Below are positions 1-64,000 of a stretch of 64,000 bases of DNA, piece after piece. The notes beneath the pieces were generated by a model that had not been told where the DNA came from, ran no database searches, and saw only the letters and a program-made list of their open reading frames with translations. Each line of letters begins with the position of its first letter. Within the stretch, counting starts at the first letter, position 1. The position numbers and the translations under genes were made by a program. This DNA is from Methanocella paludicola SANAE (GTDB taxonomy: Archaea; Halobacteriota; Methanocellia; Methanocellales; Methanocellaceae), in the NCBI RefSeq assembly GCF_000011005.1, contig NC_013665.1, positions 1,651,501 to 1,715,500 on the forward strand. The letters run 5' to 3'.

Positions 1-2
1 TC

Positions 3-527
3 TATTTCATGGCGGGCATGGTGCTCTTCGAGAAGGCGGAGGGCACGCTGAAGGCGCTGTCGGTCACGCCACTGTCAGCCTTCGAGTACCTATGCTCAAA
101 GGCAGCTACCCTGACGGCCCTGGTGCTTGTGGAGAATTTCGCCATCATACTGCTTACCTATGGCCCGGGCTTCGACATGTTGCCGGTGCTTGCGGGGACG
201 GTGCTCATGTCGGTAATTTACGTGCTCGCCGGCTTTATCGCCGTCGCTAAGTATGATTCCATCAGCGAGTTCATCATGCCGTCGGTCGTCTACGTGATAC
301 TGCTCCAGCTGCCGCTCGTGGACTACCTGGGAATATTTCGGAACCCTGTGTTCTACATATTCCCGATGCAGGCCCCCCTCGTGTTGATGGGGTCTGCCTT
401 CGTACACATGGAACTCTGGCAGGTCGCGTACGGCATCGCATATTCGCTGGCCTGCGTTGTCCTCGCTTACGCCTGGGCGCGCAGGTCGTTCAAAAAATAC
501 GTCATCCAGGGCGAGGGAGGGGCTTAA
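3..527 (+). CDS. ABC-2 type transporter permease, 5' truncated by window edge
   Basis: The reading frame is open from the first bases of the window, so the true start lies upstream. The visible 174 residues contain about five hydrophobic segments, preceded by a short cytoplasmic stretch (FEKAEGTLKALSVTPLS) typical of ABC-2 export permeases, where the EK-GTL-L--TP pattern recurs. The gene ends in TAA at 525-527 and the next permease starts at 528 with no gap, so the two are almost certainly co-translated as a heterodimeric membrane domain. The ATPase is presumably upstream, outside the window. The substrate cannot be told from this. Confidence 0.8.
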   Translation, partial: YFMAGMVLFEKAEGTLKALSVTPLSAFEYLCSKAATLTALVLVENFAIILLTYGPGFDMLPVLAGTVLMSVIYVLAGFIAVAKYDSISEFIMPSVVYVILLQLPLVDYLGIFRNPVFYIFPMQAPLVLMGSAFVHMELWQVAYGIAYSLACVVLAYAWARRSFKKYVIQGEGGA

Positions 528-1259
528 ATGGACTACCTGAAAGCGGTCAGGTCGCTGAGCGCGGCCGACGTCAAGAACGTCATCCGCGACCCGTTCCTGA
601 AGTGGGTCATACCCGCCCCGTTCATAATGGCCATCGCCTTTCGGCTCCTCATCCCGGGGATCACGGCGGTGGCGGAGCCATGGGTCGCCCTGAGCGACTA
701 TTATCCGCTGCTGTTGAGCATGATCGTGATCTTCGTGCCCCTTTTATACGGCATCGTCGTCGGCTTCATGCTCCTCGACGAGCGGGACAAGGATACGCTG
801 ACCGCCCTGAAGGTCACGCCTATGTCCATGGGTAAATACCTGGCGTATCGCATGACGACGCCCGTCATTATCAGCGTCGCCACCACGCTGCTGGCATACC
901 CGCTGATCGGGCTGGTGAACGTCGACCCGGTATTGCTCGTCGCCGTTACGCTCCTGGCCTCTTTGAGCGCGCCTTTTATCGCGCTGATCTTCGCCGCGTT
1001 CGCGCGGAATAAAGTCGAGGGCATGGCCATCCAGAAGTTGCTCGGCGGCGTCTTCATGATACCCGTGCTCGCCTACTTTATCCCTTCCTGGTGGCAGCTG
1101 CTGTTCGGGATATTCCCGACCTACTGGACGCTCAAGGCGTTCTGGGTCGCCTGCGAAGGCGGCCAGGGCTTCTGGCCCTATATCATCGCGGGCTTACTCG
1201 TGCACCTGGTCTTTATAGGCTTACTGCTAAAGCGCTTCGATATCGTGATGCATCGATAG
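528..1259 (+). CDS. ABC-2 type transporter permease
   Basis: 243-residue membrane protein with about six hydrophobic segments. It carries the same LDERDKDTLTALKVTPMS signature as its upstream neighbour (around residues 83-100), which marks the ABC-2 permease family. It starts directly after the stop of the preceding permease gene, so a two-subunit permease is likely. Families of this kind move drugs, lipids or polysaccharides outward, and nothing here fixes the substrate. It is followed by a long non-coding palindrome, which probably ends the transcription unit. Confidence 0.8.
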   Translation: MDYLKAVRSLSAADVKNVIRDPFLKWVIPAPFIMAIAFRLLIPGITAVAEPWVALSDYYPLLLSMIVIFVPLLYGIVVGFMLLDERDKDTLTALKVTPMSMGKYLAYRMTTPVIISVATTLLAYPLIGLVNVDPVLLVAVTLLASLSAPFIALIFAAFARNKVEGMAIQKLLGGVFMIPVLAYFIPSWWQLLFGIFPTYWTLKAFWVACEGGQGFWPYIIAGLLVHLVFIGLLLKRFDIVMHR

Positions 1260-1268
1260 TAAAAAATG

Positions 1269-1690
1269 GGTTCTTGTGCGTTTTTGGGATGATATATTGC
1301 TTTGGCTGATGCCTTCGCTCGTTTTTATGTTATGCCGTCGTTGAGTGGTCCAACCACAGGGGCACGGAGCGCAGGGGAGTTTCACGGAGTTTTCTTATAA
1401 AGGGAGACCCAGAGGCCACGGAGTACGGGTTTATAACATTCCCGGGGCACGGAGTGCTTAGAGGCACTGCCGAGGATAAACCGCATTATTGTTTATTGGT
1501 CAACCGAGCCTCAATAAACTCTGTGCCCCGGGTAAGCCAATAAACCGGCCTCTGAGCTCTCTGAGTCTTAAATTATTAAAAAATAACTCTGTGAAACTCC
1601 TGTGCGCTCCGTGCCCCTGTGGTTGGACCACTCAACGACGGCATAACTAGAAAAGGATAAAAAAACATTCATCCCAAAACCGCGGAAGAG
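1269..1690. repeat. Long imperfect palindrome, family A copy 1
   Basis: About 420 bp of non-coding DNA fold back on themselves. The left arm (TTGGGATG ... TTATGCCGTCGTTGAGTGG, TCCAACCACAGGGGCACGGAG) reappears as its reverse complement in the right arm, ending near CATCCCAAAACCGCGG. An inner pair of arms (CCCGGGGCACGGAGT and ACTCTGTGCCCCGGG type) lies within. Near-identical copies lie at about 19.65 kb and 28.44 kb. No transposase and no credible ORF is present. It fills most of the gene-free stretch 1260-1853; the rest is AT-rich and featureless. Confidence 0.85.
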
Positions 1691-1853
1691 TCTAAAAAAA
1701 TGATACGGCATTTACGTTACAAATTTTAGATTTTTACTGTGCCGAATATTCCGATTTAAGGCTCGGAGTGCCCTCTGTACCTTATATAACTTAAAACTTG
1801 GGAGTAATTCAACATAGCGAAATTTTAAAAAAAAGCTAGAGGGGGCTGGCCCG

Positions 1854-3191
1854 TTAAAGGGTCAGCTCCTGTCCGTTCCTTAAAATGTGCACATTCTCGC
1901 CGAACTCGTAGCCGGTGTCCTCGGCCATGTCGACGTACGCCGTGTGCATGTGCATGTTGCCGTGGGCCGGGATGACGTGCTCGGGCTTGACCATCCTCAG
2001 GAGCTCCCAGTGGTCCTCCTTATAGGCGTGGCCGGATACGTGCACGTTGTCGTAGATCCTGGCACCCCTCATCTTCAGCTTGGTCTCACAGGCATACCGG
2101 TTCGCCTGGTTGAGCATGTTCGGTATGACGTTCGCCGAGAAGATGACCTTATCGCCGGCCTCCAGCTTGAAGTCGAGCTCGCCGCTGGCGATCCTTCCGA
2201 GCACGGCGTCCGGCTCGCCCTGGTGGCCCGTCACGATTGGCAGGTACTTGTCCTTGCCCTCTTTCATGATCTGCTTGACGGCCTTCTCCACCGACCGGCG
2301 GTAGCCGAAGATCTTCATGTTGTCCGGCTTCTCCACGTAGCCCATCTTGAGCGCCGTGCCGAAGTACCGCTCCATGCTGCTGCCCAGCAATACGGGTATG
2401 CGGTCCATTTTCTCGGCCGCCTCGATGATGGACTTGAGCCTGGCGATGTGCGACGAGAAGGTCGTGACCAGCACGCCGCTCTCGGTCTCCTCCGTGCCCA
2501 GCAGGGCGTCCCAGACCATGTCCCTCGCGATCTGCTCCGACGGCGTCTTGCCCGAGTGGTCGGCGTTCGTGCTCTCCGTGATCATGGCGAGCACGCCTTC
2601 CTTGCCGATCTGCTTGAGCCGCTTGAAGTTGGGCAGCTCGCCCAGCGTCGGGGTGCGGTCGATCTTGAAGTCGCACGCATAAAGAATGATGCCCTTGGGC
2701 GTGTGCAGCGCTGCGAAGGCGCAGTCAACGATGCTGTGCTGCACCCGAATAAGCTCGATGGATATGTTCTTCGTGAGCTCTCGTATTTCGCCGCACTGCA
2801 GCGGCTGGAGCTTGTTGGCGACCTCGAACTTGCGCTCCGACTCGATCTCCTGCCTGATCAACTCAGACGTGAACGGCGTCGAGACGATCGGGCACTTATA
2901 ACGGTGGGCCAGCTTCGGCACGGCGCCGATGTGGTCCAGGTGGCCGTGCGTGCAGACGATGCCCACGACGTTACCATCCACGTTATTAAGGACCTTATCG
3001 TCGGGGATCGCTCCCATCTTGATGAGGTCCAGCGAATGCATCTTCTCTATTTCCGTCTCCTCGTGGATCTGGATACGGTCCAGCCGGACCCCCATGTCCA
3101 TGATGACGATCTCTTTTCCTACTCTTATGGCGGTCATGTTCCGGCCTACTTCCTCGTAGCCGCCGACCGCGACGATACCTACATCTCTCAT
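1854..3191 (-). CDS. rnj: Ribonuclease J (archaeal aRNase J)
   Basis: 445-residue metallo-beta-lactamase/beta-CASP ribonuclease. The zinc-binding motif HGHLDH is at residues 82-87 and the C-terminal GHA and PAHG motifs of RNase J are present (HVSGHAYKEDH, VIPAHGN). The family acts as a 5'-3' exoribonuclease and endonuclease in RNA processing and decay. It is the last gene of the minus-strand isoprenoid/ribosomal cluster, separated from the IDI gene by 27 bp, an arrangement seen in several Euryarchaeota. Length is normal for the archaeal family. Confidence 0.93.
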   Translation of the reverse strand: MRDVGIVAVGGYEEVGRNMTAIRVGKEIVIMDMGVRLDRIQIHEETEIEKMHSLDLIKMGAIPDDKVLNNVDGNVVGIVCTHGHLDHIGAVPKLAHRYKCPIVSTPFTSELIRQEIESERKFEVANKLQPLQCGEIRELTKNISIELIRVQHSIVDCAFAALHTPKGIILYACDFKIDRTPTLGELPNFKRLKQIGKEGVLAMITESTNADHSGKTPSEQIARDMVWDALLGTEETESGVLVTTFSSHIARLKSIIEAAEKMDRIPVLLGSSMERYFGTALKMGYVEKPDNMKIFGYRRSVEKAVKQIMKEGKDKYLPIVTGHQGEPDAVLGRIASGELDFKLEAGDKVIFSANVIPNMLNQANRYACETKLKMRGARIYDNVHVSGHAYKEDHWELLRMVKPEHVIPAHGNMHMHTAYVDMAEDTGYEFGENVHILRNGQELTL

Positions 3192-3218
3192 TTAATTACA
3201 CCTTTTATATTGATGAGG

Positions 3219-4292
3219 CTAGCGCTGGGCGAAGGCCTTCCAGTTGAAGCCCCTTGCCTCCAGCGTATCCCTCGTTTTTCCCGAAATGATCACGGGAGCC
3301 CGCCGGATGTCCTCTACCGACCTCGAGCCGGTCAGGAACATTACGGCCTTTAACTCCTCGATATACAATTCAAGCATTTTCTTCACTTTCTCGGGGCCTA
3401 TCCTTGCCGCAGAAACCAGCGGCAGCGCGACGCTGCTCATTGAAGCGCCCAGCGCCATGGCCTTAGCCATCATGACCCCGTCCCTTATCCCGCCCGTGGC
3501 GACCAGCGGCAGCCCGATGTCGGCCTCGACAAGGCTGACGGCGGTGGGTATGCCCCAGTCCCAGAACTTCATGCCCAGGTGCTCGCTCACTTCGTCGAGC
3601 TCCATGCGGGCCCTGAATACCTCTACGCCGGCCCAGCTCGTGCCTCCGCGCCCGCCGACATCGATGGCGGCGACGCCCGCCTTTTTCAGCAGGTAGGCGT
3701 CCATGTGGCAGATGCCTGCGCCGGTCTCCTTTACGATGACAGGTACAGATAGCTCCGCGGCGATCCCGGCTATCTTCTCGATGATGCCCCGGGCATCCAC
3801 GTTCCCCTCGGGCTGTATGGCCTCCTGGAGAAAGTTCAGGTGGATGGCCATGGCGTCGGCGTCGATCATCTCGACGGCACGCTCGACGTCATCGATCGTA
3901 TAGTCCGCCAGCTGCGGGGCACCGATATTGCCGTAGATGAAGGCGTTCGGTGCCTTCTCTCTGACGATACGGTATGAGTCTTCCAGTTTTCGGTCCTCGA
4001 GGGCGGCCCTCTGGCTGCCCACGCCCAGGCCGAGCCCGAGCTGCTCGGCGGCCATCGCGAGGTTCGCGTTGACTTCGGTCGTGCCGGGATGGCCGCCGGT
4101 CATCGACGCGATCATGAGCGGAGCGCTGAACTTGTGGCCTAAGAACGTGGTGCGGGAATCGACGTCCGCCCTGTTGATCTCGGGCAGGCACCGGTGGACG
4201 AACTCGACGTCCGAAAGCCCGTTATCCTTCGATTCCACGTTTTCCCTGGTACAGATGTCCAGGTGCTCGATCTTCCTCTTTGAGGTCGCCAT
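3219..4292 (-). CDS. fni: Type 2 isopentenyl-diphosphate delta-isomerase
   Basis: 357 residues, the FMN- and NADPH-dependent isomerase that interconverts isopentenyl and dimethylallyl diphosphate. Family landmarks are SMTGGHPGT near residue 63, the FMN/phosphate-binding [13 protein letters not shown] segment, and ATGGIRDG further on. The product feeds archaeal ether-lipid synthesis. It lies 3 bp after the isopentenyl phosphate kinase gene and so completes the pathway within one operon (mvk-ipk-fni). Confidence 0.94.
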
Positions 4293-4295
4293 TCG

Positions 4296-5063
4296 CTAGT
4301 CTCCGCGTATTATTGTGCCTTCTTTAAGGTCGTTTTTCAGGAATTTCACGACGTTCCCGGGCTTTTCGGCATTGAATACCAGTGATGGTATGCCCGATTC
4401 GGCCAGGGCCATCAGTTCCCGTATCTTTCCCTGCATGCCGCCCGTGACATCGACTCCGCGGGAGCCCGATAACACCTTGTTGACTTCGCTCATGTTCCCG
4501 GGCGTTATCTTACTTATGACATTCCCGTTGTCGTCCAGGACGCCGTCCACGTTAGTGCCGATGCCGACACGGTCCGCCTTGAGCTCGCAGGCCAGGTAGG
4601 GCACGAGCTGGTCGCCGGAGAGCACGTCCACGCCTTTGGAGCGGTCCATGGCCACATCGCCGTGCAGTACGGGCACGATGCCCTCATGAAGCATCATCCG
4701 TATGACGTCAAGGCATAAGTGCTCGATGCGGCCGTTGTCCAGCACGCAGTCCGATAGCGGGTTCACGGGCAGGGCCTCCACGCCGCTGATCTGCAGCGCA
4801 TCTACGACCATCCGGTTCAGCGACGTGACGGCGCTGTGAGTGGGCCATAAGCCTTTAATGCTCCAGTCGTCCAGGCCGTCTTTCAGGCGGTATTCCTTTG
4901 CCTGGTGATGCCCGAAAGAGCCGGCGCCGTGGATGAGTACCAGGCCGGGGCTTGCGCCCTCGCCGATCTCCTTAGCGATCCTCGATATGGCGTCCTTCTT
5001 TGCCACGGAGACCCGGTTCTTATCCGTCAGCACGCTGCCGCCGATCTTGAGTATGGTCGTCAT
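4296..5063 (-). CDS. ipk: Isopentenyl phosphate kinase
   Basis: 255 residues of the amino acid kinase fold. The N-terminal LKIGGSVLTDK loop, the HGAGSFGHH segment (the His expected to bind the substrate phosphate) and NVDGVLDDNG are visible. It phosphorylates isopentenyl phosphate to the diphosphate, the last step of the archaeal variant mevalonate pathway. The start overlaps the stop of the mevalonate kinase gene by 4 bp, indicating translational coupling. Confidence 0.93.
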   Translation of the reverse strand: MTTILKIGGSVLTDKNRVSVAKKDAISRIAKEIGEGASPGLVLIHGAGSFGHHQAKEYRLKDGLDDWSIKGLWPTHSAVTSLNRMVVDALQISGVEALPVNPLSDCVLDNGRIEHLCLDVIRMMLHEGIVPVLHGDVAMDRSKGVDVLSGDQLVPYLACELKADRVGIGTNVDGVLDDNGNVISKITPGNMSEVNKVLSGSRGVDVTGGMQGKIRELMALAESGIPSLVFNAEKPGNVVKFLKNDLKEGTIIRGD

Positions 5064-5959
5064 TGGATGAATATTCCCTCCGCCGTTGGCTTGCTGATGA
5101 AGCTGTCGCCGTATGAGCGCCCGATGGCGGTCGCGATCTCTTTACAATTTTTGTCATCGCATATGGCCACCATGCATCCCCCTCCGCCCGCGCCGGTGAT
5201 CTTGGCGCCGTAGGCGCCGTGCTGGCGTGCGGCATATATCTGGAGTGAGAGCTCGGGTATGGTGATGCCCAGGGCGTCCAGCAGCCCCTGGTTGACGTTC
5301 ATGAGCTCGCCTATGGAACGATAGTCGTTCTGTTTTATTAAATCCTCGCCCCGCGCGGAGATATCCCCGATCGAGTCCATGATGCCGTCGATGACGTCCG
5401 GGTATTTTTCTTTGAGCGTTCTCACCCGGGATACCATGCGTGAAGTGGATTTTGATATGCCGGTGTGGCCGACCACGATGCCGCAGGTGATAGGCGGCAG
5501 TGTCCTCATGTCGGGCACGACAACGGTCCCGCCCATGGTGGACACGAACGTATCGGTCGGGCTCGCCGCTCCCTGCACTTCCAGCTCTGTCTGGTAGGCC
5601 ATATACGCGATGTCTTTTTTACTCAAGCCGGCGCTGAACTCCTCGTTCAAGGCGCCGATGGTGGCGACGGTCACGGCAGCCGAGGAGCCCAGGCCCGAAG
5701 CCACGGGGATCCTCGAGGAAACAGCGATGTTCACGTTCCGGATATCCGCACACTTCTGCATCCTTTTAACGGCCGTCTTGATATACAGGTTCTTATCCGG
5801 CTCGTCCTTGAAGGCCGAGTGAATGTGGACGCCACGGCTTTTACGGGATACCTCCACGGTGGTCCGCAGGTCGATGGCGCATGCGATCGCGCGCTTGCCG
5901 TAAACGACCGCATGCTCGCCGAATAAAAAGACCTTACCGGGGGCTGAACACATCGTCAT
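5060..5959 (-). CDS. mvk: Mevalonate kinase
   Basis: 299-residue GHMP kinase. The three family motifs are present: PGKVFLFGEHAVVYG at the N-terminus, PVASGLGSSAAVTVA in the middle (ATP-binding glycine/serine loop), and ITGAGGGGCM near the C-terminus. It phosphorylates mevalonate in the isoprenoid pathway that makes archaeal lipids. It is 4 bp after the MEMO gene and overlaps the ipk gene, so it belongs to one operon with ipk and fni. Confidence 0.94.
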   Translation of the reverse strand: MTMCSAPGKVFLFGEHAVVYGKRAIACAIDLRTTVEVSRKSRGVHIHSAFKDEPDKNLYIKTAVKRMQKCADIRNVNIAVSSRIPVASGLGSSAAVTVATIGALNEEFSAGLSKKDIAYMAYQTELEVQGAASPTDTFVSTMGGTVVVPDMRTLPPITCGIVVGHTGISKSTSRMVSRVRTLKEKYPDVIDGIMDSIGDISARGEDLIKQNDYRSIGELMNVNQGLLDALGITIPELSLQIYAARQHGAYGAKITGAGGGGCMVAICDDKNCKEIATAIGRSYGDSFISKPTAEGIFIQ

Positions 5960-5963
5960 TCCA

Positions 5964-6755
5964 TCACCTGGTCACGGCCAGCCCCGCATAGCCGACTACT
6001 TCCCTGTCGCCGGTCACGTCGCCGCTGGTCGCATAGGCCAGTAGCTCTGCTTTTTTGGCCCCTCGCCTCTTACATGAGAGCATCATTGCGGCGATCGGGC
6101 CGTAGCCACAGCAGGTCGCGTTCAGGTTCGCCACCTCGTCGTAAAATCCTGGCACGTCGAGCTTCTCTATCTTCTCTATGAGGATATGGTCCTTCCGCTT
6201 TGCGACTTCGACGGGCTCGTAATGCGTAAAGTCGCTGGATGCGACGATGACCACTTTTTTCGGGTATTTCTCGATAGCCATCGTGATCTCGCCGGCGACT
6301 TCCCTGACAGTCTCGTAATCCTGCAGGCCAAGCGCTATCGGCACGATACGGAAATCCTTAAAAAAGTATTGAAGGAACGGCACCTGCACTTCGAGCGAGT
6401 GCTCCCTCTGGTGGGCCGTCTCATCGTGGTCGATGATGCCCGGCGGGAGCAGGTCGATGAAGTCGTGGTCGACGTCGACGATGCCCAGCGGCGTCTTCCA
6501 GGGCACCGTGGATACGGCGACGGCAGAGCCTTCCCAGCTATGCCGCGGGCCGAGGATGATAAAGGTAGGCGCGCCCTCGATGGACGCGTACACCTTCGCA
6601 GCCACGCCTCCCGAGTACATGTAGCCGGCATGAGGCACGACGACGCCCATGGCGTCCAGCTTTAAAGATACGGATGGTGCCAGCTCAGCTATCTGCCGCC
6701 GTAAAGCCTCATTGCTGCCGGGATAGAACATGCCCGCGACCGCAGGGTTCCTCAT
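5964..6755 (-). CDS. MEMO1 family protein (AmmeMemoRadiSam system protein B)
   Basis: 263 residues starting MRNPAVAGMFYPG, the hallmark N-terminus of the MEMO family, with VVPHAGYMYSG and ILGPRHS downstream. The family is related to class III extradiol dioxygenases and often lies beside S2 and mevalonate kinase genes in Euryarchaeota, as here. Its biochemical role is unresolved. It sits 27 bp after rpsB and 4 bp before mvk. Confidence 0.9.
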   Translation of the reverse strand: MRNPAVAGMFYPGSNEALRRQIAELAPSVSLKLDAMGVVVPHAGYMYSGGVAAKVYASIEGAPTFIILGPRHSWEGSAVAVSTVPWKTPLGIVDVDHDFIDLLPPGIIDHDETAHQREHSLEVQVPFLQYFFKDFRIVPIALGLQDYETVREVAGEITMAIEKYPKKVVIVASSDFTHYEPVEVAKRKDHILIEKIEKLDVPGFYDEVANLNATCCGYGPIAAMMLSCKRRGAKKAELLAYATSGDVTGDREVVGYAGLAVTR

Positions 6756-6782
6756 ATCGATATGAATACTCCGGTCCTGTGC

Positions 6783-7418
6783 TTATATTTCCGACTCGAA
6801 ATCATTGACGGTATAGTTAAAGCCCTGCTCGCCACGCTCGCGGACGACTTCCCTGGCCAGCAGCCAGTATACGAGAGCGAGTGCCTTGCGGCCCTTGTTG
6901 TTCGTCGGGATGACCAGGTCGATGTCGGTGGTCATGTTGTTCGTGTCGCACATGGCGATGACGGGCACGCCGATCTTGATGGCCTCGTTGACGGCCTGCA
7001 TGTCGCCGATGGGGTCGGTAACGACCACGACGTCCGGCTCGGTGAAGAACATGTACTCCGGGTTCGTCATGGTGCCGGGGATGAACCTGCCGACGATGTC
7101 GCTGGCGCCGATGGCCTTGGCGAACATCTCCGCCGGGTGCTGGCCGTACTGCCTGGCACACACTACCAGTATGTTCGCCGGGTCATACCTGGACAGGAAC
7201 TTGGCCGATGCCCGGATGCGCTCGTCAGTGCTCTGCACATCCAGGACGTACAATCCATCGTTCCTGACGCGGTAAATGAACCGCTGCATATCCTCAGTCT
7301 TTTGCTGCGTACCGATGTGCACGCCTGCAGCCAGGTATTCATCCATCGGTATCAATGACTGGTAATTCTCGTCTCTGATCTCTCTTACTTCCTGTTTTTC
7401 CACAGCTTTGTCTGCCAT
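6783..7418 (-). CDS. rpsB: 30S ribosomal protein S2
   Basis: 211 residues, normal for archaeal S2. Family features include [17 protein letters not shown] near the N-terminus, the [11 protein letters not shown] segment and the [22 protein letters not shown]-terminal region. It binds the small subunit between head and body. It follows the enolase gene by 55 bp in the conserved archaeal order RpoN-RpoK-enolase-S2-MEMO-mevalonate kinase. Confidence 0.95.
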
Positions 7419-7473
7419 TTTTTACTTCTCCTGTAGTTTAGTAAAAATTTTTTTCAAATATTAAGTATTGATC

Positions 7474-8730
7474 TTAAGGTAGGTCTTCGGTCATGCGATC
7501 GTTGCCGATGTCCTCGCCTATCCTTATCAGCTCGTTCAGCTTTGCGATGCGCTCGCCGCCCACGACGCCCGTCTTCAGCAATTCGCAGCCGAAGGCGACC
7601 GCCAGGTGTGCGATGGTGTTATCAGTAGTCTCGCCGCTCCGGTGGGACATGACCGTCTTGAAGCCGAACCGCTTCGCCATCGTTATGGCGTTGTAGGTGT
7701 CCGTCACCGTGCCGATCTGGTTGGGCTTGATGAGGATGGCGTTCGCGGCGAACTTCTCAATGCCTTCCTGGAGCCGCTTCACGTTCGTGACGAAGAGGTC
7801 GTCGCCGCATATGATGCATCTGTCCCCGACCTTTTCTGTCAGTTCGGCGAACCCGTCAAAGTCGTTCTCGTGCAGCGGGTCCTCGACGTAGAATAGGTCG
7901 TACTTGTCGACCAGGCCCGCAATATAGTCTACTTGTTGAGCGGGGGTCCTCTTAGCGTCCTTATAGACGTAGACCTTTTTCTTCTCATCCCACAGCTCGG
8001 AGGCCGCGACGTCAAGTCCCAGCCTGATGCTGAAACCGACCTCGTCGGAGACTTCCCTGACCGCGGCACTGGTGATCTCGAAGGCCTTAGAGTCCTTGAC
8101 CTGGGGCGCCCAGCCGCCCTCGTCGCCCTTGCCGCATACGATGCCGGCGTCTGTCAGCAGCTTCTTGACCTTCTTGTGGACCAGCGTGTTGCCATACACC
8201 GCATCGTCGATGGTGTCCGCGCCGATGGACGATACCAGGAACTCCTGGATATCCGTCGCTCCCGGTGCATGTGCGCCGCCTCCCAGGACATTGCCAAGGG
8301 GGTACGGCATGCGCGGGTACGCGTTGCCCAAATAGCGGTAAAGCATCCGTTCAGGGGGCTCGACCCGGTAATCATCTGTGCTATATACGGAGCACGAAGC
8401 AGCCTTCGCCACTGCCATCGAGACAGCGACCGAGGTGTTGCCGCCAATGTTGCTGAAATTGTCCGTGCCGTCAATGTCGTGCAGGAGCATGTCGATACTT
8501 TCCTGGTCCGTGGCGTCCTCGGCGATGAGCTGCTCGACGACCTCGTTTTCCAGCTTCGACAGCGCGTCAGGGACGGGTATTGCCACGGCCTCGTAGGTGC
8601 CCGTTGAGGCGCCCGCCGGTGCCGCCGCCCGCCCGAAGCTTCCGTCGTCCAGGTAGACCTCGACCTCGATGGTCGGGTTGCCCCGGCTGTCGAAAATTCT
8701 CCTTCCTATAATATCTTCAATTATAGACAA
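7474..8730 (-). CDS. eno: Enolase (phosphopyruvate hydratase)
   Basis: 418 residues. Catalytic and signature elements include [11 protein letters not shown] near the N-terminus, [22 protein letters not shown] (with the catalytic lysine) and [10 protein letters not shown]. It interconverts 2-phosphoglycerate and phosphoenolpyruvate in glycolysis and gluconeogenesis. Its place between rpoK and rpsB is the usual archaeal arrangement. Confidence 0.95.
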
Positions 8731-8774
8731 AACCTAACCTCCCATACGACAATGAGCATTTCGGACAAAAAGAA

Positions 8775-9017
8775 TTAGGCCGGATTAACCTCGCGCCTCG
8801 TGGATTTGTTGACCTTCTTGACGGTGATCGGGATCAGGCCGCGCTCCAGCTCTGCCAGGGCGACCTCGATCGGCTCCACGGAGTTTGCATCTTTCATGAG
8901 GACGGGCGCTCCCATTGAGATCTGGAGAGCCCTTGCCCCGACGATACGCGCACGCTCATAGCGTGTGTACTTTGTGACGTTTTTAGAATCGGCCACGTTA
9001 ATTTGTTTAGCGCTCAA
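8775..9017 (-). CDS. rpoK: DNA-directed RNA polymerase subunit K (Rpb6 homologue)
   Basis: 80 residues containing the conserved [19 protein letters not shown] segment of RpoK/Rpb6/omega, followed by the [16 protein letters not shown]-terminal helix. It supports assembly and stability of the archaeal RNA polymerase. It lies between the tRNA-Pro gene and enolase in the conserved cluster. A few extra N-terminal residues precede the core, as in other archaeal RpoK proteins. Confidence 0.93.
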
Positions 9018-9146
9018 GCTAATACCTCTTACAACCTGATAAGAAATGAAATGTAGATTTCATCGAACTTTGAGGTGCGTTCTAGTTCCCAGGCGTCCCG
9101 CTGGGTGGTCTACAGCTATACGATTGTTCCGTATAAGGGTATATGG

Positions 9147-9221
9147 TGGGATCGCTGAGATTTGAACTCAGGTTTCCGCGTCCCGAACGCGAAAGGATGG
9201 ACCAGGCTACCCCACGATCCC
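9147..9221 (-). tRNA. tRNA-Pro, anticodon CGG
   Basis: Read on the minus strand, a 75-nt cloverleaf starts GGGATCG and ends CGATCCC plus discriminator A, giving a 7-bp acceptor stem. The T arm contains the GTTCAAATC loop. The anticodon arm has the loop TTCGGGA, placing CGG at positions 34-36 with G37, as expected of tRNA-Pro. CCA is not encoded. It sits between rpoN and rpoK in the same orientation and may be cotranscribed with them. Confidence 0.92.
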
Positions 9222-9232
9222 ATATATCCTTA

Positions 9233-9448
9233 TCACTGGTATGGTGCCAGAACGTCGACCAGCTCGACGTGCGATAACAGCATGCGCCTGCAGCAGTACC
9301 GCTCTACGCCCAGGTCGTCGAGGATGTCGCCGACCTTAAGCTGCTCACCCTTGGGCAGGCTCTTCTTTCTTTCCTCGACACGCTCGCGATACTCTTCCCA
9401 AACGTTCGAGACTACCATACCACAGGTGAAACATCTGACCGGTATCAT
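9233..9448 (-). CDS. rpoN: DNA-directed RNA polymerase subunit N (Rpb10 homologue)
   Basis: 71 residues starting [15 protein letters not shown], the zinc-binding CxxC hallmark of RpoN/Rpb10, with the second half of the zinc site in [15 protein letters not shown]. It is a small structural subunit of the archaeal polymerase. It follows the S9 gene, as in most Euryarchaeota. Confidence 0.95.
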
Positions 9449-9519
9449 TTTAATACTCCATTTTTAAATTTAATACATTGGAAGTATTTGAATAATACCT
9501 CCAATGATTACATTTATAC

Positions 9520-9924
9520 TTAACGGTACGACTTCTGGAACTTCGCCCTTGCGCCCGATCCGCCGTAGTGCTTGGACTCCTTCGCACGTATATCGTTCAC
9601 GAGGAGTGTCCTGTCGTGGCTCAGGTAGGTGTCGCGCAGCGCCATGTCGTTCGTCCAGTTGACGATGCCTCTTGCAATGGCGCACCTCGCGGCCTCCGCC
9701 TGCCCCATGACGCCTCCGCCACGGATGTCGACGTCGATATCGACCTGGCTGAAAATCTCGGTGCCCGCCATTGTGAGGGGCTCGGTGATCTTGAGCCTGA
9801 TGATGTCCGGCTGAACGAGAGGCAGTGGTACCTTGTTGATGCGTATGATGCCCGTGCCCTTGCGAACTGTCGCCCGGGCGATAGCAGTCTTCCGCTTTCC
9901 GCTTGTAGTTATGACCTTGACCAT
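9520..9924 (-). CDS. rpsI: 30S ribosomal protein S9
   Basis: 134 residues. It shows [19 protein letters not shown] at the N-terminus and the basic C-terminal tail ending in KFQKSYR, whose final Lys-Ser-Tyr-Arg contacts P-site tRNA in this family. It lies 9 bp after the L13 gene, forming the usual L13-S9 pair. Confidence 0.95.
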
Positions 9925-9933
9925 GCTCTCACC

Positions 9934-10353
9934 TTAAAATTTTGATCCTAGAAGCTTTGAGAGTTCGCCGAGCTCCATGTACTTGTATGAGCTCAGGCGG
10001 TCTACGCTCGCCTTCTCCAGCGTTACGGCCTCTTTGCCGCTGACTTCGGTCGGCGTGCCGATGAAGACCCTGAGGCGTGCCATCGCGTCCTTCCCGCGCT
10101 GCGCCTTGTAGGGCAGCATGCCGCGGATAGTGCGCTTTATGATGGCGTCCGGCCTCTTCGGGTAGTACGGCCCCTTTTCTGTGGTGCCGCGGTCCACGGT
10201 CTGCTTGAACTCGGCGAACGTGGATGCCTTCGAGCCCGACAGTATTGCCTTGTCGGCGTTGATGATCGTGACTTCTTCGCCCTCAAGTAGCTTCTTGGCT
10301 ACGATGCTCGACAGCCTGCCGACGATGAGTCCCTGCGCGTTAATTAATACCAT
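9934..10353 (-). CDS. rplM: 50S ribosomal protein L13
   Basis: 139 residues. It starts [16 protein letters not shown] and has the [18 protein letters not shown] segment of archaeal L13/uL13. It is an early assembly protein of the large subunit. It lies 12 bp after L18e and 9 bp before S9, so the three are one transcription unit. Confidence 0.95.
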
Positions 10354-10365
10354 GCTTTGTCCTCC

Positions 10366-10728
10366 TCACCTGATGATGCGGACACCCTTGCCCGCGGGGT
10401 TCGTCTTCATGAGCTGTTCGATTGACATGCACTTGCCGTTGGCGCCGGAGATAAGTTCCTCGGCGGCGACGCTGAAGTTGAGAGCGGCGACCGTTACGGG
10501 GTGGTCGATGACGCCCGTGCCCAGGACTTTGCCCGGTACCAGGATAGTCTCGTTCTCCTTCGAGTAGCGGTTGATCTTGCTGATGTTGACCGCCGCGTAG
10601 TGCCTTGCCGGCTTCTCGAATCTCTCGGCAATGTCTCTCCAGAGCGCGACATTGTGCTCCCTGGACTGTGCCTTGAGGTCGAAAATGAGCTTCGATAATC
10701 TAGGGTTGGTTTTCTTTAAAGCCTTCAT
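10366..10728 (-). CDS. rpl18e: 50S ribosomal protein L18e
   Basis: 120 residues with NPRLSKLIFDLKAQSREH at the N-terminus, VPGKVLGTGVIDHPVTVAAL in the middle and NPAGKGVRIIR at the C-terminus, all typical of archaeal/eukaryotic L18e. It is the first gene of the minus-strand cluster here. In many archaea the RNA polymerase subunit D gene lies directly upstream; here a leader and a long palindrome take that place. Confidence 0.95.
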   Translation of the reverse strand: MKALKKTNPRLSKLIFDLKAQSREHNVALWRDIAERFEKPARHYAAVNISKINRYSKENETILVPGKVLGTGVIDHPVTVAALNFSVAAEELISGANGKCMSIEQLMKTNPAGKGVRIIR

Positions 10729-10917
10729 TTCTGAACCTCCGTAAGGCCTTCAGGCCTGACTCACGCATCGACGGTTTGATCGGTGCGCTCGGGCATTTCG
10801 CCCATTCGCCGGATAACCAGTGTTATCCTACGGTTCGCGTCATTTTATGATGACGGAGGCTCATAATGCCATTCGAGCATATGAAGTTTTCGGTAATTTT
10901 CCCGTATATATAGAGGT
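10729..10917 (-). promoter_or_regulatory. Promoter and structured leader of the L18e-L13-S9 operon
   Basis: On the minus strand a TATA-like run (CTCTATATATACGG, about 10903-10916) lies some 175 bp before the L18e start. The intervening leader can form a 7-bp hairpin with a 4-nt loop at 10811-10828 (GGATAAC and GTTATCC arms), and AGGCCT direct/inverted copies lie at about 10744-10757. A leader of this length before ribosomal protein genes could serve autoregulation; that is inference. Confidence 0.5.
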
Positions 10918-10969
10918 TTTACCACGGCCGGCACGGAGGGCAGCCTCTGTTTTAAGCCCGCTAAGAGGA

Positions 10970-11646
10970 TAAGTCCGCGAAGACGTTTTTCGAGCCCTAA
11001 GACCGCTAAGCTTGCGCAAAGACCGCGAAGACTATCTTAAAATTTATTACGATATAACGCCTAATCCATTTGAATATTAATTATCTTTGGATCTTCTCCA
11101 ATTTTTGGATGAACGTTCTTTTGCTTTTACTTATGCCTTCCTGGAGTGTCCAATACACAGGGCCACGAAGTCACGGAGGACTCACAAAGACTTTTTTTTA
11201 TATGCAAGGCTCAGAGGGGACAGAGCCCGGTTTATTATTTTCCTGAGAGACAGAGATCATCGAGATACGGTTGACGAATAAACAACGTTAAAGTGAAAAA
11301 TGGTTTATCGTCGCCCGAGCCTTTTTCAACTCTGTCTCTCAGTTAAGTATAAACCCGTCTCCGTCCCCTCAGTGTCTCCCATCTAAAAGAAAAACTCCGT
11401 GCGTTCTCCGTGGCCTCGTGGCCCTGTGTATTGGACACTCCACGACGGCATAGGGAAAAGGATACAAAATGTTTAACCTAAAATCACAGCAGGCAATAAA
11501 AACCAATAGTTCCTCATCCAACAATCGGAGAAGAACCACTTTCTTTTAATGTTTCTTTTAATATATCTTCGCGGTCTTTGCGTAAGCTTAGCGGTCTTAG
11601 GGCTCGAAACAGTCTTCGCGGACTTAACAAGCTTCGCGAGCTTAAA
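10970..11646. repeat. Long imperfect palindrome, family B copy 1
   Basis: About 680 bp. The outer arms are of the type AGTCCGCGAAGACG ... CGCAAAGACCGCGAAG and its complement at the far end (TTCGCGGTCTTTGCG ... CGTCTTCGCGGACTT). Middle arms centre on TGGAGTGTCCAATACACAGG and its complement, and inner arms on CTGAGAGACAGAG. A nearly identical copy in reverse orientation lies at about 54.67-55.31 kb. No protein is credibly encoded. This accounts for the gene-free stretch 10918-11688. Confidence 0.85.
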
Positions 11647-11688
11647 ACCGGCAATGCTCGTATAAATTAGGCTAATTCAACACAGAAA

Positions 11689-12132
11689 TTATTTAAGCAG
11701 GACCTTTTTAAGTATCAGGCCCTTCGGGCAGGTACCGGTCGCTTCGCCGTATACTTCGCTGATCGTATATTTCTCGCCGTTAACGAGCCCGGCCGGGTGA
11801 CAGCCCTCGTACGACGGGCATGCCTTATCGCACTTCGGCTCCTCGTACGTCAGCTTCGAGCCGTTGAACGCCTTCCTCGACTCGATCACAACGACGACGG
11901 GGGCGGGAGAGACTTCGACGGCACGGACGCTCGTGTCGTGCAAAAAGCACTCGTGATCGCTGCCGGTGCGTAGGGCGACGACTATATACTTCTTGCCCTT
12001 ATCCAGGTTGAGGCACACTGCCTTGAGCTTACACTTCTCGCATTCCGGCTGGGGGCCGCGGTAGATGAACTCCGTTCCCTTCTTTGCGAGCTTACTGCCT
12101 ATGAGCGTGATGGTGATGTTAGGTCCCGGCAT
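11689..12132 (-). CDS. UPF0179 family cysteine-rich protein
   Basis: 147 residues resembling the archaeal UPF0179 family of unknown function. Two cysteine clusters stand out, CEKCKLKAVC around residues 31-40 and CDKACPSYEGC around residues 101-111, with a further Cys in TGTCPKG near the C-terminus; the spacing suggests metal or iron-sulfur binding (inference). It lies 77 bp after a PurM/HypE-like gene on the same strand. Confidence 0.8.
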   Translation of the reverse strand: MPGPNITITLIGSKLAKKGTEFIYRGPQPECEKCKLKAVCLNLDKGKKYIVVALRTGSDHECFLHDTSVRAVEVSPAPVVVVIESRKAFNGSKLTYEEPKCDKACPSYEGCHPAGLVNGEKYTISEVYGEATGTCPKGLILKKVLLK

Positions 12133-12209
12133 GGTCTCTCCTTAAAATGGCCGCACTTACTTATAGAACTACTACGACCATAAAAATTTTCTCTAAAATG
12201 AAAAATAAT

Positions 12210-13583
12210 TTAGGTGTCCGACTTGAGCTTTTGAGGCTTACCGGACGAATACGCCGAAAGGTCGCTGTCCCTGCTCCTGATGCGAGCGACCATGCGCTCC
12301 TTCTTTTGTATTGCATGGGCCGCTGCCTGGTCGACCTTTTTCTTCATCTCCTCGAAGGACATCGGGGTCTCTTCGCCCACGAGCTTCTTGATGGGCGTAT
12401 ATGCGGATTCCCTGAACTTCGGGGTGAAGTCTCTCTCGACGCCGTTCTCCACGAGGTATGCCCCGTGGCCTTCCAGGACCTCGCCGACGATGTCGATCTT
12501 GACGCCCTTGCTCCGGACCGCGGCCATGATGGCTTCGGCGTTCTCGGGGGGCGCGATGATAAGTAAGGCGTCCAGCGAGACGCCCAGGTAGTCGATCTTC
12601 AGCGCGTCGAGCATCTTCAGCACCGTGGGCTCGACCAGCTTACGCATCTTTTCCTCGTAGAACACGAGCTTGACCCCGGCGGTGCCGGCGATCTCGTAGG
12701 CGTCGCCACGGATGCCGCCGTTGGTCACGTCGGTCATGGCGTGGATCTTACCAATGAGGTCGTGCTCGAACAGGGATTCGCAGGCCTCTAAGAATTTTAC
12801 GTTCAGGGTCTTCTCGACCACGTCGTGCATGCCGAAGTACAGGGCGGTCGTGGAGACGGTGCCTCCGCCGGCGCCCTCGCTGACCATGATGACGTCGCCG
12901 GGCCTGGACTGGATGCGCGCGGTGAGCTCCTTTGCCACGCCCACGGCGCCCACACAGCCGGTCATCCTGTCGCCGATGACCATGTCGCCGCCGATGCGGA
13001 GCGTGCTTCCTGTTACTAGCGGTACACCGATGAGGTCCGATACCGTCGTGATCCCGGCAGTATAATCGAAGATCTTGGAGACGTCGCCGTCATCGGCGAT
13101 GTGAATATCCGAGAATAGAGCCACCGGCTTAGCGCCCATCACGTACAGGTCACGGAGCGAAGCCCGCGTACAGTGAAAGCCTGCTAAAAATGGAAAGTCG
13201 GACAGGCGAGAGTGCATACCGTCGACTGTGACAACCACATACTGGCCACCCGCCTTAACGACGCCGGAGTCATCCATCTGGCTCGAATCGCACACGGCAT
13301 CGGTCTTACCGATGACCTCGGCGATCTTACTGTGCGCATAGAAGTCGCCCCGGCCCCTCGAGCCCACGCCGAAGGCGCCCATGGTGACGCCACAGGGCTG
13401 GCTGGCAATGACATCGTCCCTTACGTCCAGGGTGGCCCTTGCCTCGACGATGACCGCCTCCGCGAGCCTCTTCGCTCCCTCGGGGGAGATGTCCTTGACC
13501 TCTCGAATGCGGTCCGCCAGCTTTTCCGCGAGCCCGGTATCGCCTTTCCTGAGCCCTCTCTTCGCGTATCCTTCTATGTCCAT
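12210..13583 (-). CDS. AIR synthase-related (PurM/HypE-like) protein
   Basis: 457 residues with the ATP-binding fold of PurM, HypE and selenophosphate synthetase. Visible signatures are an Asp-rich nucleotide/metal region (SSQMDDSGVV, VTVDGMHSRL), the helix with RASLRDLYVMGAKPVALFSDI, GCVGAVG, and the C-terminal domain with AMTDVTNGGIRGDAYEIAG. It is longer than canonical HypE, with about 60 charged C-terminal residues. Members of this group act in hydrogenase maturation or as uncharacterised ATP-dependent dehydratases; the substrate here is unknown. Confidence 0.8.
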   Translation of the reverse strand: MDIEGYAKRGLRKGDTGLAEKLADRIREVKDISPEGAKRLAEAVIVEARATLDVRDDVIASQPCGVTMGAFGVGSRGRGDFYAHSKIAEVIGKTDAVCDSSQMDDSGVVKAGGQYVVVTVDGMHSRLSDFPFLAGFHCTRASLRDLYVMGAKPVALFSDIHIADDGDVSKIFDYTAGITTVSDLIGVPLVTGSTLRIGGDMVIGDRMTGCVGAVGVAKELTARIQSRPGDVIMVSEGAGGGTVSTTALYFGMHDVVEKTLNVKFLEACESLFEHDLIGKIHAMTDVTNGGIRGDAYEIAGTAGVKLVFYEEKMRKLVEPTVLKMLDALKIDYLGVSLDALLIIAPPENAEAIMAAVRSKGVKIDIVGEVLEGHGAYLVENGVERDFTPKFRESAYTPIKKLVGEETPMSFEEMKKKVDQAAAHAIQKKERMVARIRSRDSDLSAYSSGKPQKLKSDT

Positions 13584-13753
13584 TCGTGCACACCTATGAA
13601 GACTACAATGCTCCTTTTTTAACCATATATATTATGCTTTAATATCTTTTCGATACGCCAAAAACAGCGGCGATGTTCTTTCTAGATTACACAAAGCATA
13701 AATAAAATGAGCCATCATTCATTTTCTTAGCTCAAAGTGAATAAAGGTGTATA

Positions 13754-14110
13754 ATGACAAACAGAGTCCTGGTCGTCGACGATAATCCCGATATTTGCGA
13801 CATCGTCAGCATTGCCCTTAAAGGCAAGGGCATCGAAGTCAGGACCGCAGAGACGGGCAACGACGGCATCAGCATTTTTCTCCAGTTCATGCCTGACATC
13901 GTCCTGCTCGATTATAAGCTGCCCGACATGGACGGCAACGACGTGGCAAAAAAGATCAAGGCGACCGGGAAAGCGACCGGCATCATAAGGATGACCGGGG
14001 AGAACGTGATCGGCAACGACGTCGACATGTCGCTTTACGTAGGTAAGCTCCAGAAGCCCTTTAAGCTGGCAGAAATGGTCCAGTATGTCGAAGACCACAT
14101 AAAAAAATAA
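13754..14110 (+). CDS. Single-domain response regulator (REC)
   Basis: 118 residues forming only a receiver domain. Acidic pair Asp9-Asp10 (VVDDN), phospho-acceptor Asp53 (LLDYKLPDMDG), Thr81 (MTGE) and Lys101 (LQKPF) complete the active site. No output domain is attached, as is common for archaeal receivers. No kinase gene is adjacent; the nearest histidine kinase in the window is at 27264. A partner therefore cannot be assigned. Confidence 0.9.
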   Translation: MTNRVLVVDDNPDICDIVSIALKGKGIEVRTAETGNDGISIFLQFMPDIVLLDYKLPDMDGNDVAKKIKATGKATGIIRMTGENVIGNDVDMSLYVGKLQKPFKLAEMVQYVEDHIKK

Positions 14111-14114
14111 CGGC

Positions 14115-14798
14115 TTATTTTCCGTTCGGCTCGTATATGATGTCGTACTCCGTGATCAGGTGATTGCCCACTTTATAGAAGTCGGTCAGGTCCGTCCCGA
14201 CGACCTGGCCGATGGAGTCCACCCCCGGGCCCCCGACGAGCGACGGCGTGCTGTCGCCGCCAATGATATAGGGTATCTGGATCAGGATGATGTGGTCGAT
14301 CATGTGCTTTTGTATGAGCAGCCAGATCAGCGTCGGCCCGCCTTCGACCATCAGGCGCTTTATGCCTCTTTTTGTGAGGCCCTCCATCATGAGCTCGAGG
14401 TCGACGGCCTCTTTACCGCAGACCATGACTTCGGCGCCCTTCTGCCGGATCGCTTCCACCTTTTCCGGGCTTGCACGACCGGAAACGACGATTATCGTCG
14501 GAGCATCGTGATTAAGAACGTTCGACCCGGGCGGTATGGACGCATCCGAGCAAGGGACGACCCGTACCGGGCTCCTGCCCTCAACAAGCCGGTTAGTAAG
14601 GATCGAATTATCGATCTTGATCGTATTACTGCCCACCATGATGGCGTCGAACTCAGTCCGCTTCTTATGCAAAAACCTCTGGCTCTCCATGTCCATGAGG
14701 CCCATGATGATCTTGCTGGAGAGCCCCCGCTTTAAGGTCAATTTACCGTCGACGGTCATCTCGGATATCAGTGTAACGTATGGCCTGCTCGCGCTCAT
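14115..14798 (-). CDS. 2,5-diamino-6-(ribosylamino)pyrimidinone 5'-phosphate reductase
   Basis: 227 residues of the RibD C-terminal/dihydrofolate reductase-like fold. It begins MSASRPYVTLISEMTVDGKL and contains RLMVEGGPTLIWLLI, characteristic of the archaeal enzyme (ArfC type) that reduces the ribosylamino side chain in riboflavin and F420 precursor synthesis. The start at 14798 was chosen over an upstream in-frame ATG at 14900 because AGGAG lies just before it and family homology begins there. It converges on the response regulator with a 4-bp gap. Confidence 0.88.
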   Translation of the reverse strand: MSASRPYVTLISEMTVDGKLTLKRGLSSKIIMGLMDMESQRFLHKKRTEFDAIMVGSNTIKIDNSILTNRLVEGRSPVRVVPCSDASIPPGSNVLNHDAPTIIVVSGRASPEKVEAIRQKGAEVMVCGKEAVDLELMMEGLTKRGIKRLMVEGGPTLIWLLIQKHMIDHIILIQIPYIIGGDSTPSLVGGPGVDSIGQVVGTDLTDFYKVGNHLITEYDIIYEPNGK

Positions 14799-14964
14799 GT
14801 GAACTCCTGACAATTCTACTCGATTGCTAATAGGTTTTTCCCCCGGTGGATATGGCCCATATAAAATCGCTGATTCCACAATAATCAGGCGTTCCACCAA
14901 ATATATTCCAAACGTTATTATTATAATAATATGTTTATATAAACATTAACGAATAGGTGAGTCT

Positions 14965-15945
14965 ATGTTCCATAAAACAACCCTTAAAATGCTATCATAT
15001 GCGCTGGCTATTACGGTACTCGCAGCCTTAGCCTCAATGCCGCCTGCCATGGCCGAGTCGGCCACTGTCTACGGGCAAGTCACCCTTAACGGGGAGCCGG
15101 TAAACGGGGCCACTGTCTCCTGTAATGGTAACACAACGACAACATCCTCATCGATCTATAACGGGTTTTACACACTGTCGCTGCCGATCGGTAAGGATTA
15201 CCCCGTCACGGCCACATACACGGCGAACGGCACCACATATACTGCTTCTGACAACATCGACCTGACCGGCACCACATCGACATCAACACCCATTGCCTTA
15301 AGCGCCCTTGCATTGACGGCCCAGGCAGCAGCCACTCCTACGCCGACCCCGACCCCGACGCCTACGCCCACGCCGAGCCCTAACGCTTCGGCATCTCCTT
15401 CGCCCACTGCGAACGCGTCTATCACGCCAACGCCGTCTCCCACGCCGACCCCGACAGCCACTCCAACTCCCACGGCCACGCCAAAGCCAGCATCTTATAC
15501 ACAGCCTTCGTACCCGACATATACGCCTACGCCAACGCCCGAGCCGACTCCGACGCCCACGCCGACGCCTGTCGTGCAGCGCAAGGTCTTTTCGTCCCCC
15601 AAATGGGAGACTGACCACGGGATGATCACTGTCTCTAACGTCGGCGACACGCCCATCACGGTCCGTTCATGGGTGGGAGACCAGTCAAACAACACTACCG
15701 TTACAGGGAATGAAACCAGATCGATCCTGACGCCTATTGCCCTGTTAGAGGAAAACCAGATCGTGGACATGGGCTTCGAGGCATACGAGAACGATGTGCT
15801 CATCGATTCGTATAAGGCCAGCCTGTATATGGATCCGACGGCGACCCCGGCCCCAACGAAAGCCCAGTCGCCTGGATTTGCCGGGGCAATAGCCTTAGCT
15901 GGCTTACTGGCAGCAGGATACCTGATAACAAGGAAGGAGGACTAA
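14965..15945 (+). CDS. Surface protein with Thr-Pro linker and PGF-CTERM tail
   Basis: 326 residues. A signal peptide (residues 1-30, ending PPAMAES) is followed by a carboxypeptidase-regulatory-like beta domain ([19 protein letters not shown]) at about 30-110. A long Thr/Pro/Ser linker spans about 117-205, then a second domain at about 208-295. The C-terminus [18 protein letters not shown] plus RKED is a PGF-CTERM signal, expected to be cleaved by archaeosortase A with lipid attachment. No archaeosortase gene is in the window. The function is likely surface-structural. Confidence 0.85.
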
Positions 15946-15980
15946 GCGCCTGAGACCAGGCGCCTCCTTCATTAAAAATT
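15946..15980. terminator. Hairpin terminator between convergent genes
   Basis: GCGCCTG (15946-15952) and CAGGCGC (15957-15963) form a 7-bp stem with a 4-nt loop directly after the stop of the PGF-CTERM gene, followed by an AT-rich run. It can serve both that gene and the convergent regulator. Confidence 0.6.
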
Positions 15981-15981
15981 T

Positions 15982-16308
15982 TTAAGCTTTCACTTTTTGC
16001 CCGGTCTTGGCGGATAAGATCTCTTTGATATCCTTATGGCTCTCTTTCTCGCCCTCTAAGGCCAGTATGTCCAGCGTATAAGAGACGATCCTGGCGCCCT
16101 TGTTCGACAGGTGGTAGCCGTCGGGATCCTTCTCGAGAATGTCCGAGGCCATGAGCGCCTTCAGCAGGCGGTTCAGGATGCCGGGATTCAGCTTGGTCTC
16201 GAACATGATGTCCGTAAACTTCGTCTTCCCCCTCGTCACCGTAAACAGGACGTCCATAGCGCCCGCGTACGACAGCGTCTTTAATATTTCGAATTCCTTT
16301 TTCTCCAT
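15982..16308 (-). CDS. Winged-helix transcriptional regulator
   Basis: 108 residues. KEFEILKTLSYAGAMDVLF followed by TKFTDIMFETKLNPGILNR and a wing region around EKDPDGYHLSNKG give the pattern of a small archaeal winged-helix protein related to the MarR/HxlR-like set. No second domain is seen. It is convergent with the PGF-CTERM surface protein; its own AT-rich promoter region (16309-16477) contains a CTAATATTTTAATATTT run. Targets are unknown. Confidence 0.75.
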   Translation of the reverse strand: MEKKEFEILKTLSYAGAMDVLFTVTRGKTKFTDIMFETKLNPGILNRLLKALMASDILEKDPDGYHLSNKGARIVSYTLDILALEGEKESHKDIKEILSAKTGQKVKA

Positions 16309-16477
16309 AATCTTTACCCGCTTTAATTTTACTTAAACATTTAATAAATCTTTATTAGTAACTAGTTATTTATAATGTGTACTTAAACGATTTAAAGGTT
16401 ATGATATCAAACGCATACTGACTAATATTTTAATATTTCTACCATATATAAGTAGCTTTAGGTTTATCTGGCGTATC

Positions 16478-17125
16478 CTATACAAGGGATATCTCTATGC
16501 GCTCACGCCCTTTTCCGGGCTTTTTGCCCCTGGAGATGGTAATATGGCCGATCTCTTTTGAGTTTTTAGGGTGCGTGCCACAGCAATCCATCTTCCAGGG
16601 CGCCATCTCCCAGCGCAGCACGCCGGAGTCCACGGGGTCACGATATGTCTTTATATCCCAGCCTTCGGCGATGAGCGCGTTCGCCCTGTCCTCGACCTCC
16701 TTCAGCTTTGCCTTATCCAGCGGCGCCTCGAACAGGTAGTCGGACCTTTCCTTATTCTCGTCCAGCAGCCCTGAGGACGCGATGGTGCAGGCATCGCCGA
16801 ACACCTCTTTCATCAAGTAATACACGATGTGGGAGGCGGAGTGCAGGCGCATTTTCCTGTAGCGCTTTTCCCAGTCGATGGCGCACTCGACCATGTCGCC
16901 CGCCTTGAACGAGGGAGCGCTCTCCATGATATGTACGATACGGCCGTTCCCGGCCACGGTATCGACGACCTTTACGCCGCCGATGGTGCCCGAATCCCCG
17001 GTCTGGCCGCCGCCCCTGGGGAAAAAGTACGTATCCTCGAGGATCACGTTGACGCCGTCCACGGATGCGACTTTACTCTTAAATTCCCTCACATAGGGGT
17101 CGTCAAAATAATGATTGTCGGGCAT
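16478..17125 (-). CDS. alaX: Alanyl-tRNA editing protein AlaX
   Basis: 215 residues of the AlaRS editing domain. Zinc ligands are visible in LHSASHIVYY (HxxxH) and in MDCCGTHPKNSKEIG (CxxxH). N-terminal FPRGGGQTGDSG is the conserved glycine-rich motif. It hydrolyses mischarged Ser- or Gly-tRNA-Ala. The start at 17125 shares one base with the stop of the upstream aminopeptidase gene (TAATG), so this start is preferred to an in-frame upstream one and the two genes are coupled. Confidence 0.9.
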   Translation of the reverse strand: MPDNHYFDDPYVREFKSKVASVDGVNVILEDTYFFPRGGGQTGDSGTIGGVKVVDTVAGNGRIVHIMESAPSFKAGDMVECAIDWEKRYRKMRLHSASHIVYYLMKEVFGDACTIASSGLLDENKERSDYLFEAPLDKAKLKEVEDRANALIAEGWDIKTYRDPVDSGVLRWEMAPWKMDCCGTHPKNSKEIGHITISRGKKPGKGRERIEISLV

Positions 17126-18081
17126 TACAGGAACTCCTTGATGTCCAGCTTCTTGCCGTCGACGTATACGGTCGGGTGGGTCACGATGCCGTCGCAGTGC
17201 ATGGCCACGGTGCAAGTGCCCCCGAAGCCGCAGTCGTTGCCCAGTGCCATGTGGATCGTATTGCCCACCTTCTCATCTTCAAGCAGGATGCCCCAGAGCC
17301 TGGCCTTCGGGTTCATGCCTATCCCGAGCTCTGCCATATGCCGGGCATCGGGGCCCAGCTCTTCGAATAGCTTTTTCAGGTCGTCGGCGTGGGCGCCCCT
17401 GGCGTCGACGCAAACGCCGTCCTTGATGATCAACTCGAGGGGCGTGTCCAGCAGCCCCCAATCCCCGAACGTGCCGTCCACCACGAGCTTACCGTTCGCG
17501 CTGGTGGGAGCAATGAAGAGCTCGCCGCCGGGCAGGTTGGTGAAATCGCCTTTATTAAGGGCCAGCCCTGTGTCCATGTGCCACTCCCGGCCTGCAAATT
17601 CGACATTTATATCGGTGCCAAGGGGAGTGGTGATATGAGCAGTCTTCGTGCCCTGCTGCAGCTTATAAAGCTGCTCTATGCGGTCCCTCATCCTGAAATA
17701 GTCTGCAGTCATGCCGCCGGTGGAGAACATGTCGGTGATGAGCTCCTTCGTGCCCTCGGTGAGCGGTATAGTTGCGATGCGGGCGCCGTTCAGGCATGCT
17801 TTCTTCCTGGCCTGCGTGTGGGTGAGCGAAAAGACGGTGGGCGCGATGACAACGTCCGAATGCAGCATGGCATCGGCAATGACTTCGGGCGGCTCCTCGC
17901 CGCTCCTGGTGCGGGGCTTCATTTCCATGTAGATAGATTCCGCTCCCAGCTCCATGGCCGCCTCGTACAGCGGCACGCCGATGAAATCCCTCTCCGTGTC
18001 GCAGACGATCAGGACCTTTTCCCCGGGCTTCACGCCCATGCAGTCCCTGACCGCGATCATTGCGCTCTCTTTAATGCTCAT
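17125..18081 (-). CDS. M29 family (thermophilic) aminopeptidase
   Basis: 318 residues. The protein matches the M29-type metallo-aminopeptidase family, with the C-terminal metal-binding region containing HMAELGIGMNPKAR (His/Glu ligands) and HMALGNDCGFGG, then MHCDGIVTHPTVYVDGK. It releases N-terminal residues from peptides. It lies 68 bp after the CinA-like gene and overlaps the AlaX gene by one base. Confidence 0.87.
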   Translation of the reverse strand: MSIKESAMIAVRDCMGVKPGEKVLIVCDTERDFIGVPLYEAAMELGAESIYMEMKPRTRSGEEPPEVIADAMLHSDVVIAPTVFSLTHTQARKKACLNGARIATIPLTEGTKELITDMFSTGGMTADYFRMRDRIEQLYKLQQGTKTAHITTPLGTDINVEFAGREWHMDTGLALNKGDFTNLPGGELFIAPTSANGKLVVDGTFGDWGLLDTPLELIIKDGVCVDARGAHADDLKKLFEELGPDARHMAELGIGMNPKARLWGILLEDEKVGNTIHMALGNDCGFGGTCTVAMHCDGIVTHPTVYVDGKKLDIKEFL

Positions 18082-18149
18082 GAAAAGCCCTCGGTATGAA
18101 TTATAATTGCATACTTCGGCTATCCGATATATCTTTCGTCAGAAAAAAT

Positions 18150-18839
18150 TTACAGGATGCGCCCTGCGAGCCACTCCTTTGCCGCTTTGAGCCGGTCAGG
18201 GTCATAAGACTTCATCTTGATCTTGACCACGCCCGAAGGATATGAGCCGAACGTGACTTCGGGGAAAAGCCTGACGGCCTCGTTGAGGTCATTGACAAGG
18301 GCCGACTCGGGCTTATTCGAGATCAGCCAGTCCACGTGGAGCTTAGGGCCCCTGAACTGCTGTCTGACCAGCTCGAACATGGCCTTCATCTCGGATGGCA
18401 CACCGGGGAACGTGTAGACTCTGTTGTCGACGATGAAGCCGGGGGCGGCGCCCACCGGGTTCGGGATGACCGTCGTATTTTCGGGTATGTCCGCCATGTT
18501 GTACGATTGGGGCAGCGGGGACCGGTGATACCGGGCAGCATATGCCTCGACCACTTTTACAGCCTCCGGGTCCCGGATCAGCTTGCGGCCGAATGCAAGG
18601 GCTACCGCCTGCCTCGTCACATCGTCGTGCGTGGGGCCGAGGCCGCCCGTCACCAGGACCTTATCCGCCCTGATCTCCTTCAGCGTTCGTGCGATGACAT
18701 CGATATCGTCCGGAACGACCTCTATCCTCTTCACAACGGTGCCAAGCTCGGTGAGATTTTTCGCCAGCCATGTCGAGTTAAGGTCGGCGATGTCTCCCGA
18801 AAGGAGCTCGTCGCCGATACACAGGATGACCGCATCCAT
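18150..18839 (-). CDS. CinA/MoaB-like molybdopterin-binding domain protein
   Basis: 229 residues with the MoCF-biosynthesis fold. Signature parts are ILCIGDELLSGDIADLNS at the N-terminus, VLVTGGLGPTHDDVTRQA near residue 60, and NPVGAAPGF and YTFPGVPSEM further on. This is the COG1058 type, lacking the C-terminal amidohydrolase domain of bacterial CinA. Members have been linked to pyrophosphatase activity on nucleotide sugars or NAD derivatives. Role here unresolved. Confidence 0.85.
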   Translation of the reverse strand: MDAVILCIGDELLSGDIADLNSTWLAKNLTELGTVVKRIEVVPDDIDVIARTLKEIRADKVLVTGGLGPTHDDVTRQAVALAFGRKLIRDPEAVKVVEAYAARYHRSPLPQSYNMADIPENTTVIPNPVGAAPGFIVDNRVYTFPGVPSEMKAMFELVRQQFRGPKLHVDWLISNKPESALVNDLNEAVRLFPEVTFGSYPSGVVKIKMKSYDPDRLKAAKEWLAGRIL

Positions 18840-18840
18840 T

Positions 18841-19479
18841 TTAGCGACCGCTGATATATTTCCTGGATAATATCCCTACACATCCAACTGAGCCGATGAG
18901 CAGCCCTAACGGAAGGAATGTCAGACAGCTTCCGGAGGGTGCCGGCGTCGGAGTGGGCGTGGGCGTGGATGTCGGGATGGCCGTCGCGGAAGGCGTCGGC
19001 GTCACATCCTGGAACTCGATGGGAATAACAGTCTCATAATGGAACCATGGGGGCTCGATCTGCTTGTCGGTCCATACGAGCTGCAGGTTCGTAGAGTTAC
19101 GGTATACGGCGAAGTACATGACCCGGTCATAATAGTCCTCTGCCGGAACGGTGTCGAGTGCCACGTCCGAATAGAAATACCGGTTCGCCTGGTCCTTAAG
19201 GGATACGTTAAACTCATAATAAACGCTCTTGTTCGACGGGTTGATGAGCCTGTAATAGAGCGCGATGAACTTGTATTTGTCTGCCGGGAACTTAGCCGGC
19301 GAAAACTTATCGGATGTGTCCGATTCCACGATCTTGTCCAGGTGGACGGCCAGCGCCCGGGGCTCGCCATTCTGGTCCTCGCTATATGTCACGTCCATAT
19401 AGTCGACCCTGTCCGCCATGGCCGGCGCGATCAGGCAGCATGCCAGTAATCCGATGATAAGGATGGCTCGAAGCTTCAT
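18841..19479 (-). CDS. Secreted protein with Thr-Pro stalk and C-terminal membrane anchor
   Basis: 212 residues from the chosen ATG at 19479, where a signal peptide begins (MKLRAILIIGLLACCLIA, cleavage near APAMA). An in-frame ATG two codons earlier (19485) is also possible. A beta-rich globular part (about 20-160) is followed by a Thr-Pro repeat (about 165-182) and a hydrophobic C-terminal helix ending in RKYISGR. The layout is that of a cell-surface protein on a stalk. No named family is recognised. It ends 1 bp before the CinA-like gene. Confidence 0.7.
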   Translation of the reverse strand: MKLRAILIIGLLACCLIAPAMADRVDYMDVTYSEDQNGEPRALAVHLDKIVESDTSDKFSPAKFPADKYKFIALYYRLINPSNKSVYYEFNVSLKDQANRYFYSDVALDTVPAEDYYDRVMYFAVYRNSTNLQLVWTDKQIEPPWFHYETVIPIEFQDVTPTPSATAIPTSTPTPTPTPAPSGSCLTFLPLGLLIGSVGCVGILSRKYISGR

Positions 19480-19558
19480 ATGCATCACCGATATATGGAT
19501 GCCCTGGGATATAATGGCTTTTTTGGTATTAACCACTCCCTTTTAAGCATGCAAAGAG

Positions 19559-20176
19559 GTGCAAGTCCGCGAAGACGGTTTCGAGCGCGAAGACCGCGAA
19601 GCCATATTGAAAGATCATTTATTTGAAATGAATAATAGAAAGTAATAATTAATGGTTCTTGTGGGTTTTTGGGATGATATATTGCTTTGGCGGATGCCTT
19701 CGCTCGTTTTTATGTTATGCCGTCGTTGAGTGGTCCAACCACAGGGGCACGGAGAGCGCTGAGTTTCACGGAGTTTTCTTATAAATGGAGACCCAGAGGG
19801 CGCAGGGGACGGGTTTATAACTTTCCCGGGGCACGGAGTTGAAAGAGGCACTGCCGAGGATAAACCGCATTATTGTTTATTGGTCTACCGAGCCTCAATA
19901 AACTCTGTGCCCCAGGAAAGCCAATAAACCGGCCTCTGAGCTCTCTGGGTCTCAAATTATTAAAAAATAACTCTGTGTAACTCCTGTGCGCTCCGTGCCC
20001 CTGTGGTTGGACCACTCAACGACGGCATAACTAGAAAAGGATAAAAAAATATTCATCCCAAAACCGCGGAAGAGTCTAATTAATTCTTTAAGTTATTCTT
20101 CGCGGTCTTCGCGTAAGCTTCGCGGTCTTAGGGCTCGAAACCGTCTTCGCGGGCTTAACCAGCTTAGCGGGCTTAT
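19559..20176. repeat. Composite palindrome: family A copy 2 inside family B-type arms
   Basis: The core 19654-20076 is family A copy 2, near-identical to the copies at 1.27 and 28.44 kb. Outside it lie short arms of the family B kind, AAGTCCGCGAAGACGG ... GAAGACCGCGAAG at about 19563-19604 and the complementary TTCGCGGTCTTCGCG ... CCGTCTTCGCGGGC at about 20099-20153. The result is one nested palindrome of about 620 bp. It accounts for the gene-free stretch 19480-20306 together with an AT-rich promoter flank. Confidence 0.8.
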
Positions 20177-20306
20177 ATAGTTGATCGGATAATTTTTCAA
20201 CACTAAAAAATGAGGATCTCCGAGGTGCCGTGGTTAACGACCCCTCAGTGAGCCCCGTAGTGAGACCGGCACCATGTTTATGTAGCATCATGCCGACCTA
20301 TTCATC

Positions 20307-20570
20307 ATGAGTGTGGACGTTTCGAGCGCCGCCGAAGCCGCTCATTATGCGGTCCGGGACCTGGCGGCAAAGCTGGGCATACCGGCCAGTAATATTACTG
20401 TGGCCGAGAAAGGCGAGGCGACCTGGCCCGATTCGAGCCTGGGGATGCCCGAGCCGGGCATGATGTACGCCCAGATGCTGTCCGAAGGCTTTCGAGTCGT
20501 GCTTCTTGTAGCCGGGAAAATGTACGAGTATCATTTCGGCAACGGCTTAGTGAAAATGCGCTCGCTATAA
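20307..20570 (+). CDS. Small conserved protein with TWPDSSLG motif
   Basis: 87 residues, no signal peptide. The segment ATWPDSSLGMPEPGMMYAQ followed by a Tyr/His-rich end (KMYEYHFGNG) resembles a short module found in various bacterial proteins of unknown function; I cannot name it. The start is the ATG just after a possible weak promoter. It stands alone between a long palindrome and the ATP sulfurylase-like gene, so context gives no role. Confidence 0.65.
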   Translation: MSVDVSSAAEAAHYAVRDLAAKLGIPASNITVAEKGEATWPDSSLGMPEPGMMYAQMLSEGFRVVLLVAGKMYEYHFGNGLVKMRSL

Positions 20571-20784
20571 CGATAAATCCGTTACTATTTTTCCCGGAGG
20601 CCGCTATTTCCACGGCAAATATGCATATCCGACGGTGGGCACTTATGCGTGTCGTCGTCTATGATGCCCTCAGCATTCGACGATTGACGTGCAATAGCTA
20701 TTTATATCTTAAATCCTATTAATTCTTCAGAAAAATCTATAATGATTAATTATAGAGAAAATACACATCAATGGAGAGCATATA
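20571..20784. promoter_or_regulatory. Upstream region of the ATP sulfurylase-like gene
   Basis: This 214-bp gap holds a TATA-like run (CTATTTATATCTTAAATCC, about 20697-20715) and a GGAG at about 20772 before the ATG at 20785. Nothing else is recognised in it. Confidence 0.4.
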
Positions 20785-22458
20785 ATGAGCAGGCCACAAG
20801 TGAAGCTGATAAATACGGTCCTCACGGGAAAAGCGAAAGAGACGGCACTGGAAGAGGCGTCCGAGAGCCTGGCGCGCAACTCCAACACGGTCATGATCGA
20901 CGATGAGGCCTGGATCACGGTAGAGATGATCGCCACTGGTGCGCTCAGCCCGTGCACAGGCTTCATGAACGCCGAGGACTACGGGTCCGTCCTGCACTCG
21001 GGCCGGCTGGCCGACGGCACGCCGTGGCCCACGCCGCTGTCCTTCGCGGTGGCGGGCGAGAAGAACCAGGACGTGCTCAAAGGCCTCCATAAGGGCGACG
21101 TGGCCACGCTGATCAACCGAAATAAGGAGCCTGTCGCGAGAATAATCACCGAAGAAGTCTTCGAATATGATCGCGAAGAGCGGGCGCAGTGCGTGTTCGG
21201 CACCACCGATAAGCGCCACCCGGGCGTCCGCAGCATTTATGAGCGCATGGGCGACCGGTCGCTGGCCGGCAAGGTCGAGCTGATCAACCGCCCCCACTGG
21301 GGCGCATTCGAAAAATACAGGCTAACCCCTGAAGAATGCATCGATTACTTCTATAACAAGAAGGGCGCCCGCACGGTCGTTGGCTTCATCACCGGCGCGA
21401 ACCCGGTGCATCGGGGCCACGAGCATATCCACCGGACGGCGCTCGAGACGAACGATATGCTGCTCATACAGCCGCTCGTGCAGCTTGCGAAGCCGGAGTA
21501 CATCCGCTCAGAATACCGCATACAGGCATACGAGACGCTGCTCAACAAATATTACCAGCGCGAGCGCGTGCTCATGAACCCCCTCAGGGTCACCTATATA
21601 TTCGCAGGGCCGAGGGAATCCGTGCTCCATGCCATTGTGTCACGCAACTTCGGCGCCACCCACTTCGCCATCGGCAGGGACCACGCCGGCGTCGGCAACT
21701 ATTATGGCGATTACGAGTGCCAGACCATCTTCGACCGCCTGTACGAGGGCGGCTCGAAAGAGCTGGGCATCACGCTCCTGCCTTTCAGCGAAGTATTTTA
21801 CTGCTCGAGGTGCGGCACCACCGCGACGGAGAATACCTGCCCGCATGGCAAGCAATACCGCGTCACGATCAGCGGCACCGCGATCAGGGAGCTCATGCGC
21901 TATGGATATACCCCGCCCAGGGAGATCGTGCGCCCGGAAGTGGCTCGCATCGCCATGCAGGGCATTCAGCCCAAAGGCCTTGACGAGAATGGCACTTCCA
22001 TTTACCCCGTCGGGTCCATCATCAAGAAAATGTTCCCGTTCTACCTCGTGGCAAAGAGGCTTGGCGGCAAGCTAAGAGAAAAGCCGCTGAGCTGGGAAGA
22101 CCTCAAGCTGGAGGACGTCGAGCGTGCCCTGATGGACGTCAGGGAGAACTCCGACCGCATCCTGAGGGATATTTCCCGCGATACCGAGATGCACTACGAC
22201 GTGAACCGCGACATGGCGGCCCAGTGGGTCGACGAGGCGAACGAGTACTGCCGCAGCCGCCAGGGCCACATGATCAAGGCGCTCGAGGAGAAGGTCGCCG
22301 CCGCGGACCCGAACGCCGACAACAAGATGTTCCAGAGCAGGGCCGAGGCGGAGAAGGAGCTCGAGGCGGCGAAGTACGTTCTCGAGAGCATGAACTCCAG
22401 GGGGCTGGACAATAAGAAGATCCAGTGGAACCCTCTCAAGTATACCGAATACCGATAA
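20785..22458 (+). CDS. sat: Sulfate adenylyltransferase-like protein with long C-terminal extension
   Basis: 557 residues. The first ~390 match ATP sulfurylase: PCTGFMNAEDY, ANPVHRGHEHIH (about 207), GRDHAGVGNYYG (about 297), a CxxC-x8-C zinc-like cluster at about 339, and ISGTAIRELM. The enzyme makes adenosine phosphosulfate from sulfate and ATP. Two things are odd. The usual FQTRNP sulfate-binding segment reads FITGANP, so the Gln and Arg are absent. About 165 charged, helical residues follow the core. No APS reductase or APS kinase gene is nearby, so sulfate activation is not secure. Confidence 0.8.
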   Translation: MSRPQVKLINTVLTGKAKETALEEASESLARNSNTVMIDDEAWITVEMIATGALSPCTGFMNAEDYGSVLHSGRLADGTPWPTPLSFAVAGEKNQDVLKGLHKGDVATLINRNKEPVARIITEEVFEYDREERAQCVFGTTDKRHPGVRSIYERMGDRSLAGKVELINRPHWGAFEKYRLTPEECIDYFYNKKGARTVVGFITGANPVHRGHEHIHRTALETNDMLLIQPLVQLAKPEYIRSEYRIQAYETLLNKYYQRERVLMNPLRVTYIFAGPRESVLHAIVSRNFGATHFAIGRDHAGVGNYYGDYECQTIFDRLYEGGSKELGITLLPFSEVFYCSRCGTTATENTCPHGKQYRVTISGTAIRELMRYGYTPPREIVRPEVARIAMQGIQPKGLDENGTSIYPVGSIIKKMFPFYLVAKRLGGKLREKPLSWEDLKLEDVERALMDVRENSDRILRDISRDTEMHYDVNRDMAAQWVDEANEYCRSRQGHMIKALEEKVAAADPNADNKMFQSRAEAEKELEAAKYVLESMNSRGLDNKKIQWNPLKYTEYR

Positions 22459-22465
22459 AAGTGTC

Positions 22466-22492
22466 GCCGGGATACGCCCGGCCTTTCTAATT
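22466..22492 (+). terminator. Hairpin terminator after sat-like gene
   Basis: GCCGGG (22466-22471) and CCCGGC (22477-22482) form a 6-bp stem with a 5-nt loop, followed by CTTTCTAATTTT. It lies between convergent genes. Confidence 0.6.
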
Positions 22493-23425
22493 TTATGACG
22501 GGCCTTCCGCCAGCTTCATGTCGATGTCGCCTACCTGCGGTCCCCTCTGCACTCTGACCGACATTGTATCACCCACTTTTTTCTCCCTGAGCTCTTTCGT
22601 CAGCTCGTTCATGTCGGTGATGTCCTTGTGGTCTGCCTCGACGATCATGTCTCCCGGCTCGATGCCCGCGTTGAAAGCGGGGCTGTTCTCGAACACCCTT
22701 GTGACAAGAATTCCCTTGTCCGAGGGCAGCTTATAGTACTGGGCGATCTGGGGGTTGACTCCCACGCCGAGGATGCCGAGCCACGGCCTGATGACTTTGC
22801 CGTACTTTATCAGCTCGTCCACGATGCGCTTTGCCGACGAGATGGGGATCGAGAAGCCGATGCCCTGGGCGAACGGTATGTTGGCCGAGTTGATGCCGAT
22901 GACCTCTCCTCTGGCGTTGATGAGAGGCCCGCCGCTGTTGCCGGGATTGATGTGTGCGTCCGTCTGGATGAGGTTCTCGAAGACGCCCTGCTCTGCCTGG
23001 ATGGTCCGCTTGAGGGCGCTGATGACTCCCACCGTAACGGTCGGCCCCTGAAGGAAGAACCCGAACGGGTTGCCGATGGCGATGGCCATCTGCCCCACCT
23101 TAACCCCGTCCGACTCGCCCAGCGTTGCAGCAGGCAGGTTGTCCCCCTCGACCTTTACGACAGCGATGTCGGTCAGCCTGTCCGTGCCGATGAGCTTCCC
23201 CGGGAACTTCCGGGAGTCGAACAGCGTCACCTCGATGCTCTCGGACTGCTCTACGATGTGGTTATTGGTAAGTATGAGCCCGCCGGGATCGATGATGACG
23301 CCCGACCCCATTCCCCTCAACGGCACGACGTTCATATAATAATCGTGAACGAGCCTCACGGTGTTTATATTGACTACCGATGGGCTGGCTCTCTCTATGG
23401 TCTCGATCATTTTATCTTCGTTCAT
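22493..23425 (-). CDS. HtrA/DegP-like serine protease with PDZ domain, no signal peptide
   Basis: 310 residues from the ATG at 23425, chosen because GGAT lies nine bases upstream and the family region starts there. The trypsin-like triad is visible as His in LTNNHIV, Asp in LTDIAVV and Ser in NPGNSGGPL. A PDZ domain follows from about residue 215 (SPAFNAGIEPGDMIVEADH). There is no signal peptide or membrane segment, so this HtrA is predicted cytoplasmic, unlike most bacterial members. It may deal with misfolded proteins. Confidence 0.9.
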   Translation of the reverse strand: MNEDKMIETIERASPSVVNINTVRLVHDYYMNVVPLRGMGSGVIIDPGGLILTNNHIVEQSESIEVTLFDSRKFPGKLIGTDRLTDIAVVKVEGDNLPAATLGESDGVKVGQMAIAIGNPFGFFLQGPTVTVGVISALKRTIQAEQGVFENLIQTDAHINPGNSGGPLINARGEVIGINSANIPFAQGIGFSIPISSAKRIVDELIKYGKVIRPWLGILGVGVNPQIAQYYKLPSDKGILVTRVFENSPAFNAGIEPGDMIVEADHKDITDMNELTKELREKKVGDTMSVRVQRGPQVGDIDMKLAEGPS

Positions 23426-23546
23426 AGGAAACATCCGCAACACCCACATATTATGATAAAAACCGATGTATAATATGTTAAGGCAAATATTATGCAAGGG
23501 CCGGCAACCGTTTTATAACAATAGCGAGTAGTCATGTTGATAGGTT

Positions 23547-24116
23547 ATGCCGGACTTCGAGTGCTTGTGCTGCGGCCTTTGCTGTAAGCGTGACCCTTAC
23601 TATGCCGTGTCTCTTCTTGATATTGAGAATATTAGCAGTGGTCTGGGTTTGAGTCCATCTGATTTTTTTAATCGTTTCTGTGCCGTTGTGGTGACTCCCG
23701 GTGGTTTTCGCTATCCGGTTATTCTTGCCCCGGAGGGCTGCCCATTTCTTAAGGATAAGCTGTGCGGCATTCACTCGTTCAAGCCCATCGGCTGCAGCGT
23801 TTTTCCCGAGTCCTCGCTGCTGCCCGTTACCATTTTAAAGAAGAGCGTCCGGGCCATTCCGAGCTGTGCCATACTGGCGATGCCTGATTCCGAGGAGCCG
23901 CTGGCGACTGATCATGAGCTGATGGCGAAGCGGGACGTGCACTTTGAGCATACGAAGGCTTATTTTGAAGAGCATGAGGACTTCGATGAGCCGTCGTGGT
24001 CCGTGGCGAAGGATGACCTGAAAAAGGCGCTCTCCGGTGCCGATATGCTTGCTAAGCGTTCCGCGGCGATACGCGAGAAAGCATCCGCGGCCATAAAGCA
24101 AGCTCAAGGCCTGTAA
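23547..24116 (+). CDS. YkgJ family cysteine-cluster protein
   Basis: 189 residues. The N-terminal CLCCGLCCKRDPYY cluster and later Cys residues in GCPFLKDKLCGIHSFKPIGC match the YkgJ/Fe-S-oxidoreductase-like zinc or iron-sulfur cluster family. The C-terminal third is charged and helical. Function is unknown. It overlaps the convergent metallophosphoesterase gene by 13 bp at the 3' ends. Confidence 0.82.
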   Translation: MPDFECLCCGLCCKRDPYYAVSLLDIENISSGLGLSPSDFFNRFCAVVVTPGGFRYPVILAPEGCPFLKDKLCGIHSFKPIGCSVFPESSLLPVTILKKSVRAIPSCAILAMPDSEEPLATDHELMAKRDVHFEHTKAYFEEHEDFDEPSWSVAKDDLKKALSGADMLAKRSAAIREKASAAIKQAQGL

Positions 24117-24979
24117 TGCTTCCGGCGCCGATATTTCCTGGGCTTATTCGTAGGGACCTTGAACTTCTCACGGGAATATTTCCGGAGGTTGTCAACGGTG
24201 CCCATGAAGGTGCCGTCGAGCAGGTACACCTGGGCTTCCTCGAGGTGGATGGCGTGCGAGGTGAAAAGCGGCCCCAGCAGGTCATCGTGCCAGGACTCAT
24301 TAAAGGCGATGCCGCCGCATAGTTCGTTGAACGAGGGCACGATGTATACTTCCGGGTCCGACCATTCGAACTCTTCGGGCTTGTAGTTCGCCTTTACCGC
24401 GCTTTCGTCAAGCTTCGCCCGTATCCACGCCTGCCTCGTGATCGTATGGCCAACGTTGTCCGTAAGCTTGATCGTAGGGTGGTTGTGGGACATCACCCAG
24501 TGCTTGCACTTTAACAGCGACGGGTCCGGCCAGGTATGCCCGTGGAAGTAGGCCACGCCGTCGATAATGGCGCCCCTCGAATCACGCAATTTAATATCCG
24601 GGTTGCTCGGGATAAGCTTCTCTATACCCCCGTCATGGTTGCCAGGGATGATCTCCACGATAGCGCTTTTCGCGAGCTCGTTAAGGAACATGGGGACCTC
24701 GTCCACTTCCTGGAAGGACGTCCTGGGAACGTTATGCTTGATATCGCCTAAAAGAATAATACGGTCAGGGTCGGCCTCGCCGATATAGCCCCTGATGCGG
24801 TCCATGCGCCCCGCTATCTGCGACGGGATGTTAATGCCACTATAGTACAGGTCGTACTCGATGCCCAGGTGGACGTCGGCGATGACCAGCGACGTGTCTT
24901 CGTTCTTGACGATGAGCGCCGGGGCGTCGAGCAAGGGCGTAAGCTCTACCAATAACAAAACTCCGCCACTTAGTTTCAT
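24104..24979 (-). CDS. Metallophosphoesterase
   Basis: 291 residues of the calcineurin-like fold. Metal ligands appear in order as DVHLG (about 37), LLGDIKH, PGNHDGG, and HGHTWPD with SHNHP later. The C-terminal 25 residues are strongly basic (PTNKPRKYRRRKHYRP), which may bind nucleic acid (inference). Archaeal members have been proposed as nucleases or phosphodiesterases. It is divergent from the marker 12 gene with an 80-bp shared promoter region. Confidence 0.87.
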   Translation of the reverse strand: MKLSGGVLLLVELTPLLDAPALIVKNEDTSLVIADVHLGIEYDLYYSGINIPSQIAGRMDRIRGYIGEADPDRIILLGDIKHNVPRTSFQEVDEVPMFLNELAKSAIVEIIPGNHDGGIEKLIPSNPDIKLRDSRGAIIDGVAYFHGHTWPDPSLLKCKHWVMSHNHPTIKLTDNVGHTITRQAWIRAKLDESAVKANYKPEEFEWSDPEVYIVPSFNELCGGIAFNESWHDDLLGPLFTSHAIHLEEAQVYLLDGTFMGTVDNLRKYSREKFKVPTNKPRKYRRRKHYRP

Positions 24980-25058
24980 TTATACGTTAATATCCTTTCT
25001 CATGTGCGAGGTAAACGTTATTAGGTTTTAGCGCAACTGCATATGGAAGGTCCCCATC

Positions 25059-26012
25059 GTGTTCATCGGCATAGACCACGGCACTACGGGCATTCGCTTT
25101 GCTGATACTGAAGGCCAATGGTTCGAGCTTTCGAGGAAGCAGGCCCGCGATATGTCACAGGAACAGATCGTCGATTCCATTTTAAAGAGCTTTAACGTTA
25201 AAAAGGATGATATCGAGCTCATCGGCGTTAACTATTCTATGGGCGACGGTATCTCTGAAATTACTCCTATCGGTAATGTCAAGAACCGTGGTGTCATAAG
25301 CCGCGAGGGCGCCGGCGTCCACATCGGCGGCGGCACCAACGTCTACGATGCTATCGCATCGTCCGGTATCCCTGCCGTCGTCATCCCGGGCATCCATCGC
25401 CGCAACTACGGCGACCCCTGCTTCCGCGTCTATTCCCACGGCGCCAGCCCGGAAAAGCTGGGCATCGCCTATAACGCTTACCTGGCCGCCGATGACAGGG
25501 ACTTCATCGTCTCCGACATCAGCTCCAACACTGTAACTATGGGCGTCCGTGACCTGAAGATGCTTGGTGCCATTGATGCCTGTATCTTCGCCCCGGGGGT
25601 CCACCACGGGCCGCTTGACCTGCAGGCTATCCGTGATGTCGATGCCGGCCTGATGACCGCTAATGATGCTTTTTCCACGGCGGGTGTGACCAAGCTCATA
25701 CCTTATAAAGACTTGAATGCACTGCAGGCGGCTCTCGAAATGAACGACCGGGACGCGCTGTGGGCTTTCGATACCATCGCCGTCTTCGCCGCCATGGAGG
25801 TCGCTTCCTTCTTGATGCTCATCCCCGATGCTGCCGTATTTACTGCCGGCTCCGTCGGGTCCATGGACCTGGTGGTCGACCGTATGTCGGGCCTGTTGAA
25901 GAAGGACATCAAGGTGCTGGGTAAATTATCTGCTGCCATTGGGCTTGCCCAAATCGCGCGGGATGTGCATGGCGGTAAAAAGGATATTTTAGGAATCGCC
26001 GTTGGATATTGA
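25059..26012 (+). CDS. Methanogenesis marker 12 protein (ASKHA-type)
   Basis: 317 residues starting MFIGIDHGTTGIRFAD, the phosphate-binding start of the acetate kinase/Hsp70/actin superfamily, and containing FAPGVHHGPLDL and FTAGSVGSMDLV. The whole matches the methanogenesis marker 12 family, found nearly only in methanogens and of unknown role. Its presence supports a methanogenic host. A long palindrome follows. Confidence 0.85.
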   Translation: MFIGIDHGTTGIRFADTEGQWFELSRKQARDMSQEQIVDSILKSFNVKKDDIELIGVNYSMGDGISEITPIGNVKNRGVISREGAGVHIGGGTNVYDAIASSGIPAVVIPGIHRRNYGDPCFRVYSHGASPEKLGIAYNAYLAADDRDFIVSDISSNTVTMGVRDLKMLGAIDACIFAPGVHHGPLDLQAIRDVDAGLMTANDAFSTAGVTKLIPYKDLNALQAALEMNDRDALWAFDTIAVFAAMEVASFLMLIPDAAVFTAGSVGSMDLVVDRMSGLLKKDIKVLGKLSAAIGLAQIARDVHGGKKDILGIAVGY

Positions 26013-26026
26013 ATAACGCGCAATCA

Positions 26027-26524
26027 GTTTGGTCGGTATCTCGAACATCTCCAAAGGAATTAAACCACTAATTCTTTTTTAATTTTTACTCACTAAATCC
26101 CTGAGCCGCTAAAACACCGTCAACGCACGAACTCTCTAATACTCGGGGCATTGCTCGAATTCTCGAAGCCTCAAACCCGAAAAGAACGCTCTAAGGCTCT
26201 AAATCACGTTTGAAACGCTAAACGAGCTTGCACCAACTCTCTAAGGCTCGGCTAAAACGCCAACGACCCTAAACACCCAAAAATTCTGGGGAATGACCGG
26301 GCTCTTAGAGTGTTAGTGCTCCATCGTTTAGCGTTTCGAACGTGTATTCGAGCTTTAGAGACTTCTTTTCGGGTTAGCGCGTTAGAGACTTAGAGCACTG
26401 CCCAGAGTGTTTGAGAGTTCGGGCATTGACGGTGAGTTCGAGGCTTAGAGGCTTAGTGAGAAAAATCTAAAAAGAAAAATTAGTGGTTTAATTCCTTTGG
26501 AGATGTTCGTGATACCGACCAAAC
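26027..26524. repeat. Long imperfect palindrome, family C
   Basis: About 500 bp. The ends GTTTGGTCGGTATC ... CTCCAAAGGAATTAAACC (from 26027) and GGTTTAATTCCTTTGGAG ... GATACCGACCAAAC (to 26524) are reverse complements over about 60 bp. The interior carries many scattered copies of short words such as CTCTAA, GGCTTAGAG and CGTTTAGCGTTTCGAACG. It has no similarity to families A or B and occurs once here. It accounts for the gap 26013-26551. Confidence 0.8.
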
Positions 26525-26551
26525 AAACTAGCACACATAGGAAATATTGAG

Positions 26552-27148
26552 CTAATTCTCAGATTGATTCTTGACTATTTCCATAAAGTACTCGTGGACC
26601 CGTGTATCGTTCGTCAGCTCAGGATGAAACGCCAGCGCCACGATATTACCCTGCTTCGCGGCCACAATAAAATCATCAAGGCGCGCAAGCACTTCGACAC
26701 CATCGCCGGCAGAAATAATCGCAGGCGCACGGATGAACACGGCGTCGAAGGGCCCATTATTAATAAAAGGAAGCTCAAGCGCCGCCTCGAAGGACTCACG
26801 CTGACGTCCGAAAGCATTACGGTCGACCGTTGTATCCATGAGACCGAGCAGCTTCTGCCCCGTCTTACGGACCTCATCGTCGCCACGGGAAGCCAGCAAA
26901 ATAAGGCCGGCACAGGTGCCCAAAATAGGCATGCCAGCGTGGGCACGGGCAATGATCTCCTGCGCTATGCCCTCGGACCACGCGAGGCGGCATAGAGTAG
27001 TGCTCTCCCCGCCGGGAATGACGATGGCGTCGCACGAGGGCACGATGCCCTTATGCTTGATCTTCACGACCTCGCCGTCAAAGACCCTCGACAGGGCGTC
27101 GACGTGCTCCTCCACGTTACCCTGCAGCGCGATGACCCCGATCCTCAT
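26552..27148 (-). CDS. pdxT: Pyridoxal 5'-phosphate synthase glutaminase subunit PdxT
   Basis: 198 residues, class I glutamine amidotransferase. GVIALQGNVEEH at the N-terminus, IPGGESTT, the nucleophile region GTCAGLILLA and the C-terminal ALAFHPELTND (His/Glu of the triad) are all present. It supplies ammonia to PdxS for vitamin B6 synthesis. The pdxS gene is not in the window. Confidence 0.93.
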   Translation of the reverse strand: MRIGVIALQGNVEEHVDALSRVFDGEVVKIKHKGIVPSCDAIVIPGGESTTLCRLAWSEGIAQEIIARAHAGMPILGTCAGLILLASRGDDEVRKTGQKLLGLMDTTVDRNAFGRQRESFEAALELPFINNGPFDAVFIRAPAIISAGDGVEVLARLDDFIVAAKQGNIVALAFHPELTNDTRVHEYFMEIVKNQSEN

Positions 27149-27263
27149 GATAAAATATCACTGGCACGATAATCGCGCATCAAAGGTTAAAACTTTTCCA
27201 TAGGTAGAAAAGCGCCGAATCCGCCGGGCAAAATTAAAATGCGACAAAATAAAATAATATACG

Positions 27264-28433
27264 ATGCCTGACGAAAATGCGGAGCGCAAGAGGCTCGATA
27301 AGATACACAATTTTTGCAGAGAGCGGCTCGACCCTATCGTAAAGGGCATACTCACAGGCTCTCCCATCCCACAGTTCGTCATCGACAAGAACCACAAGGT
27401 CATATCCTGGAACACCGCCCTGGAAAAATACAGCGGCATCAAGGCCGAGGACATCATTGGTACCGACTGCCAGTGGAAGGCGTTCTATAAGAATAAGAGG
27501 CCCTGCATGGCCGACCTGCTCGTGGACGGCGCCATAAGCGAAATACCCAGGTGGTATGACGGCAACTACAGCCGTTCTGAGCTGGTGGAGGGCGCATACG
27601 CGGCCACGGGCATATTCCCCGAACTCGGGGAAGGCGGGAAGTGGCTTTATTTCACGGCGGCCGTTATACGAGACGAGGAAGGGGCCATTATCGGCGCGGT
27701 GGAAACGCTCGAGGACATCACCGATCGCAAGCGTGCGGAAGAACAGCTACAGGAGGCAAAGAGGCAGGCTGAGATGTACCTGGAGCTCATGGGCCATGAT
27801 ATCAACAACATGAATCAAATAGGCATCGGCTATCTCGAGCTGGCGCTCAGCAGCCCGGGCCTCGACGAGGCCGTAAAGCACAAGATCGAAAAGGCCCTGG
27901 AGTCGCTGGATAACAGCTCCAGGCTGATCGGGAACGTGCAAAAGCTCCAGCTGATCCCCGAGATGACCCTGGAAAGGGTTGACGCCGGGATAATGCTGGG
28001 AGAGGTTTGTGCCCAGTTCGTCGGCGCCCCCGGCAAAGCCGTGACGATCAATTGCGCCGCCAGGCCTGGCAGTTTTGTAATGGCGAACGTTCTGCTCAGG
28101 GACGTGTTCATGAATATCATCGGGAACGCGATCAAGCATTCTACCGGCCCTTTGACGATTAACGTTAGTATCGACAAAGTCACGAAGGAAGGCCGAGACT
28201 TTTATAAGGTGTCCATCGAGGATAACGGCCCGGGCATATCGCCAGAGCTTAAAGAACGGTTATTTACCAGGTTCCAGCGCGGGCCGACGCGTGTGGCGGG
28301 AAAGGGCCTGGGCCTGTATCTCGTAAAGTCCCTGGTCGATAGCTATCATGGGACTGTGTGGGCCGAGGACCGTGTGTCCGGGGATTATAAAAAAGGCAGT
28401 CGTTTCGTGATCTTGCTGCCCGCCATGAATTAA
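27264..28433 (+). CDS. PAS-domain sensor histidine kinase
   Basis: 389 residues, cytoplasmic. A PAS domain spans about 30-155 (FVIDKNHKVISWNTALEKYSG ... VETLEDITDRKRAEE). The phospho-acceptor helix has ELMGHDINNMNQIG with the His near residue 178. The ATPase domain shows NIIGNAIKHS, EDNGPGISPELK and GKGLGLYLVKS. This DIN-type H-box is common in methanogen kinases. No response regulator is adjacent; a single-domain receiver lies 13 kb upstream. Confidence 0.92.
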   Translation: MPDENAERKRLDKIHNFCRERLDPIVKGILTGSPIPQFVIDKNHKVISWNTALEKYSGIKAEDIIGTDCQWKAFYKNKRPCMADLLVDGAISEIPRWYDGNYSRSELVEGAYAATGIFPELGEGGKWLYFTAAVIRDEEGAIIGAVETLEDITDRKRAEEQLQEAKRQAEMYLELMGHDINNMNQIGIGYLELALSSPGLDEAVKHKIEKALESLDNSSRLIGNVQKLQLIPEMTLERVDAGIMLGEVCAQFVGAPGKAVTINCAARPGSFVMANVLLRDVFMNIIGNAIKHSTGPLTINVSIDKVTKEGRDFYKVSIEDNGPGISPELKERLFTRFQRGPTRVAGKGLGLYLVKSLVDSYHGTVWAEDRVSGDYKKGSRFVILLPAMN

Positions 28434-28440
28434 AAATTAA

Positions 28441-28960
28441 GGTTCTTGTGCGTTTTTGGGATGATATATTGCTTTGGCTGATGCCTTCGCTCGTTTTTAT
28501 GTTATGCCGTCGTTGAGTATTCCAACCACAGGGGCACGGAGAGCGCTGAGTTTCACGGAGTTTTCTTATAAATGGAGGCTCGGAGGGCACAGGGGACGGG
28601 TTTATAACTTTCCCGGGGCACGGAGTTGAAAGAGGCACTGGCGAGGATAAACCGCATTATTGTTTATTGGTCAACCGGGCCTCAATAAACTCTGTGCCCC
28701 AGGCAAACTAATAAACCGGGCTCTGAGCTCTCTGAGTCTCAAATTATTAAAAAATAACTCTGTGTAACTCCCGTGCGCTCCGTGCCCCTGTGGTTGGACC
28801 ACTCAACGACGGCATAACTAGAAAAGGATAAAAAACGCGTATGAGCCGTGGGCTCGTGCATAATAGATGAAAATTTCTCGAAATTGAAAATATCCTTTGA
28901 TATCTCCTCTTTTCGAGAATCTTTCATAGGAAATATTCATCCCAAAACCGCGGAAGAATC
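28441..28960. repeat. Long imperfect palindrome, family A copy 3, with insertion
   Basis: Same family as the elements at 1.27 and 19.65 kb, with the right arm ending at the CATCCCAAAACCGCGG tail. In this copy about 95 bp interrupt the right arm between GGATAAAAAA and ATATTCATCCC. It begins 8 bp after the kinase stop and accounts for the gap 28434-28968. Confidence 0.8.
28837..28932. repeat. Small palindromic insertion inside family A copy 3
   Basis: About 95 bp absent from the other two family A copies. Near-perfect terminal arms lie at 28867-28883 (ATGAAAATTTCTCGAAA) and 28910-28927 (TTTTCGAGAATCTTTCAT), preceded by a GAGCCGTGGGCTC hairpin. It looks like a small non-autonomous element that moved in. 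Confidence 0.6.
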
Positions 28961-28968
28961 AAAATTAA

Positions 28969-29757
28969 TTAAAACTTATTGGAAAAAGCGAGTAAGACGA
29001 GCGCAGTCGTTCCCGGGTCAGACGGCGTATCGACGATCTTACCGAACCCCCCATCAGCGTTTTGCACGGCGGGTAGCCATTCCTCTATGACCGATGAGAT
29101 CTCTTCCTCTTCCAGCGCTTTTAGCGTTCCAAGCAGGGACGCTACGTCGGAGATACGGCCGTCACCGATCGAATCCCGGGCGACGGTCCACGAGTACTCG
29201 ATGAACTTTTCCTTAATGACATCGTCGAGATAGCCGATGCGCATCAGGTTGAGGACCGGGCCGTAGACATGGGTTACTGGCTCGTCCTCAAAAGACAGGG
29301 ACTTTACATATTCCATCGAGTAGTCGAGCCCTTTAGCGAATCTGCGGATGCCGCTAAGATAAAAAGTATGGAGCGCCCGCAGGCACAGGGTGGTCGTAAA
29401 TCCCTTCTTATGGGCGTTAGGGCCCCATGAGCCATCCTCATTCTGGTTCTCCAGGAGCCACATGATGCCCTTACTGATGGGTAAGCTTGCCTTCCCGTAA
29501 TCAAAACGATTCAGGACGATCATGGTATAGGCGGTGTTCGCAGCGTCCGTATAGGTCCCGGGCTTTCGCCCGAAATGGCCGTCGGGCTCCTGTGTGCTTT
29601 CCAGGTACTTCAGGCCCTTGATGATAATATCCTCGGGCGCATGACCTTGAAGAGCGTATAGCGCCCTGGCACAGATCACCGGCTCACCACGGCCCCAGGA
29701 GCCATCGTGCAATTGAGAACTGCTGAGATACTCCCTTGTCAGGTCTTGTGTATCCAT
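28969..29757 (-). CDS. Prenyltransferase/squalene cyclase repeat protein
   Basis: 262 residues with repeats of the terpenoid-cyclase alpha-alpha barrel: LHDGSWGRG near the start, QEPDGHFGRK, QNEDGSWGPN and QNADGGFGK near the end, spaced about 50-100 residues apart. The protein is shorter than true cyclases and lacks an obvious DxDD catalytic motif, so an enzymatic cyclase role is doubtful. No signal peptide. It lies 2 bp after the alpha/beta hydrolase gene and is probably cotranscribed. Confidence 0.75.
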   Translation of the reverse strand: MDTQDLTREYLSSSQLHDGSWGRGEPVICARALYALQGHAPEDIIIKGLKYLESTQEPDGHFGRKPGTYTDAANTAYTMIVLNRFDYGKASLPISKGIMWLLENQNEDGSWGPNAHKKGFTTTLCLRALHTFYLSGIRRFAKGLDYSMEYVKSLSFEDEPVTHVYGPVLNLMRIGYLDDVIKEKFIEYSWTVARDSIGDGRISDVASLLGTLKALEEEEISSVIEEWLPAVQNADGGFGKIVDTPSDPGTTALVLLAFSNKF

Positions 29758-29759
29758 GA

Positions 29760-30719
29760 CTATCGACCCAGCATGCCGATCAGCTCTTGATGGACGTCGT
29801 CAGCGATCACCGGGCTCCAGAGGCCGTGGACAGAGCCATTATACTGGTGCCACGCTTTGGGCTCTAAAGCCTTATCGTAGAGCGCCTTACCGTCCGCCAT
29901 CAGCGTCACGGAGTCATTATCAAACTGGAACATGGCGATCTTACGCGGAGTCAGGCTGTCCAGATATTTCGAGGGCATAACGGCATTAATGAAGCGAGTG
30001 GCATTGGCGTCCGACGTATCGTTAAAGTCAAAATCGCTTGCGCTTATTGTGACGACGCCCTTGAATGACGGCTCAATGCCGGCGGCCACGATGGCCCACA
30101 TGCCGCCAATACTCTCGCCGAGAATGCTCACATTATTGCCGTCGAGATCGCTCCTGGACTTCACATAATCCAGGCCTTTCAGCGCATCGTAGACCTGCTT
30201 GTACTGGGCCGGGTCGCCGCCGCTCTCGAACTTCCCGAAGCCGGTAGCCCAGTCATTCTGGGCATCGCCGCCGGTATCGCCAATGCCGCGGGCGTCCAGT
30301 GTCAGCGACGCGTAGCCCATGTTGCACAGCGCCACGGCTGTCGCCTCGTCAGCCTCTTTCGTGATCGATGCCGCAGGCATCACGACGACAACGGGGGGCT
30401 TCGTAACATTCTTTGGTACTCGTAAAAGCGCAAAGACATTATCCCCGAAGCTCTCATAAACGATCTTCTGGAGCGTGTAATTATTAGCCGATTCAGTCGA
30501 GACGACGCGGCCGTTGACGGGCCCACGGTCGCTGAAGTTCAGCTTACCCGAGGAATCGATATACCATAGCTTCAGGTTCTTGTCCAGCGAAACCTGATTC
30601 ATCCAAGCGAATAAAAAAAAGCCAACGACGACGACAAGCACTATCGAGCCGATAACCGCATAAAGACGGGTCTTTTTATGCTGCTTCTGCCGTTTTTCTT
30701 CAATTCTCTTTTTCGACAC
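29760..30719 (-). CDS. Membrane-anchored alpha/beta hydrolase
   Basis: 319 residues. A basic N-terminus (residues 1-20) and one membrane segment (about 22-45) anchor an extracytoplasmic hydrolase domain. The nucleophile elbow is ILGESIGGM (GxSxG) at about 192-200, with the Asp and His expected in FQFDNDSVTLM and NGSVHGLWSP. It resembles acyl-peptidase/dienelactone hydrolase relatives. Substrate unknown. It precedes the prenyltransferase-repeat gene by 2 bp. Confidence 0.82.
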   Translation of the reverse strand: MSKKRIEEKRQKQHKKTRLYAVIGSIVLVVVVGFFLFAWMNQVSLDKNLKLWYIDSSGKLNFSDRGPVNGRVVSTESANNYTLQKIVYESFGDNVFALLRVPKNVTKPPVVVVMPAASITKEADEATAVALCNMGYASLTLDARGIGDTGGDAQNDWATGFGKFESGGDPAQYKQVYDALKGLDYVKSRSDLDGNNVSILGESIGGMWAIVAAGIEPSFKGVVTISASDFDFNDTSDANATRFINAVMPSKYLDSLTPRKIAMFQFDNDSVTLMADGKALYDKALEPKAWHQYNGSVHGLWSPVIADDVHQELIGMLGR

Positions 30720-30764
30720 GGCCTACTATTTTGGCGGCTCTTAAAATAAGCCTTTTGGGAGGCG

Positions 30765-31886
30765 CTATTTTTCTATTATCGTTTCGTCGATCTTCATGCC
30801 GAAGTGCCGCCCCGTGCTCTCCACCCGTACGAGCACCTTATCCCCCGCCTTCAGCTTCGTTACGGGTATGGAGCCCCCATCCGCGCCGACGAGCTTGATG
30901 GTCTCGGCGTTCTGGAGGATCGCGGATACGGGCTTTCCATCGGCCTCGGCCTCAACGTACAGGAGGGGCCTCCGCTCGATCTTCACGCGGCCTACTGTCG
31001 CTTTCCTGGCTTCCCCGTCCTTATCGATGATCAGCGCAGGGTCGCCGCTCTTTAGCTCAGAAAGGTATCGCGTCTTTTCATCGACGAGCACATACTCGTG
31101 TACGGCCCCGGCGTTGACGCGGAAAGGCCTGCTGGCCACATACGGGCTTTCCTCGGCCTCCGACTGTATCAGGAACAGCCCGCCGGACTGGTTGCCGATG
31201 AGCATGCCCTCGCCCGGCCTCATTAATGAGCACGTATCGATACACACTCTATCGCCCATTCCGGCCTCTTTTATGTCCTTGATCGTCGCCGCCATCAGCG
31301 ACAGCTTTTCCCGCTTAGAGGCGACCGCCTTAGCGATACTTTTGATCTTAGCAGGGCTAGCACGGACCAGTATCCCGTCGGCGCCCTTCTCCAGCGTCTG
31401 CAGTGCCACCGATGCCTCTTCAGCGCTCTCCGCCCGGGCGATGATCTTCACATGTGATCCCTGCAGCTCCGCTATAAGATTCTCCAGGGGAATGACCTTC
31501 CAGTCCTTACCCTCGATAATTAGATGATCGCAGACCTTGCCCAGCATGGCTGCAAGCCGCTCATACTCTTTGCCCTGCAGGCTCACGAACGCTGCGACGG
31601 GCTTTCCCTTCTTTTTCAGCTCTTTAGCCCTGGCCAGGTCTTTAGAATCCTGAAGCTTCTCCGGAAGTGGCGTAGTGCCGTCGCCCTCGGAGCCGATACC
31701 CACGGTAAGGATGTCCACACCGGACCCAAAGCCGGCGACCTTGATCTTACCCAGTTCCCTGATCCGGTCAGAAAATTCGGCATTCGCAAGGATCGCATCG
31801 GCGCCGGACTCGAGCGCGGCAGTCACCTTATCCTTCGCCTCACTCCACGAGTCCTGAAAGACGTCGACCCAGACAAGCTTACTCAT
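30765..31886 (-). CDS. aroB': 3-dehydroquinate synthase type II (AroB')
   Basis: 373 residues of the archaeal-type dehydroquinate synthase family (COG1465). It starts [14 protein letters not shown] and contains [21 protein letters not shown] and [15 protein letters not shown], which are typical. It makes 3-dehydroquinate from 2-amino-3,7-dideoxy-D-threo-hept-6-ulosonate, entering aromatic amino acid synthesis without the erythrose-4-phosphate route. It overlaps the aroA' gene by 4 bp. Confidence 0.93.
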
Positions 31887-32680
31887 CGCATCTCCTTAAA
31901 GGCGTCCGCCGCCGTCCAGCCCTCGTGGACGACCCGGGAGATAGCCCTTGTTATAGTGGTTGGGGATTCATGCTGAAATACGTTTCTGCCGATAGCCGCC
32001 CCCCTCGCCCCGGCGCCGATGGCCTCCTCGATCATCTGTAATAATTCGATGTCCGAGCCCATCTTCGGGCCGCCGGCGATGATAATGGGAACGGGGCACC
32101 CTTTTACCACTTCTTTGAACGTGTCGGGACTGCCTGTGTAGTTGGTCTTGACAACGTCGGCGCCCAGCTCGGCGCCGGCCCGGGCAGCGTGAGCCACCAC
32201 TTCGGGGTCGTGCTGGTTCTTGATGGAAGCGCCACGCGGGTACATCATGGCTATCAGGGGAATGCCCCAGAAAGCGCAGCGCTCTGCCGTGCACCCCAAA
32301 ATTTTAAGCTGGTCGCTCTCGGTATCGCTGCCAACGTTGATGTGGACGCTCACGGCGTCGGCGCCCATCTTCATACACTCCTCAACGGTACATACCTGCA
32401 CCTTATTGTTGGGATCGGGCGCGAGCGAGGTCGAGGCGCTCATATGCACGATGAGGCCGATGTCGCGGCCGTAGCCCCTGTGGCCGTGGGGCACCATGCC
32501 TTTCTGCATTAAGACAGCATTTGCGCCGCCTTCCGCCACCTTCTCCACCGTATCCGCCAGGTCCGTGATGCCTTTCACCGGCCCTATGGATATGCCGTGG
32601 TCCACCGGGATTATCAGGCTGTTCCCGCTTTTTCTATCCTTTATTCGCTCGAATCTTATGCGCTTACCGATCGTCATCAT
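31883..32680 (-). CDS. aroA': 2-amino-3,7-dideoxy-D-threo-hept-6-ulosonate synthase (AroA')
   Basis: 265 residues of the class I FBP aldolase-like archaeal family. [14 protein letters not shown], the Schiff-base lysine region [12 protein letters not shown] and [12 protein letters not shown] are visible. It joins the first two precursors of the archaeal shikimate route. The ATG at 32680 (or the next codon, 32677) is preferred over an earlier in-frame ATG because GGTG lies seven bases upstream and homology begins with [11 protein letters not shown]. It overlaps aroB' by 4 bp. Confidence 0.92.
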
Positions 32681-32868
32681 TAATATGCACCATGCTAGTA
32701 TGTGCCATAGTAGCACGGTAAACTAAATAAATCTATCGCTTCCGGCCCGCGCCAAATATTACTAGAAAACGCTCGTTTTTACGGTGTAACGGCTCGCGCA
32801 CGCCGTTCGGCGGAAAATACGTGTAACGATTAAATCCGGGCACGGACTTTCCTCTAATGTGACCGGAT

Positions 32869-33585
32869 ATGGGGATACTTGACGATTTCATAAAGACGAT
32901 CAAAGGCCAGCGGTCCCAGTACAAAGCCGAGCAAAGGCAGGCCGAGATGGAAAAGATAGCGCGGGAGAACGAGGCAAAGGCGAAGGCGGCCCGGGAGCGG
33001 GAGTGGGCTGCCCGGGAGAACGAGGCGAAGCTCAAAGCCCAGCGGGAGCGCGAGTACATGGGCCAGAGCAAGACATCCGACAAGGGTTATGTTGGGGAAG
33101 TCGTGGACAGGATCAAGGAGCAGCGCCGTGAGTTCGAGGAAGCGCAGAAGGCGGGCGCCCCGAAAAAGCCGGAGACCGAGCGCGGCCCGATAGACGAGTT
33201 CGCCTACAGGATCAAGGAGCAGCGCCGTGAGTTCGAGGAGGCCTCGAAAGGCCCGAAGCCGGCCGCGAAACATGCCCCGACTCAGACTATCCAGGAGCAG
33301 AAGCCGGAGACTATCAAGGCTTATGGCCACACGTTCATGTACATGCCGGGCCAGACGCCGCACATCCTGTTCGACGAGCCGGGAAAATCCGTGTATATCG
33401 ATAACGTGGACGAGTACCTTAAGGCCGGGGGCAAGGTCGAGCAGCGGGAGATCACGGCCGCTATGGATCCTCAAATGTACAACATCTACACGAGCAAAGG
33501 AGGCCCTATCGGCCAGGCCCGATACTATAAGTCGGGCGATATCGTGATCAGCCTGGTGCCGGACCCCTTCAAGAACTACCGGTAA
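32869..33585 (+). CDS. Coiled-coil protein with duplicated RIKEQRREFEEA unit
   Basis: 238 residues, no signal peptide. Residues 10-65 are a charged helix rich in Lys, Arg, Glu and Ala. The unit RIKEQRREFEEA occurs twice, near residues 82 and 112, and the DNA for it is repeated exactly over about 30 bp. A basic Pro/Lys linker leads to a compact C-terminal domain (about 145-238, GHTFMYMPGQTPHILFDEPG). I recognise no named family. It starts 8 bases after a TATA-poor flank and stands alone. Confidence 0.7.
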   Translation: MGILDDFIKTIKGQRSQYKAEQRQAEMEKIARENEAKAKAAREREWAARENEAKLKAQREREYMGQSKTSDKGYVGEVVDRIKEQRREFEEAQKAGAPKKPETERGPIDEFAYRIKEQRREFEEASKGPKPAAKHAPTQTIQEQKPETIKAYGHTFMYMPGQTPHILFDEPGKSVYIDNVDEYLKAGGKVEQREITAAMDPQMYNIYTSKGGPIGQARYYKSGDIVISLVPDPFKNYR

Positions 33586-33640
33586 AAAGGCGTATGGAGG
33601 GGCCAAAAAAGCAAAACCTGTGAAAAAAATCCCTCACAAT

Positions 33641-33680
33641 ATGTTTTTTGAAAACATGTACAGCCAAATTATATAATATA
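33641..33680 (+). promoter_or_regulatory. Operator-like palindrome and TATA box of first PadR gene
   Basis: ATGTTTT (33641-33647) and AAAACAT (33651-33657) form a perfect 7-bp inverted repeat with a 3-nt spacer. A TATA-like run (ATTATATAATATA, about 33668-33680) follows, and the ATG is at 33701, so the transcript is probably leaderless. A matching arrangement precedes the second PadR gene at 35232. Confidence 0.7.
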
Positions 33681-33700
33681 CTCGATAATAATATCTAATC

Positions 33701-34219
33701 ATGTCCTCCGAAACTGCCGCATTCTTCGAGAACCCTACCAGGGCAAGCCTTAATTATCTCGTGCTCATGCTGCTGAAAAGCTCTCCCAAGCACGGGTACA
33801 TGCTCATGCAGGACATCGAGCGCCACACGGAAGGAGGCTGGAAGCCGTCGCATTCGGCCATATATAAGCTATTGAACGGTTTTGAAGAGGCGGGATACAT
33901 CACGTCCTGGGAAGAGAAGGATGGAGAAAGGGGCCGTAGGGTCTACAAGATCACCGAGAACGGCGAAAAGCTCATCGACGAGAGCGAGCGGGAGTTCGAG
34001 TTCTACATGAACGCCTTCATATCGTCGCTCCTCGAGGCGAAAGAGGATATCAAGCAGGACCACATCACCACGCTGCTTACTGAGAAGGGCAAGGAGATCA
34101 CGAAGTGCTTCGAGCCCCACAGGCGGTACCGTGTCCTCAGCAGGCTCAAGGCTTTCGTCGACAGCGAGTCTATACGCATCGATAAAGAACTTGAGTCCTT
34201 AAAGGAATTCGCCAATTGA
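33701..34219 (+). CDS. PadR family transcriptional regulator (first paralogue)
   Basis: 172 residues. The winged helix at about 15-90 contains SPKHGYMLMQDIERH, HSAIYKLLNGFEEAGYI and the wing EKDGERGRRVYKIT, matching PadR. A C-terminal helical dimerisation region follows. Its close paralogue lies at 35291, on the other side of a UbiA-type gene. Both genes have the same palindrome just upstream of a TATA box, suggesting autoregulation (inference). Confidence 0.9.
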   Translation: MSSETAAFFENPTRASLNYLVLMLLKSSPKHGYMLMQDIERHTEGGWKPSHSAIYKLLNGFEEAGYITSWEEKDGERGRRVYKITENGEKLIDESEREFEFYMNAFISSLLEAKEDIKQDHITTLLTEKGKEITKCFEPHRRYRVLSRLKAFVDSESIRIDKELESLKEFAN

Positions 34220-34265
34220 CAATAACGTCTGGTTTAAAATTATCTAATTTGAGGGGGGTAATAGG

Positions 34266-35189
34266 GTGGAACAGGTTAACGTTGAAAGCAGTGCCTACGC
34301 TCGCATCGCCGGCTTGTTGTTACGCTTTCAACGCCTGTTTTTCCAGGTCAAGGACGAGTTCATTTACGGCGGGTACCTGACCTCGCTGGGCTGTCCCGCC
34401 TTCGTCCTGTCCGTATCCCTGCTCCTGGGCCTTGCCGTCGACTGGCCGGTGCTTCTTATCGCATACCTGGTCCCGCTGGTCGTTTACAGCTATAATTATT
34501 ATGAAGAGCTCGAAAAGGACGTGGCCACCAATCCCGAGAGGTCCGGCCACCTGGGTAAAAAGGTAAAGCTCTACCCGGTCCTTTTTGGGGTCTATATGTC
34601 GCTTTTGATACTTTTGTTACTTCTTTTCGCTAACTACGTGTTCACTATTTTCGTCTTGATCTTGTTGTCCTGCGGGATACTGTACACGATCGTGTTCAAG
34701 GACCTTACAAAGCAGATCCCTGGCTTTAAAGGCGTCTACATCGCCGCCGTGTGGGCGCTGGCCGGAGCGTTCCTGTTCAACTTCCACTACTCCGTCACAT
34801 GGGGCGTTTTCTCGGTGCTGATGTTCAGCTTTATCTTTCTCAGGGGGATCATTAACGTGACCTTTTTCGACATTAAGGACGTCGAGAGTGACAGCGCCCG
34901 GGGCCTGAAGACGCTCCCAGTCCTCCTGGGCCGGGAGAAGACTCTAAAATTTTTAAACGTGCTGAACATTTTTTCTTTTATCCCTCTCATCCTTGGCGTT
35001 TATTTCAACATCATCCCTGCGTTCGGGCTGTCGCTGCTCGTCTTTTATTTTTACGACCTCTACTATCTGAGAAAAGCCAGAGTAGTTAACGATAAAAACC
35101 TCAGGATGATCTCCTATACACTTGCCGATGCCGAATTTATCATATGGCCCGTCGTGCTTCTCCTGGGCCGGGCTCTCATTGGATTTTAA
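34266..35189 (+). CDS. UbiA-type prenyltransferase
   Basis: 307 residues with about eight membrane segments. The second Asp-rich motif is intact (DIKDVESD, about 199-206). The first, normally NDxxDxxxD, reads NYYEELEKD, lacking its first two aspartates. Members join polyprenyl chains to aromatic or polar acceptors in quinone or lipid synthesis. The GTG start at 34266 has a GGGGGG run upstream. It lies between two PadR regulators, likely under their control. Confidence 0.82.
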   Translation: MEQVNVESSAYARIAGLLLRFQRLFFQVKDEFIYGGYLTSLGCPAFVLSVSLLLGLAVDWPVLLIAYLVPLVVYSYNYYEELEKDVATNPERSGHLGKKVKLYPVLFGVYMSLLILLLLLFANYVFTIFVLILLSCGILYTIVFKDLTKQIPGFKGVYIAAVWALAGAFLFNFHYSVTWGVFSVLMFSFIFLRGIINVTFFDIKDVESDSARGLKTLPVLLGREKTLKFLNVLNIFSFIPLILGVYFNIIPAFGLSLLVFYFYDLYYLRKARVVNDKNLRMISYTLADAEFIIWPVVLLLGRALIGF

Positions 35190-35231
35190 CCATAAGTCAT
35201 CTCAGAAACTGCTAAAAAAATCCCCCCACAT

Positions 35232-35266
35232 ATGATTTTCCAAAACATGTACTACCAAAATATAAA
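35232..35266 (+). promoter_or_regulatory. Operator-like palindrome and TATA box of second PadR gene
   Basis: ATGATTTT (35232-35239) and AAAACAT (35242-35248) repeat the palindrome seen before the first PadR gene. The flanking ACATGTAC-ACCAAAATATAAAA is also shared. A TATA run lies at 35257-35266, 25 bp before the ATG at 35291, implying a leaderless transcript. Confidence 0.68.
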
Positions 35267-35290
35267 ACGCCGGAATATATATTAACGATC

Positions 35291-35818
35291 ATGTCCGTGG
35301 CGATCCCCACGTTCTTTGAAAACCCCAGCAGAGCAAGCCTGAACTACTTCGTGCTGATGCTCCTCCGCACAAATCCGAAGCACGGGTACATGCTCATGCA
35401 GGACATCGAGCGCCACACTCAGGGCCACTGGAGACCATCCCACTCAGCCATCTATAAGCTCCTTAACCGCCTTGAGACCGACGGCTACATTACGTCATGG
35501 GAGGAGAAGGACGGGGAGAGGGTACGACGGGTATATCAAATATCTAAGGAAGGAGTAGCGCTCCTCGAGGCGAGCGACAGGGATTTCGAGTCGTTCATCA
35601 ACGCCTTCATTTCTTCCCTGCTGGAAGCAGAGAGAGTGAATCCCGACCATTTGACTATTCTGCTGACGAAGAAAGGTAAGGCGCTTATGAACGCTCTCGA
35701 GCCCGACGAAAAGCTGAAGGCCCTGGCCAAGCTGAAGGCCTTCATGGACGCCGAATATGCCCGCGTATGCAAGGATTATGAGGAATGCCTTAAGAGCGCT
35801 AAGCCGCCTTCGACTTAG
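35291..35818 (+). CDS. PadR family transcriptional regulator (second paralogue)
   Basis: 175 residues, closely similar to the protein at 33701 throughout the winged helix (HGYMLMQDIERHT, HSAIYKLLNR, ITSWEEKDGER) and diverging in the C-terminal helices. The two may form homo- or heterodimers on the shared palindrome. They flank a UbiA-type gene, so a membrane prenyl-lipid function may be what they control (inference). Confidence 0.9.
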   Translation: MSVAIPTFFENPSRASLNYFVLMLLRTNPKHGYMLMQDIERHTQGHWRPSHSAIYKLLNRLETDGYITSWEEKDGERVRRVYQISKEGVALLEASDRDFESFINAFISSLLEAERVNPDHLTILLTKKGKALMNALEPDEKLKALAKLKAFMDAEYARVCKDYEECLKSAKPPST

Positions 35819-35867
35819 CGTATTTTATGATTATAGTTAAATATACGTCGTACTAATTTTGTTACTG

Positions 35868-36680
35868 ATGAAGCTCGGACTATTGGGCCCCGAAGGCACG
35901 TTCTCGGAAATGGCGGCTAAAAAGTGGTCTCCCGGAGCTCAGCTTATTTTCATGGACGACATGGAGTGTGCGACCCGTGCGGTCGATGATGGCTCTTGCG
36001 ACGAGAGCATCGTGCCCATCGAGAACTCGGTCGAGGGCCCCGTGGGCGTCGTCATGGATGCTCTACTCGAGATACGCTCGCCCATCGTGGGTGAGGAAGT
36101 CCTGCCCGTCAGGCAGTGTCTCATGTCCCGCGGCAGCTTGAAAGACATAAAGATCATCATATCGCACCCCCAGGGCCTGGGCCAGTGCAGGCATTATATC
36201 CATGAGCACTTCCCGAAGGCGGAAGTACGGACGACGGGGAGCACGTCGCATGCGGCACGCCTGGCGCAGGAGTTTCCGGAAATGGCGGCCATCGGGTGCT
36301 CGGAATCCGCCCAAAAGTACGGGCTGAAAGTGCTCAGGGAAGGCATCCAGGACTACGCCGCCAATTATACCCGGTTCATCGTTCTCGGCAGGCATAAGCC
36401 GTCTCCCACGGGCCATGATAAGACGTCGCTGGCCGTTTACCTCGACCGCGATAGGCCCGGGGCGCTATATGACTTCTTAGGGGAGTTCGCCCGACGCTCG
36501 ATCAACATGACCCGCATCGAGTCCCGACCCTCTAAAAAACTATTAGGCGACTACTGGTTCTTCATCGACGTGGAGGGCCATGAGAAAGACCTGGAATTAC
36601 GGGAAGCTATATCTGCCCTAAAGGATAAGTGTACGACACTAAAGGTGCTGGGGTCGTATCCGCGGGCAGATAGGGCATGA
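35868..36680 (+). CDS. pheA: Prephenate dehydratase
   Basis: 270 residues. KLGLLGPEGTFSEMAAKKW opens the catalytic domain, with VPIENSVEGPVG and the TRF motif (NYTRFIVLG) present. An ACT domain from about 185 contains the Phe-binding ESRP motif. It converts prephenate to phenylpyruvate. The ATG at 35868 is chosen rather than a TTG three codons upstream. The stop overlaps the next gene by 4 bp. Confidence 0.93.
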   Translation: MKLGLLGPEGTFSEMAAKKWSPGAQLIFMDDMECATRAVDDGSCDESIVPIENSVEGPVGVVMDALLEIRSPIVGEEVLPVRQCLMSRGSLKDIKIIISHPQGLGQCRHYIHEHFPKAEVRTTGSTSHAARLAQEFPEMAAIGCSESAQKYGLKVLREGIQDYAANYTRFIVLGRHKPSPTGHDKTSLAVYLDRDRPGALYDFLGEFARRSINMTRIESRPSKKLLGDYWFFIDVEGHEKDLELREAISALKDKCTTLKVLGSYPRADRA

Positions 36681-37963
36681 TCGGCGAAATTATCGTTTTT
36701 ATCATCACGTACTTCCTCATCATGGTGAGGCCGTGGAAGTTGAACGAGGCCACCGGTGCCCTTATCGGGGCTCTGCTTATGGCGGCCTTTTTACAGCCCC
36801 ACCAAATCCTTGAGGCGCTGGGCTTTTCCACCGCTTACGCCACGCCCCTGGTCAATACGTGGAACGTCGTGCTCATTTTAATAGAGCTCATGGTCATCAG
36901 CACATTCTTAGATGACTATGGCTTCTTCGAGTACTGCGCAGTAAAGGCAATGCACCTCGCCGGAGGCGACACCCGTAAATTATTCACCTATACCTACGCC
37001 GTCACCTGCTTCATTACGGCTTTCACGTCGAACGACATCGCCATCCTCACGCTGACCCCCATCATACTCAAATTCTGCCGGCGGGCAGGGCTCAATGCTA
37101 AGCCCTTCATGTACTCGTTCTTCTTCGCGGCCAACATCGCCTCTATGTTCCTTTACATAGGCAATCTCACGAACATCCTCATTGGCGACGCGTTCAAGCT
37201 GGGATACTTCGACTTTACGGCCTACATGTTCCTGCCCACGATGGCCGCCATCATCGTCAATTATGTAATATTCTATTACATGTTCAGGGGCTCGATGGAG
37301 GCGTCCTATCCCGTTGCGGACGATACGCATGCCGGGGCGCTCATCAAAAATAAAGCCATGGTCGCTGTCGGGCTTGTCGTGCTCGCCTTCGTGCTCATCG
37401 GGTGCGGCTTTGCCAACTGGCTTCTGCTGCCCCTTTCCATCGTGACCACCGTCGGCGCCATAGCCATCTATATCGCCGAGCGCAAGCCCGTCCTGCGAAC
37501 TAAAAGAATATCCTGGAGAGTCGTAGTCTTCGTCATCTCCCTGTTCATCGTGGTAAAAGGCCTCGAGGTCAGCGGCGTCAATGCGATAATCGGCAGCTTC
37601 ATCCTGTCCATCGTCGGCCAGAACCCCGTATACGCCACGTTCTTCATATCCATGGCCTCGGCCTTCATGTGCAATGTGGTCAACAACATCCCAATGACCG
37701 CCATGATGGTGCCCATCACGTCGAGCATCGCGATGACTCCGGAGATGGCCCTGGCTATGGCGTATTCGCTGGTCATAGGAAGCAACCTGGGGGCAAACAT
37801 CACCATAACCGGTGCGCTGGCGGGCATCCTCTGGATCGAGTGCGCCAGGATCGAAAAATGGAGCACCGGCATCTCGGAGTTCATTAAAATAGGGCTGACA
37901 GTGACGCCCATCGTCATACTGGCATCGGCGGCAGTACTGGCCTTAGAGATCCTGCTCTTCTAA
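36677..37963 (+). CDS. ArsB/NhaD-type ion permease
   Basis: 428 residues with about eleven membrane segments. The charged segment FITAFTSNDIAILTLTPI and the second half MCNVVNNIPMTAMMVPI are the paired re-entrant Asn-rich motifs of the ion transporter superfamily (ArsB, NhaD, SLC13). The transported ion is not evident. It overlaps pheA by 4 bp (ATGA), which is unusual company for an aromatic enzyme. Confidence 0.85.
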   Translation: MIGEIIVFIITYFLIMVRPWKLNEATGALIGALLMAAFLQPHQILEALGFSTAYATPLVNTWNVVLILIELMVISTFLDDYGFFEYCAVKAMHLAGGDTRKLFTYTYAVTCFITAFTSNDIAILTLTPIILKFCRRAGLNAKPFMYSFFFAANIASMFLYIGNLTNILIGDAFKLGYFDFTAYMFLPTMAAIIVNYVIFYYMFRGSMEASYPVADDTHAGALIKNKAMVAVGLVVLAFVLIGCGFANWLLLPLSIVTTVGAIAIYIAERKPVLRTKRISWRVVVFVISLFIVVKGLEVSGVNAIIGSFILSIVGQNPVYATFFISMASAFMCNVVNNIPMTAMMVPITSSIAMTPEMALAMAYSLVIGSNLGANITITGALAGILWIECARIEKWSTGISEFIKIGLTVTPIVILASAAVLALEILLF

Positions 37964-38013
37964 ATACCGAAAACCTATTATAGCCGCCTGCTTCTATCAA
38001 GCTAGGGCTATTT

Positions 38014-38304
38014 ATGGTCGTCCTCGAGCTAACCGTATTCGGCATCATCGGCAGCATCCTCTTATCGTTCTCGTTTCTGCCCCAGTGCTACAGGCTTTTA
38101 AGCACAAAAAGTGCAAAGGACATTTCCATATACTACATGATGGTCCTCGTAGCGGGCTCATTTTGCCTGACCGTCTACGGGTACGGCATCAGGGACCCCA
38201 TCGTGTTCATCCTGAACCTATACGCGACGCTGGCGAATTGTGAGCTGATGATGTTAAAAGTTTATTATGACAGGAGAAATATGCCCTCTATGCAGGCTAA
38301 TTAA
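38014..38304 (+). CDS. SemiSWEET/PQ-loop membrane protein
   Basis: 96 residues with three membrane helices. The PQ motif appears in SFLPQCYRLLSTKSAKDIS, the typical SemiSWEET signature, so a dimer would form the pore. Bacterial members carry sugars. It lies 50 bp after the ArsB-type permease gene. Confidence 0.85.
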   Translation: MVVLELTVFGIIGSILLSFSFLPQCYRLLSTKSAKDISIYYMMVLVAGSFCLTVYGYGIRDPIVFILNLYATLANCELMMLKVYYDRRNMPSMQAN

Positions 38305-38326
38305 CATTGAGTACGGTATGACTGGC

Positions 38327-39943
38327 TTATGATGGTGTTTTTTTACATTTACTAATTTCCTTTTCCGCGTTGACGATGGCTTCCTCGGCTCTCTTCCGGG
38401 CATCGATATCCCTGACGATGCCCATCAACGAAGTCGTTCCACCGTTTTTTCCCTTGACCGGCACGAGCCACGTTGCTGTCCACAGGCTCCTGGATGGGAA
38501 CTCGGTAAACTCTTCAAAATAAACCGGCTCGCCCGTCGCCCAAACGTGCCTTTCGCTCGACTCATGCCGCTCGGCTGTTTCAGGGGGGTATAATCCCCTG
38601 GCCCGTTTACCGATGAACTCGTGCGGGTCTTCGCCGATGATATCCCTCGCATAATCATTCAAGTAAACGAGCCGCTCGCTCTCGTCGATGATATAGACCA
38701 TATCGTGGGCCGCTTCCGCCAGTGTCCTGTAGAGCTTTTCGCTTTCCGCCAGCGCGTCCTCGGCCATTTTATGGTTCAGGAAAGATCGCAATATCTGTGC
38801 TAATGAATTGATCAGATCCCGCTCCTCGGTCAGAAACGGCCCTTCCGCTTCAGGCGGCCGGTCCTCCAGGTATACTACCTCAATGAGGCCGTCCCGGGCA
38901 TCGTATGTATGGAAAGACGCGACCTGGCTCCATTCTGTCTTTACAAAATCGGCTGTCTTATACTCATGGCCTTCGAACATGATGCGGGCGGCGGTGACAT
39001 CGGGATATTGCCAGGCATCGGGCAGCGTTTCCACGATCTCCTGCAGCAGTTCCCGGACCGGCTTTTCCTGCTGGACGATCTCCATGGCCCGGTACATGGC
39101 GGTCAATTCTTTGATACGCTCTCCCATGTCGTGCAACAGCTTTTTTCTCTCCTGCTCCGCACGCTTACGGTCGCTAATGTCCTCCATCACGAAAATAAAA
39201 TATTTAGGCTCCCCCGAAGGCTCCCGGACCAGCGAGACTGTCTGATTTACCCAAACAGGCGTTCCATCCTGCCTGATGTCCCGCTTTTCAATGGAATAAG
39301 TATGGATCCTGCCCTGCAACAGCTTATCCTTATATTCGGCCTCCGTTTCTACATCGTACCTGCAGGTGATATCCTGGAACTGTTTACCGATGACCTGCTT
39401 ACAGTCATAGCCGATGATATCGCAAAATTTACGATTGGCCCGAATGAACCGCCCGTCGAGCCCGACATGCGTAATGCCCACTGCCGCATGCTCAAAGGTC
39501 GTCCGGAACCTTTCTTCGCTCTCCAGTAAGGCATCTTCCACTAGCTTCTTATCCATGTAGATCTTTAGCATTTCCGCCAGGGAATTGATCAGGTTCCTTT
39601 CCTCTGCCAGGAACGGGCCTTCGGATTCCGGGGGCTTTTCTTCGAGGTAATAGACATCGATGACGCCGTTCTTACCATCGGTCGTAATGAAACTCGCGCT
39701 TTGCTTCCACCGGGTCTCCCGGAAATTATTTGTTTTAAATTCCATGCCGTTGAGCACGATACGGGCTGCAGCCGCTTCGGGATACTGCCAGGCCGGCGGA
39801 ATGATCGATACGACCTCCTGCAGCAGCTCAGGCAGCGTATTCCGCTTCTGAAATACCTTCGCCGTCGTATGGAGGGCAGTCAGCTCTTTTATACGCTCTC
39901 CAAGCTGATGTAAGATCGGATCTTTCACTTCGGACTGCGGCAT
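38327..39943 (-). CDS. GAF-like/PAS tandem sensor without output domain
   Basis: 538 residues in two similar halves. Each has a GAF-like unit starting GERIKELTA (about 16-140 and 275-405) followed by a PAS domain (about 145-265 and 408-525). The halves share PELLQEVV/RELLQEIV and GPFLAEERNLINSLAE/GPFLTEERDLINSLAQ segments, so the gene arose by internal duplication. The C-terminus stops just after a PAS, with no kinase, cyclase or DNA-binding domain. Its partner may be a separate kinase. Confidence 0.85.
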   Translation of the reverse strand: MPQSEVKDPILHQLGERIKELTALHTTAKVFQKRNTLPELLQEVVSIIPPAWQYPEAAAARIVLNGMEFKTNNFRETRWKQSASFITTDGKNGVIDVYYLEEKPPESEGPFLAEERNLINSLAEMLKIYMDKKLVEDALLESEERFRTTFEHAAVGITHVGLDGRFIRANRKFCDIIGYDCKQVIGKQFQDITCRYDVETEAEYKDKLLQGRIHTYSIEKRDIRQDGTPVWVNQTVSLVREPSGEPKYFIFVMEDISDRKRAEQERKKLLHDMGERIKELTAMYRAMEIVQQEKPVRELLQEIVETLPDAWQYPDVTAARIMFEGHEYKTADFVKTEWSQVASFHTYDARDGLIEVVYLEDRPPEAEGPFLTEERDLINSLAQILRSFLNHKMAEDALAESEKLYRTLAEAAHDMVYIIDESERLVYLNDYARDIIGEDPHEFIGKRARGLYPPETAERHESSERHVWATGEPVYFEEFTEFPSRSLWTATWLVPVKGKNGGTTSLMGIVRDIDARKRAEEAIVNAEKEISKCKKTPS

Positions 39944-40076
39944 ACTCGTGGTACCTCTAAAAAGTAATTATCCAAATGGACATTAATATAATTATCATCC
40001 GTTACATGAAAAAATACGTCGGGATATAAGCTCTTAAAATACTAAAAAAATGCTAAATAGAAAAATAAAATAAGGG

Positions 40077-40100
40077 CAGGCGCCCGTTTACGGGTACCTG
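40077..40100. terminator. Hairpin after glutamate synthase gene
   Basis: CAGGCGCCCG and CGGGTACCTG can pair around a TTTA loop (40077-40100), close to the 3' end of the minus-strand glutamate synthase gene. The A-run on its left reads as a T-run on the minus strand, as expected of a terminator. Confidence 0.55.
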
Positions 40101-40108
40101 ATCCGTAT

Positions 40109-41776
40109 TTACTTGATCCTGCTCTTGACAGCGACCGACTGCTTCTTCGTCATCTTGGACTTAACGGCCGAGCCATTCGAAGAACCGTCAAGCAGAATGC
40201 GAGTCATCAGGTCGGACTCGATGTCCGAGATCAGGGGGATGCCCGTCACGCGAGTTGCACGCTCGGAGATCGATGCGATGTCGCTCCTGGCGATACAGTC
40301 AAGCTTGAACTTGCGCGAGCCGGCCATGAGCTGCTGTAAGCCCACGCCGATGCGGTCGTGCCAGTAGGTGTACAGGCCGATTGCGCCCAGCGGTAGCTTC
40401 TTGACATCCTTGCCGAACTTCTCCTCGAGCTCGTTGTAGGCGATCATGAACTTCGCGGGGTCCGAGGTGTAGACTTTCGCAAAGCCCGACGGCAGGTCGT
40501 TCTTCTTGGAAAGCTCGTTGAAGTACGTGGCCTTCATGACCGCCGTGATCGGAGCACGGGCCATCGCTATGGCCTTGACCGTGGGGCCGCTGCCCAGGTC
40601 GGACATCGCCATGGACTTGAAGATCTGCGTCTCGTTGACGAATCCGCCCGCAAAGGCGATATCCGGGACGTACATGCCGTTCTCCTTCATGATCTTGACG
40701 CAGTTCATGACCTGCGCCTGCAGGTATACGGTCGGGGTGGAACAGTCGTTCATCATCGGGACCGGGCTCATGCCCGTGCCGCCGCCTGCACCGTCGATTG
40801 TGAGCAGGTCGATGTGGGCCGCCGATGCGCACTTGAGGGTGAAAGCCGTTGTTGCGGGCCTGTACGCGCCGGTCTTAAGGAAGACCTTCTTCGCGCCCTG
40901 GTCGCGGAGCCACTCGATATCCTCGACGAAGCCCTTGAACTCGGGGAAGCCGACACGGCTGTGCCTCTCGAAGGTCTTGAACGCGCCGTCCTTGAACGCC
41001 TTCTGGACCGCGGGGTCCTCGGGGTCGGGGATGACGATATAGCCTCTCTTCTTGAGCTCCTGCGCCTTCTTGAGGTCGTAGATCCTGACCTCGCCGCCGA
41101 TCGCCTTGGCGCCCTGGCCCCATTTCCTCTCGATGATGTCTACTTCGAGCTTTGATAATGCATAAACGTCAGTGCCGAGCCTCTGGTCCTCGACGTTGGT
41201 CTGGACGACGATGTTGCCGTTCTTGCCGTCCCAGAAGTCCCTGAATCTCTTAACGCGGAAGTCCATGTCCGGGGACTTGGTGACCTTGCCCTTCGTGATG
41301 ACGGCATCCATGTCCATGCCGCAGACGTTCTCGCCGATGACCTGCATCGAGCCCGAGATCGCCGCGCCGACCGCCAGGCCGTCCCAGTAGTTCTTCGCGA
41401 CGGCGGTGGAGCCCAGTCCGGCAGTGAATACCGGCACGCTGAGGTGCACGCCGCCGGCCACCGTAGAGATGTCGACGTTCGGGAACGTCGCAACGTCGGA
41501 GTTGGGCTCGATCCCCTTCGCGCCCAGGGCCTCGGTCAGGATCTGGAAGTCCGACCAGTCCAGGCCGTAGTCCTTGTTCGACGATGCGGTCGAGTGGCCG
41601 AAGGATTCCGTGTCAGGGTACAATACTTCGCGTCCCCTGAGGGCCGACTTGCCGACTTCACATAATATCTTACAGTCTTTTATACAAATAGGGCACATAC
41701 CGCTAGTCGGATTGACATCCTTCTTGCGGACGGCCGTATCCGTGGTCGATCGAGAATTAGCGTATAGGTCGCTCAT
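40109..41776 (-). CDS. gltB: Archaeal-type glutamate synthase (FMN-binding large-subunit domain)
   Basis: 555 residues. After an N-terminal Cys cluster (CPICIKDCKILC, about 28-39) comes the FMN-binding TIM barrel of glutamate synthase, with GENVCGMD, KTGAYRPATTAF, DLLTIDGAGGGTG and FAGGFVNETQI. It makes glutamate from glutamine and 2-oxoglutarate; archaea encode its other domains in separate genes, none of which is nearby. The Cys cluster could bind an iron-sulfur centre. Confidence 0.87.
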   Translation of the reverse strand: MSDLYANSRSTTDTAVRKKDVNPTSGMCPICIKDCKILCEVGKSALRGREVLYPDTESFGHSTASSNKDYGLDWSDFQILTEALGAKGIEPNSDVATFPNVDISTVAGGVHLSVPVFTAGLGSTAVAKNYWDGLAVGAAISGSMQVIGENVCGMDMDAVITKGKVTKSPDMDFRVKRFRDFWDGKNGNIVVQTNVEDQRLGTDVYALSKLEVDIIERKWGQGAKAIGGEVRIYDLKKAQELKKRGYIVIPDPEDPAVQKAFKDGAFKTFERHSRVGFPEFKGFVEDIEWLRDQGAKKVFLKTGAYRPATTAFTLKCASAAHIDLLTIDGAGGGTGMSPVPMMNDCSTPTVYLQAQVMNCVKIMKENGMYVPDIAFAGGFVNETQIFKSMAMSDLGSGPTVKAIAMARAPITAVMKATYFNELSKKNDLPSGFAKVYTSDPAKFMIAYNELEEKFGKDVKKLPLGAIGLYTYWHDRIGVGLQQLMAGSRKFKLDCIARSDIASISERATRVTGIPLISDIESDLMTRILLDGSSNGSAVKSKMTKKQSVAVKSRIK

Positions 41777-41963
41777 AACAGTTTCACCGCCAATAGGCTA
41801 CACACTTCTTATTCATAAACGTTTCCGTGAAAGTATTTATACTGCGAAAACAATTATTTTTCCGGCACTTGTAACTAAATTATATTTAAAAATATCGCAA
41901 AAAAATACATATTTTTGCCTTTTAACAACAAACTATAAAAGTAAGAACTAATAATTTATTCAT

Positions 41964-42302
41964 ATGAGCCGGATACCGTCATTTCCCCTATCCTTTTTCA
42001 TATCATCGATCATGACCTCGACGGACTATGGCACACAGGCCGTACATCTTATTTATGGCCAGGTCGTCGACGAAAAAGGGGATTACGTGAACGGTGCCGA
42101 CGTGCTCATCGAATCCTCTATGGACCGGCGACATACGGTATCCTCGGGGGACGGAAGCTTCTTTTCAGACATCTATATCGGCGGCGCATTCGACGAGATA
42201 TATATAAAAGCGCTATATGGCATGAAGTCAGGTGCAGAAAAGATCTGCGCCCATGGGGGCCACATCTCCATCGACATCAGTATAAGGGACACAATGATGT
42301 AA
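41964..42302 (+). CDS. Small protein with carboxypeptidase-regulatory-like domain
   Basis: 112 residues. From residue 28 (VHLIYGQVVDEKGDYVNGADV) it has a beta-sandwich pattern of the CarboxypepD regulatory-like type. The first 18 residues are hydrophobic and could be a short signal sequence, though an internal ATG at 42012 is also possible. A TATA-like ACTATAAAAG lies about 25 bp before the ATG at 41964, fitting leaderless transcription from that start. Confidence 0.65.
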   Translation: MSRIPSFPLSFFISSIMTSTDYGTQAVHLIYGQVVDEKGDYVNGADVLIESSMDRRHTVSSGDGSFFSDIYIGGAFDEIYIKALYGMKSGAEKICAHGGHISIDISIRDTMM

Positions 42303-42311
42303 AAAAGCCGA

Positions 42312-42893
42312 TCAAACTGGATTAACGTCAATTTTATATATCTTTATGAAGAGCGATCTATCCGATACGATATAATCGGCATAAGCGCCATAACTCCTGA
42401 AAAAGCCTTCATTCAAGACTTTGAGCAATCTTGAATGGTTGAACCCGAAATCATGGGTCATTTTAAGAGTATAATGGTCACCATCATCGGAATACTGCAC
42501 CGTATCCACCAGGTTTGAAACCTTAAAGAGCACCACCAATGCATCGAGGATCTCTACTAAGGAACATTCCCTGAGCGGCTTCTGATAATATACCTCGACG
42601 ATGAACTCAAGCGGCTTTTTTTCGGCTACATGATCTCTGTACCTGTCAATATTGAGCGTCTCGAGCAATATTTTAAAGCTTTCTCTCTGAATAGCGCATA
42701 CCGATTTGATGTTCTTTATCTGCAGCCAGAGCTCATCTTCTTCGGATAGACCGGTTATCTGCTTCGAGTCATTATCCAGATTTTCGAGTGCGGCTTCGAT
42801 GACCTTTTGTTGTGTCTCATATTTCGACATGTGCTTCTTAAGCAACCCATAATGTCTTATTGAGATAGTCGTGGATAACCGATACTTTTTCAA
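42312..42893 (-). CDS. Uncharacterised protein with possible ribbon-helix-helix N-terminus
   Basis: 193 residues, no signal peptide. Residues 6-40 (LSTTISIRHYGLLKKHMSKY, then a VIEAALENL helix) resemble a ribbon-helix-helix DNA-binding unit. The rest (about 60-193) is an alpha/beta domain I cannot name. It starts with TTG at 42893, supported by GGGGG six bases upstream. A 7-bp inverted repeat at 42946-42968 lies between it and the divergent HEAT-repeat gene. Confidence 0.6.
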   Translation of the reverse strand: MKKYRLSTTISIRHYGLLKKHMSKYETQQKVIEAALENLDNDSKQITGLSEEDELWLQIKNIKSVCAIQRESFKILLETLNIDRYRDHVAEKKPLEFIVEVYYQKPLRECSLVEILDALVVLFKVSNLVDTVQYSDDGDHYTLKMTHDFGFNHSRLLKVLNEGFFRSYGAYADYIVSDRSLFIKIYKIDVNPV

Positions 42894-42945
42894 TGACTGC
42901 CCCCATAACCTAATATATTTTCTATTCTATAAATATTACCGTGCC

Positions 42946-43046
42946 GTGTGTACGCATGGCATACACACATGATATGTATTGCATGTTGTCAACCTATATC
43001 GTTTTATAATTAGATTATTATTTGAAACGGAGTGCCAGGCACTCCG
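42946..43046. promoter_or_regulatory. Palindrome, TATA box and leader hairpin before HEAT-repeat gene
   Basis: GTGTGTA (42946-42952) and TACACAC (42962-42968) form an inverted repeat with a 9-nt spacer. A TATA-like TTTATAAT lies at about 43003-43010. Then CGGAGTGCC and GGCACTCCG (43028-43046) form a perfect 9-bp hairpin near the predicted transcript start, about 80 bp before the ATG at 43125. Confidence 0.55.
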
Positions 43047-43124
43047 GTCGAAGGCAACACAAAAACAGCTCAACAGCCCCCGGATGCCGAGCTACCGTCA
43101 GAGTCTGCGGGAACGGTGATGTAA

Positions 43125-43508
43125 ATGGATATCGACTACTGGCTTGATGAGCTTACTACGGAGAATAAAGAATTACGGCTGGCAGCCATCGAGATGCTGG
43201 GCCTCTCCGGCGAAACCGGCGTTACCGGTCATCTTGTGGAGCAGCTTAAGGAAAGGGATGAGGAGATACGCGCAGAGGCTGTTGAAGCGATGGGCGCTCT
43301 GAACGATACAATGGCAATAACGTACCTCATGGACGCTATTTCGGACAATAGTTCTCTCGTGAGGACGAGCGCCGCAATTGCCCTCGGGAAGCTGAAAGAC
43401 TCGCGATCCGTGTACGTGCTTGAGAGAGCGCTCAACGACAAGGACATTGACGTCCGATGGAGGGCGGCAGAGGCGCTCAATGCGATGGGCTGTAATCCCT
43501 TGAAGTGA
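43125..43508 (+). CDS. HEAT-repeat protein
   Basis: 127 residues made almost wholly of four HEAT-like helical pairs: ELRLAAIEMLGLSGETG, EIRAEAVEAMGALNDT, LVRTSAAIALGKLKDSRS and DVRWRAAEALNAMG. The fold is a protein-protein interaction scaffold. No catalytic residues are apparent. The gene has a structured leader and may answer to the divergent gene at 42312. Confidence 0.85.
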   Translation: MDIDYWLDELTTENKELRLAAIEMLGLSGETGVTGHLVEQLKERDEEIRAEAVEAMGALNDTMAITYLMDAISDNSSLVRTSAAIALGKLKDSRSVYVLERALNDKDIDVRWRAAEALNAMGCNPLK

Positions 43509-43649
43509 TCTCACTATCATACGTGTACTGAGGCCTGACCAGAGTTTACCGCCTCTATACCAGGGATCAGGTCGAAGTATATGGCATGGGCGGCGGGCGA
43601 GGCACAGACCGATGAGCTCGCCATAAAAACGCGCTCCAAACCGCAACTT

Positions 43650-43731
43650 TTATATTATGAGAATACCTGCAATTAAGCCGGAATTTTTGAATTCCGGGCC
43701 GGAAGACCCGTAGCCTTCTTATATAAGAAGG
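43650..43731 (+). promoter_or_regulatory. Promoter and structured leader of S6e
   Basis: A TATA-like TTTTATATTATG lies at about 43648-43659. Downstream come GGAATT-TTTG-AATTCC, a GGGCC-GGAAGA-CCC segment, and a perfect 18-nt palindrome CCTTCTTATATAAGAAGG at 43714-43731. If transcription starts after the first TATA, all three can fold in the leader. GGAG at about 43787 precedes the ATG at 43799. Confidence 0.5.
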
Positions 43732-43798
43732 ACTATAGACGGGAGACGTAAAACTTATAATACTTCATCGGTATTCTAAAGACGCAGGAGAAAAGTGA

Positions 43799-44239
43799 AT
43801 GGCAGATTTCAAGCTAGTAGTTTCAGACTCAAAGACAGGAAAAGCGTATAACATCGACATCGCCGGGCCTAAGACCGCGAAGTTCGTCGGCAAGGCTATC
43901 GGCACCGAGGTCGACGGCGAAGCCGCAGGCCTTACTGGATATACTCTCGTCATCACGGGCGGCTCGGACAAGGACGGGGTCCCCATGAGGGGAGACCTGC
44001 CTGGCCAGGGGCGGAGAAAGGTGCTCGTCTCGGGCGGCATCGGATACCACCCGAAGGAAGAGGGCATGAGGAGGCGCAAGACGCTCCGCGGCAACGAGAT
44101 CGCCGGCGAGCTCGTCCAGGTAAACGCCATGGTCAAGGAATACGGCCCCAAGCCCATCGAGGAGATCGTCCCGAAGAGCGAGGGCGCGGGCAAGAAGAAG
44201 AAAGAAGAGAAGAAGGCCGCGAACGCGGCAAAGAAGTAA
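43799..44239 (+). CDS. rps6e: 30S ribosomal protein S6e
   Basis: 146 residues. The start ADFKLVVSDSKTGKAYNIDI and the central RGDLPGQGRRKVLVSGGIGY are archaeal/eukaryotic S6e signatures. The C-terminal tail is Lys/Ala-rich. It stands alone with its own leader and a possible second TATA inside a palindrome. Confidence 0.94.
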   Translation: MADFKLVVSDSKTGKAYNIDIAGPKTAKFVGKAIGTEVDGEAAGLTGYTLVITGGSDKDGVPMRGDLPGQGRRKVLVSGGIGYHPKEEGMRRRKTLRGNEIAGELVQVNAMVKEYGPKPIEEIVPKSEGAGKKKKEEKKAANAAKK

Positions 44240-44246
44240 TTTATTT

Positions 44247-44561
44247 TTAATGTTGTTGCATGTCCGTCTGGGACTTTCTCCAGGCGGACTCTAACTCCTC
44301 GATCTCATCGAAGTGTGATGGCAGCATAACGATGCCGTCGAGTTCCCGGAGGATCTTCATCGTGATCCACTCCAGGTGCCTGCTCACGATACGCTCCCTC
44401 ATCTCGACGTCCATGCTGTCGTCTATATGCATGTCAATGATGCGTTTTCTCAGGTTACGGCGGACTATGCGCGAGACTTCGTTGATGCTTTCGGCTTTCT
44501 TGAACTCATCGGAATCTACGACGATGCGGATCAATTCCGTGTCGCTTGCAGTCATTACCAT
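44247..44561 (-). CDS. Uncharacterised small helical protein
   Basis: 104 residues, Arg/Glu-rich, predicted mostly helical (EVSRIVRRNLRKRIIDMHI, RERIVSRHLEWITMKI). No signal peptide or known motif. Convergent with S6e with a gap of only 7 bp, and the last gene before the secreted-protein array. I do not recognise a family. Confidence 0.6.
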   Translation of the reverse strand: MVMTASDTELIRIVVDSDEFKKAESINEVSRIVRRNLRKRIIDMHIDDSMDVEMRERIVSRHLEWITMKILRELDGIVMLPSHFDEIEELESAWRKSQTDMQQH

Positions 44562-44763
44562 CCACCTCCCATTTTATCGACATTCAGCCCACTGGATTAT
44601 CTATATATAATGATTTATCATCAATAAATCGTAATAAACTCTCCGGTCCACTGCTAATCACGTTCGTGACAATGCCGGCAGTATGTAAGTTCATCCACCT
44701 CAAACGCCGCTTATGTATTTATTTTCGCATGTCCGACATGAGTATGTGTGAGGAGGGTATTTG

Positions 44764-45078
44764 TTGAGGAGTATTCACGCTATTTTGATCATGGCCGCCT
44801 GCCTGGCCGCCATGATGCCTGCTTCGGCCGGCCTGGCCGGGCTTCAGTTCGGCTTCCCGGTACTGGTCCAGTCAGGGCAGTCCGTATCATATAGTAACGA
44901 TATTGCCACGATGACGGACCTGGAGTCGATCAATATCGACTTTCCCATGTTCGACGGCCTGATGTCCGGCACGCCATCGGCCGGGGTAATGGATACCGGC
45001 CTGGCGATGGGCCCCATGATAACGGACATGAGCGCCATGGGCAGCCTTTTTGACTTCTCACGGTTCAAGCTTCATTAA
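44764..45078 (+). CDS. Array protein 1: secreted SFGFP-type protein, short
   Basis: 104 residues. A signal peptide ends at about PASAG, then LAGLQFGFPVLVQSG opens the module that defines the array, followed by DLESINIDFPMFDG. The C-terminal tail is missing and the protein ends DFSRFKLH, so it is shorter than its relatives. The start is read as TTG at 44764, because the GGAGGG at 44752-44757 then sits six bases away as in the paralogues; a TTG one codon earlier is less likely. Confidence 0.75.
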   Translation: MRSIHAILIMAACLAAMMPASAGLAGLQFGFPVLVQSGQSVSYSNDIATMTDLESINIDFPMFDGLMSGTPSAGVMDTGLAMGPMITDMSAMGSLFDFSRFKLH

Positions 45079-45187
45079 TACTATTCTTTTCTTTTTATAT
45101 GCTCCATCTATCAGGGGCTAAGCCATATTAACAAACACTATCTGCATAAATACCAAATAAATCGTACAATATTCGTTTTTTTATATA

Positions 45188-45200
45188 CTAATATTTTAAT
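45188..45200 (+). promoter_or_regulatory. Array promoter box of protein 2
   Basis: CTAATATTTTAAT, ending 45 bp before the ATG at 45245. Boxes at the same distance precede proteins 3 and 4 (45837-45848, 46503-46514), and the sequence between box and start is shared. Confidence 0.6.
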
Positions 45201-45244
45201 TGAAGCTTACTATAGTTACTATTAACAATTGAGGAGGGTAGTTT

Positions 45245-45685
45245 ATGAGTAAGGTTATGAAAGGACTTCTGCTTGTGCTGGCCATCGCTCTCATCGCGGT
45301 GCCTGCATCTGCGAACCTTGTGGCGACCTCGTTCGGTTTCCCGGTGATCGTGCAGAGCGGCACGACCAGCGCCTTCAACCAGGACACTGCGTTCGCATCC
45401 GACTTCGAGACACTGGACATCGATTTCCCCGTCTTTACGGATGGTGCAGAGCTCGGCGCTACTGTCGGTACGGCCGCTGTTGACGGCGTCTCTCTGGTCG
45501 GCTCAGCCAACGTGCTGCCTTTTGGCCCGGTGAACCTGGCGTTCCCGTCCATTAGCCAGACGGTGGAGCAGACCCAGGAAGTCACGCACACCGACTTCGC
45601 GCAGACCAACGAGTTCGCTGAGTTCGCGTATCCGTTCGTCGGCGTTGGCGCAGTCGCGCTGCCCGGATTCGGCTTCGGCTGGTAA
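45245..45685 (+). CDS. Array protein 2: secreted SFGFP-type protein
   Basis: 146 residues. Signal peptide 1-24 (MSKVMKGLLLVLAIALIAV, cleavage after PASA). The mature part starts NLVATSFGFPVIVQSGTTSA, then a DFETLDIDFPVF strand, a variable centre (about 63-86), and a Gln/Thr-rich region (SQTVEQTQEVTHTDFAQT) before AYPFVGVGAVALPGFGFGW. No cysteine, no membrane anchor. GAGGAGGG precedes the start. The gene has its own terminator. Close paralogues follow at 45893, 46559 and 47243. Function unknown; secreted. Confidence 0.88.
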   Translation: MSKVMKGLLLVLAIALIAVPASANLVATSFGFPVIVQSGTTSAFNQDTAFASDFETLDIDFPVFTDGAELGATVGTAAVDGVSLVGSANVLPFGPVNLAFPSISQTVEQTQEVTHTDFAQTNEFAEFAYPFVGVGAVALPGFGFGW

Positions 45686-45713
45686 ACGAAGGTATAATTG
45701 CTGAAAATTCGAT

Positions 45714-45747
45714 GGTAGGAGATTTAAGCTCCTGCCGGTCTTTTTTT
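45714..45747 (+). terminator. Terminator of array protein 2 gene
   Basis: GGTAGGAG (45714-45721) and CTCCTGCC (45729-45736) pair around a 7-nt loop and are followed by seven T. Confidence 0.75.
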
Positions 45748-45836
45748 ATTAGTATTGCTTTATAAAGTCCTGGGTGATAACTGCTCATTCCGTGTTTAGA
45801 CGATTAATAATCAATAATATTTGCTTTTTAATATAA

Positions 45837-45848
45837 TAATATTTTAAT
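45837..45848 (+). promoter_or_regulatory. Array promoter box of protein 3
   Basis: TAATATTTTAAT, ending 45 bp before the ATG at 45893, the same distance as for proteins 2 and 4. Confidence 0.6.
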
Positions 45849-45892
45849 CAACGCTTATGATAAGTACTATTAGTAATTGAGGAGGGTAGTTT

Positions 45893-46333
45893 ATGAGTAA
45901 GGTTATGAAAGGACTTCTACTTGTGCTGGCCATCGCTCTCATCGCGGTGCCTGCATCTGCGAACCTTGTGGCGACCTCGTTCGGTTTCCCGGTGATCGTG
46001 CAGAGCGGCACGACCAGCGCCTTCAACCAGGACACTGCGTTCGCATCCGACTTCGAGACGTTAGATATCGACTTCCCCGTATTCGGGGATGGCTTTGAGC
46101 TCGGCGCGACCGCCGGCGTCGTTGCTGCAGACGGCGTGGCACTCACTGGCACTGCTAATGTGCTGCCTTTTGGCCCGGTGAACCTGGCGTTCCCGTCCAT
46201 TAGCCAGACGGTAGAGCAGACCCAGGAAGTCACGCACACCGACTTCGCGCAGACCAATGAGCAGGCAGAGTTCGCGTATCCGTTCGTCGGAGTAGGGCCT
46301 GTCGCGCTGCCCGGATTCGGCTTCGGCTGGTAA
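45893..46333 (+). CDS. Array protein 3: secreted SFGFP-type protein
   Basis: 146 residues, near-identical to protein 2 in the first ~60 and last ~60 residues. The centre differs (FGDGFELGATAGVVAADGVA). Signal peptide, SFGFPVIVQSG start and GFGFGW end are conserved. The DNA of the conserved ends is almost unchanged while the centre is diverged, a mosaic suggesting gene conversion. A terminator follows at 46362. Confidence 0.88.
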   Translation: MSKVMKGLLLVLAIALIAVPASANLVATSFGFPVIVQSGTTSAFNQDTAFASDFETLDIDFPVFGDGFELGATAGVVAADGVALTGTANVLPFGPVNLAFPSISQTVEQTQEVTHTDFAQTNEQAEFAYPFVGVGPVALPGFGFGW

Positions 46334-46361
46334 ACGAAGGAATAAGTAACTAAAACTTTAT

Positions 46362-46395
46362 GGTGGGAGATAAAACTCCTACCAATCCCTTTTTA
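46362..46395 (+). terminator. Terminator of array protein 3 gene
   Basis: GGTGGGAG (46362-46369) and CTCCTACC (46376-46383) pair around ATAAAA, followed by a T-rich run. Sequence differs from the neighbouring terminator but the design is the same. Confidence 0.72.
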
Positions 46396-46502
46396 TCATG
46401 ATCATTTTAGCGATTTATTTTGCCCTATAATAACTTTGGCGATTACGGCTCATGTCCGTGTTTAGACGGTTAATACTCAAAAATATCTGCTACAATTTAT
46501 AA

Positions 46503-46514
46503 TAATATTTTAAT
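46503..46514 (+). promoter_or_regulatory. Array promoter box of protein 4
   Basis: TAATATTTTAAT, ending 45 bp before the ATG at 46559. Confidence 0.6.
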
Positions 46515-46558
46515 TGAGGCTTGTGATAAGTACTATTAGTAATTGAGGAGGGTAATTT

Positions 46559-47002
46559 ATGAGTAAGGTGATAAAGGGACTTCTGCTTGTGCTAGCCATC
46601 GCGATGATCGCGGTGCCCGCATCTGCGAACCTTGTGGCGACCTCGTTCGGTTTCCCGGTGATCGTGCAGAGTGGCACGACCAGCGCCTTCAACCAGGACA
46701 CTGCGTTCGCGACCGACTTCGAGACGGTGGACATCAATTTCCCGGTCTTCCAGGACGGAACTGTATTTGGGCCGACTGACGGGACTATTGGTACCGTCGA
46801 TCCTATCGCTCTGGATGGCACGGCCAACGTGCTGCCTTTTGGCCCGGTGAACCTGGCGTTCCCGTCCATTAGCCAGACGGTGGAGCAGACCCAGGAAGTC
46901 ACGCACACCGACTTCGCGCAGACCAACGAGTTCGCTGAGTTCGCGTATCCGTTCGTCGGTGTCGGCGGATGTGCTCTTCCGGGATTCGGCTTCGGCTGGT
47001 AA
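46559..47002 (+). CDS. Array protein 4: secreted SFGFP-type protein
   Basis: 147 residues. Same architecture as proteins 2 and 3 but one residue longer in the divergent centre (QDGTVFGPTDGTIGTVDP). It has a single cysteine near the C-terminus (VGGCALPGFGFGW), unlike the close paralogues. Signal peptide and GAGGAGGG present. Confidence 0.88.
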   Translation: MSKVIKGLLLVLAIAMIAVPASANLVATSFGFPVIVQSGTTSAFNQDTAFATDFETVDINFPVFQDGTVFGPTDGTIGTVDPIALDGTANVLPFGPVNLAFPSISQTVEQTQEVTHTDFAQTNEFAEFAYPFVGVGGCALPGFGFGW

Positions 47003-47032
47003 GGTAGAAGAGTGTCCTACGACTAAGCAGTG

Positions 47033-47070
47033 GCAGGAGCGAGCCTCCTGCATGACTTTTTTATTTTTTT
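47033..47070 (+). terminator. Terminator of array protein 4 gene
   Basis: GCAGGAG (47033-47039) and CTCCTGC (47045-47051) pair around CGAGC, followed by T-rich sequence. Confidence 0.72.
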
Positions 47071-47242
47071 CTCCGATTATTCTAACGCATGCCGAAAAAC
47101 AATTCGCATCGTCGGATAAGCCTCAAAACTGGTATCCTCCTGTGTTTATCCGATAAAAATTAAGTAATAATCGCATAATATTATAATAATGGCTAAATCG
47201 GTGGTATCGATATCTCCTTTTAGTAATTGAGGAGGGTAGTTT

Positions 47243-47683
47243 ATGAGTAAGGTTATGAAAGGACTGTTACTTTTGCTGGCAATTGCCATGGTAACGATGC
47301 CCGTATCTGCGAACCTTGTGGCGACCTCGTTCGGTTTCCCGGTGATCGTGCAGAGCGGCACGACCAGCGCCTTCAACCAGGACACTGCGTTCGCGTCGGA
47401 CTTCGAGACATTAGACATTAATTTCCCGCCCTTTGTCGGGGACACTGTACTCGGGCCACTGGTCGGAACGGCTGCTGTCGATGGAGTATCTGTGACTGGT
47501 ACCGCTAATGTGCTGCCTTTTGGCCCGGTGAACCTGGCGTTCCCGTCCATTAGCCAGACGGTCGAGCAGACGCAGGAAGTCACGCACACCGACTTTGCGC
47601 AGACCAACGAGCAGGCAGAGTTCGCTTATCCGTTCGTCGGAGTAGGGCCTGTCGCGCTGCCCGGATTCGGCTTCGGCTGGTAA
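47243..47683 (+). CDS. Array protein 5: secreted SFGFP-type protein
   Basis: 146 residues, fourth of the close paralogues. Conserved ends, divergent centre (VGDTVLGPLVGTAAVDGVS). The promoter flank differs: the 12 bp before AATTGAGGAGGG is kept but the AT box lies farther up (about 47177-47191). A GGCAGG-type hairpin follows at about 47692-47715. Signal peptide 1-24. Confidence 0.87.
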   Translation: MSKVMKGLLLLLAIAMVTMPVSANLVATSFGFPVIVQSGTTSAFNQDTAFASDFETLDINFPPFVGDTVLGPLVGTAAVDGVSVTGTANVLPFGPVNLAFPSISQTVEQTQEVTHTDFAQTNEQAEFAYPFVGVGPVALPGFGFGW

Positions 47684-47691
47684 GGTGAGTA

Positions 47692-47727
47692 GGCAGGAGG
47701 ACAGACTCCCCTGCCGTATTTTATTTA
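47692..47727 (+). terminator. Terminator of array protein 5 gene
   Basis: GGCAGGAGG (47692-47700) and CTCCCCTGCC (47706-47715) pair with one bulge, followed by a T-rich run. Confidence 0.65.
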
Positions 47728-47833
47728 AAGGCTCAAGTGACTTTTTTTATTTTTTACCCTACGGTTATTCGTGATTTAACCGGCAAATGCTTTAATCGCC
47801 ACATGTCGTACTGTTGACCGAGGAGGAGGGTAT

Positions 47834-48214
47834 ATGAAAAGACTGAGCTGTCTCTTTATACTAATTGCGTTACTCGGGATGGCAGTCCCGTCGGGCGCGG
47901 CATTAGCGCCGACATCGTTCGGGTTCCCTACGATGTTCCACAATGCGGGCACGACCGTTTTTAACCAGGCTGTCAGCAACGCCTGGGACCTGGAAAGCCT
48001 GGACCTTTCCCCGTTCGGCACCAGCACTTTCGGCTTCCCCGCGGTTAGCCAGAGCGGCGTCCAGGGCCAGGCCATAATGGCGACCGAGTTCGCGCAGACC
48101 ACTGAGATCACTTCGTTCTCGTATCCCGCCATCACGACCACCGGCATCAACGGCTTTGGCGACTTCAACGGCTTTGGCGGCTTCGGCGACATCGACGGCT
48201 TCAACTGGCTTTGA
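47834..48214 (+). CDS. Array protein 6: secreted SFGFP-type protein with Gly/Phe tail
   Basis: 126 residues. Signal peptide to about residue 22, then LAPTSFGFPTMFHNAGTTVF, the FPAVSQSGVQGQAIMATEF region and SYPAITTTG. The tail GFGDFNGFGGFGDIDGFNWL replaces the usual end. GGAGGAGGG precedes the ATG. It links the SFGFP set to the Gly/Phe-rich members of the array. Confidence 0.85.
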   Translation: MKRLSCLFILIALLGMAVPSGAALAPTSFGFPTMFHNAGTTVFNQAVSNAWDLESLDLSPFGTSTFGFPAVSQSGVQGQAIMATEFAQTTEITSFSYPAITTTGINGFGDFNGFGGFGDIDGFNWL

Positions 48215-48354
48215 CTTTCTATTTTTTTCGCCCGGATTTAAACCGTTAATACCGCTTTTATTTGGTTTTGTACATCGATAGTTTGCTTTTCTTCGAGCCA
48301 ATTCTTTAGTCAATACATGCCAACATGTTCACTGGTAAAAGGAGGGTGGATATT

Positions 48355-48732
48355 TTGAAGAAGGCATTATTTGCCATAATGGCTTTATCAGCCATCTTAA
48401 TAGTCGCGGCTGCCATTTTCGTGCCCGCGAGCGCACAGCTCACGTCCACGTCGTTCGGCTTTCCCGTGATCGTACAGAGCAGCGATACCGTAGCTTTCCA
48501 GCAGTATACGGCTGACGCGTTAGACTACGAGGACGTCAGCATAGACTTCCCGGTGGCTGGCTGTGGCCTGCCCTTCGGGGCCGTGAGCCTGGCGTTCCCC
48601 AGCATACACCAGACATCGCTGCAGACGCAGTCCATAACGCAGACCAGCTTCGCGCAGACCAGCGAGTTCGCCGAGTTCGCTTACCCGTTCGTCGGAGTGG
48701 GCAGCCTCGGGCTCCCGGGCTTCTGCTTCTAG
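48355..48732 (+). CDS. Array protein 7: secreted SFGFP-type protein
   Basis: 125 residues from TTG at 48355, chosen because GGAGGG (48341-48346) lies eight bases upstream; an in-frame ATG at 48325 would place that ribosome site inside the gene. Signal peptide to about PASAQ, then LTSTSFGFPVIVQSSDTVAF, FPSIHQTSLQTQSITQTSFAQ and EFAYPFVGVGSLGLPGFCF. Two cysteines, one in AGCGLP and one in the last GFCF. Confidence 0.83.
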   Translation: MKKALFAIMALSAILIVAAAIFVPASAQLTSTSFGFPVIVQSSDTVAFQQYTADALDYEDVSIDFPVAGCGLPFGAVSLAFPSIHQTSLQTQSITQTSFAQTSEFAEFAYPFVGVGSLGLPGFCF

Positions 48733-48762
48733 GTGGCGGCGAAGGCCGTCACCGCTTTTTTA
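48732..48762 (+). terminator. Terminator of array protein 7 gene
   Basis: GGTGGCGGC (48732-48740) and GCCGTCACC (48745-48753) pair around GAAG directly after the stop, followed by six T. Confidence 0.75.
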
Positions 48763-48886
48763 CCGGCCGCGACCGCACTGCGTTTAATAGTTCACACTTC
48801 CTGGTAAGCTGTTTTATTATACACGAATATTTTAGATGACGCTCATAATAGATTCCCAATGGTAGTCAAAGGGGATGGTTAGAACT

Positions 48887-49249
48887 ATGAGAAAAGCAAT
48901 AGCGGGAGCATTGTTCGTGCTTGCCCTGGCCCTGGCCTCTGGATTATTCCTGGCTTCGCTGGCCACGGCGGCGTCCGGGCAGTTCTCCCCGATGTCTTTC
49001 GGCTTTCCGAACGTAGTGCATTCGCTGACGAGTACTTCCTGGGTACGGGATACGGCCGATATGTTCGACTTCGAGGACGCCTCGATCGTACCGACCGGGG
49101 GATACTTCCCGGCGATCCATCAGACGTCGATACACACGAGGTCGCTGAGCCATACCGAGTATTCGCATACGTCGGAGTTCACTTCCATCGGGTATCCGTA
49201 TGTATCAGCGGGGCCCGGCCCGTACGGCGGTTTTGCCTGCGGATACTAG
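48887..49249 (+). CDS. Array protein 8: secreted SFGFP-type protein, His/Ser-rich
   Basis: 120 residues from the ATG at 48887; an ATG at 48875 is in frame but lies within the ribosome-site region. Signal peptide, then FSPMSFGFPNVVHSLTSTSW, FPAIHQTSIHTRSLSHTEYS and GYPYVSAGPGPYGGF. The Gln/Thr pattern of the close paralogues is kept but with His/Ser. A CGAATATTTTAGAT box lies 50 bp upstream. Confidence 0.83.
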   Translation: MRKAIAGALFVLALALASGLFLASLATAASGQFSPMSFGFPNVVHSLTSTSWVRDTADMFDFEDASIVPTGGYFPAIHQTSIHTRSLSHTEYSHTSEFTSIGYPYVSAGPGPYGGFACGY

Positions 49250-49374
49250 GGGAGCCGAAATAAGAGGGTAATGGGGGGCCGTGGTAGAACGCCATGGTCT
49301 CCCCGGCCTTTATTAATAACCGTTAAGACTGCATTTATTTCCATAATAAAGCCAAATTATCGTTAATAATTATA

Positions 49375-49387
49375 CTAATATATTAAT
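49375..49387 (+). promoter_or_regulatory. Array promoter box of protein 9
   Basis: CTAATATATTAAT, 50 bp before the ATG at 49437, with GATGCTTTATGATAGATAC after it matching the flank of proteins 2-4. Confidence 0.6.
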
Positions 49388-49436
49388 CGATGCTTTATGA
49401 TAGATACACTTAGCAATGAGGAGGGTAGTCATTATC

Positions 49437-49799
49437 ATGAATAAACTGGCAGTGGTACTTATTATTGCGGCGGCCGTCACTCTTCTGGCGCTGCCGGCTT
49501 ATGCGTCCCTTGTACCCATGTCCTGGGGGTTCCCCACTATGGTCCAGAATAATTCGCTGACCAATTTCGAGAGCAACTTCGCATGGGCCAGCAATAACGA
49601 GTTCTCCGACATATCGTTCCCGACGTCGACGTGTTCGGGCTTAAGCGCGTTCAGCGCATTCCCGACGATCACGCAGATGTCGAACTCCGAGCAGCTGGTC
49701 TCGCAGGTCAAGTTCTCGAACCAGCAGCAGAGCATGTCGTTCTCATATCCGTGGATCAGCATCGGGTTTTCGCCTGTGCCTTCTATGGGTTTCCTCTGA
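49437..49799 (+). CDS. Array protein 9: secreted SWGFP-type protein
   Basis: 120 residues. Signal peptide to about residue 23 (LPAYAS), then LVPMSWGFPTMVQNNSLTNF, FPTITQMSNSEQLVSQVKF and FSYPWISIGFSPVPSMGFL. The Phe of SFGFP is Trp here. GGAGGG lies 11 bp before the chosen ATG; an earlier in-frame ATG at 49416 would put that site inside the gene. Confidence 0.84.
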   Translation: MNKLAVVLIIAAAVTLLALPAYASLVPMSWGFPTMVQNNSLTNFESNFAWASNNEFSDISFPTSTCSGLSAFSAFPTITQMSNSEQLVSQVKFSNQQQSMSFSYPWISIGFSPVPSMGFL

Positions 49800-49866
49800 G
49801 CAAGAGGCATCTTTTTTTATTGTATTTTTCACCGTTCACTGGCCGATTATTCGTTATTATAAATGC

Positions 49867-49878
49867 CAATATATTAAT
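49867..49878 (+). promoter_or_regulatory. Array promoter box of protein 10
   Basis: CAATATATTAAT, ending 42 bp before the ATG at 49920. Confidence 0.55.
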
Positions 49879-49919
49879 CAAGGGCGGGGATATCCGTTAT
49901 TGAGAGGAGGGTAGTTCAT

Positions 49920-50285
49920 ATGATGAAAAAGTTAGCCTTATTTGTAATTGTCTTACTGGCGGCTGCTACGATCGTAGTGCCGGCTAGCGCTGGACTGGTG
50001 CCCATGTCCTGGGGATTCCCCGTGTTGATCCAGAACGCGTCATTGACCGGCCTGCAGTCACAGACGGCCACGGCACACGACATCGAGTCGGCCGCGATCG
50101 ATTTCGGAGGCGGCGGCTTCGGTGGTAGCATATTCGGGGGGGCGTTCCCGTCCATCGCGCAGTTCGCCGACCAGGGCCAGTCGCTTACCAGCCTGGGTTT
50201 CGCCAGCCAGAACCAGAACATGATCTTCGCGTACCCGTTCATAAGCATCGGCGGCTCTCCGATACCGGGCATGGGCTTCTTCTGA
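49920..50285 (+). CDS. Array protein 10: secreted SWGFP-type protein with Gly insert
   Basis: 121 residues. Signal peptide to about PASAG, LVPMSWGFPVLIQNASLTGL, a Gly-rich stretch (DFGGGGFGGSIFGGAFPSIA), QNQNMIFAYPFISIGGSPIP and final GMGFF. It combines the SWGFP module with a Gly/Phe segment. GAGGAGGG precedes the start; either of the two adjacent ATG codons could be used. Confidence 0.84.
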   Translation: MMKKLALFVIVLLAAATIVVPASAGLVPMSWGFPVLIQNASLTGLQSQTATAHDIESAAIDFGGGGFGGSIFGGAFPSIAQFADQGQSLTSLGFASQNQNMIFAYPFISIGGSPIPGMGFF

Positions 50286-50431
50286 GCCCATCCCCGCTCT
50301 ATTTATTAAGGGGGCGACGGATAAAAGTCCAGGCGACGCCACTTGGTTTTTAAAAACGTACCATCGGGCTGAAATGGCAAAAACCTCGAAAAAAATCCTC
50401 TGAAAAGGGTAGAGTTTCGTTTTTATAAACG

Positions 50432-50444
50432 CTAATATATTTAT
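50432..50444 (+). promoter_or_regulatory. Array promoter box of protein 11
   Basis: CTAATATATTTAT, ending 43 bp before the ATG at 50487. Confidence 0.55.
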
Positions 50445-50486
50445 TATCGTTTCCTTTAGATATGAGTGTCAAGTAGGGGGGATTGT

Positions 50487-51530
50487 ATGAGTATAAGAAA
50501 AATAGCCGTACTATCGATGCTGGTCGTTCTGCTCATTGCGTCCAGCGTATCGGCATCGGCTGCAGTTATCGGCGGTGGAGGTATCTCGGCCACCTCAGCG
50601 TCCACGTTCGCGGCGACATCTACCGGGTTTAGCTCATTCGGCGGCTTCGGCAGTGGCTTCGGCAGTGGCTTCGGCGCGTTCGGCGGCTTCGGCTTCCCGT
50701 TTAACTGTGGCTTTGTACCGTTTGGCGTGGGAGCGTTCCCATTCAACTGGGCGTTAGGCGGAGGATTCGGCCCATTCCCGTTATTCGGGTGGGGCAGGTT
50801 CAGTCCGGGATTCTTCGGAACCTGTGGAGGTAGTTTCCCATTCAGCCCGTGCTTCATGGGCGGATGTGGTTTAACCGGGCCTGCAGCGCTGCCCGCTATC
50901 GGCGCTAACGCGCCTCTCGGCGGCATTGCGAAGGGCATTGCGAAGGCGTCGGTGGACCAGGGTGTGCCGTTCATTCTCGGCTCGCCTCTGGGAGCTTCGC
51001 CGGTGCTGGGCTGGGATGTGTCTTCGTGGGCCTTCGGCCTGCAGAGCTGTGTCAGGAGCCTGCCTCTGTACTTTGGTGCACATGGCTTCGGGTTCCCGTT
51101 CACGCTGGGCAACTACAGGATCGGCATGATCCCGTCCTGTGGCCTGCCGTGCGGCATACCGGCTCCCGCATGTCTGCCTGCAGCGCTGCCCGCTATCGGC
51201 GCTAACGCGCCTCTCGGCGGCATTGCGAAGGGCATTGCGAAGGCGTCGGTGGACCAGGGTGTGCCGTTCATTCTCGGCTCGCCTCTGGGAGCTTCGCCGG
51301 TGCTGGGCTGGGATGTGTCTTCGTGGGCCTTCGGCCTGCAGAGCTGTGTCAGGAGCCTGCCTCTGTACTTTGGTGCACATGGCTTCGGGTTCCCGTTCAC
51401 GCTGGGCAACTACAGGATCGGCATGATCCCGTCCTGTGGCCTGCCGTGCGGCATACCGGCTCCCGCATGCCTGCCTGCAGCGCTGCCCGCTATCGGCGCT
51501 AACGCGCCTCTCGGCGGCATTGCGAAGTAA
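50487..51530 (+). CDS. Array protein 11: secreted Gly/Phe-rich protein with 99-residue tandem repeats
   Basis: 347 residues. Signal peptide 1-24, then a Gly/Phe-rich region (about 40-125, GFGSGFGSGFGAFGGFGF). From about residue 133 two copies of a 99-residue unit follow, then the first 17 residues of a third. Each unit starts AALPAIGANAPLGGIAKGIA and includes six cysteines or fewer (SCV, SCGLPCG, ACLP). The DNA units are 297 bp and differ by about one base. Start at 50487 follows a GGGGGG site. Secreted, no anchor; the function is unknown. Confidence 0.85.
   Translation: MSIRKIAVLSMLVVLLIASSVSASAAVIGGGGISATSASTFAATSTGFSSFGGFGSGFGSGFGAFGGFGFPFNCGFVPFGVGAFPFNWALGGGFGPFPLFGWGRFSPGFFGTCGGSFPFSPCFMGGCGLTGPAALPAIGANAPLGGIAKGIAKASVDQGVPFILGSPLGASPVLGWDVSSWAFGLQSCVRSLPLYFGAHGFGFPFTLGNYRIGMIPSCGLPCGIPAPACLPAALPAIGANAPLGGIAKGIAKASVDQGVPFILGSPLGASPVLGWDVSSWAFGLQSCVRSLPLYFGAHGFGFPFTLGNYRIGMIPSCGLPCGIPAPACLPAALPAIGANAPLGGIAK
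50881..51528 (+). repeat. 297-bp tandem repeats in array protein 11 gene
   Basis: Unit starts at 50881, 51178 and 51475, each beginning CTGCAGCGCTGCCCGC; the third is cut after about 54 bp at the stop codon. The first two units are nearly identical over the whole 297 bp, with one visible difference (CATGTCTGCC against CATGCCTGCC). Confidence 0.9.
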
Positions 51531-51568
51531 CTGAGCAAAGCGTACGATGGCAAGCGGAAGTAACGTAG

Positions 51569-51604
51569 AGGGGAACGGAAATTCCCCTATTTTTCTCTTT
51601 TTTT
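51569..51604 (+). terminator. Terminator of array protein 11 gene
   Basis: AGGGGAA (51569-51575) and TTCCCCT (51582-51588) pair around a 6-nt loop, followed by T-rich sequence including eight T. The remaining 190 bp to the next gene show only an AT-rich promoter flank. Confidence 0.75.
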
Positions 51605-51796
51605 TCGCCAAAACTTAAATCGCATGTTTCGTGACCCTTTCGGCAATCAGGAGCTAAATAGCACTCAGGGGCAGTAACACGACGCTATTAGCGCCGTTTT
51701 GCTATAATAAGCTGTAGAGCGATTGATTTTCTGCTTTTAACATTCACAAATGGTTTTTAATTCATTCGGTAATGTCACATATGTAGGGGGAATGAG

Positions 51797-52060
51797 ATGG
51801 ACTATAAGAAAGTAGCCATATTCGTTCTTCTCGTGCTGGCGGTCCTGCTGATCGCGCTGCCTGCTGCAGCCTGGTTCGGCGGGATGGGATTCGGCGGCTT
51901 CGGCTTTAGGGGCCTCGGCTTCGGCTTTAGGAGCTTTGGCTTCGGCGGCTTCCCGTTCTGGGGCGGCTTCGGCGGCTTCCCGTTCTGGGGCGGCCTCGGC
52001 GGCTGCGGCCTCGGATGGGGCGGCCTGGGCGGCTGTGGCCTGGGTGCCTGCGGCTGGTAA
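51797..52060 (+). CDS. Array protein 12: secreted Gly/Phe/Trp-rich small protein
   Basis: 87 residues. Signal peptide to about PAAAW, then almost pure Gly with Phe, Leu and Trp: GGFGFRGLGFGFRSFGFGG, two copies of GGFPFWGG, then GGCGLGWGGLGGCGLGACGW with three cysteines. The composition is silk-like or glycine-loop-like and predicts self-association. GGGGG lies 10 bp before the ATG. Confidence 0.82.
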   Translation: MDYKKVAIFVLLVLAVLLIALPAAAWFGGMGFGGFGFRGLGFGFRSFGFGGFPFWGGFGGFPFWGGLGGCGLGWGGLGGCGLGACGW

Positions 52061-52219
52061 GCTCAAGCGAATATGGGCTGCACGAGAACGATCGTATGAT
52101 TGCTAGTAGGCGTGGACAACGCCTACTACACTATTTATTTTTCAGCTTAAATTTCCGGGCAGGTGCGCCATTTCTATTATTTTACGCTTGCAGGGCCGAA
52201 TTATTCGCTTATTGTTTTA

Positions 52220-52235
52220 CTAATATATATTAAAT
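52220..52235 (+). promoter_or_regulatory. Array promoter box of protein 13
   Basis: CTAATATATATTAAAT, 42 bp before the ATG at 52277. Confidence 0.55.
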
Positions 52236-52276
52236 CGATAATGAAATCTGTACATATATCAGAGGAGGGTATATTT

Positions 52277-52744
52277 ATGGAAAAAAGGAGGGTACTGGCG
52301 CTTATCGCTGCCGCACTATTCATATTCTTCACGGTAGCCCCGGCAGGCGCCGATTTCATAGGCACGGGAGTCACTTTTGCAAAGGATTTCAGCGACAGCA
52401 TCAACGTGAACGTGGCCAAGATCGCGGGCCTTGATGATACCGCATTCGCCGGCGTCGGCACGTCTATCGGCGTGAGCTGGGATGTACCGGTGAATATTAA
52501 CGTTCTCGCAGGGTACCCGTACGGGTACGGCGGCGTAGGGGTCGTGACCACGGGCAATACGGGCTATGCGCTCGGCCTCAATATGGACATGGTCCAGACT
52601 TCAGGGTTCGACGGCTCCGACTTCGGAATACCGCTCGCGCAGCAGGGCACCACGTCGACGCACTTTGGCAAACTGTGGGCTGCCGAGAACCAGATCGATA
52701 ATACTCAGGCGTTCCTTCCCTTCTCGAGCTTCCCGGTATTATAA
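52277..52744 (+). CDS. Array protein 13: secreted protein, divergent
   Basis: 155 residues. The ATG at 52277 is chosen by GAGGAGGG seven bases upstream. Signal peptide to about PAGAD. The mature part lacks SFGFP but has alternating beta patterns (INVNVAKIAGLDD, SIGVSWDVPVNINVLAG) and a YPYGYGGVG segment. It shares promoter box and ribosome site with the rest. Function unknown. Confidence 0.8.
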   Translation: MEKRRVLALIAAALFIFFTVAPAGADFIGTGVTFAKDFSDSINVNVAKIAGLDDTAFAGVGTSIGVSWDVPVNINVLAGYPYGYGGVGVVTTGNTGYALGLNMDMVQTSGFDGSDFGIPLAQQGTTSTHFGKLWAAENQIDNTQAFLPFSSFPVL

Positions 52745-53048
52745 GGCCGCCGGATTCCTTTTTTTTATTGCCGGGCTGGCGCTCATTTTTTTAGCTTTAG
52801 CTTCGCTATTATAATTCCCGTTAGCGCAGATATAACTAGCCTATTATTTTACCCTTTAAGCAAATATGAGGCTATATTTTGCCCTGTTAAAAGTAATTGC
52901 CATTTATACAACCCATTTTAAACTATTAGCCATGATTAATACCCAGAATGCGTTAAAGAGCTTCAGAACGGTTACATTTCGTATTTTTATATACTAATTT
53001 ATTTATCTTGTCTTATTAGACATAAGTGTGCAGTTCGGAGGTGTAGTT
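52745..53048. other. Intergenic AT-rich region with promoter of protein 14
   Basis: GGCCGCCGG then eight T (about 52744-52765) likely ends the previous transcript. The rest is AT-rich. CTAATTTATTTAT at 52994-53006 matches the array promoter box, 43 bp before the ATG at 53049. No gene is seen. Confidence 0.5.
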
Positions 53049-53804
53049 ATGAAAATGGCAAGAACCCTAAGTGTAGCCATTCTTTGTATAGTGGCTACGT
53101 TGTTAGTAGCGGTACCCGCTTACGCACAATTTTGCGGGCCCGCACCCCTGGCCGGTGCCTGCGGGGCGCCTGTGGCATATGGGCCTCCCCAGGATTGTGT
53201 AGCACAAGTCTATTGCAACATTCCGGTCACTTCCCAGGTGCCCGTGACCGTGCCCGCAACCTCTGCGGTACAGGTCCCGATCACCGTGCCGGTGGCGGAC
53301 GTTTGTCCCGTGACGGTCCCGAGGGCAGTCGTAGTGCCCCAGACGATCCCGGTGCCCTTCGTCAGGCCGGCAGTGACCTCGACTACGGTCCCGGTCACGG
53401 TGCCCGTCTGCTCGAGCGTGCCCGTAACGTCCATGATCCCGCAGTGCTATACGGTACCGCTGGGATGTGGGGCAGGAATTCCGCCGGCCGTAGGAGCTAA
53501 CGCTCCGATCGGCGCGAACGCGCCCATCGGCGGCCTCAGCAAGGGCCTCGACAAGGGCCTCGGTGCCAACATGGGCATGGGCCTCGGCAAGGGCATCGGC
53601 GGCTACGGCATGGGCATGGGCGGCCTCGGCGGCTTCGGCTCGCCGTATGGAATGGGCGGCCTCGGCGGCTTCGGCTCGCCGTATGGAATGGGTGGAATCG
53701 GCGGCTTCGGCTCGCCCTATAGCGGCATGGGCATGGGCGGCCTCGGCGGCTTCGGTGGCATGAACCTCGGCGGCTACGGCGGCCTGGGCTCGATGATGAA
53801 ATAA
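53049..53804 (+). CDS. Secreted Pro/Val-rich and Gly/Met-rich protein in the array
   Basis: 251 residues from the ATG at 53049 (GGAGGTG upstream). Signal peptide to about AYAQ. Residues 50-135 are repeats of the type VPVTVP/VPITVP/TVPV. A short segment AVGANAPIGANAPIGGLSKG echoes the GANAPLGGIAKG of the repeat protein at 50487. The C-terminal ~90 residues repeat GMGGLGGFGSPY several times. It is very low in charge and likely structural. It shares the array-type box at 52994. Confidence 0.82.
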   Translation: MKMARTLSVAILCIVATLLVAVPAYAQFCGPAPLAGACGAPVAYGPPQDCVAQVYCNIPVTSQVPVTVPATSAVQVPITVPVADVCPVTVPRAVVVPQTIPVPFVRPAVTSTTVPVTVPVCSSVPVTSMIPQCYTVPLGCGAGIPPAVGANAPIGANAPIGGLSKGLDKGLGANMGMGLGKGIGGYGMGMGGLGGFGSPYGMGGLGGFGSPYGMGGIGGFGSPYSGMGMGGLGGFGGMNLGGYGGLGSMMK

Positions 53805-53985
53805 GCCCGCAGCATACATGCAAAAATAAAGGTTGGGAAAACTGGCATGTAAGCATAAGCGAACTGGGAAGCAGTGCCTTTCCAGTTCGTTAATATCATT
53901 AAAATAACCTTTTTTATCGTTTATTTGGCCGGTTATGTATTTATCGGGCCGGGACTACCTACTCTTAGAGTTGGGTGGGAGTTGT

Positions 53986-54615
53986 ATGGTGAGGTACAAC
54001 CTGTTCCCCGTTGTGGCCGTTATACTGCTATACTTTAGCTGTCCGTCCGCTCTTGCGGCGGACTCCGGCATCGGGGGTATCGGCCTGTATGGGTTTCCGA
54101 TGAATATCGTGCCCGTTGGCGCGGGGGCCGCGGCCACTGCCGGCCAGGGCTACACGTATAATAACATAGGCTATGAGCTGCCCGATTTTGCCAGCACTTA
54201 CGGCTTCACGGCCTTCGAGAGCTCTCCCATACTTACAGGCACCACCGGCTATTTCGGGCCCGACCTGGGCGGCATCGACCTGGGCGTTTCGTTCGGCCTG
54301 ACCCAGGCCGACCACGACGCCTCAAAGACAGCCTTCTCAAAGGACCTCATGTACCAGGCCGACCTTGAAAATACTTTTATCGCCTTCCCCGGCATCGGCG
54401 TCGGCTCGCTCGGTGTCCTGTTCCCCACGATCAGCAATGAAAAGTCCAGCATCAAGTATGCCGAGAGCATTAAGTTCGAGTTCACCACGGAGAGCGATAA
54501 GTTCCAGATGGCGGGCTTCGGGTACCCGCTGGGCCTGGGCCTCGGGTATACCTCGGCCACCGTGGCGAGCAGTCCCGGCGCCAGCCTGGTTAACTCGCCA
54601 TACTACTTCGCCTAA
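53986..54615 (+). CDS. Secreted protein, last gene of the array region
   Basis: 209 residues from the ATG at 53986; an earlier in-frame ATG at 53935 has no ribosome site, while GTGGGAG precedes this one. Signal peptide to about ALAAD. The mature protein alternates Gly with aromatic residues (GIGGIGLYGFPMN, GVGSLGVLFPTISNEKS, MAGFGYPLGLGLGY), including the GFP and FPTIS patterns of the array. No anchor. A long palindrome follows. Confidence 0.8.
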   Translation: MVRYNLFPVVAVILLYFSCPSALAADSGIGGIGLYGFPMNIVPVGAGAAATAGQGYTYNNIGYELPDFASTYGFTAFESSPILTGTTGYFGPDLGGIDLGVSFGLTQADHDASKTAFSKDLMYQADLENTFIAFPGIGVGSLGVLFPTISNEKSSIKYAESIKFEFTTESDKFQMAGFGYPLGLGLGYTSATVASSPGASLVNSPYYFA

Positions 54616-54671
54616 CCAGGGCCCATCATTGCGCTCATGCTACAAAGCTCGCTAAGCAAATTAATTCCACG

Positions 54672-55306
54672 AAGACGTTTTTCGAGCCCGAAGGCCGCGA
54701 ACTGGCGCAAAGACCGCGAAGATATATTAAAAGAAACTGGTTCTTTTCCGATTGTTGGATGAGGATTTGTTGGTTTTTATTGCCTGCTGTGATTTTAGGT
54801 TAAACATTTTGTATCCTTTTCCCTATGCCGTCGTGGAGTGTCCAATACACAGGGCCACGAGGCCACGGAGAACGCACGGAGTTTTTCTTTTAGATGGGAG
54901 ACACTGAGGGGACGGAGACGTGTTTATACTTAACTGAGAGACAGAGTTGAAAAAGGCTCGGGCGACGATAAACCATTTTTCACTTTAACGTTGTTTATTC
55001 GTCAACCGTATCTCGATGATCTCTGTCTCTCAGGAAAATAATAAACCGGGCTCTGTCCCCTCTGAGCCTTGCATATAAAAAAAAGTCTTTGTGAGTCCTC
55101 CGTGACTTCGTGGCCCTGTGTATTGGACACTCCAGGAAGGCATAAGTAAAAGCAAAAGAACGTTCATCCAAAAATTGGAGAAGATCCAAAGATAATTAAT
55201 ATTCAAATGGATTAGGCGTTATATCGTAATAAATTTTAAGATAGTCTTCGCGGTCTTTGCGCAAGCTTAGCGGTCTTAGGGCTTGAAAAACGTCTTCGCG
55301 GACTTA
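54672..55306. repeat. Long imperfect palindrome, family B copy 2 (inverted)
   Basis: About 640 bp, reverse complement of the family B element at 10.97-11.65 kb over nearly its whole length, including the inner CTGAGAGACAGAG arms and outer AAGACCGCGAAG arms. Both copies contain the same 64-codon open frame in opposite directions, most likely fortuitous. It accounts for the gap 54616-55387. Confidence 0.85.
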
Positions 55307-55374
55307 TACATCTTCGCGAGCTTTGCAGCATGGGCGGGATGTTTGTAATTCAACACCGTAAATATAATAAAAAA

Positions 55375-55396
55375 GCCGTGTGAAAGGTCACACGGC
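55375..55396 (-). terminator. Terminator hairpin overlapping the stop of the HAAS-like gene
   Basis: GCCGTGTGA and TCACACGGC form a 9-bp stem with a 4-nt loop (AAGG). The right arm contains the TGA stop of the HAAS-like gene on the minus strand, and six A on the left read as T there. Confidence 0.75.
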
Positions 55397-56446
55397 ATCG
55401 TTATTCTCGGGCTTACCATAGAGCGCGAATCGCATCGCGTCCCATAGCTGTTTTGCCGTAGCGATCAGGCATCCCAGGACTACCATGGCCAGCACGAACT
55501 TGATGAGCGTCGTGGGGCCGGCGGACAGAGCGCTGTTGAACGGGAACACGGCCAGTAGCCAGATGAACAGCAGGGCATTACACAGGTTCAGCAACGCCTC
55601 CAGCAGGGACGGTATCCACTTTTGCCGGATGGCGAGATACGCCAGCGCCAGAATGATCCCGACGACACCGATGATGTTGAAGTACAGCACGAACGGCGCG
55701 AACTTATCGGTCAGCAGCGGTACAAGCGCGGGATTATCGCCGAAGCTCTGGAGGAACGGGACACGGGCCCAGAAGATGTTGAGCAGGACCAGCCAGACCG
55801 CCGTTCCGATGATCTTTGCCGCTGTGTTTATGGGCGATGATACGTCGTTCAGGCTTCTTTCGAACGCCTTCAGCCGGGCCTCGTATGGAGTCTTGAGGTT
55901 AGTCTCGTAGACGTACATGGCCAGGAATATGGCGGCAATGACTACTATTGCGATAGCAAGCGCGAACACCACTGAAAGTATGATCGACAGCACGTCCTGC
56001 GCCGGGCTCGCTCCCGAGATGGACATCTTCAGCGTATCCGGGGATACGAGCTGGAGGATGACGATGACCGCCAGGAACGCGGCCGCTATGCCTGCGAGCG
56101 AGAGCAGTGCCTTGCCGAAGTCGTGGCCGAAAACGGTCCTCTTCGTCGGGTACATGGCCGCTATCTTTTTTGCAGGGCCCATCTTACCCAGTACTTCCTT
56201 CACGATCCGCTCGTCAACTGCCACTTTACGCTCTGCGGCCAGGGCGTCGGCGCTGTCAAGGATGTGCGTCTTCAGCTCCCGGGCCACGTCGGCCTTCTGC
56301 TTTCCGCCCATGCCCTCCGTCGCCTTATCGATATATTCCTTGATCAATAGTTGTTTCTTCAGCTCTTCGGCGACCTCTCCGGGCTGTTTTCCGCCCAGGT
56401 CCTTCGCCATATCCTCAATATAATCTTTTGTGTAATCGTCAGACAT
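55388..56446 (-). CDS. HAAS-like membrane protein, partner of PadR
   Basis: 352 residues. The N-terminal ~95 contain a doubled helical unit (DLGGKQPGEVAEELKKQLL and GMGGKQKADVARELKTHIL), resembling the HAAS/DUF1700 region usually coded beside PadR. About six membrane segments follow from residue 110. It starts directly after the stop of the PadR gene, so the pair is cotranscribed. HAAS proteins are thought to sequester or signal to their PadR; partner roles here are inferred. Confidence 0.8.
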   Translation of the reverse strand: MSDDYTKDYIEDMAKDLGGKQPGEVAEELKKQLLIKEYIDKATEGMGGKQKADVARELKTHILDSADALAAERKVAVDERIVKEVLGKMGPAKKIAAMYPTKRTVFGHDFGKALLSLAGIAAAFLAVIVILQLVSPDTLKMSISGASPAQDVLSIILSVVFALAIAIVVIAAIFLAMYVYETNLKTPYEARLKAFERSLNDVSSPINTAAKIIGTAVWLVLLNIFWARVPFLQSFGDNPALVPLLTDKFAPFVLYFNIIGVVGIILALAYLAIRQKWIPSLLEALLNLCNALLFIWLLAVFPFNSALSAGPTTLIKFVLAMVVLGCLIATAKQLWDAMRFALYGKPENNDAV

Positions 56447-56788
56447 TCAGTTCGCCCCTTTCATTTCAATTTCAAGCCGGCCTATGGAGTCGCCGATCGA
56501 CTTCAACGACCCCAGCAGCTTTTCCCGTATCTCTCTGCCATATTCGGTGATCATGTAATATTTCCGCGGCCGGGGGCCTTCCGTGACCCAGCGGCTGCTC
56601 AATATGCGCTCGTCCTCGAGGCGTCGGAGGATAGGATAGAGCGTGCCCTCTTCCACGCCCAGCCCGGCGTCCTTGAGGCTCTTGATGATGTCGTAGCCGT
56701 AGCGCTCCCTCTCGAGGAGGCACATCACGGCCACCTGCATCACCCCGCGTTTCACTTCGGTCTCGAAGCGTTCGAAGATGTCGCCCAT
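56447..56788 (-). CDS. PadR family transcriptional regulator, HAAS-linked
   Basis: 113 residues, the short PadR type. RGVMQVAVMCLLERERYGYDII, LGVEEGTLYPILRRLEDE and the wing RWVTEGPRPRKYYMIT are all present. Adjacent to the HAAS-like gene with no gap. The promoter region contains TGTATCACTC-like and TATATATAG runs at about 56830-56870. It is unlike the two longer PadR proteins at 33.7 and 35.3 kb. Confidence 0.9.
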   Translation of the reverse strand: MGDIFERFETEVKRGVMQVAVMCLLERERYGYDIIKSLKDAGLGVEEGTLYPILRRLEDERILSSRWVTEGPRPRKYYMITEYGREIREKLLGSLKSIGDSIGRLEIEMKGAN

Positions 56789-56967
56789 ATTATCACTTGC
56801 ATTGACCTATAATGTGTGACGCAATTAATTGTATCACAAACTATACTGTATCACTCTAAGTATATATAGTGATCGCTCGCAGCTATTAAGGCTGCAGGAG
56901 CAGGTTTTAATAATTTATTGCCATAACTTGTTTACCACATCAATTATTTGAGAGAGGATATACGGGC

Positions 56968-58284
56968 ATGAAAGTCGATACGTACCTTGGCATTGGATCA
57001 TTGAAGCTAAGCCTTGGATTTTTAAACAAGTACAAGCTGGCGATCCTGGCCGTGTTTCTTTTCGCACTGTATTTTTCCAATAATTCTTACGTTATAAGCG
57101 GTGATGCCATCCCCACGACCCTGTTGCCCTGGGCCATCCTCGAGGAGCATACGATCGTCCTGGATAATTTTACCGGCTTTATCATCACCCAGTGGGAGAA
57201 CCATTATTTTGTCGTCCTCAAGCAGGGGCACCTCATATCGTTTTACCCCATCGTAGCGGCCATCCTTGCCCTGCCCTTCTATCTGCCTGCTTACATAATA
57301 ATTACGCTGTCCGGCAGGCCCGTCGTCGATTTCACCGACTCGTTCATCTTCACGACCGGCTATAGCATGAAGTTCGCCGCCGTGACGATGGCGGTCCTGA
57401 GCGTCGTCGTCTTGTACTTATTATTGAAGAGGCTGTTCGATGACAAATGGGCTTACATCCTCGCGATCGTTTATGGGGTCTGCACCAGCACCTGGACGAT
57501 CAGCAGCCAGTCCCTGTGGCAGCACGGCCCTGCGCAATTGCTCATCATTTGCTGCTACTTTTTCATATTGAGGAACATCGACAGGCCGGGCAACACCAAT
57601 GTATTAGGCATAGGCGCCATATCCGCCCTCGCCTTCTTTAACCGGCCGACGGACGGCATCCTGCTGATACCCGCTGTTTTCTATGTCCTGAAGGAAAAAC
57701 GCTGGCTCGCCATTCCCGCATTCCTCATCGCCGGCGCGCCGTTCATGGCCTATAACCAGTATTACTTCGGCTCCGTGCTGGGCGGATACAGTAATGCAGT
57801 GGGTACCCATATCTTCTCAGTGATGGCAGCCGCCCCGTTAGCTGTGCAGGCCACCGCCGTACTCACGAATGCTGCATATGTAACGGCGGGGATAGGCGAC
57901 ATAAGCTACATCGGGGATATCATCAAGCGATACATGGATTTTTTCGTGTTACTGCTCACGTTCACGCCGATAGCGCTCCTGGCGATCACGGGCGTTATCA
58001 ACCTGCTTAAGCAAAAAAAGCTGACAGGCATCCGCCTCGATATACAGATGGCGATACTCCTGTCATTACTGGTATATACGCTGTTCTTCGGGCTGATCAA
58101 CTTCGGCTCAGGCTGGGGCTATGGGCCGCGGTACTGGTCCGACGCAATGCCCCTGATCATGATATTTATCGGATGGTCGAAGTCCGAAAGCACTTTGTAT
58201 AAAGCGGCTTTCGCCAGCCTGGCGCTGATATCGTTCGCGATACAGGCTTACGGCGCTTATATCTATCTGCTGATCCCCGCTTAA
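56968..58284 (+). CDS. Multi-pass membrane protein, GT-C-like
   Basis: 438 residues with about ten membrane segments. The first outer loop contains SGDAIPT (residues 44-50) and an acidic stretch, like the catalytic loop of GT-C glycosyltransferases (GT39/ArnT family), and HGPAQL and FNRPTDG follow. It may transfer sugars from a lipid carrier outside the membrane. No other glycosylation gene is next to it except the similar gene at 58341. Confidence 0.65.
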   Translation: MKVDTYLGIGSLKLSLGFLNKYKLAILAVFLFALYFSNNSYVISGDAIPTTLLPWAILEEHTIVLDNFTGFIITQWENHYFVVLKQGHLISFYPIVAAILALPFYLPAYIIITLSGRPVVDFTDSFIFTTGYSMKFAAVTMAVLSVVVLYLLLKRLFDDKWAYILAIVYGVCTSTWTISSQSLWQHGPAQLLIICCYFFILRNIDRPGNTNVLGIGAISALAFFNRPTDGILLIPAVFYVLKEKRWLAIPAFLIAGAPFMAYNQYYFGSVLGGYSNAVGTHIFSVMAAAPLAVQATAVLTNAAYVTAGIGDISYIGDIIKRYMDFFVLLLTFTPIALLAITGVINLLKQKKLTGIRLDIQMAILLSLLVYTLFFGLINFGSGWGYGPRYWSDAMPLIMIFIGWSKSESTLYKAAFASLALISFAIQAYGAYIYLLIPA

Positions 58285-58340
58285 AGCGCATACTTCGATA
58301 ATAATTTATAGATTTAAGTTTTAACCAGCTACGTTCTAAC

Positions 58341-60020
58341 ATGGAAGCAATTAGCAGAAGGCTACGCATAAAAGAGATACCCCGTTTTATGTTTTTCGTC
58401 GGGGCCATCAATATTTCATTTATTTTTCTGGCCTACGCTATAGCACTGATCGGCTTTGTATTCAATATACCGATATCCCCTTATCACATAATTCTGGCGT
58501 TTACATTAACGGCCCTATTCAGTATCGGATCATCATGGTATTATTTCGGGCCGTACTGGCCGACTATATTAAAAAATATGGCAATTGGCCTGATAATTTT
58601 CACTATCCTGCTTCTATCATGCGGCGCAATTGCGGGCCACTTCTATGATGTTTCTTTCGATGGCCAGTGGTACCATCAGGGCGCCATCCATCTGCTGATG
58701 AACGGGTTTAATCCGATTTATCAGCAGGCCCCGGATAATTATCCGGGCGCATTATACATTGACCACTACCCGGGAGCATTTGAGACGATCTCGGCCGTCA
58801 TCGGTGCTTTCACTCATCACATCGAAGACGGAAAGCTGTTGAATATTTTTTTGATCGTGACCGCAGTTCTTCTCATCGCCCCTATAATTTTTGATGTCTT
58901 TCCAGGAGTTGACCTGGCGTTTGCCATTTCGGTCGTGTTATTGGCGGCTTTAAACCCGATCAGCATTTACCAGTCCCTAAGCTATTATGTGGATGGGGCT
59001 TCAGCTTCATTATTAGCCATACTCGTGTTTTTGCTGTTATTATCTTATAAAAAGATGAACAGGCCGTTACTTCTGATCATGACCAGTGTCATCGTGCTAC
59101 TGGTAAATATTAAATTCTTTAATCTGGTATACGCAGTTGTCCTCGTATCCGGATTTATCGCCATATGCATTTTTAACCATAAGTCAAGCCGGCTTCATTA
59201 TATGTTAGTTATTTCACTTCTGGTCGGCTTATTGTTCGGAGCTCATCCGTATATTACCAGCTTGATCGACCATGGAACTCCTTTTTACCCCGTAAATGGC
59301 ATCAGCCAGGACATGATAGCCGGTGATATGCCGCCGAACCTTGCAGGAAAAAATAGCCTTGAGCAGCTAGTCATATCGATATTCTCCAGGTCCGATTTTC
59401 ATAAGGCCGATGCCGTCTTAAAAATACCTTTCACGTTCACCGCAAATGAGATCAGATCATTATATACGACGGACGCAAGGACTGGCGGCTTTGGCCCGTT
59501 GTTCAGCGGCGTTGTGTTATTATCCGTTCTTATAGCAATTCTATTAATGGTCGTAAGAACAGGCGATATAGACCCCATGATTAAAGTTATTTTGCCAATG
59601 TGTGTACTACTGCTTGTTACCGTAGTGATCAATCCGGGCGGCTGGTGGGCCAGGTATGTCCCGCAGCTATGGCTCATACCACTGCTATTACTTCTCGGCG
59701 CTCAGCAGAGGTTTACGAGTAGATTAAAAATACTAAATTATGTGCTGGTCCTTGCTCTTCTATTGAATATTTGCATGGTAGCCTATAGCTATTACAGCTA
59801 CCAGCAGGATATTACGGATAAAATAAGCAGGCAGATAAGTGATATAAGATCCCTTACACAGGACAAGCCCGCTCATCTATATTGTGGCATATTCATTGCC
59901 GTACAGGACCGCTATAAAGAACAGGGCATCGATTTTATCTTTACGGATACGCCGCCGGACAGGCAATGGAGCACGCTGGCCGAAGTCGAGGCCTCCTATG
60001 GCCAGGTAACATTTTATTAA
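58341..60020 (+). CDS. Multi-pass membrane protein, GT-C-like
   Basis: 559 residues with about ten to twelve membrane segments. The first large outer loop has VSFDGQWYHQGAI (about 103-115) and YIDHYPGAFE, resembling catalytic loops of GT-C transferases. A C-terminal outer part (about 490-559) follows. The coding sequence is visibly more AT-rich than its neighbours, which might reflect transfer. It lies 56 bp after the previous gene of similar type. Confidence 0.68.
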   Translation: MEAISRRLRIKEIPRFMFFVGAINISFIFLAYAIALIGFVFNIPISPYHIILAFTLTALFSIGSSWYYFGPYWPTILKNMAIGLIIFTILLLSCGAIAGHFYDVSFDGQWYHQGAIHLLMNGFNPIYQQAPDNYPGALYIDHYPGAFETISAVIGAFTHHIEDGKLLNIFLIVTAVLLIAPIIFDVFPGVDLAFAISVVLLAALNPISIYQSLSYYVDGASASLLAILVFLLLLSYKKMNRPLLLIMTSVIVLLVNIKFFNLVYAVVLVSGFIAICIFNHKSSRLHYMLVISLLVGLLFGAHPYITSLIDHGTPFYPVNGISQDMIAGDMPPNLAGKNSLEQLVISIFSRSDFHKADAVLKIPFTFTANEIRSLYTTDARTGGFGPLFSGVVLLSVLIAILLMVVRTGDIDPMIKVILPMCVLLLVTVVINPGGWWARYVPQLWLIPLLLLLGAQQRFTSRLKILNYVLVLALLLNICMVAYSYYSYQQDITDKISRQISDIRSLTQDKPAHLYCGIFIAVQDRYKEQGIDFIFTDTPPDRQWSTLAEVEASYGQVTFY

Positions 60021-60037
60021 TACTTAAAAAAATGCCG

Positions 60038-60054
60038 GCCCGGAATTACCGGGC
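60038..60054. terminator. Hairpin terminator between convergent genes
   Basis: GCCCGG (60038-60043) and CCGGGC (60049-60054) form a 6-bp stem with a 5-nt loop, between the membrane protein and the convergent FKBP gene; A-runs precede it. Confidence 0.6.
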
Positions 60055-60735
60055 TCATTCGCTTTTTTCGATCAGGTCCTCTTCGGTGAACGTCTCTTTA
60101 TACGTTACCGTCTTATAGCCCGCGAAGCTCGTCAGGAACCTGGCGATGAGCACCTTGCCCAGCGTCCATTCCTCGCTCAGGAAATATCCCTTGGGCACGT
60201 CGATCGTGATATTGTCACCATCGACCTCGTACTTTGCCTCTGGGCCGATATAGCCATGAACGATGGCGTCCGTCTTCTCGCCCTTATCCTCGAGTACGTC
60301 CTCGATCTTGTATTCATAGGTCAGCGTCTTGCCGGCCAGCGGCTCGTTGTAGTCGACCTTGACCCTTCCCCCGCTGACGCTCTCGACGACGCCGATGCGT
60401 CCCTCGGACTCGATCCACACGCCGGGCTCGGGCTTCTTATCGAACTTCTTCACGGAGACCGTCTCGATGAGCTCCAGGCTCCTGAATCCATAACCCTTCT
60501 CCGGCGGCACCGCTACTGTGCCCTTGTAGCCCTTCTTTTTGCCCATCAGGTCCTCTTCGAAGCCCTCGACGAGGGAGTTCGAGCCCACTACGATGGTCAT
60601 CGGCTCGTATGTGCGCTTCTCGTCGTATATGTTGTTCTCCTTTGCCACATCTGCATCCGTCGTGTCGAACACTGAGCCATTGTCGAGCTTTCCAGTGAAC
60701 GATAGCTTGATGATATCGCCTTTTGTGATTGCCAT
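60055..60735 (-). CDS. FKBP-type peptidyl-prolyl isomerase, long archaeal form
   Basis: 226 residues. The FKBP core is at about 1-155 (KGDIIKLSFTGKLDNGSVFDTT, VPPEKGYGFRSLE) with an inserted flap-like domain around 85-130, and a C-terminal extension. It speeds proline isomerisation and can act as a chaperone. The ATG at 60735 is preferred over the GTG three codons upstream. A close paralogue lies at 61397. A HicB/HicA pair lies between them. Confidence 0.88.
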   Translation of the reverse strand: MAITKGDIIKLSFTGKLDNGSVFDTTDADVAKENNIYDEKRTYEPMTIVVGSNSLVEGFEEDLMGKKKGYKGTVAVPPEKGYGFRSLELIETVSVKKFDKKPEPGVWIESEGRIGVVESVSGGRVKVDYNEPLAGKTLTYEYKIEDVLEDKGEKTDAIVHGYIGPEAKYEVDGDNITIDVPKGYFLSEEWTLGKVLIARFLTSFAGYKTVTYKETFTEEDLIEKSE

Positions 60736-60859
60736 AAGATCCACTCTATTTTTTGTTTAGCTAATGGGATAGCTGTTCATCTGGATTAAGCTTCGTTATT
60801 ACACATAAACGTATTTATAGATAAAATAGTAATTACATATTGTTAAGTAGTAAACGCCG

Positions 60860-61132
60860 ATGGATAGATATTTAGTCATAGAGGGGAACAATTTGGAGTA
60901 TATGAGTAGGTCACTCTCCGTTACCCTGCGGGTATTTAAGGGTGAAAAAATGCTTGTTGCCAGCAATAGGGAACTTGGCATAGTAACGCAGGGTAAAGAC
61001 TGGAATAACCTCATGAAAAATATAAGAGATGTCATCGAGACTTATTTTGACATACCATCGGCTGATATTGTGAAGATCAATCTTGAGATCGACCCGATGG
61101 TGAGCGAGAATGCCGAGACTGCCAGTTGTTAG
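60860..61132 (+). CDS. HicB-like antitoxin
   Basis: 90 residues. The core (about 25-75, FKGEKMLVASNRELGIVTQG then NNLMKNIRDVIETYF) follows the HicB half-RNase-like fold, where a degenerate RNase H-type domain is usual. It overlaps the HicA gene by 23 bp, typical of the module. An internal ATG at 60902 with a nearby GGAG is also possible as start. Confidence 0.75.
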   Translation: MDRYLVIEGNNLEYMSRSLSVTLRVFKGEKMLVASNRELGIVTQGKDWNNLMKNIRDVIETYFDIPSADIVKINLEIDPMVSENAETASC

Positions 61133-61358
61133 CTGGAAAGACATCATTAAACTACTTCGAAAGCTCGGCTATAATTTTAAAAGGCAGGGCAAAAGAGACC
61201 ATATAATATATTCAATTGATTCCCCGAGAGTTGGGTTGGGAATAGTCTCTATTCCACGACATGATGAAATAGACCCAGGCACATTAAGGTCTATCCTTGA
61301 TATAGTGAGCGACAATACAGGATTAACGACTAATGATCTAATAGAAATGCTAAGATAA
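61110..61358 (+). CDS. HicA-type toxin
   Basis: 82 residues. MPRLPVVSWKDIIKLLRKLG and the RQGKRDHIIYSI segment (with the catalytic His) are typical of HicA, an mRNA interferase of double-stranded RNA-binding fold. HicB precedes it, so a type II toxin-antitoxin pair is likely. The IPRHDEIDPGTLRSIL end is also family-typical. Confidence 0.85.
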   Translation: MPRLPVVSWKDIIKLLRKLGYNFKRQGKRDHIIYSIDSPRVGLGIVSIPRHDEIDPGTLRSILDIVSDNTGLTTNDLIEMLR

Positions 61359-61370
61359 AAAAAGGGATTT

Positions 61371-61396
61371 GGCCGTTAAATAACGGCCTAAAAGAG
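61371..61396. terminator. Hairpin terminator between HicA and FKBP genes
   Basis: GGCCGTTA (61371-61378) and TAACGGCC (61381-61388) form an 8-bp stem with a 2-nt centre between convergent genes. Confidence 0.65.
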
Positions 61397-62107
61397 TTAC
61401 TCTTTCTTCTCTTCTTCAGCGGGGGCAGCTTCCTCGACCTTCGGAGCCTCAGGCTTCGTGTAGGTCTCCTGGAAGACGACTTCCTTAATATCTTCCTGCT
61501 CCATGATCTCGTTGGCGGCGACGCCCTTGGCGACGAGCCAGCGCTGGTTATACGAGAACTCCTTGGGGACCTCGACGATGACCTTGTCGCCCTCGGTCTT
61601 GTGCCCGACGTCCTGGCCGGTGTACATCTTCAGGATGGCGTCGACCTTGTTGTCGGTGCCTTCGATGAGCTCCTCGACGGTGTAATCGTAAGTGAGAGTC
61701 TCGCCCGCGAGGACCGGGTTAAAGTTAATGCGAACACGGCCGCCCGCGGTGCTCTCGACGACGCCGGTCCTTCCCTGGACCTGGACGCGCATGCCGGGCT
61801 TGACCTTTTCCTTGAACTTCTTGGCCGGGATGGTCTCGATGAGGTCGAGGCGCCTCATGCCGAAGCCCTTCTCGGGGGGCACTTCGACGTGGCCCTTCTC
61901 GCCGACGTCCTTGCCGATGATGTCCTCGTCCAGGCCGGCGACTACGTAGCCCTTGCCGACGATGATGGTCTCGGGGCTATAGTTCGCCTTTTCATTGTAT
62001 ATGCCGTTCTCCTTCGCGACGTTCGCGTCGGTCGTGTCGAACACGGCGCCGTTCTGGAGCTTGCCGGTGTATGAGAGCTTGATGAAATCTCCTTTCTGTA
62101 CTGCCAT
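61397..62107 (-). CDS. FKBP-type peptidyl-prolyl isomerase, long archaeal form
   Basis: 236 residues, paralogue of the protein at 60055 (KGDFIKLSYTGKLQNGAVFDTT, VPPEKGFGMRRLDLIE, PAGKF-type core). The C-terminus is Glu/Lys-rich (VEEAAPAEEEKKE). It is expected to isomerise prolines in folding proteins. Two such genes bracket the toxin pair, perhaps from an insertion (inference). Confidence 0.9.
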   Translation of the reverse strand: MAVQKGDFIKLSYTGKLQNGAVFDTTDANVAKENGIYNEKANYSPETIIVGKGYVVAGLDEDIIGKDVGEKGHVEVPPEKGFGMRRLDLIETIPAKKFKEKVKPGMRVQVQGRTGVVESTAGGRVRINFNPVLAGETLTYDYTVEELIEGTDNKVDAILKMYTGQDVGHKTEGDKVIVEVPKEFSYNQRWLVAKGVAANEIMEQEDIKEVVFQETYTKPEAPKVEEAAPAEEEKKE

Positions 62108-62302
62108 TAAATGACACCTTCTAAATGAGTATTGTAGTCTTAAAGATATTATGATGTCATAATGTTTACGGTGAGCGGGAAGAACAATGTGATGATTTTT
62201 TTAAGCGGCCTGGCCTGGTCTTTAATGGCTATGCGCTTTGTGACCAATGGTATAAATATCAATAGAAAATAGTTTTCAGTACTAATCCTGGAGGTCAAGG
62301 AT

Positions 62303-62914
62303 ATGAAGTTCGTTTTACCCTGTACGATGGTACTCTGTATCATGTTGATTGCGTCTGTTTCTGGTTGTATATCGTGTCCATTTACTAACACGGTTACATA
62401 CCCCACGCCTACGCCGACAGCCACTGCCACTGCCACGCCGCCTCCGCCCCCGCCGCCATCTCAGGCGACGGTCACGGCTACGGCGACTGCAACGCCCACA
62501 CCAACGCCCACACCTACACCTACACCGATGCCGACGCTGACGCCCACACCTACAGCAACTCCGACGCCCACTCCGACACGAACGCCGACGGCCAAACCTA
62601 TTCAATTATCAACGCCGGGGCTCGTAAGCCCTGCAAATAATCAAACATTCGAAAATCCCCCTAATACCGTGGCTTTTAATTGGAGACCCGTATCGAACGC
62701 TGCTTCATATAAGCTCGAAGTGGAGGTGCAGAACGCGTCTGTCTGGGTAAATAAGATAAACGCCCAAGTCAAGGGCACGAACTATAATACGACCATAGGC
62801 TATGCACCGTCACAGTGGAGATGGCGTGTTACAGCATTGGGTACAGGAGCTTATACGAATTCAGCGCCCAGCCAGTGGCGATACTTTAGTTTTAGATATG
62901 CCATCCTAAGATAA
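62303..62914 (+). CDS. Lipoprotein with Thr-Pro stalk and FN3-like domain
   Basis: 203 residues. Signal peptide with a lipobox (LIASVSGC, Cys near residue 22), then a Thr/Pro/Ala repeat (about 34-95), then a domain (about 105-203) with SPANNQTFENPPNTVAFNW and WRWRVTALG, like fibronectin type III. Expected to be lipid-anchored and surface-exposed. Confidence 0.8.
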   Translation: MKFVLPCTMVLCIMLIASVSGCISCPFTNTVTYPTPTPTATATATPPPPPPPSQATVTATATATPTPTPTPTPTPMPTLTPTPTATPTPTPTRTPTAKPIQLSTPGLVSPANNQTFENPPNTVAFNWRPVSNAASYKLEVEVQNASVWVNKINAQVKGTNYNTTIGYAPSQWRWRVTALGTGAYTNSAPSQWRYFSFRYAILR

Positions 62915-62919
62915 AATCC

Positions 62920-62942
62920 CGGGTCGGATTGACCCGTTTTTA
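62920..62942 (+). terminator. Terminator after lipoprotein gene
   Basis: CGGGTC (62920-62925) and GACCCG (62931-62936) pair around GGATT, followed by a T-run. Confidence 0.7.
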
Positions 62943-62976
62943 TTTATAAACAAAGCTGTCAAGTTACTTTAGGGAC

Positions 62977-63516
62977 TTAAATGCCCCGGCCATTTTGAGG
63001 ACGGGTCGTTTTTTCTTCCCACTCTTCAACGCTTACGGAAGTCTTATTAAAATACGCCCACGCCACGAAGACGAGCGCGATGCCCGCGGCGACCGCCGCT
63101 GCCTCATACATGTACATGAACTCGTCGGGCTTGTGGCTGTACCGGAAGACCATGGTCAGGAACTCGATAGATAGCGAGATCATGATCACTGTCATGAACC
63201 GTGATATGAAGTGCCGTATCTTGCGCGGGGCGTTCATCCTCACCCGGCTCTTGAGCTCCTCATCGAACATGGTCCTTGCAAGCTCGAATACGGCCGACGA
63301 GACGGTCGTGAACCCGATGGCCTCGAAGAGTGTGTCGAGCTTGACAGTGGGCAATGCCTGGACCGTGACCCGGAGGCTGTTAAAGGCGAGAAAGATCATG
63401 AAGGCCGAGATAAGAATAAAGAGCAGGATGACAATATAAAAGATGGCTCTCGATAAGATGGCCAGTATAATATCCGCTATCCGTATATCAGGAGGCATGT
63501 CGTGCCTGTCGGGCAT
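62977..63516 (-). CDS. Small multi-pass membrane protein
   Basis: 179 residues with about four hydrophobic segments (residues 18-48, 68-85, 108-128, 138-160). Motifs such as VSSAVFELARTMFDEE and SRFMTVIMISLSIEFL are not a family I can name. The C-terminus is charged. A general membrane protein of unknown role. Confidence 0.6.
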   Translation of the reverse strand: MPDRHDMPPDIRIADIILAILSRAIFYIVILLFILISAFMIFLAFNSLRVTVQALPTVKLDTLFEAIGFTTVSSAVFELARTMFDEELKSRVRMNAPRKIRHFISRFMTVIMISLSIEFLTMVFRYSHKPDEFMYMYEAAAVAAGIALVFVAWAYFNKTSVSVEEWEEKTTRPQNGRGI

Positions 63517-63566
63517 AAGAACAGGTCGGCATTCATGATGATAATGGTTTTATGCGCTTTTCACCC

Positions 63567-64000
63567 TCATGCGGCTGCTTTTTTCAGCCAGTTATCAGCC
63601 CTGCTCAGCTTGCTGAAAGCCTCGATGCGGTCCTTTTCCGCCGCCGCGAAGTCGGTACGCCCATCCAGATTTAAGAGCCGCAGGAACGTGGACTTTGCCC
63701 AACTGTCCAGCCTTATCGCTTCGGCCTTGCCCCTGCTGTCCGGCGCCTTATCAAGGCGCTTTTCTATGGCACACGCGATGGAGTAGCCCTCGGACGCGGT
63801 CGGCAGCATTTTCACTGCATGCCACATCTTCAGGTCGACCTCTTTCTCGAACGATGCGCGGTCTCTGGCCGATATAAAAGCTTTTTTATTCATTTTAAGC
63901 CAGCTTACACCTGAGTCCAGCCTGCCATGCAGCATTGACCGTTCCTTTCCTGTCAGGTCCGCCGCATCGATGCGGCTCCTTGCCAGCGCCAGCCTGGATA
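63567..64000 (-). CDS. Uncharacterised helical protein, 5' truncated by window edge
   Basis: The frame stays open from the stop at 63567 to the window end on the minus strand, beyond an internal ATG at 63935, so the true start lies outside. About 143 residues are visible, helical and charged, with RSRIDAADLTGKERSMLHGR and GVSWLKMNKKAFISARDR. No motif is recognised. Confidence 0.55.
   Translation of the reverse strand, partial: SRLALARSRIDAADLTGKERSMLHGRLDSGVSWLKMNKKAFISARDRASFEKEVDLKMWHAVKMLPTASEGYSIACAIEKRLDKAPDSRGKAEAIRLDSWAKSTFLRLLNLDGRTDFAAAEKDRIEAFSKLSRADNWLKKAAA

Follow-up and report, generated by a model that had tools for sequence, protein, structure and literature searches.

A conserved array of predicted secreted, beta-rich protein genes in Methanocellaceae, and the extracellular structure it may encode

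Methanocellales are important methane producers in rice fields, and we found little recorded on their outer surface. What, then, might be made by a long run of genes for small, apparently exported, low-complexity proteins in Methanocella paludicola SANAE? The window (the whole 64,000-nucleotide stretch of DNA analysed) carries 15 consecutive plus-strand ORFs, g1-g15, spanning 44761-54615.

Gene content, export signals and composition

The sequence-only reading had counted thirteen or more genes here; the array stands where it was placed, and the count is corrected to 15:

44761-45078, plus strand: g1, short and A-type, lacking the second half of the module; TTG start at 44761 or 44764; profile E-value 5e-16
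45245-45685, plus strand: g2, A-type SFGFP protein with a 23-aa signal peptide and a 123-aa mature part free of Lys and Arg
45893-46333, plus strand: g3, A-type SFGFP protein
46559-47002, plus strand: g4, A-type SFGFP protein
47243-47683, plus strand: g5, A-type SFGFP protein
47834-48214, plus strand: g6, SFGFP module with a Gly/Phe-rich tail
48355-48732, plus strand: g7, A-type module; the ORF opens at 48325, and the SD AGGAGGG precedes the TTG at 48355
48875-49249, plus strand: g8, variant of the SFGFP module
49437-49799, plus strand: g9, SWGFP module, B-type
49920-50285, plus strand: g10, SWGFP module, B-type; modelled with two strands of ~26 residues
50487-51530, plus strand: g11, predicted secreted, Cys-containing, Gly/Phe/Pro-rich
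50879-51472, plus strand: two identical 297-bp tandem repeats within g11
51797-52060, plus strand: g12, 87 aa; Gly makes up 47% of the mature part and aromatic residues 29%; its orthologues are Gly/Trp-rich
52277-52744, plus strand: g13, conserved, predicted secreted, with a YPYGYGG motif
53049-53804, plus strand: g14, Cys-containing N-terminus, then a VPVTVP-type repeat region and a Gly-rich tail
53986-54615, plus strand: g15, conserved, predicted secreted, remote module homologue

All 15 proteins begin with a signal peptide as judged by eye, without a predictor (basic N-terminus, hydrophobic core, AxA-type end, no lipobox cysteine), and no further transmembrane-like stretch was evident (no mature part exceeded a 19-residue Kyte-Doolittle mean of 1.76), which bears out the earlier claim of signal peptides without an anchor. 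Secretion of the array proteins is predicted only, from these sequence features, and the array showed no recognisable gene dedicated to secretion or assembly.

Lys and Arg together make up 0-2.5% of mature g1-g10, whereas 42 other ORFs of the window average 10.6% and none of these falls below 4.0%; both residues are absent from mature g2-g7 and g10. Trypsin would therefore give no usable peptides from the latter, so that main components of the array would escape ordinary trypsin proteomics, and absence from such data would be a weak refutation of secretion. Cysteine is concentrated in other kinds, g11 (12), g14 (8) and g12 (3), whereas mature g1-g10 hold 0-2 per chain, with none in g1, g2, g3, g5, g6 and g10.

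The SFGFP/SWGFP module and its predicted strands

The SFGFP/SWGFP module was found in ten proteins, g1-g10 (profile E-values down to 1e-60; first half only in g1), rather than in the eight counted earlier. The module profile also matched g15 (E 1.3e-10), from which a reciprocal search brought back module proteins, and a single, weakly similar stretch of g13 (E 4e-4). It did not match g11, was found in g12 only across the signal peptide (E 0.02), and matched g14 likewise in the signal peptide only. The single graded family proposed before, running from SFGFP modules to glycine-rich chains, was rejected on these grounds, and the array appears instead to hold several distinct secreted kinds: by sequence, g11, g12 and g14 have expression signals in common with the module genes, but not the module itself.

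The module is an internal duplication, as its halves scored 32.7 against one another in a profile comparison versus 9.0 ± 1.9 (maximum 16.9) in 100 column shuffles, and they align over 39 columns. Proteins g3-g5 share 86-92% identity with g2; in all four, near-identical halves flank a divergent loop, placed in g2 as follows:

45344-45424, plus strand: half 1, a predicted continuous beta-strand, mature residues 11-37
45437-45508, plus strand: inter-half loop, divergent among g2-g5
45548-45628, plus strand: half 2, a predicted continuous beta-strand, mature residues 79-105

Models of two different members (g2 and g10) each contain two strands of 26-27 residues, with a pLDDT mostly of 72-85 over these blocks and a low global confidence (pTM 0.24 and 0.27, from alignments of 13 and 11 rows); the long beta-strands are a prediction of these models only. 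Conservation rises and falls with a two-residue period, in the same phase in both halves (joint p 4e-4). This period-2 pattern over ~26 residues, together with the invariant positions FP, Q, F and YP, indicates an ordered strand architecture; hydrophobic alternation between the strand faces was looked for and not found. Such order in both halves argues against secreted soluble or disordered protectants, or an adhesive mucus, acting against drying or oxygen with no ordered polymer. We consider that reading unlikely, even though it would suit the low complexity, the high Gly/Ser/Thr/Gln content, the low global model confidence and the occurrence of Methanocella in dry and oxic soils (PMC12904285).

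Conservation and a shared promoter element

The array adjoins rpS6e in four of four Methanocellaceae genomes examined, across three genera, and the order rpS6e, A-type genes in varying number, B-type, g11, g12, g13, g14, g15 is kept in all of them. Block size ranges from ~8 to 15 genes across M. paludicola and close relatives, and g14 is the kind with the highest between-genome identity. A profile search across genomes, as had been suggested from the sequence, gave strong matches only in Methanocellaceae among 394 genomes of the phylum; three of the weak matches outside the family were inspected, and these proved to lie in unrelated ORFs (e.g., metalloprotease-like, metal-regulator-like). In a contig collection, which may omit records close to the window's genome, one scan gave no match and a second matched only Methanocella sp. 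PtaU1.Bin125; the viral contigs searched gave no match. By these sequence searches the array is restricted to Methanocellaceae in the genomes covered, and its conserved order and kinds in four genomes, E-values to 1e-60 and low Lys+Arg content place it above chance.

Upstream of most array genes, mostly 53-61 nt before the start codon, lies a bipartite element, TTCG-N13-TAATATATT, which at one mismatch or fewer precedes 24 of 40 array genes and 0 of 195 control genes. Its copies in M. paludicola are:

45172-45197, plus strand: element of g2, 1 mismatch
45820-45845, plus strand: element of g3, 2 mismatches
46486-46511, plus strand: element of g4, 3 mismatches
49359-49384, plus strand: element of g9, 1 mismatch
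49850-49875, plus strand: element of g10, 1 mismatch
50416-50441, plus strand: element of g11, perfect
52204-52229, plus strand: element of g13, 1 mismatch
52978-53003, plus strand: element of g14, 1 mismatch
53916-53941, plus strand: element of g15, 3 mismatches

No good element was found before g1, g5-g8 or g12 in this genome. The four genomes hold 18 perfect sites, 11 in arrays and seven elsewhere, the latter including four before another conserved secreted low-complexity family and two before g14 paralogues. Most array genes thus appear to have their own promoter, and the set looks like a regulon, since six of the seven perfect sites outside the arrays are followed by other secreted genes of low complexity.

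A dedicated element and a conserved locus of several kinds suggest one bulk product, and no S-layer gene was recognised beside the array. Both points make it rather improbable that the proteins serve as cell-cell adhesins or as accessories to an ordinary S-layer or pseudo-periplasm, a reading that would draw on the many module copies dispersed in the genome (profile search), on the absence of an anchor, which fits binding to an S-layer, and on one dispersed copy in which module halves are joined to a beta-propeller via a Pro/Thr linker. Beta-propellers of this sort resemble those in archaeal surface proteins.

Known systems and the structure that the array may form

A match to a soluble enzyme family, named by the sequence-only reading as grounds for abandoning a structural role, was searched for, and neither an enzyme nor a toxin family was found in family and PDB sequence searches. 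Pfam gave no match at E ≤ 1 for g1, g2 and g6-g10 (thus no curlin, Fap or pore-forming family), and the best PDB sequence match had an E-value of 0.25. Foldseek matches were mostly long-hairpin subunits of rings and barrels (pore-forming toxins, flagellar L/P and MS rings, phage collars); in the PDB their TM-scores normalised to the query were 0.10-0.42 (best E 5e-4), and they were rejected as structural relatives, the matches being driven by long hairpins. A viral structure library gave one match below 1e-3 (TM 0.41, unnamed entry). Oligomeric beta-hairpin proteins that build a pore or ring within a membrane or envelope layer, and not a polymer with a structural role, would account for the kind of subunit matched; this is nonetheless the least probable alternative, given these low scores that track hairpin length, the lack of the hydrophobic/polar alternation that a membrane barrel needs, the lack of a pore-forming Pfam family (aerolysin-type proteins, too, fail to match on each of these three counts, with TM ≤ 0.42 to PDB pore subunits) and a co-regulation with Gly/Trp-rich and Val-Pro-repeat proteins that would be unexpected for a pore.

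Archaeal sheath (SH) proteins are known from Methanospirillum, Methanothrix, ANME-1 and Thermofilales, and the SH survey lists them only in Methanotrichales, Methanomicrobiales, Alkanophagales and Thermofilales, and not in Methanocellales (PMC10593813, PMC11576556). Since near-identical sheath-protein genes are already known in clusters from Methanothrix, Methanospirillum and ANME-1 (PMC11576556), arrays of secreted beta-proteins have precedents; the earlier remark that no such archaeal system is described still stands as regards homology, within the collections searched. Like SH proteins, the array proteins are beta-rich and secreted (both predicted here, signal peptides by inspection), with many paralogues per genome and near-identical neighbours clustered, as in g2-g5. 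SH proteins assemble outside the cell, as the array proteins may. The SH core comprises two sheets of six antiparallel strands each, and the main Methanospirillum SH protein is of 40.6 kDa (PMC10593813, PMC11576556); the module proteins are ~80-125 aa when mature, and their low-confidence models (pTM 0.24-0.27) show the two long strands and no SH-type two-sheet core. The array is also multi-kind, promoter-linked and conserved in order, whereas the SH survey reports no conserved context beyond SH genes, and the subunit-linking cysteines of SH proteins have no counterpart in the Cys-poor g1-g10, six of which have none.

The subunits of bacterial curli and Fap functional amyloids are small and secreted, contain internal repeats and conserve Gln/Asn/Thr positions, and the array modules, as predicted secreted proteins, resemble them. 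Unlike them, the modules tested have no curlin or Fap match in Pfam, consist of one duplication, and are flanked by no gene recognised as a nucleator or as dedicated to their secretion. The composition of g11, g12 and g14 recalls eukaryotic silk- or cuticle-like Gly/aromatic- and Val-Pro-repeat proteins, in resemblance only; no homology was found, and the array kinds are prokaryotic and family-specific.

We therefore favour, at a probability of roughly 0.55, a single, co-regulated system specific to Methanocellaceae, whose structural proteins are probably exported by Sec and form an extracellular layer, fibre or matrix. A putative regulator would act at the TTCG box, which precedes a TATA-like element by 13 nt, and each gene would be driven separately by its own element. 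After export and cleavage of the signal peptides, the A- and B-type modules (g1-g10, distantly g15) would each supply two ~26-residue strands that make no closed fold alone, their sheets being completed by neighbouring subunits, to give a ribbon, fibre or layer outside the membrane. The Gly/aromatic-rich g11 and g12 and the Val-Pro-repeat g14 may be matrix or linker partners, and the divergent loops of the A-type copies would be displayed. Of the fibre, sheath or matrix first imagined, a secreted, beta-rich structural role fits the synteny, the promoter element, the Lys/Arg-free long-strand modules and the lack of an enzyme family, while we infer that a regulator exists, that the proteins polymerise and what form they take. 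The dispersed copy with module halves joined to a beta-propeller counts in favour of this reading as well.

Counted against this reading are the low pTM, the missing strand-face alternation, the genes without a good element (g1, g5-g8, g12), the lack of a recognised assembly gene, and a description of M. conradii, a species outside the genomes compared, that mentions single rods only and no sheath or envelope structure. Literature searches found no expression, localisation or microscopy data for the array genes, and no paper tying Methanocella to amyloid or describing these genes, including the main text of an M. conradii transcriptome paper.

More tentatively, and with the odds somewhat against so specific a form, the array may encode a multi-component extracellular protein layer peculiar to Methanocellaceae, with duplicated ~26-residue strands, Gly/Trp- and Val-Pro-repeat partners, a dedicated promoter element and an origin independent of archaeal sheaths and bacterial functional amyloids. 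If the proteins polymerise, protein coats would have yet another origin among archaea, and one may speculate on a role in persistence in drained or dry soil. A conserved, apparently co-regulated secreted set without described relatives is a concrete candidate for the Methanocellaceae cell exterior, and its promoter element lets further parts of the system be found by sequence search alone.

Gene content and conservation of the array

Fifteen consecutive plus-strand open reading frames (g1-g15) span positions 44761-54615 of the window, which corresponds to bases 1651501-1715500 of the single M. paludicola SANAE contig (2,957,635 bp; PMC3146512), and are separated by intergenic gaps of 102-283 bp. 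Inspected by eye, all 15 predicted N-termini run from a basic start through a hydrophobic core to an AxA-type end. None of ten proteins reached a family cut-off in Pfam, and none of ten did so in NCBIfam, which was the only family database searched for g12 (Gly/aromatic-rich) and g14 (Val-Pro repeats). The first ten genes share a module that combines SFGFP (A-type) or SWGFP (B-type) with FPxIxQ and, close to its end, a Y-P; g1 contains the first half only. Outside these ten, g15 is a remote homologue of the module (E 1.3e-10) whose profile picks up two module proteins in other genomes, g13 (YPYGYGG motif) gives a single weak match over 41 columns (E 4e-4), and the match of g14 is confined to the signal peptide. 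Judged on sequence, the array thus comprises several putatively secreted kinds of protein, the majority without detectable relation to each other. The Gly/Phe/Pro-rich, Cys-containing g11 includes two identical tandem repeats of 297 bp each.

The gene order rpS6e, A-type copies, B-type, g11, g12, g13, g14, g15 is conserved in three other Methanocellaceae genomes (G009, G019 and G029), covering three genera in all, with an A-type copy number that varies between genomes from two upwards. Across the phylum, a profile of g2-g10 had strong matches in 4 of 394 genomes, solely those carrying the array, and the same four-genome restriction was found for g14 (394 genomes) and g13 (295 genomes). Between rpS6e and the array lies a 104-aa open reading frame (window 44247-44561, minus strand) that is conserved in this position in G009 and G029.

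Architecture and divergence of the module

The two halves of the module align to each other over 39 columns with a score of 32.7, as compared to 9.0 +/- 1.9 (maximum 16.9) for 100 column shuffles. For both g2 and g10, the predicted structure of the mature protein contains a pair of strands, each 26-27 residues long; block pLDDT is mostly 72-85, but pTM is 0.24 and 0.27. Computed independently of the model coordinates, column entropy alternates with every second residue in both halves, which share one phase (joint p 4e-4); no alternation of hydrophobicity was found along the module strands. Structure-library matches of the models were mostly hairpin subunits forming rings or barrels (PDB TM up to 0.42). 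We take this to suggest a subunit dependent on its neighbours rather than homology.

Compositionally, Lys and Arg are absent from mature g2-g7 and g10, while Lys and Arg together average 10.6% (minimum 4.0%) in 42 other open reading frames of the window. At the nucleotide level, the halves of g2-g5 differ by 5-21 positions per pair, and the 24-codon loop between the halves by 27-35 positions per 72 nt. From the sequences, this mosaic would be compatible with the halves undergoing gene conversion, or with the loop being under diversifying pressure.

A putative promoter element and the reading of the array

A putative promoter element, TTCG-N13-TAATATATT, occurs with at most one mismatch upstream of 24 of 40 array genes vs. 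0 of 195 other genes (130 bp upstream scored), a comparison that is partly circular because the pattern was written from the array upstreams. Only 0.2% of shuffled array upstreams had such a site. Sites outside the arrays are a fairer test: of 18 perfect sites across the four genomes, 11 are inside arrays and seven elsewhere. Four of these seven lie upstream of orthologous members of an additional secreted low-complexity family, found in all four genomes, and two upstream of g14 paralogues; none of these six loci contributed to the pattern definition. The remaining one has no evident gene downstream.

Genes and site with a perfect element outside the arrays (L-numbers are loci with their own coordinates)
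L071:1557-2081, further secreted low-complexity family
L100:1009-1476, minus strand, same family
L102:1012-1476, minus strand, same family
L106:1918-2373, minus strand, same family
L107:1710-2549, g14 paralogue with Val-Pro repeats (VTVPK/VTVPE)
L108:1834-2490, g14 paralogue with Val-Pro repeats
L101:1501-1526, element in G029 with no evident gene downstream

Most off-array sites with one mismatch look like chance occurrences: at that level the pattern yields 18 sites in G009 (3,179,916 bp) vs. 10 for a reversed control pattern.

The most economical reading of the array is an extracellular structural system, given the conserved gene order, an element shared with further secreted low-complexity genes, and a Lys/Arg-free module predicted to form strands. 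We infer that the array proteins are exported and polymerise, and that a regulator acts on the array. Among described systems, the archaeal sheath would come closest: it likewise draws on similar secreted beta-proteins that occur in clusters (PMC11576556, PMC10593813). The predicted architecture of the array module differs from it.

Dispersed copies and long forms

Besides the array, the paludicola genome holds dispersed copies of the module, and long forms of about 290-400 aa are present in three genomes (E 6e-15). In these long forms the module core is followed by an additional region, the C-terminal part of which is conserved among them. One paludicola protein has the module halves in swapped order, followed by a Pro/Thr linker and a beta-propeller.

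Module proteins outside the arrays
L059:7499-8587, minus strand, long form (289-403 aa for all six)
L059:8896-10107, long form
L064:6367-7302, long form
L057:6825-7784, long form
L050:5701-6570, minus strand, long form
L050:6911-7783, minus strand, long form
L061:4956-6296, minus strand, swapped-halves beta-propeller fusion
L062:6077-7193, short form with convergent gene
L063:5875-6915, short form with convergent gene
L065:4781-6266, short form with convergent gene

At the last three loci, a short module form adjoins a convergent gene whose 188-232-aa product looks secreted. The 77-aa Gly/Trp-rich genes at L066:3394-3627 and L067:3280-3513 are identical to each other, as are their upstream sequences, and the L066 copy adjoins transposase-like open reading frames. 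Finally, the window contains two similar FKBP-like genes close together (60055-60744 and 61397-62107, both minus strand).

Follow-up and report, generated by a model that had tools for sequence, protein, structure and literature searches.

Gene conversion in an undescribed tandem family of secreted proteins of Methanocella paludicola, rather than a rapidly varying surface antigen

The tandem genes

The window analysed here is a stretch of 64,000 nucleotides (1651501–1715500) from the rice-paddy methanogen Methanocella paludicola. The genome was available as a single contig of 2,957,635 bases, as reported for the chromosome (PMC3146512). Four open reading frames lie in tandem on its forward strand: P1 (45245–45685; 146 aa), P2 (45893–46333; 146 aa), P3 (46559–47002; 147 aa, with one extra codon in the linker) and P4 (47243–47683; 146 aa). 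They were identified as open reading frames and compared by alignment and by regional synonymous divergence (dS), and their positions are exactly those given in an earlier note on this DNA.

The four proteins share one plan: an N-terminus that reads like a signal peptide, then two modules (SFGFPVIVQSGTTSAFNQDTAFASDFETLDIDFP and NLAFPSISQTVEQTQEVTHTDFAQTNEFAEFAYP) joined by a linker, and last a Gly/Phe tail. In P1, signal peptide, module 1, linker and module 2 are followed by a GFG tail. Module 1 (SFGFPVIVQ...DIDFP) occupies 45329–45430 in P1, with equivalents at 45977–46078 (P2), 46643–46744 (P3) and 47327–47428 (P4); module 2 (NLAFPSISQ...EFAYP) lies at 45533–45634, 46181–46282, 46850–46951 and 47531–47632, respectively, all on the forward strand. 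Both were delimited by internal-repeat profile matches, and low dS marks codons 24–54 and 89–123. Between them lies a divergent centre, codons 55–88, defined by variable sites and dS (P1, 45407–45508; P2, 46055–46156; P3, 46721–46825; P4, 47405–47506; all forward). It takes in the final eight residues of the first module and most of the linker; the linker end, NVLPFGPV, is common to all four copies.

Among P1–P4, 60 of 102 sites vary in codons 55–88, as against 5 of 102 in codons 21–54 and 4 of 99 in codons 89–121 (Fisher p = 5e-26), the two flanking stretches together having 9 of 201. Divergence along the genes is far from uniform; the earlier note had named uniform divergence as speaking against its reading. 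In 30-nt windows, pairwise identity is 96–100% around codons 21–50 and 91–120 (93% in a few windows), and 46–73% at codons 61–90. The note had described near-identical DNA over the first and last ~180 bp of each gene, with a strongly differing centre of ~75 bp. The conserved runs and the differing centre are there, but the centre is ~100 bp long and the gene ends vary as well, with 18 of 60 variable sites in codons 1–20 and 18 of 75 in codons 122–146. The pattern is therefore one of two internal conserved patches, with variation in the signal peptide, in the centre and in the tail. The patches largely overlap the two ~34-residue modules, and the variable part corresponds to the end of module 1 plus the linker.

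For comparison, three other genomes of Methanocellaceae were used alongside this single genome of M. paludicola. Genes are labelled by genome (P for M. paludicola; A, C and E for the three relatives) and numbered in tandem order. A (3,179,916 bp) we take to be M. arvoryzae, C is Methanocella sp. PtaU1.Bin125, and E belongs to a different genus of the family. Two further full-length copies in M. paludicola, P5 near 1.095 Mb and P6 near 0.837 Mb, were also compared.

The surrounding array

The tandem genes are part of an array of related secreted genes, all on the forward strand, that extends from 44761 to about 50285, with more secreted genes up to 54615. Directly before P1, a gene at 44761–45078 matches the family profile with module 1 only (E 3e-24). 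Downstream of P4 follow a short-linker member (47834–48214; E 1e-31), a member that lacks most of the linker and is the nearest relative of P1–P4 beyond the four themselves (48355–48732; 64% identity), a second short-linker member (48887–49249; E 2e-31), and two members of an SWGFP subtype (49437–49799, syntenic in three relatives; 49920–50285, E 7e-40). Next come a secreted Gly/Phe-rich protein (50466–51530), two distant profile relatives, likewise secreted (52163–52744, E 2e-17; 53935–54615, E 4e-30), and between these a secreted protein with GGFGSPYGMGG repeats (53028–53804); all four are syntenic in three relatives. The gene at 50466–51530 contains a near-identical internal duplication of about 99 residues, and has perhaps itself been recently duplicated or converted.

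A gene that, from its sequence, is presumably ribosomal protein S6e-like comes first in a conserved gene order. This order, S6e-like gene, tandem copies, SWGFP, Gly-rich, 52163, 53028, 53935, is kept in all four genomes, and the tandem copies at the syntenic locus number 4, 2, 2 and 3.

Homology among P1–P4 reaches about 60–80 nt upstream of the start codon and ends shortly past the stop codon. The common promoter or leader region of P1 (45175–45244, forward), found as repeat family D5 and by upstream alignment, ends in AATTGAGGAGGGTAGTTT; equivalents precede P2, P3 and P4 and, in part, other array genes. The leader element AATTGAGGAGGGTAGT is kept across genomes, which points to some constraint at the DNA level near the start. 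Downstream of P1 lies a terminator-like hairpin (45713–45737, forward), with similar ones after P2 (46361–46384) and P3 (47033–47051); since the region holds 15 such sites against 12.1 expected by chance, the hairpins carry little weight by themselves. Notably, though, hairpins of the form GG(C/T)AGGAG...CTCCTGCC followed by T runs recur 3' of several of these genes in different genomes, with equivalents at the C and E loci (L052 and L055).

Modules and protein family

The two ~34-residue modules are, as judged from profile comparison, ancient homologous internal duplicates. Aligned profile to profile, they pair over 34 columns without a gap at a score of 28, the maximum among 60 column-shuffled control profiles being 16. 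Internal-repeat tests on single sequences gave a mixed outcome, and the profile comparison is the clearer of the two.

An iterated profile recovers 46 family members within the examined regions of the four genomes, among them the distant relatives downstream to 54615; outside P1–P4, linkers range from almost nothing to about 35 residues. Across 392 genomes of the phylum, confident matches occur only in P, A, C and E; two additional matches (E about 7e-4) cover just the N-terminal part. In the contigs of the named genomes, a scan with a single protein found no relatives, and the sole match of an alignment-based scan was Methanocella sp. PtaU1.Bin125. No family relatives were found in viral contigs, no Pfam, NCBIfam or PHROG profile matched above cut-off, and a PDB sequence search returned no match. 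By its confident matches, the family thus appears restricted to Methanocellaceae and undescribed. A literature search found nothing on expression of these genes.

AlphaFold models, for which the alignments were small, have low confidence (pLDDT 55 and 62; pTM 0.23 for the latter). In both, each module forms a beta segment of 26 residues, and the linker between the two is of low confidence or unstructured. A fold search with such a weak model gave nothing at E ≤ 0.001. Pore-forming proteins that appeared in it (E above 0.003, TM below 0.4) were judged meaningless matches between long beta hairpins.

Elsewhere in the examined regions, a distant family member, a secreted protein of 446 aa (L047:7956–9296, reverse strand), carries a YVTN/lactonase-like beta-propeller after an apparent single module near its N-terminus, which suggests that the module is portable. 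Pairs of secreted proteins of 289–403 aa (L043:8499–9587, reverse, and 9896–11107, forward; L050:9701–11783, reverse) resemble the family in their N-terminal part and seem to have a C-terminal part (P.WI.P...W.L) in common; Pfam gave no match to them.

Homogenised patches within the genome

Among P1–P4, dS is 0–0.10 in codons 24–54 and 0–0.18 in codons 89–123; in codons 55–88 it ranges from 1.16 to saturated, with dN of 0.21–0.37. The two distant copies share these patches selectively. P5 shares the second patch only, with P1 and P3 (dS 0.09; first patch 0.54–0.64), and P6 shares mainly the first patch with P1–P4 (dS 0.15–0.27; second patch 0.60–0.95). Between genomes, second-patch dS runs from 0.6 to saturated. 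The values for P5 and P6 imply that synonymous sites can change and that the patches move independently; because synonymous sites there are free to vary, codon constraint does not explain patch identity.

Identity runs at polymorphic sites were tested by permutation in sets of four and six P genes and in E. Conversion-like tracts join P1 and P2 over codons 10–56 (global p 0.004 with four genes, 0.0002 with six), P1 and P3 over codons 87–133 (p 0.022 and 0.0018) and P2 and P4 over codons 129–146 (p 0.001). They also join P3 to P5, about 600 kb away, over codons 108–127, and to P6, about 860 kb away, over codons 32–59 (global p 0.0002 each). In E, tracts connect E1 with E2 (codons 60–144) and E1 with E3 (codons 1–28; p 0.0002 each). 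Both the regional dS and the tracts show homogenisation in discrete stretches at synonymous sites, as concerted evolution entails.

Leaders and coding regions in relatives

The leaders of the first copies A1, C1 and E1 (L049:7922–8011, L052:6850–6939 and L055:11276–11365) are distinct from the second-copy type and form one group (support 100/99). The mature coding regions, by contrast, group by genome in all four cases: P and E with support of 100/100, C with 81/63, and A with identical copies. A grouping of A1 with A2 is rejected for the leaders (p 3e-5), and that of A1, C1 and E1 is rejected for the mature coding region (p 8e-6), both values being somewhat optimistic since the clades were named after inspection of the leaders. 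On this sequence evidence, the combination in A, C and E of leaders sorted by position and coding regions sorted by genome is a classic sign of concerted evolution. In each of the four genomes, paralogues are closer to each other than to orthologues elsewhere, and the leader group shows that the duplication predates the split of the lineages compared.

All four P leaders are closer to the second-copy type. The gene at 44761–45078, directly before the tandem copies, could be what is left of a first-type copy after decay. The existence of two leader types also means that near-identical proteins may sit under two different promoters.

The divergent centre

Of the 34 centre codons, 22 differ in amino acid among P1–P4 and 10 differ synonymously only. 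The earlier proposal was that the centre diversifies, or that selection makes it vary, as happens in variable surface proteins, and dN/dS by region had been suggested as a check. Where computable, the centre ratio is 0.08–0.32, a rough figure given that dS is saturated, but one with no hint of an excess of amino-acid change. A genome search with each of the four centres found no near-identical second copy, and hence no archive of alternative segments for them; for the P1 centre the best other match, at 72%, lies in a further member of the family. Across the centre, the tandem copies of A are identical to each other, and so are those of C. E1 and E2 differ there at two synonymous sites, and E3 is unlike both. 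A common centre pattern is retained in distant family members. With dN/dS around 0.1–0.3 and saturated dS, the centre is old and constrained; being homogenised in A, C and E1/E2, it is not generally variable but has escaped conversion in M. paludicola. The idea of a centre diversified by selection finds no support in these results. The other half of the proposal, conversion that homogenises the flanks, is borne out by the low-dS patches beside saturated dS, by tracts that include distant copies, and by the conflict between leaders and coding regions.

Weighing the explanations

The probable explanation is an old tandem family of modular secreted proteins in which conversion overwrote the modules and the centre diverged under purifying selection. 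The sequences show that the copies are old, that short conversion tracts have repeatedly overwritten modules among P1–P4 and, as single patches, in P5 and P6, and that codons 55–88 escaped and diverged under purifying selection. Conversion needs matching DNA, and tracts would end through poor pairing at linkers that have diverged in length and sequence. Linker loops presumably tolerate change, modules would have to remain compatible, and selection for interchangeable modules would favour their overwriting.

Other histories account for parts of this picture. A recent tandem duplication followed by birth-and-death turnover, in which the centre is simply the part under least constraint, fits the varying copy number (4, 2, 2, 3) and the identity of whole mature regions in A, and tandem duplication with loss can imitate part of the similarity within genomes. 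It does not produce patchy mosaics whose partners differ from patch to patch and include copies hundreds of kilobases apart, nor leaders that sort by position across genomes, and it predicts low dS in a centre where dS is saturated; we consider it unlikely. Even less probable is a history without conversion, in which purifying selection of an extreme kind, on the protein as well as on DNA or RNA, holds the patches identical. The near-zero dN of the modules and the conservation of AATTGAGGAGGGTAGT are what such selection would leave, yet those patches show free synonymous change in P6, P5 and the other genomes, with dS from 0.5 to saturated in most comparisons. On these values we also rejected the view that the patches are identical through codon or RNA constraint.

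The signal-peptide-like N-termini, and a centre that is the most variable part both within the set of four and from genome to genome, recall variable surface proteins, in which conversion keeps the ends alike, with a centre that varies under selection or is exchanged from a repertoire of cassettes. In Borrelia vls-type antigenic variation, conserved regions surround a variable region and gene conversion takes part. P1–P4 differ from that system in showing no silent cassette archive, no excess amino-acid change and no evidence of swapping. Antigenic-variation cassettes were rejected for want of donor copies, and a centre under constraint, common to tandem copies in relatives and keeping its pattern in distant members, makes this reading improbable. 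A diversity-generating retroelement or an inversion switch would likewise localise variability inside otherwise conserved genes. The genome holds no near-identical template for any centre, the region has no inverted repeats and the variation includes a codon indel, and the chance of such a mechanism is close to negligible. The locus thus records the work of gene conversion in an undescribed family, rather than a rapidly varying surface antigen.

Relation to known systems

Concerted evolution by recurrent conversion is known in prokaryotes from tuf, mtrA and mtmB/mtmC, every archaeal case in that account coming from a methanogen (PMC6053082). The present family resembles these in that paralogues are closer than orthologues, at synonymous sites too and in several lineages. 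It differs in that conversion in M. paludicola is confined to patches smaller than a gene, in that the products are small secreted proteins, and in that the leaders still record the old orthology.

A looser parallel is offered by the SH/MspA sheath proteins of Methanospirillum and Methanothrix, which are secreted, beta-rich, lineage-restricted and multi-copy (PMC11576556, PMC10593813, PMC6242892). Sheath proteins of methanogens are amyloid-like and clustered, neighbouring copies being up to 100% identical (PMC11576556), and MspA contains two imperfect repeats (PMC6242892). The likeness, in secretion, beta-richness, two repeats and clustered copies, is one of working principle and an analogy only. 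The P1–P4 family is much shorter (about 120 aa mature), with no confident sequence match outside Methanocellaceae and no structural match to a model that is too weak for a verdict on the fold. Methanocella is absent from the text of the sheath survey. No evidence of homology was found, and we do not class these proteins with the sheath proteins.

Significance

The Gly- and aromatic-rich secreted neighbours and the beta-rich modules point to a structural extracellular role. The products could well be beta-rich extracellular structural proteins that pack via their modules, and separate promoters would then provide nearly the same protein at several expression settings, though we would put this at somewhat below even. 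More speculative, and on balance doubtful, is an extracellular beta-polymer or coat specific to Methanocellaceae, to which some twenty secreted proteins built on the module would contribute; conversion would keep the packing modules interchangeable between paralogues, and linkers and promoters would specialise.

With this locus, recurrent concerted evolution below the level of the gene gains a clear example from the Archaea, one whose leaders record the old duplication. It also brings out an uncharacterised, syntenic cluster of secreted proteins common to all four Methanocellaceae genomes searched. These methanogens are of importance for the methane that rice fields emit, and their cluster offers a testable candidate for an as yet undescribed surface structure.
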